DNA of 40,486 nucleotides from an uncultured Lachnospiraceae bacterium (GTDB taxonomy: Bacteria > Bacillota > Clostridia > Lachnospirales > Lachnospiraceae). Shown here piece after piece: positions 1-40,486 of the stretch. Position 1 is the stretch's first letter. The number at the start of each line of letters is the position of its first letter. The stretch covers positions 1-40,486 of the forward strand of contig CACYKH010000018.1 of the NCBI GenBank assembly GCA_902774915.1. Reading direction: 5' to 3'. Below the pieces are notes generated by a model, which saw only the letters and a list, made by a program, of their open reading frames with translations, did not search any database and had not been told where the DNA came from. Made by a program: the position numbers and the translations under genes.

Positions 1-51
1 ACCGGCGATAACTTTTACAAGGTCACCCTTCTTAATCTTTGATGTTGCCAC
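1..51 (-). CDS. rplX: 50S ribosomal protein L24, N-terminal 17 codons only
   Basis: Only the first 17 codons lie inside the window; the rest continues past base 1. They read V(M)ATSKIKKGDLVKVIAG, the usual start of L24, whose KOW motif begins at the GDLVKVIAG stretch. L24 initiates assembly of the large subunit. The start is a GTG at 49-51, preceded by an AAGGAGG ribosome binding site, 12 nt after the rplN stop. Its position after rplN is standard for the spc part of the cluster. The identification is good despite the short length because of gene order and the exact N-terminal pattern. Confidence 0.85.
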   Translation of the reverse strand, partial: MATSKIKKGDLVKVIAG

Positions 52-63
52 GATGCTACCTCC

Positions 64-432
64 TTAAAGTACCTCAGGTGCAAGTGAGATGATCTTCATA
101 AACTTCTTATCTCTCAGCTCTCTTGCAACTGGTCCGAATATACGTGTTCCTCTTGGATTATTATCATCTTTGATAATAACTGCAGCGTTCTCGTCAAATC
201 TGATGAAGCTTCCGTCCTTACGGTGTACGCCGTGCTTTGTACGAACTACAACAGCCTTAACAACATCGCCCTTTTTTACAGTACCACCTGGTGTAGCTTC
301 CTTAACAGTAGCTACGATGATATCACCGATATTTGCATATCTTCTGGTTGAACCGCCAAGTACTCTGATGCAAAGGAGTTCCTTAGCACCTGTGTTGTCG
401 GCAACCTTAAGTCTTGATTCCTGCTGTATCAT
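64..432 (-). CDS. rplN: 50S ribosomal protein L14
   Basis: The product is 122 aa, the normal length for L14, which binds 23S rRNA near the GTPase-associated face and contacts L19. The start [18 protein letters not shown] is the hallmark N-terminus, and the [14 protein letters not shown] stretch near the C-terminus is the family signature. It lies between rpsQ and rplX with short spacers and is preceded by a good AGGAGG-like site. It is co-transcribed with the S10-spc cluster. Nothing is unusual. Confidence 0.97.
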
Positions 433-444
433 ATCATTGCCTCC

Positions 445-699
445 TTACTTAGCTCTCTCAATTATCTCAACAAGTCTCCATCTCTTATCCTTTGAAAGAG
501 GTCTTGTCTCCATAACCTTAACTCTATCGCCCTTCTTGCACTCGTTGTTCTCATCGTGTGCTTTGAGCTTATATGTTCTCTTTACGATCTTGCCGTACAG
601 TGGATGCTTAACATTGTCGATAATTGAAACAACAATAGTTTTATCCATCTTGTCACTTGTAACAAGACCAACACGTGTCTTACGTAAATTTCTGTCCAT
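445..699 (-). CDS. rpsQ: 30S ribosomal protein S17
   Basis: The 84-aa product has normal S17 length and is an OB-fold primary 16S rRNA-binding protein. It starts [20 protein letters not shown] and contains the family signature around DKTIVV and [10 protein letters not shown]. The C-terminal [16 protein letters not shown] stretch is also typical. It sits between rpmC and rplN, the conserved order of the operon. Confidence 0.97.
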
Positions 700-721
700 T
701 GTTTATCTCCTTTCCCGACTC

Positions 722-925
722 TTAAGCATTTGCCTTTTCAGCTATAACTGTCTGAATACGTGCAATGTTTCTTCTTACCTCTTTAATTCTGCTAGTGTTC
801 TCAAGCTGGTTAGTAGCATTCTGGAACTTAAGGTTGAATAGCTCTTTCTTAGCATCTACGAGGTCGACATTTAACTCATCTACTGACTTAGTCTTTAACT
901 CTTCTACGAATTCTTTAGTCTTCAC
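722..925 (-). CDS. rpmC: 50S ribosomal protein L29
   Basis: The 67-aa product is a two-helix L29 protein, found near the polypeptide exit tunnel where it helps form the SRP and trigger-factor docking site. It starts [14 protein letters not shown] and has the conserved [16 protein letters not shown] segment. Its ATG overlaps the rplP stop by one base, indicating translational coupling. Confidence 0.96.
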
Positions 926-1342
926 TATTCGTTACCTCCTTCCAGATCAGCCTTTGAAACGATCTTACACTTAATTGGAAGCTTGTGTGCTGCAAGTCTG
1001 AGGGCCTCTCTAGCCTTCTCCTCTGGTACACCAGCAACCTCGAATAATACTCTGCCTGGCTTAACAACTGCTACCCAGTATTCTACAGCACCCTTTCCGG
1101 ATCCCATACGAACACCGATAGGCTTAGATGTTACAGGCTTGTCTGGGAACATATTTACCCTCACGTCTAAGGTGACGTGTGATAGCAACTCTGGCAGCCT
1201 CAATCTGATTGGATCTAATCCAAGCTGGCTCCATTGCTACAATACCATACTCGCCTCTGTGAAGCTTGTTTCCTCTTGTAGCCTTACCCTTCATTGAGCC
1301 ACGCTGCTGCTTACGATATTTTACTCTCTTTGGCATTAACAT
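925..1342 (-). pseudogene. rplP: 50S ribosomal protein L16, reading frame broken near base 1153
   Basis: The gene is complete at both ends but lies in two frames. From the ATG at 1342 the frame reads [15 protein letters not shown] through [15 protein letters not shown] (codon at 1156-1154), then runs out of register to a stop. The rest of L16, from [13 protein letters not shown] to the normal C-terminus, continues in another frame from 1152 to 925. L16 proteins normally have about five residues (VWIxx) between the GK and FPDK blocks. Here only 4 nt separate AAA and TTC where 15 would be expected, so about 11 nt seem to be missing. L16 is needed for 50S maturation and the peptidyl-transferase centre, so a sequencing or assembly deletion is more likely than true loss. 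Spacing to rpsC and rpmC is normal. Confidence 0.85.
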
Positions 1343-1344
1343 GA

Positions 1345-2007
1345 TTATTTCGCTCCTTCCTTCTTGTTCTTAGTTGGAAGTACTTCACCATGGTAAATCC
1401 AAGTCTTAACACCTACTTTACCGTATGTTGTGTCAGCCTCAGCAAAACCATAGTCGATGTCGGCACGAAGAGTCTGAAGAGGAATTGTTCCCTCGCTGTA
1501 TGACTCTGTTCTAGCCATATCTGCACCACCAAGACGTCCTGATACACTAGTCTTGATTCCAAGAACTCCGCCCTTCATAGCTCTTCCCATGCAAGACTTC
1601 ATAGCTCTACGGAATGAGATACGATTCTCAAGCTGCTGAGCAATGTTCTCAGCAACAAGCTGTGCATCGATATCTGGCTTCTTAATTTCCTTAACGTCGA
1701 TTATAAGTTTCTTAGATGTAAGCTTCTGTACATCTGCTTTGATCTTCTCAATCTCAGCTCCACCCTTACCAATTACGATACCAGGCTTAGCTGTGAAAAG
1801 ACTTATCTTAACTCTATCTCTTGTTCTCTCGATATCGATCTTAGAGATGTTAGCCTCATATAGTCTTTTCTTAAGATATTTTCTAATGTTGTAGTCTTCT
1901 ACAAGGTTGTTTGAGAACTCATCGTTCTTAGTATCTGCATACCATTTGGAGTTCCAGTCCTTGATGACACCAACTCTTAAACCATGTGGATTAACTTTCT
2001 GTCCCAT
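1345..2007 (-). CDS. rpsC: 30S ribosomal protein S3
   Basis: The 220-aa product starts [20 protein letters not shown], the S3 signature. It has the type II KH domain ([20 protein letters not shown]) around residues 65-85, and the C-terminal S3 domain with [17 protein letters not shown] and [13 protein letters not shown]3 lies at the mRNA entry channel of the small subunit and contributes to mRNA unwinding. It is 11 nt downstream of rplV and 2 nt upstream of rplP. Confidence 0.97.
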
Positions 2008-2018
2008 GCTCTTTCCTC

Positions 2019-2405
2019 CTATCTTTCGTCAAGCACTACTGTAATGTGGCTTGTTCTCTTCTCGATTCTGTATGCTCTACCCTGTGCTCTTGGGTGAATT
2101 CTCTTCATTGTAGGTCCTTTGTTTGCAAAGCACTCAGCAATATAGAGGTTTTCAGCCTTGAGACCATTGTTGTTCTCAGCGTTAGCTACTGCTGACTGAA
2201 GCAGCTTGTAGATAACCTTTGAACCTTTACGGTTGTTATACTGTAGGATAGCAAGAGCTTCGTTGACATCTTTTCCTCTGATGGCATCTAATACAAAACA
2301 TGCCTTAGTTACAGAAACCCTAGCGTAAGAAATCTTAGCTGAAGGTCTAGTATCTTTATTTTCATTTCTCTCTCTTTTAACTTGAGATCTATGTCCTTTT
2401 GCCAT
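2019..2405 (-). CDS. rplV: 50S ribosomal protein L22
   Basis: The 128-aa product contains the L22 core: [20 protein letters not shown], then [17 protein letters not shown], and the conserved [21 protein letters not shown]-terminus. L22 lines the exit tunnel with its beta-hairpin loop. The N-terminus [18 protein letters not shown] is a longer basic extension than in the shortest bacterial forms. The ATG at 2405 has a GGAG site upstream and follows the rpsS stop by 16 nt. Confidence 0.96.
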
Positions 2406-2421
2406 TTTCTACTCTCCTTTA

Positions 2422-2697
2422 TTATTTACCCTTCTTCTCATCCTTACCATGACCTCTGTAAGTTCTTGTTGCAACGAACTCACCGAGCTTATGGCCAACC
2501 ATATCCTCTGTTACATATACAGGAATATGTGTTCTACCATTATGTACTGCAATTGTGTGTCCTACGAATGAAGGGAAGATAGTTGAACGTCTAGACCAAG
2601 TCTTAACAACTTCTTTCTGGTCGTTCTTATTCATCTCATCAATCTTCTTGAGTAGACTTGCGTCTGCGAAAGGGCCTTTCTTTAATGAACGTGCCAT
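2422..2697 (-). CDS. rpsS: 30S ribosomal protein S19
   Basis: The 91-aa product starts [20 protein letters not shown] and contains [20 protein letters not shown] and [16 protein letters not shown], the diagnostic S19 blocks. S19 is in the head of the small subunit and contacts S13 and the A-site region. It lies between rplB and rplV in the standard order. Confidence 0.97.
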
Positions 2698-2711
2698 TTA
2701 ATTAGTCCTCC

Positions 2712-3554
2712 TTACTTAACATTCTTACCTAATCTGTTTCTGATGATCATCTTGTTAGACTTATTCTTCTTCTTCCTTGTCTTAAGTCCAAGTGCTGGCT
2801 TACCCCAAGGAGTTGAAGGACCTGGTCTACCGATTGGTGCTCTACCTTCACCACCACCGTGTGGGTGATCGTTAGGGTTCATAACAGATCCACGAACTGT
2901 AGGACGAATGCCCATGTGACGCTTACGTCCAGCCTTACCGATATTTACAAGGCTGTGTTCTCCATTTCCTACACTACCTATAGTTGCTCTTGACTGGATA
3001 GGTACGTATCTCATCTCTCCTGATGGAAGACGAAGTGTTGCGTACTTTCCTTCTTTAGCCATAAGCTGTGCGCTGTTACCAGCTGAACGAACAAGCTGTC
3101 CACCCTTACCAGGTACAAGCTCAATGTTGTGAACCTCAGTACCTACTGGGATGTTTGCAAGTGGAAGGCAGTTACCAACTTTGATTTCTGCCTCAGGACC
3201 GTTCATAAGCTTATCTCCAACCTTAAGTCCTGCTGGAGCTAAAATGTATGTCTTTGTACCGTCAGCGTAAACAAGAAGAGCTATATTAGCTGTTCTGTTT
3301 GGATCGTACTCGATTGTAGCAACCTTTGCTTCGATGTCATCCTTATTACGCTTAAAATCGATAATTCTATATTTCTGTCTATTTCCGCCGCCGTGATGTC
3401 TAACAGTAATCTTACCCTGATTGTTACGACCAGCTGTCTTATTCTTAGATGCAAGAAGTGACTTCTCTGGCTTATCAGTTGTGATTACGTCAAAATCAAG
3501 ACCGGTCATATTCCTTCTGGAAGGTGTATATGCTTTATATACTTTGATTCCCAT
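2712..3554 (-). CDS. rplB: 50S ribosomal protein L2
   Basis: The 280-aa product has typical L2 length. It starts [20 protein letters not shown] and carries the OB and SH3-like RNA-binding domains. The C-terminal signature [19 protein letters not shown] includes the histidine (in HPHGGG) linked to peptidyl-transferase function, followed by [16 protein letters not shown]2 is a core 50S protein. It sits between rplW and rpsS. Confidence 0.98.
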
Positions 3555-3579
3555 CTTGTTTCTCCTTTCAAACTACTCT

Positions 3580-3879
3580 TTACAGTCCTTCAAAAAGCTC
3601 GATGTCAGCGCTGTCAGCTGTAAGCTGTACATATGCCTTCTTGCTCTTTGCTGTCTTACCATAAACCATGCCACGTCTCTTTGTCTTGCCATCGCAGTTC
3701 ATTGTGTTAACCTTAGCAACCTTAACACCGTCGAACATCTTTTCAACAGCTTCCTTAATCTGAGACTTGTTAGCTTCTGGATGAACGAGGAATGTATACT
3801 TCTTCTCAACCATTGTGTTCATACTCTTCTCAGTAAGAACTGGCTTTAAAATAACGTCATAATACTTTATCGCTGCCAT
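3580..3879 (-). CDS. rplW: 50S ribosomal protein L23
   Basis: The 99-aa product reads [20 protein letters not shown], then [20 protein letters not shown], the L23/L25e family pattern. L23 surrounds the tunnel exit and is the docking site for trigger factor and SRP. Its start codon overlaps the end of rplD by one base, giving tight coupling. Confidence 0.96.
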
Positions 3880-4499
3880 TATGCATATACCTCCTCTAAA
3901 GCTTTTACTGCATCCTTTGTCATTACAAGGCTGTCATACTTAAGAATGTCATATACATTGATTGCCTCTCTAGCCTCTGTCTTAACATCAGGAATATTTC
4001 TAGCTGAAAGAACTACGTTAGCACTCTCACCCTCTGTGATAACAAGAGCTTTGTTAGCCTTGATGTTATCGAGGATCTTTGCGAACTCTTTTGTCTTTGG
4101 TGCATCAAGTGCAAGTTCATCAACAACGATGAGCTTCTTGTCATTTACCTTAGATGTAAGAGCTGAGAAAAGTGCAAGACGACTCTCTTTCTTATTAATC
4201 TTCTTTGAATAATCTCTTGGCTTTGGTGCAAATACAACACCACCACCTGTCCACTGTGGAGCTCTGATAGAACCCTGTCTAGCATGACCTGTTCCCTTCT
4301 GTCTCCATGGCTTTCTACCACCACCGCGAACTTCTGAACGTGTGAGAGCACTCTGTGTTCCCTGACGTCTGTTAGCGAGAGTAGCAACAACAGCCTTGTG
4401 AACTATTGCTTCATTTATCTCTACACCGAAGATCTTATCGCTGAGATCAATCTTCTCAACTTCTTTACCTTCTGTGTTGACTACAGATATCTTTGCCAT
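3879..4499 (-). CDS. rplD: 50S ribosomal protein L4
   Basis: The 206-aa product has the L4 pattern: a globular core with [20 protein letters not shown] and the extended tunnel loop [19 protein letters not shown]. In E. coli L4 also represses its own operon by acting on the S10 leader, which is relevant to the leader upstream of rpsJ here; whether L4 does this in this organism is unknown. It is 24 nt downstream of rplC and overlaps rplW by one base. Confidence 0.97.
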
Positions 4500-4523
4500 T
4501 TTTTAATCCTCCTTCCGTAAGTG

Positions 4524-5210
4524 TTATGCTCCAGCCTTAACTGACTCTGTAATAACAACGAGTGACTTCTTAGGTCCTGGAACAGCGCCTCTTACGAGAA
4601 TTATGTTATTCTCGGCATCTATCTTAACAACCTCAAGGTTCTGAATAGTTACCTTTTCAGCACCCATATGTCCTGGCATCTTCTTACCCTTCATTACCTT
4701 ACTAGGATCTGAAGCAGCACCGTTAGAACCAGCATGACGATGGTACTTTGAACCATGTCCTGAAGGACCTGACTTAAGACCATATCTCTTAATACCACCA
4801 GCGTATCCTTTACCCTTTGACTTAGCAGTTACATCAACCTTATCTCCCTCTTCGAAGATGTCAGCCTTGATAACTGTCTCACCAGGTACATACTCTGATG
4901 CGTTCTCGAACTTGAACTCTTTTACAAATCTCTTAGCTTCAACGCCAGCTTTCTTTGCATGTCCAACCTCTGCCTTAGTAGCTCCGTGTGGATTGTGAAC
5001 TACCTTCTTGCCAGAACCATCCTTTGTTATAATCTTCTCTTTGATTTCTCCGAAGCCAACCTGAACTGCTTCGTAGCCATCATTCTCAACTGTCTTAACC
5101 TGCAGTACATCGCAAGGTCCAGCAGCAAGAACTGTTACTGGAATGAGCTGACCGTTTTCTCCCCAGATCTGAGTCATTCCAACTTTTTCAGCAAGTATTG
5201 CCTTTTTCAT
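4524..5210 (-). CDS. rplC: 50S ribosomal protein L3
   Basis: From the chosen ATG at 5210 the product is 228 aa and begins [20 protein letters not shown], the standard L3 N-terminus. AGGAGG lies 9 nt upstream. The frame is open 13 codons further to 5249, but that extension does not fit the family and would contain the ribosome binding site. The [17 protein letters not shown] and [16 protein letters not shown] stretches are the central loop signatures near the peptidyl-transferase centre. Unusually, 180 nt separate it from rpsJ, whereas the other spacers in this operon are under 30 nt. Confidence 0.96.
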
Positions 5211-5390
5211 TTCTGAATTCCTCCTAATTTGATTTACAGCGGATTTCATACTATATAGTAGAAATCATTCTAAATTATTTACAGCGGGCCATTCTGTGAT
5301 GGTCTTACTAAATACGCTACATTATTTATATGCAGGAATTTTGTTTAATGTAGTCAATTAGGTACTGTATTATAATTTTTCCTCTTTGTT
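5211..5390 (-). promoter_or_regulatory. Unusually long rpsJ-rplC spacer with a repeated rplC leader segment
   Basis: This 180-nt AT-rich spacer has no convincing gene. An 11-nt word, atttacagcgg on the plus strand, occurs at 5232-5242 and again at 5277-5287. Each copy lies beside a similar ctaa(a)ttt block, so the segment just upstream of the rplC ribosome binding site is imperfectly duplicated 45 nt away. A TTGACT with a TATAAA about 21 nt downstream is visible on the minus strand, but the spacing is poor for a sigma-A promoter. The spacer could hold a secondary promoter or a control site for rplC; neither is shown. Confidence 0.35.
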
Positions 5391-5705
5391 TTACTTCATT
5401 CTCATGTCTACATATACACCAGCTGAGATGTCAATCTTACGAAGTACGTCGATTGTCTTCTGATTTGGTGCAGCAACATCGATGAGTCTCTTGTGAGTTC
5501 TCTGCTCGAACTGCTCTCTACTATCCTTATACTTGTGAACTGCTCTAAGAATAGTAACCTTTTCAACCTTAGTAGGCATTGGGATTGGTCCACTTACCTG
5601 TGCACCTGAACTCTTTACTGCTTCTACGATCTGCTTAGCTGCCTGATCGATGAGTTCATGATCATATGCCTTTAATGTGATTCTCATTACTTGATTGTTA
5701 GCCAT
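5391..5705 (-). CDS. rpsJ: 30S ribosomal protein S10
   Basis: The 104-aa product read from the ATG at 5705 is [20 protein letters not shown], followed by [20 protein letters not shown] and the [20 protein letters not shown] signature. S10 is a head protein of the small subunit and, with NusB, a transcription antitermination factor. The frame extends upstream to 5732, but AGGAGG lies 11 nt before the 5705 start, inside that extension, so the shorter form is preferred. It is the first gene of the operon, behind a leader of about 250 nt. Confidence 0.95.
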
Positions 5706-5963
5706 AAAAAAAGCCGCCTCCTTTTTTTGCATTTTTTAAATGCCGAGCAAGTGGTGACTGTACAACTATCCCGGGTGTATCGCGCTTCTCTCTTAAAAAA
5801 AGAGATAAAACGGAGTGACATCCGTCATCTCTGACCCTTGTCAGATGGTTATAGTACAGTGACTTGTCGCCAGATTCTTTGATCTTGACATTCGCTCCAC
5901 GATATTACCTGCTCCTGCAGCAGCAACTACCGCTTCTTTGCTATCAATGTCACAGCAAGAGAT
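5706..5963 (-). promoter_or_regulatory. Structured leader of the S10 operon
   Basis: About 250 nt of RNA precede rpsJ. The leader contains a long-range stem: ACTGTAC (5757-5763, plus strand) pairs with GTACAGT (5854-5860), extended by an ATAG/CTAT block on one side. Within it lie a perfect 5-bp hairpin (CTGAC-AAGG-GTCAG as RNA sense, about 5831-5844) and the terminator-like hairpin listed separately. Its 3' side can instead pair downstream. This is the layout of an attenuation-type ribosomal-protein leader. The ligand is unknown; L4 acts on the E. coli S10 leader but no sequence similarity to that leader was recognised. Confidence 0.5.
5795..5831 (-). terminator. Terminator-like attenuator hairpin in the S10 leader
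   Basis: In RNA sense the arm GAGAT-g-ACGGA (5831-5821) pairs with TCCGT-ttt-ATCTC (5814-5802), a 10-bp stem with an internal loop, followed by seven Us (5801-5795). It lies between the promoter and rpsJ, so it would cut transcription before the operon. The 3' side of the stem and the U tract can alternatively pair with the following AAGAG (5794-5790), giving a possible antiterminator. Confidence 0.5.
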
Positions 5964-5992
5964 ATACTACCACAACCCCAAAACTAATGCAA
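5964..5992 (-). promoter_or_regulatory. Probable sigma-A promoter of the S10 operon
   Basis: On the minus strand a TTGCAT -35 element (5992-5987) is followed by a 17-nt spacer and a TAGTAT -10 element (5969-5964) with an extended TGG just before it. It lies immediately after the terminator of the preceding signalling operon and about 260 nt before rpsJ. The -35 is a weak match, which the extended -10 would offset. Confidence 0.55.
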
Positions 5993-6003
5993 GCACTTTT
6001 TTA

Positions 6004-6045
6004 AATAAAAAATAAGTCAGTGGGACCAGATCTCACTGACTTATT
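6004..6045 (-). terminator. Terminator of the signalling operon
   Basis: A 12-bp perfect stem, AATAAGTCAGTG (6011-6022) with CACTGACTTATT (6034-6045), is followed on the minus strand by TTTTTATTTAA. It lies 13 nt after the stop of the MBL-GAF-GGDEF gene. The plus-strand side also has a T-rich end, but no plus-strand gene precedes it. Confidence 0.85.
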
Positions 6046-6058
6046 TTTATGTAAACCA

Positions 6059-7810
6059 TTAGTGGATTACACAGTTTCTTCCACTTTCTTTTGCGGTGTA
6101 CAGATGTTCATCTGCTTTGCTGATATTTTCTTCTATAGATAATTCAGAATCATACTGTCTGCATCCAAAGCTCATTGTTACGCTTATAGTATTTCCATCA
6201 GCATTGATCTCGGAATTCTGAATTCTCTCACGAATCTTCTCAGCCTTTGCCACACTCTTCTCCAGGTCGGTATCTGGCATCATCATAATGAACTCTTCAC
6301 CGCCCCATCTGTAAACAGCTTCTTTGTCGCCGCATGAATCTTCTAATATAGAAGCAACAAATGCAAGAACGTCATCACCAGCATTGTGTCCGTAAGTATC
6401 GTTAACTCTCTTGAACTTATCGATATCGCAGATAAAGAGGCTCAGCTTACGGTCCTCATCTATTACCTTATTATATATACGTGAGAAATCACTGTAGAAT
6501 CCCATTCTGTTCTTCAGCTTAGTCAGCTTGTCATGATGTGACTCTTCATAGAAGCTTTCTGACTCAACAGCAAGTCCACAGATAAGAGCAGCCATTGAAA
6601 GCTTTCTTACATCTTCTTCCTCATCGAATCCACCATCACCATTCTTATTAATGATCTGGAATGCACCGATAAACTGTCCATTAATATCCGCAACCGGCAT
6701 AACCAGAACTGACTTTGTTGTATAGCCTGTCATCCAGTCAACATCCTTATTAAAATCAGGATCACTATATGGATCATTGGTCACAACAATCTTTCCTGTC
6801 TTAAGAGCTCTTCCAACAAGACCTGTATCGTCAGGAATTACAATCTTATCAACTCCTGTAGCAGATGTAGTCCAAAGCTCTTTCTTATGCTTGTCCCATT
6901 TCCAGAAGCTGGCTCTGTCAGCATCTGCCATAGTTCTGCCAAGCTCTGTCATATATTCGAAGATAGCACCATGATCCTTTTCCTTGTCGCTGCACATCTC
7001 AGCATAAAGCTTAGCACTGATATCATATATGTCTTTTAATGTAGTTTCTTTATTCATCTTTTCATTCCCCTTAAAACTTGCCAGCGGTGCCAGATTAAAA
7101 CCTGTACCCCTTACCGCTTCTCTTATCTTCTCCTCATCATCAAGATGCATCAGGAAAACAGTCACATTCTTCTCTTTGAATTGGTTTACATAATCTAGAA
7201 GTCTCTGTACATACAAATGAACAGTACTTTCAAATGCAGAGCATTCAGTATAGAGATAAGTTCCTTCCTTTATATAAGGAAGAAATGGATCCAGACTATT
7301 CGTATCTCCTGTATAAACTACATGCTTATCTCCCACAAAGAGACTGTAGCCATAGCATTTCCCCTTCAGCTCTGGTACATGCTCCGTTGGGATAACCGCA
7401 TCCAGCCAGGATGTGCCAGGATGTGTCTTTGCATATTTCAGCTTATAATCCTCTGCAGTTACAAGGTCATAAACTTCAGGACTGCATCCATCCATTTCAT
7501 TCAGATAGTATCTCAGATTATCCCTGACCATTTCACCCGGTGCTACAACAATAATTTTAACATGCCAGACGAACCTTGCATAGTGAATAAGCATAGGAAT
7601 TCCTGCCACATGGTCACTATGAGTATGCGTAACCGCAACTACTATCCTCTCTACCTCCTGACCATCGGCAACAGATTCAAGGCCGTAATTCTTCATCTTA
7701 ATAAATGCCATCATAGAGCAATCCATCAAAACAAGACTCTTCTTATAATAGAAGAAAGCCGTATTATGATTATCTGAAAAACCGGAACCACGTCCGAAGA
7801 ATTTTATCAT
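6059..7810 (-). CDS. Metallo-beta-lactamase-fold/GAF/GGDEF fusion, probable diguanylate cyclase
   Basis: The 583-aa product has three parts. Residues about 1-255 are a metallo-beta-lactamase fold with the metal-binding motif T-H62-T-H64-S-D66-H67-VAG and a later YTGDTNS strand, resembling RNase Z-type hydrolases. Residues about 265-420 form a GAF sensor (WKWDKHKKELWTTSATG, then VLVMPVADINGQFIGAFQII). Residues about 425-583 form a GGDEF domain with intact GGEEF at 503-507 and CDIDKFKRVNDTYGHNAGD upstream, so c-di-GMP synthesis is expected. The product-inhibition RxxD motif is absent; GDKE occupies that place. No membrane segment is seen, so it is cytosolic. Its ATG overlaps the adenylate cyclase stop (ATGA), so the two are translationally coupled. 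The substrate of the hydrolase-like domain is unknown. Confidence 0.88.
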   Translation of the reverse strand: MIKFFGRGSGFSDNHNTAFFYYKKSLVLMDCSMMAFIKMKNYGLESVADGQEVERIVVAVTHTHSDHVAGIPMLIHYARFVWHVKIIVVAPGEMVRDNLRYYLNEMDGCSPEVYDLVTAEDYKLKYAKTHPGTSWLDAVIPTEHVPELKGKCYGYSLFVGDKHVVYTGDTNSLDPFLPYIKEGTYLYTECSAFESTVHLYVQRLLDYVNQFKEKNVTVFLMHLDDEEKIREAVRGTGFNLAPLASFKGNEKMNKETTLKDIYDISAKLYAEMCSDKEKDHGAIFEYMTELGRTMADADRASFWKWDKHKKELWTTSATGVDKIVIPDDTGLVGRALKTGKIVVTNDPYSDPDFNKDVDWMTGYTTKSVLVMPVADINGQFIGAFQIINKNGDGGFDEEEDVRKLSMAALICGLAVESESFYEESHHDKLTKLKNRMGFYSDFSRIYNKVIDEDRKLSLFICDIDKFKRVNDTYGHNAGDDVLAFVASILEDSCGDKEAVYRWGGEEFIMMMPDTDLEKSVAKAEKIRERIQNSEINADGNTISVTMSFGCRQYDSELSIEENISKADEHLYTAKESGRNCVIH

Positions 7811-9582
7811 CTATGAACCTCCGTTACCTCGTATACGAAGACTCCTTTACTCTTACCCTTAAGAGGAATCTCGCCAATATCGTTAACTTCAACACGGTCC
7901 TTTATTCTCTCATACAGAACATCACTAATGAGAACCTGTCCCTTCTTTGCATTAGCCTCAAGACGGGCAGCTGTGTTGACCGTATCTCCAATAGCTGTGA
8001 AGTCCATACGGAACTCACAACCAATATTACCAACGACTGCAGGACCTACATTAACTCCAACTCCGAAGCCTACGCTTCTGCCGTACTTCTCGAGAAGAAC
8101 CTTCTCCAGTTCCTTGCCGCCGTTAACTATATCCATAGCTGCACATACAGCCTTAAATTCATAATCATCCAGATCGAACGGAGAATTAAATACCGCCATG
8201 GTCGCATCACCCACGAACTTATCCAATGTACCGGAATTATCGAAGATGGACTTTGTAGTAAGTGAAAGATATTCATTCAGGATTTCTACAACCTGTTCAG
8301 GCTCCAGCGCCTCAGACATAGTGGTGAAACCACGGATATCTACAAAGAGAACTGCTATGTCTCTGTTCTCTCCACCAACCTTGATTTCGAAGTCGCCCTT
8401 CTTAGAAATCTCTTCTACTATTTCTGGGGCTACATATTTGCGGAAGGCATTCAGAACCTTCTTCTTTCTTGCTCTCTCGATCAGATAATGAGTAACGATA
8501 GAATAAACAAAGGAAGCAATTATCACTATTGGGAAGTAAATAACACTGAATGCAAATCCATGTTCATTGACAAAACTAAGTATAAGTACTTCAGCAACAA
8601 TAGTGAGCACAAGAAGTAATAATGATTGCCAAACCTTAAGCTTCTTAAATAATAAATGAAGAAGCATTGCCAGTAATGCTGTTATTATTCCAAGGATGAT
8701 CGGATTTCCATTTACCGCAAAGCGACCCTCCATATAAGACTGAAGAATATTTGCATGGATTTCCACTCCATACATCTGTGTACTTCCGCCATTTGGAACT
8801 TCAAAGTTATCCTGCATTCCTGGAGCATATGCACCTACTAATACAATACTATCAGAAAATGCACGAGAATCAATGTTTCCATTTAAAACATCGTACATAG
8901 AAACATATTCATAATCACCCGGCTTACCTGAATAGTTAATGATAGAACGACCAAATCTATCAACCGGAATCTTATTCTCGCTTGTTCCAGTTATTTCACA
9001 ATACTTCTCATATAAGACTCTTGAGAACATCTTATAATCCTGGCCATTGCCATTTTCTTCCGGAACAATTTTTCTAACCAGTCCATCAGAATCCTGAGCC
9101 ACATTACTAAAGCCAACATCGCATACAGCCTTAATACTATCGTATGGTTCTTCAACACTATCAACGACTGTACTAGGACCGCTTCCCATTTCAAGTTTTG
9201 TTTTATAAATAAGATGATTTACGATAACTACATTTCCTGACTCTTCTGCCGTTTTAGCAAATGCATCATCACCTTCATCAACATTTCCAGAAAACTGTAT
9301 ATCGAATCCAATAATTAGAGGACCATCACTTTCTCCACTATTAAGTGTATTAATCAGATCACCATATATGCTTCTCGACCAAGTCTGAATTGGTCCATAC
9401 TCATTTAAAGTCTTCTCATCAATACCAATGATTTTAATATTACTATCAATACCTCTAGGAATCTGATAAATGCTATCTTTAGCAATATAATCTAAAGCAC
9501 CAAAAGCGTTGGTAAACGTCAAGATGAATACCAACACTCCTACTATTATTGTCTCTATTATAGTTGTAAATTTTTTATTCAT
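7807..9582 (-). CDS. CHASE2-domain membrane adenylate cyclase (class III)
   Basis: Read from the ATG at 9582 the product is 591 aa. An N-terminal membrane helix (IIVGVLVFILTFTNAF) precedes an extracytoplasmic CHASE2 sensor of about 270 residues (IGIDEKTLNEYGPIQTWSR and FDIQFSGN are typical). Two or three helices follow around residues 290-365, then a cytoplasmic class III cyclase domain. Metal-binding aspartates are in VLFVDIRGFTTMSE and FVGDATMAVF. The adenine-selecting Lys is in LDKFVGD and Asp in DFTAIGDTVNTAARLEA, whose Asn and Arg are the transition-state residues, so cAMP is the likely product. The frame is open to a GTG at 9633, but that extension is unlike the family and passes through a stem-loop. 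The ribosome binding site is weak (AAAGAG). The gene overlaps the downstream GGDEF gene by 4 nt. Confidence 0.9.
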   Translation of the reverse strand: MNKKFTTIIETIIVGVLVFILTFTNAFGALDYIAKDSIYQIPRGIDSNIKIIGIDEKTLNEYGPIQTWSRSIYGDLINTLNSGESDGPLIIGFDIQFSGNVDEGDDAFAKTAEESGNVVIVNHLIYKTKLEMGSGPSTVVDSVEEPYDSIKAVCDVGFSNVAQDSDGLVRKIVPEENGNGQDYKMFSRVLYEKYCEITGTSENKIPVDRFGRSIINYSGKPGDYEYVSMYDVLNGNIDSRAFSDSIVLVGAYAPGMQDNFEVPNGGSTQMYGVEIHANILQSYMEGRFAVNGNPIILGIITALLAMLLHLLFKKLKVWQSLLLLVLTIVAEVLILSFVNEHGFAFSVIYFPIVIIASFVYSIVTHYLIERARKKKVLNAFRKYVAPEIVEEISKKGDFEIKVGGENRDIAVLFVDIRGFTTMSEALEPEQVVEILNEYLSLTTKSIFDNSGTLDKFVGDATMAVFNSPFDLDDYEFKAVCAAMDIVNGGKELEKVLLEKYGRSVGFGVGVNVGPAVVGNIGCEFRMDFTAIGDTVNTAARLEANAKKGQVLISDVLYERIKDRVEVNDIGEIPLKGKSKGVFVYEVTEVHR

Positions 9583-9609
9583 ATTATTCTCTTTACCAAA
9601 ACGTGACAC

Positions 9610-9626
9610 CCGAGGATAAACCTCGG
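9610..9626 (-). repeat. Small stem-loop between the surface protein and cyclase genes
   Basis: CCGAGG-ATAAA-CCTCGG forms a perfect 6-bp GC-rich stem with a 5-nt loop in the 63-nt spacer before the cyclase start. No U tract follows, so it is not an intrinsic terminator. It could be an mRNA processing or stability element that sets different levels for the surface protein and the cyclase. Confidence 0.5.
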
Positions 9627-9645
9627 CTGCCACATTTATTACTTA

Positions 9646-12600
9646 TTAATTAACCTGCGTAAATGTATAATCTCCGTCTGCATTTACATATACAGTTCCG
9701 CCACCATTATAAATAGTTGAATCTCCACTTACAGTCCATTTACCACTACCAAGTTTGTAGCTTTCCGAACTATCAAGTGGAAGAAGCTTACCAGCAGGAA
9801 TAATCTTATTCTTAAGCCATGTTGCCATAACTGTTATTTCAACATCATTTGAATTACCAGCCTCATCCTCTGCACTAAGATTAAATGTCTTTACGCCATT
9901 TAATGGATCAAGCTTTGCAGTAGTACTTGTCTTTGTCACCTTAAATGTTTCGCCATCAATAACAAATGTTGAAAGATGGTCATCAGAGATTTCTACTGTT
10001 AGCTCATCCGCATAAACACTACCCGTACTCTGTGAGAATGATGGTGTTGTCTTATCAATCTTAAGATTTTCTTTAACATCTATTGCATCTGTTAAAGCTC
10101 CGTCAGATCTCTTCAGATATATTGATGAAAGCTTATCCGAATAAAGTACACTCTCTGTGAACTTTCCACCTGCAGATGTAGATATGCTATATCCATCTGG
10201 TGCATTCAGATAAACATCCGCTACATAATAATTATTATTACCCTTCTTTCCGGAAATGATATAAGGAGTTTCCGGAGCCTTCAGATAAGAAAGGTTGAAT
10301 GTATCTTCACATTTTGTGCCTTCATATGTTTCAGTCTCAGGTATTCTCGCCTGAACAACATACTTGCCGGCTGTCGAAGGTTTTGTCTTTGTATACGCAC
10401 TATCCTCTTCACCTTCTGCCTTATAATAAAGCTCAGCCTCATTCTTACCATCAGAGTTGGTCTCAAGTATTATCGAATAATCAGTACCAACGATTGTATC
10501 TCCAATTGATAATGTCGCATCAGGTATAGGCTTCAGACTATACTTAAGTGAAAAGACAACTTCACTTGTATTTCCTGCTATATCTTCTGCCTTAACCTTA
10601 TATGTTCTAATTTCATTTCTATCAGCTATTATGGAAATGTCTGCTTTTCCATCTACAACTTCAATTTCTTCACCATTCAGTGTTACTGAGGTCAGATTTG
10701 TATCACTTACAGAAAAGTCTATCTTTCTCGCATGTACTTCTCCACCATACTCGAGATCTATAGCTATACCATCCTGATTGGTTACAGTTTTTGGAATGGT
10801 AGGTTTTGCTTTATCTACAAGAAGCTTTTCAACAGGAATTGGAGATGTGAATGCTCCGTCAGTACCTCTAATGAGATAAACATTTTCAAGACCTGAAGTG
10901 TAAGTAAGCTTTGCTGATGGCTCACTATTTACATCAGATGTTATACTGAAACCGTCTGCTGGAATCAGTTCTACATCACTTATGTAATATCCGTTTTTGC
11001 CCTTGGTTCCTGAAAGTGTATATGGTATCTCTGGTATTGCTGTAGGAAGATACTCCAATGTAACATTCCATTCGGATTTATTTCCAGCTACATCTTCTGC
11101 AACTATTTTATGAGTTTTTGTACCCGGATATAAAATAGAAAGATAAACATCAGCGGTTCCCATGTCCGAATCCACTTCTATTGATGTGCCATCTACTGTA
11201 ACAGATTTAAGTGTTCTGGCATAATCCTCTATTTCATCCTTTACTGTAAAACTTACAGATCTTGCTTTTATTACAACACCGTTCTCAATAGTTTTTGTTA
11301 CCGCATTGTCATCTTGATCAACTGCTGTATCCTGTAATATCTCAGGAGGAGTCTGGTCAATATAAAACGCGCCATCATATAGTCCATGATTGCCACTTGG
11401 ATCCGTTTTTCCACCAGTGGATATTTCTTGGTATACACCTGAAACACCGTAATACCAGCCATCTTCTGTCAAAGTGTATTTTGAGGCAAATGGTACTGTT
11501 TCTCCATCATCCGGTGATATCAAGTATCCGTCAGGCGCCACCAAAGTAACAGGTGTATTGTAGAAATCAGGCGCAGACTGAGTCTGCTCTATTGTACAAT
11601 ACATTGAACCCATAGAAATGCCCTTTATTCTGAACGCCTGCTGTCCTTCTATACCTCTATAATCTGTAGTCTCCGGAACATTAACATACATTACATATGT
11701 TCCAACTTTAGTAGGTGTTGCAGTATATGCATTACCAGTCACTACATTGCCCCAGTCATCCGTGGCAGTTTTGTAAGTGACTTGTGGTGTACCATCTGAA
11801 GTTGTCGATACTTTTGAACTGTAATTATAATTTATTCCGTAATAATAATTGTCATAAATACTCATTCCGATTGTAACTGTAGGCTCAGCCTTTACAACCC
11901 ATGAGGCTTTTTTATCTGTGATCAATTCACCTTCAATATTTTTAGTTTTACTTCCTGATTTCAGAGTAAAGTATGCACCATCAGAATTAACAACTGTATT
12001 TTCATCTGCAGTAAATGCTGCCCCGATACTTGTTGTAACATCTGGGTCATAGCCTGTAAATGTAAGACTGCTTGTTGCTTTAACAGTGGTAGCGTTGGTG
12101 AATCCATTTTTCCAGGTAATATTACTTGCAGCCAATTCACCAGTACCTGCATTATAACCACTTGTTGGTGATATAAAAGTACCAGCATTAACTGTAGAAT
12201 TTAAAAATTTAGTTTCACCTGTACAATCATAAGTATTAGTTATCGTAAATATTGATCCACTATTAACATCAACAGCTCCTGATCCGGTAAAATTATTGCA
12301 GGTTAACGTACCTGCATAAACATTAACTCCACTTGCATTGGTAATTGTACCGGAGCAATTAACTGTAGCAGTTCCGCCATTACGGCCGTTAACTGTGATT
12401 TTACCAATAATAGTACTAGCTGTTGTTGTACCTTTATTTGTAAAACTGCCATAATTATAAATCGTGTTACAATCCAATGTGGAAGCGTTTCCGGAAGTAA
12501 ATGTAGACGAAGATTGGTTGTTTAGAGTTCCAGTACATTTAAAATATCCTTCTGTGCTAAACGTTGAATCCGCATAAGCATTATACGATGAACATGTTAT

Positions 12601-13329
12601 TGATGAAGCCGAGCCAGCTGTAATCGTTGCACTGTTTTCATTAAAGAAGCTTCCAGTCGTCAGTGTACCATCCTCAGTAAATGTTCCATAGTTGTAAAAA
12701 GATCCACAACTAAGTGTTTTTCCTGCATCTACCGAAAATGTTTTTCCTGATGAATTTGTGACCGTTCCGGTAAAAGAACACAAACCTATATCATAAAAAC
12801 TACCTTCATTAGTAAAATGTCCGGAACAATTTAAAGTTCCATTTACCTGAGTAACTCCGGTGTTTGATAAACTGGAACAACGAAGTATTCCTCCTGATCC
12901 AACCGAAAGACCGCGACCAAATCCTGCTCCGTTTTCTATTCCATTACTGTTATTATTAATAGTACTAATTGTAACATCCGCACCATCTTCAACATGAAAA
13001 TATGGAGTACTTCCATTTATTGTCAATGATGATAATGTACCTGTTGCATCAGACTTTACATTAATTCTGGCTGTACCAGAAATAGTTAAATCTCCTCCGT
13101 TAACAAGGTAACGATGTTCAACATTACTGCTAGTTGAATCATAAACTTTTAATTCATTACCCGTCCAATTAATCTGATTTGCAGTTATTGAAGCTGGCAT
13201 AGTCTCGACAGTATCTGGTTCTGCAGCAAATGTTTCAAACTTTACTCCCCAAACTCCCGAAATCATGCATATTGAAAGTAAAACACTTATTATCTTTTTT
13301 AATATCTTTTGGGTTTTTCTATTCTTCAT
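9646..13329 (-). CDS. Large secreted repeat protein, possible adhesin or surface sensor
   Basis: The product is about 1227 aa from the ATG at 13329. Residues 1-35 are a signal peptide (basic start, IISVLLSICMISGVWG, cleavage after TFAA). Residues about 70-400 are short repeats rich in Gly, Ser, Thr and regularly placed Cys (LNCSGHFTNEGSF, LSCGSFYNYGTFTEDG, ITCSSYNAY) that look like a beta-solenoid. The C-terminal half has Ig-like modules: a block beginning YTLSGTKGKNGYYISDV recurs as YIISGKKGNNNYYVADV, each followed by IDKTTP/VDKAKP-type linkers. No LPXTG, wall-binding repeat or C-terminal membrane helix is visible. It lies 13 nt after fecR-like and is the second gene of the operon. The function is not known; contact with the CHASE2 sensor or FecR protein is an inference from context. 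Confidence 0.8.
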   Translation of the reverse strand: MKNRKTQKILKKIISVLLSICMISGVWGVKFETFAAEPDTVETMPASITANQINWTGNELKVYDSTSSNVEHRYLVNGGDLTISGTARINVKSDATGTLSSLTINGSTPYFHVEDGADVTISTINNNSNGIENGAGFGRGLSVGSGGILRCSSLSNTGVTQVNGTLNCSGHFTNEGSFYDIGLCSFTGTVTNSSGKTFSVDAGKTLSCGSFYNYGTFTEDGTLTTGSFFNENSATITAGSASSITCSSYNAYADSTFSTEGYFKCTGTLNNQSSSTFTSGNASTLDCNTIYNYGSFTNKGTTTASTIIGKITVNGRNGGTATVNCSGTITNASGVNVYAGTLTCNNFTGSGAVDVNSGSIFTITNTYDCTGETKFLNSTVNAGTFISPTSGYNAGTGELAASNITWKNGFTNATTVKATSSLTFTGYDPDVTTSIGAAFTADENTVVNSDGAYFTLKSGSKTKNIEGELITDKKASWVVKAEPTVTIGMSIYDNYYYGINYNYSSKVSTTSDGTPQVTYKTATDDWGNVVTGNAYTATPTKVGTYVMYVNVPETTDYRGIEGQQAFRIKGISMGSMYCTIEQTQSAPDFYNTPVTLVAPDGYLISPDDGETVPFASKYTLTEDGWYYGVSGVYQEISTGGKTDPSGNHGLYDGAFYIDQTPPEILQDTAVDQDDNAVTKTIENGVVIKARSVSFTVKDEIEDYARTLKSVTVDGTSIEVDSDMGTADVYLSILYPGTKTHKIVAEDVAGNKSEWNVTLEYLPTAIPEIPYTLSGTKGKNGYYISDVELIPADGFSITSDVNSEPSAKLTYTSGLENVYLIRGTDGAFTSPIPVEKLLVDKAKPTIPKTVTNQDGIAIDLEYGGEVHARKIDFSVSDTNLTSVTLNGEEIEVVDGKADISIIADRNEIRTYKVKAEDIAGNTSEVVFSLKYSLKPIPDATLSIGDTIVGTDYSIILETNSDGKNEAELYYKAEGEEDSAYTKTKPSTAGKYVVQARIPETETYEGTKCEDTFNLSYLKAPETPYIISGKKGNNNYYVADVYLNAPDGYSISTSAGGKFTESVLYSDKLSSIYLKRSDGALTDAIDVKENLKIDKTTPSFSQSTGSVYADELTVEISDDHLSTFVIDGETFKVTKTSTTAKLDPLNGVKTFNLSAEDEAGNSNDVEITVMATWLKNKIIPAGKLLPLDSSESYKLGSGKWTVSGDSTIYNGGGTVYVNADGDYTFTQVN

Positions 13330-13342
13330 AAGTCCACCACCC

Positions 13343-14242
13343 TTACTTCCACTCAATTACTGTATCTCTATCAATAGGAGTATCAAAGTCGAAATCCCAA
13401 CCTCCGCTTGATGCTGGGCTAAGTGAAGGCACTGTTGCCTTATCTCCCTTATTAACTGTCTGTGTTCCAAATTCTTTTTTGTCATACATAAATGTTACAT
13501 AGTATGGTCCTTCGAGAATTCTCTTAATCTCTGGATTTGTGATAGAGAGTTCTTTACCATCATCGTTAATCTCAATCAGAAGCTCAAGTACGTTATCAGG
13601 CAGAGTATTATAATCAATATCTGTAGGCTCTGATACATAGTCTGTAGTTGTTCCGTCCTCGTAGATGGTAACCTCCTTACCTTTTGGTACGCTGACTTCG
13701 TTATCTGATTCAGTTCCATCCTTATATACAAGCTTTGTAGCTACCGCACCTTCGAATACACAGATTCTTGTGTACTTAACTCCATCAATTTCATAGATGG
13801 TTACAAAGAAAACGGTACCACGAACAGACATCGTTGAATTCGGTGTATTTATATCATAACTCGAATCATCCGAAAGCTTGTTCTTTATATCATTTGTAAT
13901 AGAACCCTTTATAAGTTCAATATTCGTTTTACTATTTTTGCTGGATCCGGATGCATTAAGCTGTATCTCGGAGTTCTCCTCGAGATAAATAAACTTATCT
14001 TCATCCGCCTGAATTGAAAGTTTTCCGGTATCGAGTGATACCTTATCACCTGACTCGAGCACCATGTTGGCATAAGGAGTAATGTCTCCCTTTCCTTCAC
14101 GGGAAACATTTGCCTGGCCCTCTACTTCAAAGATCTTAAGAATGCGATATGCATCCTTCTTAGAAAGGACTAAGAATACAACCAATGCAGCGACTACTGC
14201 AAGAACGATTGCAGATATAATGATAACTTTTTTAGACTTCAT
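13343..14242 (-). CDS. FecR-domain membrane protein with C-terminal InlB-type repeat
   Basis: The 299-aa product has one N-terminal membrane helix (VIIISAIVLAVVAALVVFLVL) and is otherwise extracytoplasmic. Residues about 40-185 match the FecR domain: GDKVSLDTGKLSIQADEDKF, then ELIKGSI and TPNSTMSVRGTVFFV, where the VRGT-type turn is the family mark. The C-terminal 55 residues (VTFMYDKKEFGTQTVNKGDK, then WDFDFDTPIDRDTVIEW) resemble an InlB B-repeat found in bacterial surface proteins. FecR domains elsewhere act as periplasmic partners of sigma regulators or beside CHASE2 cyclases; no sigma factor gene is adjacent here. It is the first gene of the operon, preceded by GGGTGG. Confidence 0.82.
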   Translation of the reverse strand: MKSKKVIIISAIVLAVVAALVVFLVLSKKDAYRILKIFEVEGQANVSREGKGDITPYANMVLESGDKVSLDTGKLSIQADEDKFIYLEENSEIQLNASGSSKNSKTNIELIKGSITNDIKNKLSDDSSYDINTPNSTMSVRGTVFFVTIYEIDGVKYTRICVFEGAVATKLVYKDGTESDNEVSVPKGKEVTIYEDGTTTDYVSEPTDIDYNTLPDNVLELLIEINDDGKELSITNPEIKRILEGPYYVTFMYDKKEFGTQTVNKGDKATVPSLSPASSGGWDFDFDTPIDRDTVIEWK

Positions 14243-14427
14243 AAAACCACCCTTTATTCACTCAAATCCCGGTAATTAAGTCACCTTTTATTTTACTATA
14301 TTCCTTAGTTTCGGTAAACATATAAATAATGTTTTACCATATAGTTTTACTATATTTTTCCTATATAGCTTTTCTGATAAAAGGACTTAACTCCTTGTTG
14401 CTGTTCCGTTTTTTGAGTAACCGTATT
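14243..14427 (-). promoter_or_regulatory. Long leader of the FecR-cyclase operon
   Basis: About 180 nt of AT-rich transcribed leader separate the promoter from the first gene. The 12-mer ttttactatatt (plus strand) occurs at 14291-14302 and 14345-14356, the second inside an inverted repeat ATATAG-tttt-ACTATAT (14339-14355). Near the transcript start AAGGA-GTTAAG-TCCTT forms a short hairpin with a weak T run. These could bind a regulator or form RNA structure. No known riboswitch class was recognised. Confidence 0.35.
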
Positions 14428-14456
14428 ATATTAACTCTAAACTTGTAAATTGTCAA
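14428..14456 (-). promoter_or_regulatory. Sigma-A promoter of the FecR-cyclase operon
   Basis: On the minus strand a consensus TTGACA (14456-14451) is followed by 17 nt and TAATAT (14433-14428). A TATAAT begins three bases later (14430-14425) at 20-nt spacing. It is the only strong promoter signal between the 14505 terminator and the first gene. Confidence 0.7.
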
Positions 14457-14502
14457 CAGTAAATTTATATTTTTCCAATATTTTTTGTATATAGTAAACG
14501 AC

Positions 14503-14539
14503 AAAAATGCGCCGGCAAAAACCAGCGCATTTGTTTTTT
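14503..14539 (-). terminator. Terminator after the methyltransferase gene
   Basis: AAATGCGC (14505-14512) pairs with GCGCATTT (14525-14532) around a 12-nt loop. Five Ts follow on the minus strand and TTGTTTTTTT on the plus strand, so it may work in both directions. It lies 17 nt after the methyltransferase stop and ends the long minus-strand run of genes. Confidence 0.8.
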
Positions 14540-14548
14540 TCTATTCAA

Positions 14549-15457
14549 TTATTTTGGTTCCCATCTGGCGGTTGAGCCACATGGAAGTATAAGTCCTGTA
14601 TCACGAACTGGAAGTCCAATATCTTCAGAATGAACTGAACCACCGTGGGACTTTATTACTGTCTCTGCAATCATGTAATTCAGGACTGCTGGTGAAAGAC
14701 CAGTTGTGTACATATTGATCAGATAAATAATTGCATCGTCTGCAAGTATCTGACTCGTAAGCTTTATCAGTTCGAAGATGTTATCTTCCATCTTCCACAT
14801 TTCACCCTTAGGACCACGTCCGTATGAAGGTGGGTCCATTATGATGACCTGATATTTATTTCCTCTTCGAATCTCACGCTCTACAAATTTAATGCAATCA
14901 TCAATGAGCCATCTGATAGATGCTTCGCCAAGACCAGAGGATTTTGCATTTTCCTTTGCCCAACCTGTCATACCTTTCGAGGCATCCACATGGGTTACCT
15001 TTGCACCGGCCATAGCAGCTGCAACAGTTGCTCCACCAGTATAAGCAAAAAGGTTAAGTGCTTTAATTTCTTTATCAGCATCCTCTTCGCGCTTACTCTT
15101 TATTGTCTCGAAAATGTAATCCCAATTCGCCGCCTGCTCTGGAAAGATTCCTGTATGCTTGAATGAAAATGGCTTAAGATTGAAGGTCAGTGCATCATTT
15201 CCTGTAATACCTTCACTTGGAAGGTGATACTGTATCTGCCACTCCTGTGGGAGATCAAAGAATTCCCACTCACCGCCACCACGATTACTGCGGTGGTAAT
15301 GACCATTCAGAGATTTCCATTCTTTCGATATTCTTTTTGTGCTCCAGATTACCTGTGGGTCAGGACGAAGGAGAATGTATTTTCCCCAGCGTTCGAGTTT
15401 TTCTCCATCGGTACAATCTAAGACTTCGTAGTCTTTCCAACGATTAGCAAGTATCAT
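14549..15457 (-). CDS. RlmI-type class I SAM-dependent rRNA methyltransferase
   Basis: The 302-aa product has an N-terminal beta-rich segment followed by a Rossmann methyltransferase domain. Motif I is LNLFAYTGGATVAAAMAG (about residues 132-150), with VDASKGMTGWAKENAK as the acidic-loop region. The catalytic-type motif IIMDPPSYGRGPKGE (around 203-217) is of the DPPxF/Y type seen in the RlmI/RlmK family acting on 23S rRNA bases. It lacks the N-terminal PUA domain of full RlmI, so the precise target is uncertain. The start at 15457 has GAGGA 6 nt upstream. It is the last gene before a terminator. Confidence 0.82.
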   Translation of the reverse strand: MILANRWKDYEVLDCTDGEKLERWGKYILLRPDPQVIWSTKRISKEWKSLNGHYHRSNRGGGEWEFFDLPQEWQIQYHLPSEGITGNDALTFNLKPFSFKHTGIFPEQAANWDYIFETIKSKREEDADKEIKALNLFAYTGGATVAAAMAGAKVTHVDASKGMTGWAKENAKSSGLGEASIRWLIDDCIKFVEREIRRGNKYQVIIMDPPSYGRGPKGEMWKMEDNIFELIKLTSQILADDAIIYLINMYTTGLSPAVLNYMIAETVIKSHGGSVHSEDIGLPVRDTGLILPCGSTARWEPK

Positions 15458-15480
15458 ATCTATTCCTCATTTACGTTTTC

Positions 15481-16386
15481 TTAGTCAGTAAAGAAGTAGG
15501 TATCTACACCATTTGCGATTCCTGTGACCATCTTACTCTGGAATGCTTCGTCAGCCATCAGGCTGTCCTCATTAGGGTTTGTCATGAATCCCATCTCAAG
15601 AAGGGTACATGGAACCTGGCTCCAGTTGTTACCAGTCATGGTATCTGTCTCCCAAACACCTCGGCTTGAAAATCCTGTCTCAGCAACATATGCATTCAGA
15701 ACTGCATCTGAAAGACGTCGGCTCTCACTATACATTGAAGAGATATATGGGTTTGATGGTGTAATGCAGATTCCCATTGCTCCGCTTGAGGAACTGCTTT
15801 CGGATCCATCAGCGTGGATACGGATGAACGCATCTGCATTAAGGTTATTTGCCATCTGAGCTCTTTCTGCACAGGAAATCCCTGTGCTGTTATCTTCTCT
15901 TGTAAGATAAACTGTGTATCCTCTGCTTTGAAGCTCAGTTCTAAGCTTCTGTGCTATCTGAAGGTTCAGCTGATATTCTGTGAGTCCAGAGGTTGAACCG
16001 CTGGTACCACTTGAATCTGCAGCTTTATATTCTCCGGAGCCTGGACCAATTGGCTCAGTGTTTCCAGATACAACTGACGAGTGACCTGGATCAAGAACTA
16101 CTATCTTGCCGTTCGCACTCTGCTGAACGTTATCATCCTCATCCTCGGAACCTTCATCTTCAGCAACTTCCGCATCATCAGAAGAAGCCACATCCGTAGC
16201 TGTGGCTTCTGGTGTGGCCTCTTCTATCTTTGCTTCCTCAGTAGTAGTTTCCTCTTCAGTCTTCACTTCAGTAGGAACCTCTTCTAAAGTTTCATGAACC
16301 AATGCCTTCTCACCACATCCGGTAAGTAGTAAACCAAATGCGATGATCAGCACTGTCATTAGTTTTAATCTTTTACTTTTTAGCAT
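15481..16386 (-). CDS. Lipoprotein N-acetylmuramoyl-L-alanine amidase (Amidase_3)
   Basis: The 301-aa product has a lipoprotein signal (LIIAFGLLLTGC, lipobox LLTGC, lipid-carrying Cys24). A linker rich in Glu, Thr and Asp spans about residues 30-90, then a zinc amidase domain follows. Zinc ligands are visible as His in VVLDPGHSS, Glu in LTEYQLNLQIA and His in AFIRIHADGS. The catalytic Glu is in TLLEMGFMTNPNED. It cleaves the amide between MurNAc and the stem peptide and should be tethered outside the membrane. Its ATG overlaps the stop of the zinc-ribbon gene (TAATG), so the two are coupled. Confidence 0.93.
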   Translation of the reverse strand: MLKSKRLKLMTVLIIAFGLLLTGCGEKALVHETLEEVPTEVKTEEETTTEEAKIEEATPEATATDVASSDDAEVAEDEGSEDEDDNVQQSANGKIVVLDPGHSSVVSGNTEPIGPGSGEYKAADSSGTSGSTSGLTEYQLNLQIAQKLRTELQSRGYTVYLTREDNSTGISCAERAQMANNLNADAFIRIHADGSESSSSSGAMGICITPSNPYISSMYSESRRLSDAVLNAYVAETGFSSRGVWETDTMTGNNWSQVPCTLLEMGFMTNPNEDSLMADEAFQSKMVTGIANGVDTYFFTD

Positions 16387-17639
16387 TATCTAAATTTCTC
16401 CAACAGTTCTATGTTTGCATTCTCTGTTGAGTTCATTCTTCTCTTAGCATCTTCCTGAGAACCAGTAACTGGTGAATACCAATCATACTGGCAGAAATAG
16501 TTATAGATGTTTGTATCATGGAACATGTAACCATTTCTAGCATAGATCTCGTTGATAGCTGTCTGAACTTCCTGTTCTGAAAGTCTTCCAACTTCCTCAG
16601 CTGTAAGAAGTCTTGAGCTACTATCAGGGAATACCTGGTTTCCGCCACTCTTTGAACTTGAGCCTGAGCCAGAACCATTATTCTTCTTAGGCTTCTGAGC
16701 AGATGTACCACCCTGTGCTACAGTTGTGCCACCATCATCATCGTCATCGTCCTCTTCTTCCTCTTCTTCTTCAGTTGTTGCTTCAGCCTTTGCCGAAAGA
16801 CCCGTAACTGTGTATTCTCTTGAAAGTGCTGTAGGAACTTTACCTGTATCTGAAACGCTGGCATCCAGTTTACTTTCACCATCATCTACAGAAACAACGA
16901 TTTTGTCGCCGTTGCTAAGCTCATTAGTAGTGTCAGCTGAGAATGTCCAAGAATTAAATGGCTCTGTAGTATTGTTATTTGTTATTACTACATAACCTGA
17001 ACCATCATCACCCTGGAATGATACATCGAGGTTCTGGAATACATCTACTGCCTCAGCATCCTGAAGACCTTCTACCTTGAACTCTGTATCACGGCATCTG
17101 GCCTTAACCTTAACATCATTTTGGATTCCGTATTCATCTACGTTCCACTTAAGTACAACTGTATCTCCATTTGAAAGACCAGTTGGATTATCAATAGAAT
17201 AATCTACCAGCTCATTTATCATATATTCTGCAGCGCTGTAATAGTCATCTGCATTTGAAGGCTTTCCGCCCTTGTACTTAATCTTATTTTCGAAGTCATC
17301 CAGGAATGCATCGTTATCAAAAACAACAACTGCAGTTCCCTGTGAATTGTAACCATCAAACTGTACGCTTACATAGTCATTCAGATTGACCTCTTCAGAA
17401 TGGAACATCTTAACAAAGAACAGAATTCCTAGTGCGAGAACAATAACCGCTCCACAGATAGAACAAACTAAGATCATTGTCTTCTTTGATGAACCACTTG
17501 CCTGAGCTGCTGGTCTAGGCTTTGGCTGAGCACTGCTCATAGCATTCATAGTTGGTGCCTTTGACTCAACAGAGCTTCCGCAATAAGTACAGAATCTCAC
17601 CCCATCTGGTATATTTTTTCCACAATGTGTACAGAACAT
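16386..17639 (-). CDS. Zinc-ribbon membrane protein with YARHG domain
   Basis: The 417-aa product starts with a zinc ribbon, MFCTHCGKNIPDGVRFCTYC (two CxxC pairs). A Ser/Pro linker and one membrane helix follow (ILVCSICGAVIVLALGILFF, residues about 55-76). Two Ig-like segments follow outside, then a run of Glu/Asp and a Gly/Ser-rich stretch. The C-terminal ~75 residues are a YARHG domain (EIYARNGYMFHD) of the type found in wall-associated extracellular proteins of Firmicutes. The zinc ribbon is predicted to stay in the cytoplasm. Coupling to the amidase suggests a cell-envelope role; the function is not known. Confidence 0.82.
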   Translation of the reverse strand: MFCTHCGKNIPDGVRFCTYCGSSVESKAPTMNAMSSAQPKPRPAAQASGSSKKTMILVCSICGAVIVLALGILFFVKMFHSEEVNLNDYVSVQFDGYNSQGTAVVVFDNDAFLDDFENKIKYKGGKPSNADDYYSAAEYMINELVDYSIDNPTGLSNGDTVVLKWNVDEYGIQNDVKVKARCRDTEFKVEGLQDAEAVDVFQNLDVSFQGDDGSGYVVITNNNTTEPFNSWTFSADTTNELSNGDKIVVSVDDGESKLDASVSDTGKVPTALSREYTVTGLSAKAEATTEEEEEEEDDDDDDGGTTVAQGGTSAQKPKKNNGSGSGSSSKSGGNQVFPDSSSRLLTAEEVGRLSEQEVQTAINEIYARNGYMFHDTNIYNYFCQYDWYSPVTGSQEDAKRRMNSTENANIELLEKFR

Positions 17640-17671
17640 AAACGTCCCCCTCCTATAAAAAAGATTTGGCT

Positions 17672-19033
17672 TTACCAGTTTCTCTCCTTCATTGGGAGAT
17701 ACTCTCTGTGAGTACCCACATACTTGTATGCAGGTCTGATAATCTTGCCATTGTTTGCCAGCTCTTCAATACGATGAGCTGACCAGCCTGCTATTCTAGC
17801 TATAGCAAACATAGGTGTGAAAAGCTCTACAGGAATCTTGAGTACTGAATAAACAAATCCACTGTAAAGATCCACATTAGCACAAACAGGTTTTTGCACA
17901 TCTCTGTGTTTTACAATAAGCTCTTTCGCCAGACGCTCAATCCTGTCATAAAGCTCGAACTCTTTCATGAAGCCTTCAGCCTCAGAAAGCTTTCTTGCAT
18001 AAGACTTAAGGATCTGAGCTCTAGGATCTGACAAAGTATAGATGGCATGTCCCATACCATATATTAACCCCGCTTTGTCAAATGCCTGCTTCTTCAGAAG
18101 CTTATCCAAATAAGCCTTAACCTGTGCATCATCTTCTGTATCTTCAACATTAGCCTTAAGGTCTGCAACCATCTGCTGAACCTTGAGGTTAGCACCACCG
18201 TGTCTTGGTCCCTTAAGTGATCCAAGAGAACCAGCCACAGCGGAATATGTATCGGTACCTGTAGTAGTTATAACGTGTGTGGTAAATGTAGAGTTGTTAC
18301 CACCACCGTGTTCAGCATGAAGTACGAGGCACACATCCAGTACCTGTGCTTCAAGATCTGTAAATGTCGCATCTGGTCTCAGAAGTCTGAGTATATTCTC
18401 TGCTGTTGAAAGCTCTGGCTTTGGTCTATGGATAACCAGACTGGAATCCATAAATTTATGCCTGTAGCTCTGATAGCCATAAGCAGCTATAACAGGGAAT
18501 CTCGCAATCAGACTAAGTGACTGAGAAAGTACATGCGCAACACTTATATCATCAGGATTATCATCATAAGAGTAAAGTGTCAGAACACATCTTTCCAGAA
18601 CATTCATAATGTTTCTGCTAGGCGCCTTCATAATAACATCACGGTTGAAGTTATCAGGAAGCGGTCTCAGATATCCGATTATCTGCATGAAATCCTTTAA
18701 CTCTTCTTCTGTAGGAAGCTCTCCAAAAAGAAGAAGGAAGATGGTTTCCTCGAAACCATGGTTTCCCTGACCAAAACCTTTAACAAGTTCACGCACGTCA
18801 TATCCCTGGAAAAAGAGCTCGCCTTCGATAGGAATTCTTTCACCATTTACTTCTTTAAAACCGGAGACATCTGATATCTCTGTAAGACCTGTCAGAACAC
18901 CTCGTCCATCTGAATCTCTAAGTCCTCTTTTTACATCGTACTTGGTGTAAAGAGACTTATCAATTCCTCCTATATTATCGCATAAATCCACATATCGTTC
19001 TACTTTTTTTCTGTATTCTTCGTATGAATTCAT
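17672..19033 (-). CDS. Citrate synthase
   Basis: The 453-aa product catalyses condensation of acetyl-CoA and oxaloacetate to citrate. The active-site histidines align as H242 (in LHAEHGGGNNSTF), H278 (GPRHGGAN) and H329 (YGMGHAIYTLSDPRA), and the catalytic Asp lies in CANVDLYSGF. The N-terminal ~70 residues are longer than in the short type II enzymes, as seen in several clostridial homologues. It may feed glutamate synthesis in an anaerobe without a full TCA cycle. It is 43 nt downstream of the phosphoesterase gene with a GAGG site before the ATG. A 2-methylcitrate synthase activity cannot be excluded. Confidence 0.92.
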   Translation of the reverse strand: MNSYEEYRKKVERYVDLCDNIGGIDKSLYTKYDVKRGLRDSDGRGVLTGLTEISDVSGFKEVNGERIPIEGELFFQGYDVRELVKGFGQGNHGFEETIFLLLFGELPTEEELKDFMQIIGYLRPLPDNFNRDVIMKAPSRNIMNVLERCVLTLYSYDDNPDDISVAHVLSQSLSLIARFPVIAAYGYQSYRHKFMDSSLVIHRPKPELSTAENILRLLRPDATFTDLEAQVLDVCLVLHAEHGGGNNSTFTTHVITTTGTDTYSAVAGSLGSLKGPRHGGANLKVQQMVADLKANVEDTEDDAQVKAYLDKLLKKQAFDKAGLIYGMGHAIYTLSDPRAQILKSYARKLSEAEGFMKEFELYDRIERLAKELIVKHRDVQKPVCANVDLYSGFVYSVLKIPVELFTPMFAIARIAGWSAHRIEELANNGKIIRPAYKYVGTHREYLPMKERNW

Positions 19034-19076
19034 AATACCTCACATAAGATTTTTCACTATAAAATTAGCAGCAAAT

Positions 19077-19667
19077 CTATATCTCTATAATGTAACGCTC
19101 ATAGGCATTTACAACTCGTGTATTGCCTCTCATATCCTCACGCTTAAACTCCCTGCCATAGTTCATATGAACGTGGCCATGAATAAAAAGCTTTGGCTCA
19201 TACTTATCCATAATAGTATTAAAACAATCAAAGCCTGTGTGAGGCATATCCTCTCCATCATGAAATCCCTTGGCTGGCGAATGGGAAAGTAAAATGTCTA
19301 CTCCCTTATGCCTCCAAAGCTTAGGTTTCATTTTTAAGAGACGCATTTTCATCTGCTTCTCAGTAAACTGATACGTGCCATAATTATAACACATACTACC
19401 GCCGAGTCCCATTATTCTCAGACCTTCATGCTCGTAAATCTGATCATCTACGCAGATGCATCCGAGAGGCGGAGTATCGTCATAGCAGGCATCATGATTT
19501 CCATGCACGTAAAGTATCGGACACTTGGCATAGGTTGCCAGGAACTCCAGATACTGCGGTGCCAGATCACCTGCTGACAGTATCAGGTCAATGTCCTCTA
19601 ATTTAGTTTTCTCGAAAAAATCCCATAAATATTTCGACTCAACATCAGCCAGCGCTAGAATTTTCAT
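19077..19667 (-). CDS. Calcineurin-like metallophosphoesterase
   Basis: From the ATG at 19667 the product is 196 aa. The metallophosphoesterase blocks are partly degenerate at the start (ILALADVESKYLWDFF in place of DxH) but then clear: ILSAGDLAPQYLEF (GDxx), ILYVHGNHDACYD (GNHD), ILLSHSPAKGF and LFIHGHVHMNYG (GHxH). The first metal motif, usually D-x-H, reads D-V-E. Substrate is unknown. The start overlaps the end of the ParB/BMP gene by 23 nt, and an alternative GTG lies at 19679. Overlap implies co-expression with that gene. Confidence 0.82.
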   Translation of the reverse strand: MKILALADVESKYLWDFFEKTKLEDIDLILSAGDLAPQYLEFLATYAKCPILYVHGNHDACYDDTPPLGCICVDDQIYEHEGLRIMGLGGSMCYNYGTYQFTEKQMKMRLLKMKPKLWRHKGVDILLSHSPAKGFHDGEDMPHTGFDCFNTIMDKYEPKLFIHGHVHMNYGREFKREDMRGNTRVVNAYERYIIEI

Positions 19668-21693
19668 CCTTCTGGACACCCTTCATTTCCACTAGTATCT
19701 TTGCTTCTTCATCCAGTTCTTCAATCTCTGGAATTTCGCCCACAACATTACTTACGAGCCAGTTCATCTTGATAATCTCATCTACACTTGGAACCTCTCC
19801 ATCAGGACTGATAAGATTTCCCTCCTGATCCTTTAGTTCACCACCGAAAGGTGAGAATTTATCTTCGATGATAAGGCCCTTCATAATCTCAACGAGCCTT
19901 CTTGTATCTGCCGGAACCTTCTCGGACATGATTATATCTACAACTCCTGCAGAAAGTCCCCACCAGTAATTGATAGGCTTGCTTTCATTCTCTGCGTCGG
20001 CACTGCTCCAGTTACCCTGCATGATCATGTTGATAATGCGCTCGTAGAGCTTGCCCCAGTTGTAAACCGTCATGGTCACATTTTCCGGACCGTTAACAGT
20101 AAGTCGGTACATACCGAACTTTCTTGAAGCTTCACTAGGATTGATCATATCCTGATCTGATACAACATCAATTCCTTCTTCGTAAATCGATTTATATATA
20201 TCATTCTTTGTCTGGTTATCCTTAAGCGATGTCCACTTAACGTGAACCTTAACCTTAGGATTAACCATATGTGCGCCCAGGGCAAATGCATTTATATTTG
20301 CTGTTATTCCATAAATTGGATAGGTAGCAACATAACCAATCTTATCAGTATCTGTGATAGCACCTGCTATCATTCCTGACAGGAACTTTGCCTCATAAAG
20401 ACGGGCGTCGTAGGTTCTTATATATCTATGTGATGTATTGATCGAACAATTGAGTATCTTTACATTTGGATATTTAATACCGCACTTCAGACTGGCGCCA
20501 ACCGACTGCGCCGTAGTTGTAAAGATAACCTCGGCTCCATGATTCTCAACAAGATCCTCAATAGCCGATATAATTTCTTCTTCCTTACCATTACAAGAAA
20601 TCTTAAGTGCAACCAGCTTGTCACCAAATTCTTCCTTGATGTAGTTTCTTCCAAGCTCATGCTGATAGAACCAGTCAGATTTGGAAGGATCCCCATCATA
20701 AACGAATCCAACCTTAAGCGGTTTGGATGCACTGTAGTTTGGAGCAAGAATCTGTGAGAGCTTGCTCTTCTTTTCTTCAGGCGGGTCGAGAGAAACCTCA
20801 ACTTCATATTTCTCATTGACTACCAGGAACTCCTGCCACATAGCAGCTATTCCTTCTTCAATCTCGTCTATACCCATATCGCAGACTGCATCGAAGCCCT
20901 TTAATTCAATAAAGACTATGAATGCATCTCCGGTGGTAATATCAAGACGTCCTCCACCTTTTTGTTTAAATGCCTTCTCGAATCTTTTGTATGCAGCCTT
21001 CAGCTCCAGGAGTGTATCATCAGACCATATCTTGGAAGCATCTGCTCTGATAACTGTTCCTGAACCATCTGCTGTATCCGAGGTTGAACCTACAGCACTG
21101 ACTGTTGTCTCGTCCCCGAGCTCACCGCCATGCTCCGTAGCAACACGAACCTGTTCCATGAGTCTTTCATAACCACCAACATGTGAGAAGGTTATGTAAT
21201 TAACTCCGGTCTTCTTATAGAAGTCCATATATTCGTAGTAGACCTTGACTATCTCGTCATCACTCAGTTTAGGAACCTTTCTTGTTACGAATGCAGGGAT
21301 AGAATCCGCCTCGAAAAACTTAAGAACACTAACTCTCTTGTTTCCCTCTACTACGTAATAATAATTCAGATATTCATAAACCTTTATGGCATCTCTAATA
21401 CCCTCTTCAAGATGAGCATCGCAGAGTGCGGACCACTTGGCACCAAACTCTGACTTAGGATCCATAAGAGGCATGAAATTAGAAGCAAAGGCCTGGGTTC
21501 TTCCAGATGTACTGGTACCCACAACTCTGTCCAGTGGAATGTCCACAAGACCGAGGTTGACCTCGCTTGCAATATCCTCTCTATTTATGATGTCATCAAG
21601 CACTGGAAGAAATGGGTAGCGTCCCTCTGACAAGCTGGCCTTGTAGGCCTTGTTTCCCATCTTCTTTGCTTTTTCATATAACTCTATAGACAT
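19645..21693 (-). CDS. Cytosolic fusion of a ParB-like domain and a BMP/PnrA-type ligand-binding domain
   Basis: The 682-aa product has no signal peptide, lipobox or membrane helix. Residues about 35-150 resemble a ParB/sulfiredoxin-like fold (VDIPLDRVVGTSTSGRTQAF, then YYYVVEGNKRVSVLKFF). A middle region around 195-310 has unclear helices. Residues about 325-610 match the basic membrane protein (BMP, PnrA/Med) fold of nucleoside-binding ABC receptors (LKVGFVYDGDPSKSDWFYQH, IFTTTAQSVGASL, YEAKFLSGMIAGAITDTDKI). Exported BMP proteins are lipoproteins; this one should sense a ligand inside the cell. AGGAGG precedes the ATG by 6 nt. It lies between malic enzyme and a phosphoesterase. The role is not known; a ligand-controlled regulator is an inference. 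Confidence 0.8.
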   Translation of the reverse strand: MSIELYEKAKKMGNKAYKASLSEGRYPFLPVLDDIINREDIASEVNLGLVDIPLDRVVGTSTSGRTQAFASNFMPLMDPKSEFGAKWSALCDAHLEEGIRDAIKVYEYLNYYYVVEGNKRVSVLKFFEADSIPAFVTRKVPKLSDDEIVKVYYEYMDFYKKTGVNYITFSHVGGYERLMEQVRVATEHGGELGDETTVSAVGSTSDTADGSGTVIRADASKIWSDDTLLELKAAYKRFEKAFKQKGGGRLDITTGDAFIVFIELKGFDAVCDMGIDEIEEGIAAMWQEFLVVNEKYEVEVSLDPPEEKKSKLSQILAPNYSASKPLKVGFVYDGDPSKSDWFYQHELGRNYIKEEFGDKLVALKISCNGKEEEIISAIEDLVENHGAEVIFTTTAQSVGASLKCGIKYPNVKILNCSINTSHRYIRTYDARLYEAKFLSGMIAGAITDTDKIGYVATYPIYGITANINAFALGAHMVNPKVKVHVKWTSLKDNQTKNDIYKSIYEEGIDVVSDQDMINPSEASRKFGMYRLTVNGPENVTMTVYNWGKLYERIINMIMQGNWSSADAENESKPINYWWGLSAGVVDIIMSEKVPADTRRLVEIMKGLIIEDKFSPFGGELKDQEGNLISPDGEVPSVDEIIKMNWLVSNVVGEIPEIEELDEEAKILVEMKGVQKDENSSAG

Positions 21694-21715
21694 ATTTTTC
21701 CTCCTACCCCGAGGA

Positions 21716-22888
21716 TTACATCTTGCTGATACCTGACTTTACTGCTTCATCAGCAACTGCCTTTGCTACTACCTGTGCAACCTTCTCATTAAATGCATCA
21801 GGTATAATGTATTCTTCGCTGAGCTCATCATCTGTAACGATAGATGCTATAGCTCTGGCTGCAGCCTCTTTCATAGGCTCTGTGATTGCGCTTGCTCTTG
21901 CATCCAACGCACCTCTGAAGATGCCAGGGAATACAAGCACGTTATTGATCTGGTTAGGGAAGTCTGAACGTCCTGTTGCAACTATTCTTGCTCCACCTGC
22001 CTTAGCCTCATCTGGCATAATCTCAGGTGTTGGGTTTGCCATAGCGAAAACAATAGGATCATCTGCCATAGTCTTAACCATATCAGCTGTAACAAGTCCT
22101 GGAGCTGAAACTCCGATGAAGATGTCCTTACCCTTAAGTACATCTGCAAGACTTCCTGATTCTTTATTCTTATTTGTAACTGCAGCGATTTCCTGCTTAG
22201 CACTATTGAGCCTTGGATCTCCATCTACAAGTGCACCCTTACTATCAACAAGGACTACATTTCCAAGACCGAAGCTCTGAAGAAGCTTACAGATGGAAAT
22301 GCCTGCTGAACCAGCACCACTGATGACAGCGCTGCAGTCTTCCCACTTCTTACCAATGAGCTTAAGTGCATTAGTAAGACCTGCTGCAACAACGATAGCT
22401 GTTCCGTGCTGATCATCATGGAAAACTGGAATATCAAGTTCTTCCTTAAGTCTTCTCTCAATCTCAAAACATCTAGGAGCTGCAATATCCTCAAGGTTGA
22501 TACCACCAAATGAAGGAGCAAGTCTCTTTACTGTTTCAATTATCTCTTCAGTGTCCTTTGTATCAATACAGATTGGGAATGCATCTACATTTCCAAACTT
22601 CTTGAAAAGCACTGATTTACCTTCCATAACAGGGATAGCTGCAAGTGGTCCGATATCTCCAAGACCAAGAACTGCTGTTCCGTCAGAAACTACTGCAACA
22701 GTATTTGCCTTAAGTGTGTACTTGTAAGCATCTGCCGGATTCTCTGCTATCTTTCTACAAGGCTCTGCAACACCTGGGGTATAGGCAGTTGACAGATCTT
22801 CCTTTGTCTCCAGAGCAACCTTAAGCTTAACCTCAAGCTTACCCTGATTTTCCTCGTGCATCACGAGACTCGCTGCATTGTAATCCAT
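21716..22888 (-). CDS. NAD(P)-dependent malic enzyme
   Basis: The 390-aa product has the usual length of short bacterial malic enzymes, which decarboxylate malate to pyruvate. The N-terminal catalytic domain has the Tyr motif TAYTPGVAEPCRKI, the KANTVAVVSDGTAVLGLGD block with the catalytic Lys, and metal ligands in GGINLEDIAAPRCFEIE and FHDDQHGTA. The nucleotide domain has SGAGSAGISICKLL and later FAMANPTPEIMPDEA. It is 42 nt downstream of the Cys-less radical SAM homologue and 22 nt upstream of the ParB/BMP gene, all in one direction. Cofactor preference cannot be assigned by eye. Confidence 0.94.
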   Translation of the reverse strand: MDYNAASLVMHEENQGKLEVKLKVALETKEDLSTAYTPGVAEPCRKIAENPADAYKYTLKANTVAVVSDGTAVLGLGDIGPLAAIPVMEGKSVLFKKFGNVDAFPICIDTKDTEEIIETVKRLAPSFGGINLEDIAAPRCFEIERRLKEELDIPVFHDDQHGTAIVVAAGLTNALKLIGKKWEDCSAVISGAGSAGISICKLLQSFGLGNVVLVDSKGALVDGDPRLNSAKQEIAAVTNKNKESGSLADVLKGKDIFIGVSAPGLVTADMVKTMADDPIVFAMANPTPEIMPDEAKAGGARIVATGRSDFPNQINNVLVFPGIFRGALDARASAITEPMKEAAARAIASIVTDDELSEEYIIPDAFNEKVAQVVAKAVADEAVKSGISKM

Positions 22889-22930
22889 TTCTTTTTCCTC
22901 CTATATTGAAAAACAATAATTCACAAATTT

Positions 22931-23791
22931 TTATACAATATCAAATATTGTTAATTGGTCACCAACAGTTTTATTAATGTATTGGCGTTTCCAGGATTTA
23001 AGTTTTTGAGAGCTGCAAATAATTTCATGACTCTCACAAATAGCCTGGAGTTCTGCCAGAATTTCCTTGGCATTTTCCGGAACCAGCTCTCCGGACTGTT
23101 CATATAAATTCGAGAATTCATCGAACTCTTTAGGGAACCTTTCCTTGAACTGACTATAGAAAAATTCTCTCACAGACTTCTTTATGGCAAGTCTGTAGTC
23201 CATAAGGTCGACCCCTAGTATATCATAATCTGTAAGGCATTGCACAACTTCAGGTATATCCTGGTCATTCACAAATGGAATAATAGGATAGGCGTCGATT
23301 ATAACTTCCACTCCAGCCTTCCGAAGTTCAGTAATAAGTTCCAGTCTTTCTTTAACAGTTGAAACCTCTTTTCCCTCTATCTTCTTCAGCTTCTTTTCAT
23401 CCAGAGTTGGGATAGTCATCTCCACGGCGCATTTGGTTTTTCTGGCAATTCCCGCTAGAATATCCATGTCACGACTTATTGCAGTCTGCTTGGTACTGAT
23501 CACAACACCGTAGTCATTATTCTCAATAACCTTTAGACTCCTCCTCGTAAGCTGATACTGTTTCTCATGACTGTTATAAGGATCGCCCAGATTGCCCATT
23601 ATGATAATGCCCTTGTTTCTTCTTGTTCGGAGCACACCACTCAGCTGTTCGGGCGCATCCATCTTAACACCAATATCCAGGTCATCGCCTCCAGGAATTT
23701 CCGTAAGGTAAATGCTATCTTCAGTTCTGCCTCTATAAATATTTAGTCCGTTTTGCGGAGTCAGAATATTTCTGCTCTCTATTGTATACAT
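22931..23791 (-). CDS. Spore-photoproduct-lyase-like radical SAM homologue lacking all cluster cysteines
   Basis: The 286-aa product follows the SPL/Rv2578c-type radical SAM family along most of its length: LTPQNGLNIYRG, GIIIMGNLGDPYNSHEKQYQ, LTRRSLKVIENNDYGVVIST, AVEMTIPTLDEKKLKKIE and DAYPIIPFVNDQ. The family's CTHGCIYC-type CxxxCxxC motif should follow IYRG. Here residues 22-29 read RTEDSIYL, so the three cysteine positions are Arg22, Ser26 and Leu29. It therefore cannot bind the usual 4Fe-4S cluster there. The frame is intact and the rest is well conserved, which argues for a kept non-enzymatic role rather than decay. It starts 18 nt after the jetC stop with an AGAGG site, in the position where a Wadjet operon would carry jetD. 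Confidence 0.82.
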   Translation of the reverse strand: MYTIESRNILTPQNGLNIYRGRTEDSIYLTEIPGGDDLDIGVKMDAPEQLSGVLRTRRNKGIIIMGNLGDPYNSHEKQYQLTRRSLKVIENNDYGVVISTKQTAISRDMDILAGIARKTKCAVEMTIPTLDEKKLKKIEGKEVSTVKERLELITELRKAGVEVIIDAYPIIPFVNDQDIPEVVQCLTDYDILGVDLMDYRLAIKKSVREFFYSQFKERFPKEFDEFSNLYEQSGELVPENAKEILAELQAICESHEIICSSQKLKSWKRQYINKTVGDQLTIFDIV

Positions 23792-23809
23792 TAATCAACC
23801 TCTTTAACA

Positions 23810-26800
23810 CTATACAAAATCAAAGGTCGCCTGTTCGTAATCCAGGTTCTTGTATTCAAGTTCTTCGCCCTTTGTCTTGCTACTGTAATTAACCACAACA
23901 GTGGTTGTTTTGTTGCCAGTCATCTGCTGACCCAGAACGTAGTTAATATCAAACTTACCTGTGATTTCAGGTGTAGCTCCACGCGCAGGAACAATAAGCT
24001 GACAACTATTCTCTTCAAGAAGTTTGAAGATTGGCTCCCAGATATAAATATCCTTAGCCGCTCCAAATGGGTTATCTATGAAGAGTGTTTTTGATCTGGC
24101 AGTATCCTGAACGGCGTACATACCAGCAATATAATTTATTATTGAAATCAGGAACTGTATATAAATACCCTGAGACTGTCCGGTACTACCAACCGCCTCT
24201 TCATATCTGAGGTATCTGCTCTGCTCCTTAATTCTTTCTCTCTTATAAAGCATCAGTCTTATCTTGGACATATCTGTAACGATGACTGAGAAAAGCTTCT
24301 TCATAGAAAGACTTGTGCTCAGGAACTTCTGCCTGTCGCCATCATCATTCTTCTTATCAACCTCTTCAACCACGTTATCAATATATTCAGACATTCTGTC
24401 CTTTATAAATTCATCCTTAACGTATGGAATGCTGAGACGTATCATCTGCACCTTGCTGTCACCCATTGTGATTTCAGAAAGCTTAGTCAGCTTATCCAGC
24501 TCGGAACGAACATCAAGACATCTCTCCACACATTGATCGACGAAGTTATCCTTCAGCTGCTGCATGCTTACAAGACTCTTCTCAACCCGGTCTCTCTCGA
24601 GGATTATTATCTCAATAACATCACCAAGTCTCTTCAGCAGTCTTTCTGCATCACGTCTGTTTTCAGGAATATTTACATCGTCCCTTATAGAAGCTGCAAG
24701 CTCCAGAACACCCAGGTTCATCAGAGTATCATAAACACTCATCTTAACCTTCATCATGTCAGCCCGGGCTCTGTCAATATCCTTGGACAGCTTGTCATAC
24801 TTCATAACATAGCTGTCAAATTCCTCGTCGATATTTGCAGTCGATTCAAATGCACTCAGCTCGGAAATATCTACACCAGCTGTATCCACAATCCTGTTGG
24901 CAAGCTTCATCAGGTCATCATTATTCTTCGCACTACTTGCCGCTTTATCCAGCTCAGCCTTCGCCTTATCCAGCATAGCCTTGTACTGTGCGCTTGTACC
25001 CTTAAGCTCATCCAGAGATTTTCTTGTATCCTGAATATATTCCTCACCAGGATTTTCAAGTCTCCTAAGAGCTCCGCCGCCGTATTCCATTTCCAGACGC
25101 TGCTTAGCATATTCAATACTTCCTTCAAGACGGGCCTTCTCAGTACTGATACCGGACATATCCTGTTCCAGCTTTCTTCTTTCACCCTGAAGGTTATCCA
25201 GCTCAGAACGCATGGCATCCAGAACCTCATCACTGACCGCAGTCAGACTGCCGCTCCTATCCAGCTCAGCAAGATCTGCCACATCAACTCCTAGTCTCTC
25301 GATTGCTCTGGTCTGTCTTTCAATAGTACCCTTCAGTGTATCCTGAAGCAGTTTTTCTTTCTCAAGAGAAATGCGACTGTCGCCGGAACCACCCAGCGCC
25401 CTTTCAAATGCATTCTCAAGTTCTGACTCATCTAAATCCAGTGGAGGAAATGCTGTGGTATCTATGTAATAAACAGAATACTTGTTATCCCATTTATAGT
25501 TCAGCTCATCCTTCTCTTTATTAAGAGTTTCAATCTGAGCTTCCTGTTCAAGAATCTTCAGCTCGTTACTTCTCTTGGAATTAGAAACCTCTTCTATTCT
25601 CGCCTCAATCTGCTTCTTATCATTTTTCAGATCTTCCTTGCGACGAGTAAGTTCATTCACTCTGTCCTGAAGAGAAACAAGATTAGTGAGACTTATAAGC
25701 TCAGCCTGGTATCTTTCAATATTCTTTCTAAGTTCTTCCAACTCATTTGTTGTACTTTCAAGATTGTCAGCCAGCTTCTGATTTGTCTCACGAAGCTTAC
25801 TGATTTCCTCTGCAGCAGATTTTTTATTTTCCTCTGCCGCTTTAAAATCCTGCTCAGCCGTGCTGTAGCCCTTCTCTCTGAAGAGCTTTACAAAATCCAT
25901 ATCCTCTTTCAGAGTTTCCAGCATGGCCTCGTTATTCTTTAATTCTTCCTGCTGGTTATCAATCTCAGAACCAAGCAGTCTAAGCTTCGCATCCTGGAAC
26001 TTAGGATCTAAGAAATATTCTTTATTCCTTCGAACGCATTCTACTCCGTCACCCAGAAGAAGGCTGACTCCGCCCAGCTGAGTTTTGTCATAAATATAAA
26101 CCTCTTCGTCGATATCCAGTTCCTTAAGTCCCGGATCCTCCAGCACTACAGAAAGGTCATCAACGATTACGCCAAATGCAATCCCCGGCGCCTTGTCCAG
26201 CACCTCTTCCTTCTTCTTATCAGGAAGAGCAGAAAGATAATCCATTCCGTACATAGCACTGATGCTATGTCTTGTGAATAGATAATCTATAACCTTTTCA
26301 ACACCCTTAGTTGCCTCAACAAGTCGGCCACCACGAATGTCTTTATCACGTTTCTCCAGTTCAGAAATAACGCCCTGAAGTTCATAAACTTTTATAACAC
26401 TGGCACTAAGTCTGTCACGCAGCTTCTCTTCCAACACATTTGGCTGAACATTCTTTTCATCAGCATAAATGCTGCAGATAGATGTATACTTACCGCTGCA
26501 CTTTTTATATTCTTCAACTCTTTCACGGAGCTCATCTAAACGAATTTCGTTAGCTCTATCCTCAGCAACCTTTTCATCCAGTTCTTTTTCAAGAGTCGCA
26601 ATATCAAACTCAAGTCTTTCCTTCTTAAGTACAAGCTCCTCGGTTTTCGCCTCGCACTCTTCTAGGGCTTTTGATCTGCTGCTGACCGCTCCACGAGGAT
26701 CCATCAGAAGCGAATAATCAATATCATCCTGAAGAGTATTCATCTCTTTATTCAGTTCATCAATATCCTTTGAAAGATATTCCTGTCTGCTGCCGATGAC

Positions 26801-28210
26801 TGCAAGCTCTGTCTCGCCCTCAGCCTTCTGCTTCATAAGAAGATCACTCTTCTCCTTGGTTTCAGCCAGCGCCTGAGTAAGCGGTGCAAGCTTCCTGTCT
26901 ATCTCTTCCAGCTTCTTATCCAATCTGTCTCTGATATTAGCAACAATAGTGTAGATGTCATCTGCACCCTTAGGTACATCTTTCTTTTCCTTACTAAGAG
27001 CTTCCAGCTCCTGAGTTGCCTTCTTAAGTTCAAGATACTCAGAAATAGCCGAGCGCTGTCTAAAGGCTTTGTCCTGCAGATCTATATCCTGTGATAGAGA
27101 CTTAATAGCAGCCTCTTTTCCAGAAATGAGTTCATTACGTGCAGCCAGCTCTTCAATATCCATATATATCTTCAGAACCTCTATCAGCTCCTTAACATCA
27201 CGGAGTTTTTCTTCCAGCTCGTCTGCATCTCCCTGCAGCTTATCCAGCTTCTCCTGTCTTGAACTCTTTTCATTTTCAAGAGTCACAAGCACGCGGCCAA
27301 TAGTTTCCGCAGTTCTTTCCTGATCCTTATAGAGCTCCATAAAGGACTGAATTCTGTCTATTAAAAGCTGTACCAGCTCCTGCTCATGATCATAAAGCTG
27401 AATGCCCTTCTTCTTCTCAGCCAGACTCTTCAGCTCTTCCTGAATAGTCATGAGAAGCGAAACCGTACTCTCTGTTTTATCAGACTCTCTTTCAGTCTTG
27501 GTCTGATATGCCTTCTCAATTATTTCCTCAATAAGAAGGTCCTCGATAACACGTCTTGTAGTCTTATAGTTAGATTCGAAGTAAGTACGAACATGTCCCT
27601 CAGTTTTGTTGATACCTCTGATGATCTCCCAATGACTTTCATAGAGACCATACTGAGCAACGAACCTCTGGTATTCACCCTTGCGGTCGAAAACCTGAAC
27701 GATCATGTTCTTGTCATTACGAGCCAGGTCGTGCAGATAATTCCTGAGAGCCTTATAAGAAATCCTCTCATTATCCTTTACAAGTGGAAGGTTCAGAATA
27801 TCATTCTTGTTATATTCCCTGTAGAAGATAACATAGTTAAAGTATTCAATCTGAGCCGTTCCATCCTTACGCTCTTCCTCTGTAGTCGCAGCCTTACGGG
27901 CAGCAAATCCGGTAGTCATATAACGCATACCTTCTTTGATGTCACAGCTGTCCAACTTCCATTCAATAAGGGAATGAATAACTGTATTACTGGAATCTCT
28001 GAAGAGCTTTTCAATTGGCTGCTTATCATCAAGAGTACAGTTAGGTATCAGGTTCTGCATCAGGAGCAGCATGAGCACACTCTTACCACCACCGTTTGCA
28101 AGATCATAAAGAGTATTACGACCATACATTCTCATGGAGAAATCGTCGTAGCTCTGAGTACCAAAATTATACTTTACATTGTTTACTCTGATTCGGTTTA
28201 TACTAGGCAT
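23810..28210 (-). CDS. jetC: JetC-like SMC/MukB-type ATPase of a type III Wadjet-like condensin
   Basis: The product is 1466 aa from the ATG at 28210 (GGAGGTG upstream; the in-frame ATG at 28225 would overlap that site). The N-terminal head has a P-loop, YDLANGGGKSVLM (Lys43, Ser44). Residues about 225-530 and 740-1150 are long coiled coils flanking a central hinge-like region (DLSVVLEDPGLKELDIDEEV). The C-terminal head has a signature-like GSTGQSQGIYIQF and Walker B TLFIDNPFGAAKD (Asp1379), then IVPARG. The residue after the Walker B Asp is Asn, not the Glu of SMC/ABC ATPases. Known Wadjet complexes extrude and cleave plasmid DNA. The gene overlaps jetB by 8 nt. Confidence 0.8.
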   Translation of the reverse strand: MPSINRIRVNNVKYNFGTQSYDDFSMRMYGRNTLYDLANGGGKSVLMLLLMQNLIPNCTLDDKQPIEKLFRDSSNTVIHSLIEWKLDSCDIKEGMRYMTTGFAARKAATTEEERKDGTAQIEYFNYVIFYREYNKNDILNLPLVKDNERISYKALRNYLHDLARNDKNMIVQVFDRKGEYQRFVAQYGLYESHWEIIRGINKTEGHVRTYFESNYKTTRRVIEDLLIEEIIEKAYQTKTERESDKTESTVSLLMTIQEELKSLAEKKKGIQLYDHEQELVQLLIDRIQSFMELYKDQERTAETIGRVLVTLENEKSSRQEKLDKLQGDADELEEKLRDVKELIEVLKIYMDIEELAARNELISGKEAAIKSLSQDIDLQDKAFRQRSAISEYLELKKATQELEALSKEKKDVPKGADDIYTIVANIRDRLDKKLEEIDRKLAPLTQALAETKEKSDLLMKQKAEGETELAVIGSRQEYLSKDIDELNKEMNTLQDDIDYSLLMDPRGAVSSRSKALEECEAKTEELVLKKERLEFDIATLEKELDEKVAEDRANEIRLDELRERVEEYKKCSGKYTSICSIYADEKNVQPNVLEEKLRDRLSASVIKVYELQGVISELEKRDKDIRGGRLVEATKGVEKVIDYLFTRHSISAMYGMDYLSALPDKKKEEVLDKAPGIAFGVIVDDLSVVLEDPGLKELDIDEEVYIYDKTQLGGVSLLLGDGVECVRRNKEYFLDPKFQDAKLRLLGSEIDNQQEELKNNEAMLETLKEDMDFVKLFREKGYSTAEQDFKAAEENKKSAAEEISKLRETNQKLADNLESTTNELEELRKNIERYQAELISLTNLVSLQDRVNELTRRKEDLKNDKKQIEARIEEVSNSKRSNELKILEQEAQIETLNKEKDELNYKWDNKYSVYYIDTTAFPPLDLDESELENAFERALGGSGDSRISLEKEKLLQDTLKGTIERQTRAIERLGVDVADLAELDRSGSLTAVSDEVLDAMRSELDNLQGERRKLEQDMSGISTEKARLEGSIEYAKQRLEMEYGGGALRRLENPGEEYIQDTRKSLDELKGTSAQYKAMLDKAKAELDKAASSAKNNDDLMKLANRIVDTAGVDISELSAFESTANIDEEFDSYVMKYDKLSKDIDRARADMMKVKMSVYDTLMNLGVLELAASIRDDVNIPENRRDAERLLKRLGDVIEIIILERDRVEKSLVSMQQLKDNFVDQCVERCLDVRSELDKLTKLSEITMGDSKVQMIRLSIPYVKDEFIKDRMSEYIDNVVEEVDKKNDDGDRQKFLSTSLSMKKLFSVIVTDMSKIRLMLYKRERIKEQSRYLRYEEAVGSTGQSQGIYIQFLISIINYIAGMYAVQDTARSKTLFIDNPFGAAKDIYIWEPIFKLLEENSCQLIVPARGATPEITGKFDINYVLGQQMTGNKTTTVVVNYSSKTKGEELEYKNLDYEQATFDFV

Positions 28211-28916
28211 TATCTTCACCTCCATTCATTTCGGCGAAGATGGCACTGCCATTATCTTCAAAATAATTTTCCGCTATGGCATGGAAGCGGTCAGTTGGAT
28301 AGAGCCTGTCATCCACAATTGTAAAAACGCCCTCTCCATTCATAAAGTTACTTGCCAGCTTAACGTATCCCATTCTTGAACCACGGGATGCCTTATTTCT
28401 GTCCTTATCTTCAGATATCATTGGTGGAAGTCCGTCCCAAAGAAGCGCAACAGCCTTGAAGGAGCTGTCCCCAATATCATCCTCACTATAAACAGATGCA
28501 TCACTGCTGATTCTTCCCAAATCCTTGTTGACTGCATCGATAATCTCATCGATTCTCACATAATCCTTAACCTGATATGTGTCCGAAGTCTTATAGAACT
28601 GAAGCAGCATCTCATAAACGATAAAGAATACAAGATAGAGTTCCTTGTTAAGTCTAAGGCCCATCGTCTTCTTAAGGTCATCATTTGTATAACCGAAAAC
28701 CTTGTTACCTGTTCCGGCTGTTAAGAAGATGGACTCATTGTATTCATAAAGCTTCAGGTTAAGTCTGCTCAGCAGACCCATTACTGTATCATAAACTTCT
28801 GTATCGGCATAGAATGCATTGTACAGTTCACTTGTCTCTTTATCCTTTGATGAAATGCTCTTGCCGGTAGCAAGCACACTGTAAATATCAAGGGCTTTCT
28901 CTAAACTTTTTTCCAT
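28203..28916 (-). CDS. jetB: JetB-like (MukE/kite-type, DUF6063) condensin subunit
   Basis: The 237-aa product has a helical N-terminal half (EKALDIYSVLATGKSI, LYLVFFIVYEMLLQFY) and a C-terminal winged-helix-like part (MGYVKLASNFMNGEGVFTIV, DDRLYPTDRFHAIAENYF). This fits the kite (winged-helix tandem) subunit that binds the kleisin in JetABC and MukBEF. Its ATG overlaps the jetA stop (TGATG) and its end overlaps jetC by 8 nt, so stoichiometry is probably set by coupling. The call leans on gene order; the sequence alone is not diagnostic. Confidence 0.68.
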   Translation of the reverse strand: MEKSLEKALDIYSVLATGKSISSKDKETSELYNAFYADTEVYDTVMGLLSRLNLKLYEYNESIFLTAGTGNKVFGYTNDDLKKTMGLRLNKELYLVFFIVYEMLLQFYKTSDTYQVKDYVRIDEIIDAVNKDLGRISSDASVYSEDDIGDSSFKAVALLWDGLPPMISEDKDRNKASRGSRMGYVKLASNFMNGEGVFTIVDDRLYPTDRFHAIAENYFEDNGSAIFAEMNGGEDNA

Positions 28917-30472
28917 CAGTCCATCCTCCTTTCTTTAATCCTGTTAAATGTAATCTGCGACAATTTTGCTATGTCGTCTTCATTTTCTATTTTCAGCTCA
29001 AGTTCTTCCTGACCATATTCCAGTTCGAATTCCACATCCTCATACTGGTCCAGCTCATCCTCACTGCTATAGCTTATTACCATATCCTCCAGGAAGGTCT
29101 CCGCATTATCCCGCATATCTTTTACTGAATAATGCTCTTTTCCAGCCAGATGTGTCAGGAAGGAATAATAATCACGGTTCTTATATATTTCAGGGCCAAA
29201 CTTAACTTCAAGGATTGCATTATATTCTTCCAGCGTTACCCTGTCCCATCTCTTCAGCCTTCCAATAAGTTCAAGGAAAAGCTTAGCGAAGTTCTGACCA
29301 ACATTCTCACTGAAGATCTCGTCCTCATATTTAAAGCTGAGGTCCGCTTTTACATCTTCTCTTATCTCACCCTTAAGTGAATCCGCAGTCTTTTGAAGGA
29401 CAATGTTATCTATGGTGGATATTGCCATGGACTTTCTTCTTCGAGGGAGCATGAAAGGACTTATGGTATTTACAAGTGCATCCACCCTGTCCTCATTTAT
29501 CATTCTGCTGAGAGTAGATTCGAAGTCGTAAGAAATCCTAAGACTTCTTGTTCTGCTTCTTCGTATCATCTCATCTGAAAAACGGGACAGCTCAGCCGTT
29601 GCCGCTATAAGTGCGCTATGACTTTCAATAGTCTGCTTAAGCATTGTCTGAAGACTTGTTATATCCCTTGCAGTCTTCGAATCACCGCCGTAGGTCAGTC
29701 TCGAAACTGCCTTGTCCACCAGCTCTCTATTTCGGGCAAAGGATTTTCTTTCCTCTGCAAACCAGACAGATGTCTGATCCATATATTCATCAACTGCCTC
29801 AGCACCTGCATGTACATCTGTCAGCAGAAGCTGAACAACCTCTTCACGTTTTTTCTCCAGCGCCTTAACCTCTATATTGATACGCTGAATAACATCCATA
29901 CTTCCACTAAAGTTTTCAGACTTGATAAGCTTTTCAAGAAGGAGCTGATCCATGTTGATGCGGCTCTCGTCTCTAACCTCTTTAGTCGTGAGGTAAAATT
30001 CTATTCCGTCCTCGGTTATGGTATAAACAACCTCAGTCTCTCTTACCGTGCTGTCCAGAAGTCTTACTCTGGCAGTCTTCTGTTTTCTATCAGACGGATC
30101 AAAGAAATTAAATTCAAATGCACGTCCATAATTTCTCATCTTGTCAAAAATATATTTGACCAGTTCATTTAGTTCTTCCTTGGAATAATCATCTCCAGGA
30201 CGCACATCAAAATCACGAGCCAGCAGCTTCAGACAAAAATCCTCATACCCCGAATAGGTAACAGGACTATCATTAAAACTGTTCTCGTTTATGAAAAATC
30301 TGAGCACAGCAAGAGTAATATAACCCATATCAAGAAACTTAAATCTCCCCTCCTTATATTGGCTAAATGTACTCTCAGCCAGAGTGAAGAATGGATAGAA
30401 TTTTCTCAGGTTAAGAATTCTCTCAGAATGGTTTTTAATTATGTCGTCGATCAGTGTAAACTGCTCTGCCAT
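28916..30472 (-). CDS. jetA: JetA-like (MukF/kleisin-type, DUF5716) condensin subunit
   Basis: The 518-aa product has an N-terminal winged-helix-like region (residues 1-100: NLRKFYPFFTLAESTFSQYK, GYITLAVLRFFI). A beta segment follows (ARVRLLDSTVRETEVVYTIT), then a long helical middle (INIEVKALEKKREEVVQLLL) and a C-terminal region ending in an acidic stretch and helix. This is the kleisin plan of the DUF5716 family, annotated as JetA of type III Wadjet. It is the first gene of the operon, preceded by AAGGTGG. No jetD (DUF2220-type nuclease) is present downstream in this window. Confidence 0.72.
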   Translation of the reverse strand: MAEQFTLIDDIIKNHSERILNLRKFYPFFTLAESTFSQYKEGRFKFLDMGYITLAVLRFFINENSFNDSPVTYSGYEDFCLKLLARDFDVRPGDDYSKEELNELVKYIFDKMRNYGRAFEFNFFDPSDRKQKTARVRLLDSTVRETEVVYTITEDGIEFYLTTKEVRDESRINMDQLLLEKLIKSENFSGSMDVIQRINIEVKALEKKREEVVQLLLTDVHAGAEAVDEYMDQTSVWFAEERKSFARNRELVDKAVSRLTYGGDSKTARDITSLQTMLKQTIESHSALIAATAELSRFSDEMIRRSRTRSLRISYDFESTLSRMINEDRVDALVNTISPFMLPRRRKSMAISTIDNIVLQKTADSLKGEIREDVKADLSFKYEDEIFSENVGQNFAKLFLELIGRLKRWDRVTLEEYNAILEVKFGPEIYKNRDYYSFLTHLAGKEHYSVKDMRDNAETFLEDMVISYSSEDELDQYEDVEFELEYGQEELELKIENEDDIAKLSQITFNRIKERRMD

Positions 30473-30725
30473 AATGCCACCTTGTCTCCCAAATAATCAT
30501 CTTAAAATCGTCCTCTGAATCCTCCACAGAGACTTCTATATTTTACCACAAAAATAGCTAAGATACTACATTTTGTGAATTAATCTAGGTATGTTTTAGT
30601 GCAAGTACAAAATGCATTATTTTATTCTTTGATTTTCATAATTATTTTGTTGCTTTTTGGATTATATTTGTATAAATTATTCTGTGGAAAGAAATTACAT
30701 TGGCACCTAAAAAAAGGTCTGGAGA
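30473..30725. promoter_or_regulatory. Divergent promoter region between jetA and the wall-binding hydrolase-like gene
   Basis: This 253-nt AT-rich gap separates two divergent genes. For jetA, the best minus-strand signal is an extended -10 TGGTAAAAT (TAAAAT at 30545-30540) without a good -35. A hairpin CTCTG/CAGAG (about 30512-30534) lies in the jetA leader. The plus-strand promoter is listed separately. No gene is seen here. Confidence 0.4.
30647..30676 (+). promoter_or_regulatory. Probable promoter of the wall-binding hydrolase-like gene
   Basis: TTGTTG (30647-30652), an 18-nt spacer and TATAAA (30671-30676) lie 50 nt before the ATG at 30726. The -10 is close to consensus; the -35 has the TTG core only. 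Confidence 0.45.
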
Positions 30726-32339
30726 ATGAATAAACGAAGAAACATATTAATAGCTATTCTATGCGTAGTGATCATAGGCTCTGTCACAGCCGCATTTCTC
30801 CTATATTACAAACGCCCTAACACCTGGGTAACAACAGGCAGCAAGGGAATAAGATATGTAGACGAGAACCGGGAATATGTAAAAGATTCCTGGCTTTTGC
30901 TGGATGACAAATGGTATCACTTTAATGATGAGGGCTATGCAGATATAGGGCAAAATGCCATCGATGGCTTTAAGTATCATTTCGATGATAATGGCTCGCT
31001 GGATACAGGATGGGTTGATATAGACGGCAAGAAGATGTATGTCTTCCCTGACCACACAGTGGCTGTGGGCTGGAATACCATCGAAGAAAAGAAGTTTTAC
31101 TTTGATGAGCAAGGTTTTATGTTAACCGGTCGTACCACAGTGGATGGAGAGGAATACATACTGTCTGACGAAGGAATTCAGGATATTGGATGGAGCGAGG
31201 ACGAATCCGGCAATAAATGTTATGTAAACTCAGATGGTTCTATAGCTACCGGATGGCAGGAAATAGATGGTAAAACCTACTGCCTGAATGATGAAGGAAT
31301 ACCAGAAACCGGTTGGCAGAACTTCCTTGGAGATAAATACTATTTCGAAGAAAATGGTGAAGCCGCTACTGGTCCTGAAAAGATAGATGGCAGCTACTAT
31401 GTATTTGGTGAAACAGGAAAAATGATAACGAAGGATTTCCTCTTCGACTGTATAGATGAGATTGAAAATGACAGCAAAACCGTTGAAACATTCGGCGGTC
31501 TTGAGCTTAGTCAGTCCGACAAAACAGATTTACTAAACTGTGTGGACGAAATGCGAAATTGCAACACTGCAGGATTTGTAATGATAAATCTTTATACCGG
31601 CGAAGGAGTTGGCTATAACGTAGACAGCACTGTTTATTCTGCCAGCTGCATTAAGGGGCCTTACATAGCCTCCCTTGTGGACTACAAGCCGGAGCTATTA
31701 GAAAAATCAGCACATACTCTAGAGACTATCGTAATGTATTCTGATAACAAGCTTTACAGCAACACCAGGAAGACATATGGAAAAGAGTTCTTTGCTGAGT
31801 GGTGCGAGGAAGCAGATATAGATCCAAGTAATGCAACCTACCACTATCCACAGCTAAGTGCCAGGTCACTTGCAAAGCTATGGATACAGAATTACTACTT
31901 CTTCAATACTGACGATGTGGGAATGCAGATTAAAGACTGGTACATATCTCCTAACGCTTCTGCTATATACACTGCGCTTGGAACATATAATACAGATAAA
32001 GCTACAAACGCTACAACTTCCAGCACAGACAAAAAAGAAAACAATACAAATTCAAGTAAAGATAAAAGCAATAAAAATAACAAAGACACGAATTCGGATA
32101 ACCAGCCAATAAATGATACAGAAAAAGTTGTAGATGCAGGACTCGGATACAGAACAGAGTCCAAAGCAGGCTGGATATGCGAAGGAAAATACAGAGCCAC
32201 AACCGATGGTGGAATCATCTATCCAACAAACGGAGCCCCTTATGTCATTGCAATAATAACTGACATGCCATCAGACATGAACGGTCTCGAACCACTCTGC
32301 CTCAAGCTAAATGAAATAGCTGAGAAGTCTCAGAAATAA
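30726..32339 (+). CDS. Secreted protein with cell-wall-binding repeats and a class A beta-lactamase/transpeptidase-like domain
   Basis: The 537-aa product has an N-terminal membrane anchor or signal (ILIAILCVVIIGSVTAAFLL). Residues about 45-235 are eight to nine repeats of about 20 aa with GW, aromatic and Gly positions (GWVDIDGKKMYVFPDHTVAV, TGWQEIDGKTYCLNDEGI), the choline-binding/CW-binding type. Residues about 250-537 resemble class A serine beta-lactamases: an SxxK motif in SASCIKGPY, SDN in VMYSDNKLY and K-A-G in RTESKAGWI replacing KTG. A Lys/Asn/Ser-rich loop (about 425-460) interrupts the domain. No motif distinguishes lactamase from a transpeptidase/carboxypeptidase role. It is monocistronic, convergent with the EF-G-like gene. 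An AAAGG site lies 8 nt before the ATG. Confidence 0.82.
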   Translation: MNKRRNILIAILCVVIIGSVTAAFLLYYKRPNTWVTTGSKGIRYVDENREYVKDSWLLLDDKWYHFNDEGYADIGQNAIDGFKYHFDDNGSLDTGWVDIDGKKMYVFPDHTVAVGWNTIEEKKFYFDEQGFMLTGRTTVDGEEYILSDEGIQDIGWSEDESGNKCYVNSDGSIATGWQEIDGKTYCLNDEGIPETGWQNFLGDKYYFEENGEAATGPEKIDGSYYVFGETGKMITKDFLFDCIDEIENDSKTVETFGGLELSQSDKTDLLNCVDEMRNCNTAGFVMINLYTGEGVGYNVDSTVYSASCIKGPYIASLVDYKPELLEKSAHTLETIVMYSDNKLYSNTRKTYGKEFFAEWCEEADIDPSNATYHYPQLSARSLAKLWIQNYYFFNTDDVGMQIKDWYISPNASAIYTALGTYNTDKATNATTSSTDKKENNTNSSKDKSNKNNKDTNSDNQPINDTEKVVDAGLGYRTESKAGWICEGKYRATTDGGIIYPTNGAPYVIAIITDMPSDMNGLEPLCLKLNEIAEKSQK

Positions 32340-32370
32340 AACATAAATCAACTAACAAGAATAAATAAGA

Positions 32371-32404
32371 AAAGGCACTGCAGAAATCTGCAGTGCCTTT
32401 ATTT
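32371..32404. terminator. Bidirectional terminator
   Basis: AAAGGCACTGCAG (32371-32383) pairs with CTGCAGTGCCTTT (32388-32400) around a 4-nt loop, a 13-bp stem with A and T runs at its ends. It lies between two convergent genes and can end both transcripts. Confidence 0.9.
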
Positions 32405-32421
32405 CATTTGTTAGAACCAGC

Positions 32422-34500
32422 CTACTCTTCTTCAGCTTTCTTCTTCTCAATCTCAACCTGAGCAACTTCATCAGGAGCCTGCTCATATCTAGCGAATTCA
32501 TATTCATATAATCCTTCACCACGTGTCATTGAGTTGAGTCTTGTATCATACTCATAAAGCTCGAGATAAGGAATATCTGCAAGTATCTGCTGATATCCAT
32601 CACTAACCTGGTCCATTCCCATGATTCTTGCGCGACGCTTATTCAGATCACCCATAACATCACCAGTATACTGATCTGGAACAACAACCTTAAGTGTTGC
32701 AATTGGCTCAAGGAGAACTGGACTAGCTTCCATGAATCCCTTCTTGAATGCCTGCTCCATAGCAACCTTGAATGCAAGCTCGGATGAATCTACTGCGTGA
32801 TAACTACCATCATACAGTGTTACCTTAACACCTGTAACAGGATAGTTTGCAAGAGGACCGGACTTAACTGACTCGATAATACCCTTCTCAACTGCAGGGA
32901 AGTAATTCTTTGGAACTGCTCCACCAACTACAGTCTGCTCGAATTCATACTGTTTTCCAGTATCTCCGAGAGGCTCGATGATAACCTTAACGTGTCCATA
33001 CTGTCCATGTCCACCGGACTGTTTCTTATACTTATACTCAGTATCGACTTTCTTTCTGATAGTCTCCTTAAATGCAATACGTGGAGGAAGAAGGTCAATA
33101 TCAACCTTATATCTCTCAGCCAGAATACTCTGAACGAGCTTCAGCTGCTGTCCACTAATACCATAAATGAGTGTCTGACCATTGTCGCTGTCATTTACAG
33201 TCTTAAGTGTAAGATCTTCCATCTGCATCTTACCGAGTGCCTGTGATATCTTGTCTATATCTGCCTTCTGCTTAGCTTTATATTGCATATAAACATAAGG
33301 CTTAGAAATGTTAGCTCTGATATATGTGATTGGGCTCTTCTTTGTAGAAAGAGAATCTGTTGTCTGAGTAACTGAAAGCTTACCAAGTGCACCAATGTCA
33401 CCTGCGTGGAGCTCATTTACTTCCTCAACCTTGTTACCACACATTACATAGAGCTTTCCAATTCTCTCTTCTGCATCTCTATGATAATTAAAGAGTACAT
33501 CGTCTGGTTTCAGAACACCGGAGTTAACCTTAATGAGTGAGAACTTTCCGATGTATGGATCAGCAATTGTCTTGAAAACATATGCTGACTTAGGCTTTGA
33601 AAAATCATAATCAGCTTCGAAAACTTCATTATTTGTTGTATTGATACCGGCACACTTGCATCTGTCAGGACTTGGGAAATACTTAATGATATCTGCCATA
33701 AGAGTGTACATACCTCTTGCAAGCGGATTAGATCCCATAAGTACCGGTACGATTGATCCATCACATACACCTACATGCATAGCTGCACGGATCTCGTCCT
33801 CTGAAAACTCATCCCCGTCAAAGTAACGCTCCATAAACTCTTCGCTGGTCTCAGCAACTGCCTCAACCAGAACGTCACGGCATATTTTCAGGTTTTCCTG
33901 AGAATAATCCGGAACGTCAAACTTGTCTACAGTACCCTTATCATTCCATCTTTTTGCTTTCTGCTGTATTACATTTACATAGCCTACGAACTGTTCGTTC
34001 TCCCTAATAGGCAGATGGAAAGGAGCTATTCTCTTTCCATATAAATCCTGGAGATTCTGAACTACTTCTCTGAAGCTAGCCTTGTCAACGTCCATATCTG
34101 TAACGAATACCATTCTAGGAAGCTTTCTCTGTTCGCAATATTCCCAAGCTCTTCTTGTTCCTGCTTCAATACCAGTCTTTCCAGAAACAACTATGATTGC
34201 TGCATCTGCAACTGATACTGCTTCTTCTGTTTCCCCAACAAAATCAAAAGAACCAGGTGTGTCGAGAATATTAACCTTGTAACCTTCCCAAGGAATTGGA
34301 ACTATTGAGGTTTTAATTGAAATTTTCCTCTTAGTCTCTTCCTTATCGTAATCACTAACTGTGTTACCGTCTTCAACAGTACCCATACGGTTAGTAATAC
34401 CTGCTAGATATGCCATTGCCTCAACCAGTGAAGTCTTGCCACATCCCCCATGGCCTAATAGGACCACATTACGAATTTTGTCCGTAGTAAATACATTCAT
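32422..34500 (-). CDS. Divergent elongation factor G paralogue
   Basis: The 692-aa product has EF-G architecture: a G domain, domain II, and domains III-V (GGHGQYGHVKVIIEP, VKVTLYDGSYHAVDSSELAF, then GDVMGDLNKRRARIMGMDQ). G1 is intact (GHGGCGKTS, residues 16-24). In G3, DTPG is followed by Ser84 where translational EF-G has the catalytic His. G4 is TDMD (134-137) instead of NKxD, which normally confers guanine specificity. The C-terminus ends in a charged KKKAEEE tail. It is therefore a fusA2-type paralogue, probably not the housekeeping EF-G, which usually lies next to rpsL/rpsG. It begins 12 nt after the histidine kinase gene with a GAGGAGGTGG site, so it is co-transcribed with the two-component system. 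Confidence 0.88.
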   Translation of the reverse strand: MNVFTTDKIRNVVLLGHGGCGKTSLVEAMAYLAGITNRMGTVEDGNTVSDYDKEETKRKISIKTSIVPIPWEGYKVNILDTPGSFDFVGETEEAVSVADAAIIVVSGKTGIEAGTRRAWEYCEQRKLPRMVFVTDMDVDKASFREVVQNLQDLYGKRIAPFHLPIRENEQFVGYVNVIQQKAKRWNDKGTVDKFDVPDYSQENLKICRDVLVEAVAETSEEFMERYFDGDEFSEDEIRAAMHVGVCDGSIVPVLMGSNPLARGMYTLMADIIKYFPSPDRCKCAGINTTNNEVFEADYDFSKPKSAYVFKTIADPYIGKFSLIKVNSGVLKPDDVLFNYHRDAEERIGKLYVMCGNKVEEVNELHAGDIGALGKLSVTQTTDSLSTKKSPITYIRANISKPYVYMQYKAKQKADIDKISQALGKMQMEDLTLKTVNDSDNGQTLIYGISGQQLKLVQSILAERYKVDIDLLPPRIAFKETIRKKVDTEYKYKKQSGGHGQYGHVKVIIEPLGDTGKQYEFEQTVVGGAVPKNYFPAVEKGIIESVKSGPLANYPVTGVKVTLYDGSYHAVDSSELAFKVAMEQAFKKGFMEASPVLLEPIATLKVVVPDQYTGDVMGDLNKRRARIMGMDQVSDGYQQILADIPYLELYEYDTRLNSMTRGEGLYEYEFARYEQAPDEVAQVEIEKKKAEEE

Positions 34501-34512
34501 GTAACCACCTCC

Positions 34513-35679
34513 TCATACAGACAATTCTATCACAAATCTAACACCGTTGCTATAATTTTCAGCCTTGATATTAAACCCATGTTTCTCAATTATTTCTTTT
34601 GCCAGAGAGAGCCCAATTCCAGTGCTTCCCCCTTGCCCCATATAGAATCTGTCGAACATTTTGCTTTGATCTTCGACAGATAATTGCACTCCATCATTCC
34701 AGATGTAGAGCACATTTTGTTTGAATACGATCTGAAGTGTAGTATGCGCATATCTAAGGCCATTTGAGATGACATTTGATATAGCCCTGTGCATCTGATC
34801 TATATCCACATTTATGAACTTGTCGTCAGTGTCCACGAGCAAGTTTATATTTCTGTTTTTGATCTCCATATAGAAAGTATCCAGCACATCGCCGATAAGT
34901 TCCTTAATGGAAATCTCCTCAAAATTATACTGAACACTTTCACGGTCATGCTTTGAAAGAAGCAAAATGTCATCTACCATACGTGACATTTTTCCAACTT
35001 CTTTTTGTATGACCTTGTAAGCATTCTGCTGATCTTTGATTATGCCCTTCTCTAACCCCTCAGAGAAGCCCTGAATGGACATGAGCGGTGTCTTCAGCTC
35101 ATGAGATGCATTCTCAAAGAATCTCTTTTGCTTATCCTCTTCTTCCTGGATAGCCTTGTTCATTCTGTGGCCCATAAAGGTTGCAACAATATCGCAAACG
35201 ATCATGACAATGATTATTATGACTTCGACAATGGCACTCATTCGCTTTGCAGATGAAACATCAGTATATACAACAAAGTGTGATGTGCTGTTATTTATCT
35301 TAGTCTGCTTTATATAGCATATCCTGTCCTGAAGCTTTACCATGTAGATTTCATTTCGCTTATCCTTATTGTTAGCGCACCAGTCTGTAACCAGTGAATC
35401 TACACTGTAATGACTTGTGGTGTCATTACTAAATAACATGGCATAATCCAGGTCAATGTAAGAACTCTTAAATAAATAATCGCCTTCCAGATAATCCATA
35501 TATGAATCATCGCTTGGTGAGTTCAGATAATCCACACAGCTGTTTATACTTCGACGAGCTTCTGTGTGAATGTATTTGCTCAGGAAGAGATGAACACAAA
35601 GGGCTACAACGATTAAAGAAAAGGTTGTAATGATAAATACCAAAAGGCCTATATTCATCTTTCTTCTTTTCTTTTTCAT
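34513..35679 (-). CDS. Membrane sensor histidine kinase
   Basis: The 388-aa product has two membrane helices (about residues 9-34 and 150-170) around a ~110-residue extracytoplasmic sensor. The dimerisation domain has the phosphoacceptor His193 in NASHELKTPLMSIQGF. The ATPase domain has an N box (ISNVISNGLRYAH), a WNDGVQLS G1-like box and GSTGIGLSLAKEI G2 box. There is no HAMP signature. Its ATG overlaps the response regulator stop (ATGA). The stimulus is unknown. Confidence 0.92.
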   Translation of the reverse strand: MKKKRRKMNIGLLVFIITTFSLIVVALCVHLFLSKYIHTEARRSINSCVDYLNSPSDDSYMDYLEGDYLFKSSYIDLDYAMLFSNDTTSHYSVDSLVTDWCANNKDKRNEIYMVKLQDRICYIKQTKINNSTSHFVVYTDVSSAKRMSAIVEVIIIIVMIVCDIVATFMGHRMNKAIQEEEDKQKRFFENASHELKTPLMSIQGFSEGLEKGIIKDQQNAYKVIQKEVGKMSRMVDDILLLSKHDRESVQYNFEEISIKELIGDVLDTFYMEIKNRNINLLVDTDDKFINVDIDQMHRAISNVISNGLRYAHTTLQIVFKQNVLYIWNDGVQLSVEDQSKMFDRFYMGQGGSTGIGLSLAKEIIEKHGFNIKAENYSNGVRFVIELSV

Positions 35680-36383
35680 TCAACCACTCCCAATTGATAA
35701 CCAAAGCCCCAGACTGTATTGATCGTAACCTTGCTTTCTATAGCCCTCAGCTTTCTTCTAAGCCTTCTTACGGTCTCATCAACCACACGTGATTCTGTTT
35801 CTGCATCAAGACCCCATACAGAGTCCAGGAAGTCCTCACGGGAAATGGCTTCCTCCGGACGACCCAGCATATACTTCATGAAATCCATTTCCATTTCAGT
35901 AAGGCCAAGACTGTTGTTGCCGCACATAATGGCATGCTTACTTTCAGAATAATAAATGTCACCAAACTCAAGTTTTGAAGGTGACTCTTCTGCGGAAGTA
36001 GCTGCACTCCTTTCAAGTTCAATACGTCTGAAAAGAGCCTTGATCCTCATAATAAGGATTGAAGGTGAAAATGGTTTTATCATATAGTCATCACTACCAG
36101 AAGTGATACCTATCGAATAGTCCATTTCTGATTCCTTTGCAGTGAGCATTATGATCGGAACAGTTGATTTTGCTCTGATCTTTTTGCATATATCTATACC
36201 ACTACTTCCTGGCATCATAATATCAAGGATTACCATATCAGAAGGGGTTACTGTGAATTCATCATAAAGATCGTCGCCGGTCTCAAAAACCTTCACTCTA
36301 TAACCTGCCTCTTCAAGGAAAACCTTGAGTATCTCTCTTATATTTTCTTCATCATCTGCCGCGTAAATAAGCTTAGAATCCAT
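35676..36383 (-). CDS. OmpR-family response regulator
   Basis: The 235-aa product has a receiver domain with acidic pocket (AADDEEN), phosphoacceptor Asp54 (VILDIMMPGSSG), and Lys83 (IIMLTAKESEM). A C-terminal winged helix follows (LGLTEMEMDFMKYMLGRPEE, then VVDETVRRLRRKLRAIE, ending NTVWGFGYQLGV). It is the first gene of the operon with the kinase and the EF-G paralogue, preceded by a promoter and an AAGGAG site. Confidence 0.94.
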   Translation of the reverse strand: MDSKLIYAADDEENIREILKVFLEEAGYRVKVFETGDDLYDEFTVTPSDMVILDIMMPGSSGIDICKKIRAKSTVPIIMLTAKESEMDYSIGITSGSDDYMIKPFSPSILIMRIKALFRRIELERSAATSAEESPSKLEFGDIYYSESKHAIMCGNNSLGLTEMEMDFMKYMLGRPEEAISREDFLDSVWGLDAETESRVVDETVRRLRRKLRAIESKVTINTVWGFGYQLGVVE

Positions 36384-36416
36384 TGGATTTATCTCCTTTA
36401 TCTGGAGTATATTTCT

Positions 36417-36445
36417 ACTATAATTTCTTATTTTTTTAGTTACAA
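36417..36445 (-). promoter_or_regulatory. Promoter of the response regulator-kinase-EF-G operon
   Basis: Minus-strand TTGTAA (36445-36440), a 17-nt A-rich spacer and TATAGT (36422-36417) lie 33 nt before the response regulator start. The -35 overlaps the U tract of the upstream terminator, a compact arrangement. Confidence 0.6.
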
Positions 36446-36468
36446 AAAAGGTGGTCGGGCGACCACCT
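36443..36468 (-). terminator. Terminator after the 110-aa protein gene
   Basis: GGTGGTCG-GG-CGACCACC, an 8-bp GC-rich stem with a very short loop (36450-36467), is followed on the minus strand by TTTTTTG. It lies about 13 nt after the stop of the small gene and separates it from the two-component operon. Confidence 0.85.
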
Positions 36469-36480
36469 CATTTTGCAATT

Positions 36481-36813
36481 CTATTCAGCACTCTCTGCAG
36501 CTGCAGGGGCTGGACTAGACTTAATAAAATCAGAAATATCTGTACGGATTTTTTCAACTAACTCAGGTGTAAGATCACCCTCTTTAAGCATTTCCCAAGT
36601 TTTCTTTGCTGCTGCACAAATTGTTGGATCCAGCATTTCCTCAGTATTGTAATGTCCATATCCACGGAACTTATTAGAAAACTTAGCTACTTCTTTCCCC
36701 ATCATCAGAACCCAGACCTTTACTGTTGGCTCGCCAGCATGAACATTGTTACGTGGGCGAAGCTCTATTGACCAGGTTCCATCTTCATAGACTACTTGAT
36801 TATCCTTTCCCAT
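36481..36813 (-). CDS. Conserved-looking small protein of unknown function
   Basis: The 110-aa product starts MGKDNQVVYEDGTWSIELRP, has a beta-rich first half (VKVWVLMMGKEVAKFSNKFR), and a helical second half (CAAAKKTWEMLKEGDLTPEL) with an Ala/Pro/Glu tail. There is no signal peptide or membrane helix, so it is cytosolic. I do not recognise the family. It is monocistronic, with a good promoter at 36901-36929, a GGAGG site and a strong terminator, which argues that it is a real, separately controlled gene. Confidence 0.8.
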   Translation of the reverse strand: MGKDNQVVYEDGTWSIELRPRNNVHAGEPTVKVWVLMMGKEVAKFSNKFRGYGHYNTEEMLDPTICAAAKKTWEMLKEGDLTPELVEKIRTDISDFIKSSPAPAAAESAE

Positions 36814-36900
36814 ACAGTTATAACCTCCTCAATCTTTTATCTCAGCGGCAAAAATACCGCCAAAATTTTTTATATTCGTAGCACTAAGACCACTGATGAT

Positions 36901-36929
36901 ATTTTAACATATCGAAGGGTAAGTATCAA
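36901..36929 (-). promoter_or_regulatory. Promoter of the 110-aa protein gene
   Basis: Minus-strand TTGATA (36929-36924), a 17-nt spacer and TAAAAT (36906-36901). About 80 nt of leader follow, containing a small GGCGG/CCGCT hairpin (about 36842-36863) before the GAGGAGG site. Confidence 0.65.
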
Positions 36930-37004
36930 AGGAAAAAAGGATAATTTCATACTCATTTTTTACGATTTTTTAATCACTGTTCACACCAGCTTATTCCCCC
37001 TCAT

Positions 37005-37036
37005 ATAAAAAAAGCTGACCAAAATTAATTGATCAG
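37005..37036 (-). terminator. Minus-strand terminator
   Basis: In RNA sense AGCTGATCAATT is followed by a return TTGGTCAGCT and then seven Ts (37012-37006 as As on the plus strand). It lies about 37 nt after the possible 18-aa ORF and ends transcripts coming from the 37 kb region. Confidence 0.75.
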
Positions 37037-37072
37037 CTAAATATCTATTTATTTGTTACTTGTTTTTTGTTA

Positions 37073-37129
37073 TTAATCTTCATCAGCAATAATAAAACTA
37101 TTATCTGATAGAAATATTTTGTAATGCAT
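37073..37129 (-). CDS. Possible 18-aa peptide gene
   Basis: An ATG at 37129 opens an 18-codon frame ending in TAA at 37075-37073, encoding MHYKIFLSDN followed by SFIIADED. A full AAAGGAG site lies 12 nt upstream (37148-37142), slightly far. The frame is followed by a terminator. It sits alone in a 500-nt AT-rich gap between the 110-aa protein gene and the wall-binding-repeat gene. A frame this short can arise by chance; the ribosome binding site and terminator are the only support. Confidence 0.3.
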   Translation of the reverse strand: MHYKIFLSDNSFIIADED

Positions 37130-37206
37130 TAGTATATTTTTCTCCTTTATTATAATAGTAAATAATTAAATAGTACTTCTATTTTTATACTATTTTTGTA
37201 AAATTT

Positions 37207-37233
37207 AGAGCTCTACCTTAAAAGCAGAGCTCT
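37207..37233. repeat. Inverted repeat, possible weak terminator
   Basis: AGAGCTCT at both ends (about 37207-37214 and 37226-37233) gives an 8-bp stem with an 11-nt loop, about 90 nt after the wall-binding-repeat gene. The minus-strand side is followed only by AAATTTTAC, so it is a weak terminator at best. The surrounding AT-rich DNA to 37321 holds nothing else that I can support. Confidence 0.4.
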
Positions 37234-37321
37234 TAAAAAAACTTAATTAAACTAATTAATTCTATATATGTTGTTATTCAAATATGTTATAATTTATTCA
37301 TAATAAATAATTAATTACTAT

Positions 37322-37930
37322 TTACCAACTACCAGTATCTTGAAAATCAGGATCATCCCAATTAATATTAGCAGGATCTTGTTCAGCAGCTTTATGTTTT
37401 TCTGTTACATCTTCACCAGCATCATTATATATACGTTCTTCAGTAGTAGATTCAGTTGCAGGTTCAGTAGTTTCAGACTTTTTCTTTCCTTTTACCCATT
37501 CACCATTACCATCTACATAATACTCACCAATCCAAGTATTTGTTGCCATTGCACCTGAACTTGAAAGGTAGTAATTTCCGATCCATTCACTACATGCCAT
37601 ATATCCCGAATTCTTAAAATAATACCAGCTACCATCAATCTTAAGCCAATAGTTTGTTGGATACCAATTTCCTGATTCAAACCACCATCCTGATGAATCA
37701 TGTTTCCAACTACCATTCCATGCTGAATCGTACCATCCCGCACTATCAAGCCAATACCCATCTATATACTCAGAATGTGCATACGAACCATTAGCATACT
37801 GATACCACCAACGACCATTCGTCTGTTTCCAGCTACCACTAGCAGCCTTTACGTTCATAGGCAATAATACTGATATTACAAACGCTAAAACTATGGCTAA
37901 TGCAATAATCTTTTTAGCTATTCCCTTCAT
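37322..37930 (-). CDS. Small secreted protein with cell-wall-binding (choline-binding-type) repeats
   Basis: The 202-aa product has a signal peptide (KKIIALAIVLAFVISVLLPM, cleavage after VKAA). Residues about 32-145 form Trp/Tyr/Gly repeats (SWKQTNGRWWYQYANGSYAH, GWWFESGNWYPTNYWLKI, SWYYFKNSGYMACSEWIG) of the CW-binding type. An acidic Thr/Glu-rich tail ends in DDPDFQDTGSW. No catalytic domain is present, so it is probably a wall-attached accessory or decoy protein. It is monocistronic, with GGGAG before the ATG and an unusual promoter. Confidence 0.85.
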   Translation of the reverse strand: MKGIAKKIIALAIVLAFVISVLLPMNVKAASGSWKQTNGRWWYQYANGSYAHSEYIDGYWLDSAGWYDSAWNGSWKHDSSGWWFESGNWYPTNYWLKIDGSWYYFKNSGYMACSEWIGNYYLSSSGAMATNTWIGEYYVDGNGEWVKGKKKSETTEPATESTTEERIYNDAGEDVTEKHKAAEQDPANINWDDPDFQDTGSW

Positions 37931-37964
37931 ATTTACTCACTCCCATAAATAAGATTTTGAAGTG

Positions 37965-37991
37965 AGTTTAGCACGTTACCCCCCCAGTCAA
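37965..37991 (-). promoter_or_regulatory. Promoter with a seven-G spacer tract, possibly phase variable
   Basis: Minus-strand TTGACT (37991-37986) and TAAACT (37970-37965) are separated by 15 nt that begin with seven consecutive Gs (37985-37979). The promoter lies 34 nt before the start of the secreted wall-binding-repeat gene. The 15-nt spacing is two short of optimal, and gain of one or two Gs by slippage would correct it. Confidence 0.45.
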
Positions 37992-38033
37992 GTTTACATA
38001 ATTACAATTTCTTCAATAGCGCCACTAAACAAG

Positions 38034-38076
38034 CCATTTTCCGTGAGGTGAAATTTTTGCACCTCACGAAAAATGG
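38034..38076. repeat. Long hairpin, 17-bp stem
   Basis: The arm at 38034-38050 (ccattttccgtgaggtg) pairs with 38060-38076, with one mismatch and a 9-nt loop. On the minus-strand RNA the odd pair is G-U, so the structure is better kept in that sense. No T tract follows. It lies between the wall-binding gene's promoter and the promoter of the structured RNA. It may be an element end or an RNA stability hairpin. Confidence 0.55.
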
Positions 38077-38078
38077 AT

Positions 38079-38106
38079 TTGAATAAATTTATTAATATGA
38101 TATAGT
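38079..38106 (+). promoter_or_regulatory. Probable promoter of the structured RNA
   Basis: Plus-strand TTGAAT (38079-38084), a 16-nt AT-rich spacer and TATAGT (38101-38106) lie just before the structured RNA. Transcription would start near 38113. Confidence 0.5.
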
Positions 38107-38112
38107 GTTATC

Positions 38113-38288
38113 AGAAGGTAGCGGCAATGACCAGCTATCGTGGCTACGAAGCATGAGACTGTGTCGGTATGCAGCTTTGTGTGGAGCCAGCCCGTGGGTT
38201 ATGTGAAAACCACAAACCGAATAGGTTCAATCAAGCCGAACGAAAACACTTATAAAGGGGACTTGTCTAAACAAGTCCCCTTTATATT
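38113..38288 (+). ncRNA. Structured RNA resembling the omega-RNA/right end of an IS605-type TnpB element, without tnpB
   Basis: This ~175-nt GC-richer segment in AT-rich DNA has consecutive pairings. These are GTAGC/GCTAC (about 38118-38148), GCAT/ATGC (about 38150-38171), GTGG/CCAC (about 38195-38214) and AACC/GGTT (about 38216-38228), where the GGTTC strand can also pair with GAAC at 38238-38241. It ends in a perfect 14-bp hairpin (38253-38266 with 38271-38284) and a U-rich tail. The block GGTTCAATCAAGCCGAAC and the preceding TTTGTGTGGAGCCAGCC match my memory of the conserved 3' RNA of IS605/IS1341 TnpB elements in Firmicutes. No tnpB or tnpA lies next to it, and it has its own promoter. 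It is either an element relic or a free-standing guide-type RNA. The open frame across it is poor and was not annotated. Confidence 0.5.
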
Positions 38289-38291
38289 CTT

Positions 38292-39713
38292 TCATGAAAA
38301 TAAATCATCACCATTAATTACATTTAAAACTACATCAGAATAATTATTTTTCTTAAGACCGCTGACGCTGATTAAAGTAATGTGCAATGCTTTATCGGTA
38401 TTTACTTCTTTTCTAAAAAGATTTATCTTATGATTTAATTCTTTTTCATAATCCGAATCAATCAAAAACTCTTCATCGGAATATTTCATTTCGCAAATAT
38501 TCATAACATCATCTCGTCTATCAATAATCAGATCAATTTGCGCTCCTTCTTTCTTTTGTTCGCTCTTCCAGGAATATTCATCACTAGAAACACCTGAAAT
38601 ACCAAGTGCATTTTTTATCTGATGAATATGGCATAAGGAAACAATCTCAAAAGCATTACCACGCCAAGTATAAAATGCGGCAGACTTATAGAATTTTTCC
38701 CAATCTTTTATTTTTTCATCTTTTAAGAAATAATATGAAAATAGGATAAACGGATCAATTAATTGATAAAAGAAACCATTCTTCTCTTTTGTTATATTTT
38801 TATATTTTCTAATAAATCCACATTGTTCTAATTCTTTTAATGCCTTTGTAAGACCCTCGCCATCTGAAACACCGGATTTTTTTACTATATCCGTTCTCTG
38901 AACTCCCCATTTTTGTTCTGATATAACTGATATTATTTTTATATGATTGGTCGCATTTTTAAATAATGAACTAAATAGATGTTCATATTCATAATGCAAT
39001 TGCCCCTGAGGATTAATTGCAAGATTATTAATATTCTGAACTAAGCTAAGTCTCTTATCAAATAGATTTAGGTAATATGGTATACCACCAAAAACCATAT
39101 ACGAATCTATTATCTGCTTACGTGTAAAAGAAAAACCGTTATCTTCAAAATACTTCTCGCATTCACTTAATGAAAATGGTTTTATGTTGAGCTGTCTTGT
39201 AATTCTGTTATAGAATCCTCCTCTATCAAAAAGAATATTATTTATTATCCAGGAAGTTGCTGATCCGCACACAATAAGCAGTAAATCTTTCTGGGATGAA
39301 GCCCAGCTATTCCAAAAGTAATCCAATGCAACTTTAAAATCTGAACGAGCCGTATCCATCCAAGGAACCTCATCTAGAAAGATTACTCTACGACCACTTA
39401 GAGTATCCCTGTATGCTTCCTCTTTTTCCAAAATCTTCTGAAGTCTTCTGAATGCTTCAAACCAGTCTTTTGGTATGGTTTTCTCTTCATCTCCATAGTT
39501 TACTAAAGACTCATTAAATGCTTTTAACTGACTGCGCATTTTTCCATTTAATAGTCCTGTCGCATAAAAGGAAAAGTGATTATTAAAATATTCCTTTATA
39601 AGATATGTTTTACCTACACGTCTCCTACCATATACCACCATGAATTCTGGTCTACCTGACAATACGCATTGATTCAGTTCATCTTGTTCTTTTATCCTTC
39701 CAATTATATTCAT
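38292..39713 (-). CDS. AAA-type ATPase with C-terminal DUF234/nuclease-like domain
   Basis: The 473-aa product starts MNIIGRIKEQDELNQCVLSG, then Walker A VVYGRRRVGKTYLIKEYF (residues about 26-43) and Walker B GRRVIFLDEVPWMD (about 106-119), with a sensor-like LLLIVCGSATSWI. A winged-helix region follows (VQRTDIVKKSGVSDGEGLTK). The C-terminal domain has QIDLIIDRRDDVMNICEMKY, a D...ExK pattern of PD-(D/E)xK nucleases seen in the DUF234-linked archaeal-type ATPase family. Base composition is more AT-rich than its neighbours, which suits an accessory, transferred gene. AAAGGAG precedes the start by 11 nt. The role is not established; a toxin or defence role is possible. Confidence 0.85.
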   Translation of the reverse strand: MNIIGRIKEQDELNQCVLSGRPEFMVVYGRRRVGKTYLIKEYFNNHFSFYATGLLNGKMRSQLKAFNESLVNYGDEEKTIPKDWFEAFRRLQKILEKEEAYRDTLSGRRVIFLDEVPWMDTARSDFKVALDYFWNSWASSQKDLLLIVCGSATSWIINNILFDRGGFYNRITRQLNIKPFSLSECEKYFEDNGFSFTRKQIIDSYMVFGGIPYYLNLFDKRLSLVQNINNLAINPQGQLHYEYEHLFSSLFKNATNHIKIISVISEQKWGVQRTDIVKKSGVSDGEGLTKALKELEQCGFIRKYKNITKEKNGFFYQLIDPFILFSYYFLKDEKIKDWEKFYKSAAFYTWRGNAFEIVSLCHIHQIKNALGISGVSSDEYSWKSEQKKEGAQIDLIIDRRDDVMNICEMKYSDEEFLIDSDYEKELNHKINLFRKEVNTDKALHITLISVSGLKKNNYSDVVLNVINGDDLFS

Positions 39714-39730
39714 AAAACCTTAAACTCCTT

Positions 39731-39820
39731 TATAATCTGCGGAAATGTGCTGTTTTTTATATGTTTCCGCAGATTATAGCGCATTTTTTGCTTATAATCT
39801 GCGGAAACACTTATAAGTGT
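39731..39820. repeat. Three 15-bp operator-like repeats and a palindrome before the ATPase gene
   Basis: The word tataatctgcggaaa occurs at 39731-39745, inverted at 39764-39778, and direct again at 39793-39807. The third copy runs into a perfect 14-bp palindrome, ACACTTATAAGTGT (39807-39820). All lie within 110 nt upstream of the ATPase start, with the first copy touching its ribosome binding site. This looks like an autoregulatory operator set or a recombinase/nuclease site. Confidence 0.7.
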
Positions 39821-39856
39821 ATCACTAACACAATAGTATTTCAAGATAAAACCGTT

Positions 39857-39893
39857 CAAAAAAATGCCGATCATCTTTCGATGACCGGCATTC
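39857..39893 (-). terminator. Terminator of nifJ
   Basis: AATGCCGGTCAT pairs with ATGATCGGCATT in RNA sense (39892-39881 with 39874-39863), with G-U or mismatch at one position, a short loop and seven Ts (39864-39858). It follows the nifJ stop by about 55 nt. Confidence 0.85.
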
Positions 39894-39947
39894 ATTATTA
39901 TATCTAACTAGGAGTTTGGTTATCTACTAGAGACCACTCTATATAGA

Positions 39948-40486
39948 TTACTCAGCCTTGCTTCCATCATAGAGATCTACGAGACCCTGAAGGTGAGCAA
40001 ATCTCTTCTTGGAGTTCTCTTCAGCCATTGCGAAGAGCTTATCAGCCTTATCCTTGTTAACCTTCTGAAGTGCTGTGTAACGAGCCTCTCCAGCGAGGAA
40101 TTCCTGATAAGGAACTGTAGCAGCCTTTGAATCAAGAGTGAACTTCTTGTCTTCAGCTGGGTTGAATCTGAACAGATTCCAGTAACCAGCATCTACTGCC
40201 TTCTTCTCCTCAGCCATAGCCTTGCTCATACCAACTCTAATTCTGTGGTTGATACATGGAGCGTAAGCGATGATGAGTGATGGACCATGATAGCTTTCAG
40301 CTTCCTTGATAGCCTTGATAAGCTGGTTGTAGTTAGCACCCATAGAAACCTGAGCAACATATACATAACCATAGCTCATTGCTATACCAGCAAGATCCTT
40401 CTGCTTGATCTCCTTACCACCTGCAGCGAACTGTGCAACAGCACCTGTAGGAGTAGCCTTTGAAGACTGTCCACCAGTATTTGAGT
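39948..40486 (-). CDS. nifJ: Pyruvate:ferredoxin (flavodoxin) oxidoreductase, C-terminal part
   Basis: The frame is open to the window edge and gives the last 178 residues or so. It begins SNTGGQSSKATPTGAVAQFA, the thiamine-diphosphate-binding region of the PFOR C-terminal domain. YGYVYVAQVSMGANYNQLIK follows, then PSLIIAYAPCINHRI with the conserved cluster-linked Cys, and ends GLVDLYDGSKAE. PFOR oxidises pyruvate to acetyl-CoA and CO2 and reduces ferredoxin, a key step in anaerobes. An internal ATG at 40379 should not be taken as the start because the family sequence continues upstream without break. A terminator follows. Confidence 0.95.
   Translation of the reverse strand, partial: SNTGGQSSKATPTGAVAQFAAGGKEIKQKDLAGIAMSYGYVYVAQVSMGANYNQLIKAIKEAESYHGPSLIIAYAPCINHRIRVGMSKAMAEEKKAVDAGYWNLFRFNPAEDKKFTLDSKAATVPYQEFLAGEARYTALQKVNKDKADKLFAMAEENSKKRFAHLQGLVDLYDGSKAE

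Follow-up and report, generated by a model that had tools for sequence, protein, structure and literature searches.

Known Wadjet systems are composed of JetA, JetB, JetC and JetD, the last of which cuts the DNA that JetABC extrudes. The Wadjet systems treated in the excerpted text of PMC12287153 carry JetD. MukBEF replaces Smc-ScpAB in the genomes where it occurs, according to an extract of PMC10586767. The literature leaves open by what means MukBEF could discriminate leading and lagging strands and in what respect Wadjet types II and III differ from type I (PMC8379921; PMC10586767). No report on type III operons devoid of JetD appeared among the open-licence literature matches listed.

We analysed a stretch of 40,486 nts from an uncultured Lachnospiraceae bacterium (hereafter, the window), in which jetA, jetB, jetC and, 18 nt further, a gene for a homologue of spore photoproduct lyase (SPL) follow one another on the minus strand (Table 1), at the coordinates originally assigned to them. 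The JetA3, JetB3 and JetC3 models of PADLOC match the three Jet proteins over nearly their full length (the conserved columns of JetC begin at Met6, around position 28210). The three genes form one operon and, as in Wadjet type III, their order is jetA-jetB-jetC and the Walker B of JetC contains DNPF. Unlike type III systems, the window has JetD neither in the operon nor elsewhere in its genome, its JetC falls in a separate clade, and the ABC signature is STGQSQG instead of SGGE or SGAE. The JetABC operon without JetD reported in the initial annotation is thereby confirmed, but its DUF5716 label for JetA is not, as Pfam gave no match above cut-off. A three-subunit operon without nuclease is also found in MksBEF and MukBEF; unlike these, the window operon belongs to the type III lineage by the PADLOC models, coexists with ScpB, and encodes a JetC with a clamp-motif-like tail, a putative further difference.

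Table 1. Position of the genes and motifs discussed in the text.
Feature	Position in window	Strand	Remarks
jetA (JetA3-like)	28916..30472	-	PADLOC PDLC00560, 587 bits; kleisin by family assignment
jetB (DUF6063, JetB3-like)	28203..28916	-	PF19539, 143 bits; PADLOC PDLC00571, 284 bits; KITE by family assignment
jetC (JetC3-like SMC ATPase)	23810..28225	-	PADLOC PDLC00581, 1519 bits over residues 6-1471; conserved head regions
JetC Walker A GGGKS (residues 45-49)	28079..28093	-	81/81 full-length clade JetC
JetC ABC signature STGQSQG (1347-1353)	24167..24187	-	81/81 full-length clade JetC
JetC Walker B FIDNPFG (1382-1388)	24062..24082	-	Asn in place of the usual catalytic Glu
JetC C-terminal tail QATFDFV	23813..23833	-	Sliding-clamp-motif-like; similar to own-genome PolC tail QLTFDF
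SPL-like radical-SAM pseudoenzyme	22931..23791	-	Pfam Radical_SAM
Lost cluster motif (R22, S26, L29 instead of CxxxCxxC)	23705..23728	-	By comparison with canonical relatives
SPL-like C-terminal QLTIF	22943..22957	-	Clamp-motif-like; low-confidence tail, residues 278-282 and 284-286 with pLDDT <50
Malic enzyme	21716..22888	-	Conserved flanking gene; outside the system
Divergent choline-binding-repeat gene	30726..32339	+	Occupies the jetD place of JetD-bearing type III operons; outside the system

When the window JetC was searched in 299 genomes of the family, 52 gave a match. A close clade, with matches of at least 484 bits, comprises 38 of the 299 genomes including the window's own, while the remaining family matches do not exceed 106 bits; 16 genomes hold such a divergent copy, G151 and G174 having both kinds. 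Within a sample of the class, JetC matched in 18 of 291 genomes, and the three close matches all belong to the same family as the window. We fetched all 38 close loci and 25 divergent ones (5 + 20), the latter from 9 of the 16 family genomes with a divergent copy and, outside the family, from 14 of the 15 genomes of the class sample that gave a match (G405 was left out).

The JetD_C family (PF09983) gave no match at E≤1 in the window's genome, which is 98.9% complete in 67 contigs; the same search matched 2 of 14 control genomes. With a JetD profile built from five divergent loci and retrained on its own matches, JetD was found in 24 of the 25 divergent (type III) loci, the sole miss (L168) being the split 3′ half of the G456 operon, whose other half (L169) has JetD. 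In all 24 loci jetD is the immediate 5′ neighbour of the gene in the jetA position (L071, L173 and L177 had no separate ORF called for jetB). Therefore, the gene after jetC does not occupy the place of jetD, contrary to what had been proposed for the SPL-like gene; jetD is missing as stated, but the downstream side, where its absence had been noted, is not where type III operons carry it. The profile found JetD in none of the 98 fetched close-clade and genus loci when applied to called ORFs (85 of these loci contain jetC and 65 extend at least 1.2 kb 5′ of jetA), and in none of 79 named loci of a separate collection searched in six frames, whose organisms largely overlap with those of the 98 loci and which has several contigs in common with the fetched set.

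Genome-wide, PF09983 matches 102 of the 299 family genomes. Since it is present in 13/38 close-clade genomes versus 89/261 others (tables read by eye), JetD shows no association with the clade, and in all 13 genomes it lies on a different contig from the close jetC. Divergent JetC, by the same reading by eye, shares its contig with JetD in 15 of 16 genomes (G136 is the miss), the widest spacing, above 10 kb, being that of G176. Within the window's genus, JetC is found in 54 and JetD in 11 of 61 genomes, never close to jetC; only in G304 do both lie on one contig, more than 1.3 Mb apart. The search of family and genus thus reveals no jetD elsewhere that is co-conserved with the operon; the presence of such a jetD is what the initial annotation had named as fatal to its reading.

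When the heads of 75 JetC were placed on a tree (made with a quick method, rooted on the 23 JetD rows and containing some long branches), the 52 JetD-less rows fell on one side of a single branch with support 100. On this tree the window operon belongs to one JetD-less Lachnospiraceae clade that arose by one change. With the root on the JetD rows, JetD would have been lost rather than gained.

The JetC sequence has the layout of an SMC ATPase, with Walker A at one end of a long protein and the signature and Walker B at the opposite end. The stretch DNPFGA is found in 81/81 full-length JetC of the clade; in the five JetD-bearing type III JetC that we inspected, the signature is SGGE or SGAE and Walker B contains DNPF. 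The catalytic Glu of Walker B usually sits where type III JetC has Asn, and this Asn occurs in type III JetC with and without JetD (window 24062-24082; L070-L074). Because of this Asn, ATP hydrolysis by JetC remains putative. Searches of PDB sequences with JetC and the SPL-like protein returned nothing meaningful. Finite pairwise dN/dS values for jetA, jetB and jetC lie between 0.01 and 0.25, as is the case for genes under purifying selection, and those for pairs of Cys-less SPL between 0.016 and 0.20. These values, together with the ATPase motifs retained throughout the clade, make it highly improbable that jetABC and the SPL-like gene are a decaying remnant drifting since the loss of jetD, even though JetD and the cluster Cys have been lost and JetC gave no match in 7 of the 61 genomes of the genus.

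The neighbourhoods of the operon recur across genera. In 12 of the 38 loci dnaX-ybaB-recR (identified by Pfam on one representative each) lie 5′ of jetA, directly in nine, after one gene in two and after three genes in one. The clamp loader is encoded by dnaX. In the window's group jetABC lies 5′ of malic enzyme, with an aldolase gene 5′ of jetABC in some relatives. Furthermore, in both G302 and G304 jetC is carried by the single large contig, so that a nuclease-less set of SMC, kleisin and KITE, the subunits being recognised by family assignment only, is chromosomal. ScpB was found in 41 of the 42 JetABC-positive genomes searched, including the window's own (the miss is G092), and in 42 of 43 searched overall, among them G301, which has no JetC match. 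By the ScpB search, a replacement of Smc-ScpAB, as expected of MukBEF proper, is thus not what these genomes show. The stable chromosomal neighbourhoods, and ScpB in the same genomes, suggest a condensin in an accessory role, as a parallel to MksBEF. The housekeeping, MukBEF-like alternative offered in the initial annotation gains support from ScpB, from the dnaX-ybaB-recR or aldolase/malic-enzyme neighbours and from the lack of JetD co-conservation.

The PADLOC models file the JetABC proteins as defence, against this chromosomal reading. The operon could still be a defence system, in which JetABC recognises plasmids and silences them by non-cutting extrusion or recruits a nuclease encoded elsewhere; all three proteins are assigned to Wadjet type III, and 13 of the 38 clade genomes do have JetD on another contig. 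However, JetD is no commoner there than in the other family genomes, none was found near the operon or in the window's genome, and the neighbourhoods recur as described, so that we regard continued defence as unlikely. No clear defence-island contrast emerged when the neighbour families of JetD-bearing operons were compared with those of JetD-less ones (10 proteins each).

A gene encoding TPR, an acidic linker and a P-loop-like region (646-1320 aa; e.g., L063:10297-13386) stands behind jetC in 27 clade loci, directly in 20 and after one gene in 7. It was considered as a new fourth subunit and rejected: being found in 290/299 family genomes, it is a core gene.

The SPL-like protein of the window has the partial TIM barrel of the SPL fold. 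Unlike spore photoproduct lyase and the canonical SPL-like copies of Lachnospiraceae, it has lost all three cluster Cys: in place of the GCTHGCIYC of canonical relatives it has GRTEDSIYL, its only Cys are at positions 121, 185, 252 and 259, and the CxxxCxxC motif of an active radical-SAM enzyme is absent. The description of a Cys-less SPL homologue just behind jetC is therefore accurate. A second, Cys-bearing copy is present in the same genome, at the end of contig C36, which cuts it. The jetC-linked copies form a clade apart from the canonical ones; in the genus, 56/56 of them have lost the cluster motif, while linked copies outside the genus (L032, L033 and L037) keep it. The Cys loss is thus a late event in one genus, and hence no part of the JetD-less nature of the operon. 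No Cys-less SPL homologue was reported among the literature matches listed. The protein neatly exemplifies a radical-SAM fold that selection has maintained although the cluster ligands are gone, and its Cys-bearing sisters allow a comparison.

One of the two readings in the initial annotation has the SPL-like protein as a dedicated fourth subunit replacing JetD, and a count was proposed there of how often an SPL-like gene follows a jetC lacking jetD. In the genus, the gene follows jetC on the same strand in 49/49 loci with both ORFs called and in two further loci where the SPL ORF was found in six frames; moreover, JetC and the SPL-like protein both have clamp-like tails (see below). However, no SPL match was found in any of the 33 clade loci numbered L036 and L038-L069 (of which L068 ends within jetC). 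Furthermore, SPL is retained in five genomes of the genus that gave no JetC match (G301, G314, G333, G334 and G356, two of the five being 88% and 90% complete), and an SPL pair from such genomes (L140/L146) has an omega of 0.03, a sign of purifying selection. By these sequence comparisons the SPL-like protein is not an obligate fourth subunit, and its role as a dedicated one appears quite improbable.

The bacterial clamp-binding motif has the consensus QL[S/D]LF or QxxLF, and the clamp motif of B. subtilis PolC is C-terminal, as given in extracts of PMC12309361 and PMC4549789 (the PolC motif in the former). Peptides resembling this motif form the C-termini of JetC and of most SPL-like copies. 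To our reading this is new, as no report among the open-licence literature matches listed joins a Wadjet or SMC subunit to a clamp-binding motif. Loose and strict patterns, written after the C-termini had been viewed, were counted in the last 14 residues of homologues that are not independent samples, leaving out two JetC truncated at contig ends. The clade JetC tails match in 84/86 cases with the loose and 4/86 with the strict pattern, and those of JetD-bearing type III JetC, L168 included, in 19/24 and 14/24, respectively, the strict form being QLSLF-like. SPL-like tails give 48/64 loose and 33/64 strict, leaving out 16 canonical rows, several of which are short at the 3′ end. For the named loci, the counts are 75/75 loose with one strict for JetC, and 40/51 loose with 33 strict for the SPL-like protein. 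Shuffling the tails yields mean loose matches of 9.4/86 for clade JetC, 2.9/24 for JetD-bearing JetC and 4.5/56 for degenerate SPL, the last versus 42/56 observed.

It is possible, though somewhat unlikely, that the tails are phylogenetic relics or chance hydrophobic ends that do not bind DnaN, an objection to the tethering step only. The pattern is post hoc, the sequences are related, and the loose pattern also matches 6/24 JetD tails (strict, 0). The window match is weak: QATFDF of JetC fits the loose pattern only, without the usual Leu-Phe, and QLTIF of the SPL-like protein is close to QxxLF. Against this objection, 795 other complete ORFs of at least 150 aa from the same loci, some of which are probably not genes, give 6 loose and 0 strict matches, and no tail matches among JetA (0/77), JetB (0/75) and malic enzyme (0/54). 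In addition, the strict form occurs in the diverged JetD-bearing JetC, and a form like that of the window JetC occurs in PolC of its own genome. This PolC ends in QLTFDFLSE and that of G302 in QLTFDFLSDE; therefore, the Phe-x-Phe variant of JetC is also the form on the polymerase of the genus, a likeness that is the strongest support for the JetC tail as a putative clamp motif. The other PolC tails are QLAFEF (G304), QLTFSF (G160), QFSFQF (G040), QLTFIF (G129), QLSLF (G008) and QYDLMGM (G180), the last being the one of the eight unlike the rest. Since the motif varies among these eight Lachnospiraceae (L265-L272), the preference of the DnaN groove may have drifted.

We consider it rather likely that the operon encodes an accessory chromosomal condensin, derived from Wadjet type III by loss of JetD and working beside Smc-ScpAB. 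The features on which this builds are all read from the DNA: the composition, the absence of JetD, the conserved motifs, purifying selection, the recurrent neighbourhoods, ScpB and the JetC tail. JetABC would extrude DNA loops without cutting them; the JetC tail may dock on the DnaN sliding clamp, which would bring JetABC to DNA that has just been replicated and let it assist in separating or compacting sisters. The SPL-like neighbour would be a separate protein, usually with a clamp-like tail too and in the genus devoid of the [4Fe-4S] ligands, and would probably act by binding where DNA is damaged or being replicated. According to an extract of PMC8379921, E. coli places clamp-marked lagging strands at midcell in a MukBEF-dependent manner; a clamp link is therefore plausible for a related machine, though not demonstrated. 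The genus genomes in which JetC gave no match count against the condensin reading, and the sparse distribution in the family (38/299) means that the operon does not look essential.

A plasmid-cutting machine thus seems to have become a chromosomal one in a lineage other than MksBEF. If the tails bind DnaN, an SMC complex would have a direct route to newly replicated DNA. In a broader form, to which we give an even chance, type III JetC with or without JetD would be a client of the sliding clamp, its C-terminal peptide tethering an SMC loop extruder to DnaN; in this way, JetD-bearing systems would examine plasmids as they replicate, and the JetD-less clade would represent a chromosomal condensin coupled to replication.

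Some features of the surroundings can be added. In related genomes a small charged protein of 86-244 aa is encoded between the SPL-like gene (or jetC) and malic enzyme (L032, L033, L035-L037, L139, L140 and L146); it was not seen in the window, and the L032 copy had no Pfam match. As for the genes after the SPL-like one, malic enzyme, BMP and phosphoesterase were named correctly, but the ParB part of the ParB/BMP fusion is a label of the initial annotation, Pfam showing BMP only: the gene at 19645-21693 (minus strand) encodes a C-terminal BMP/PnrA substrate-binding domain behind the stretch called ParB, and some relatives have homologues close to malic enzyme. Finally, an ORF of 1236 aa without Pfam match, starting with TTG, occupies 9646-13356 on the minus strand and is flanked by a gene with a FecR domain and one for a CHASE2/nucleotide-cyclase protein.
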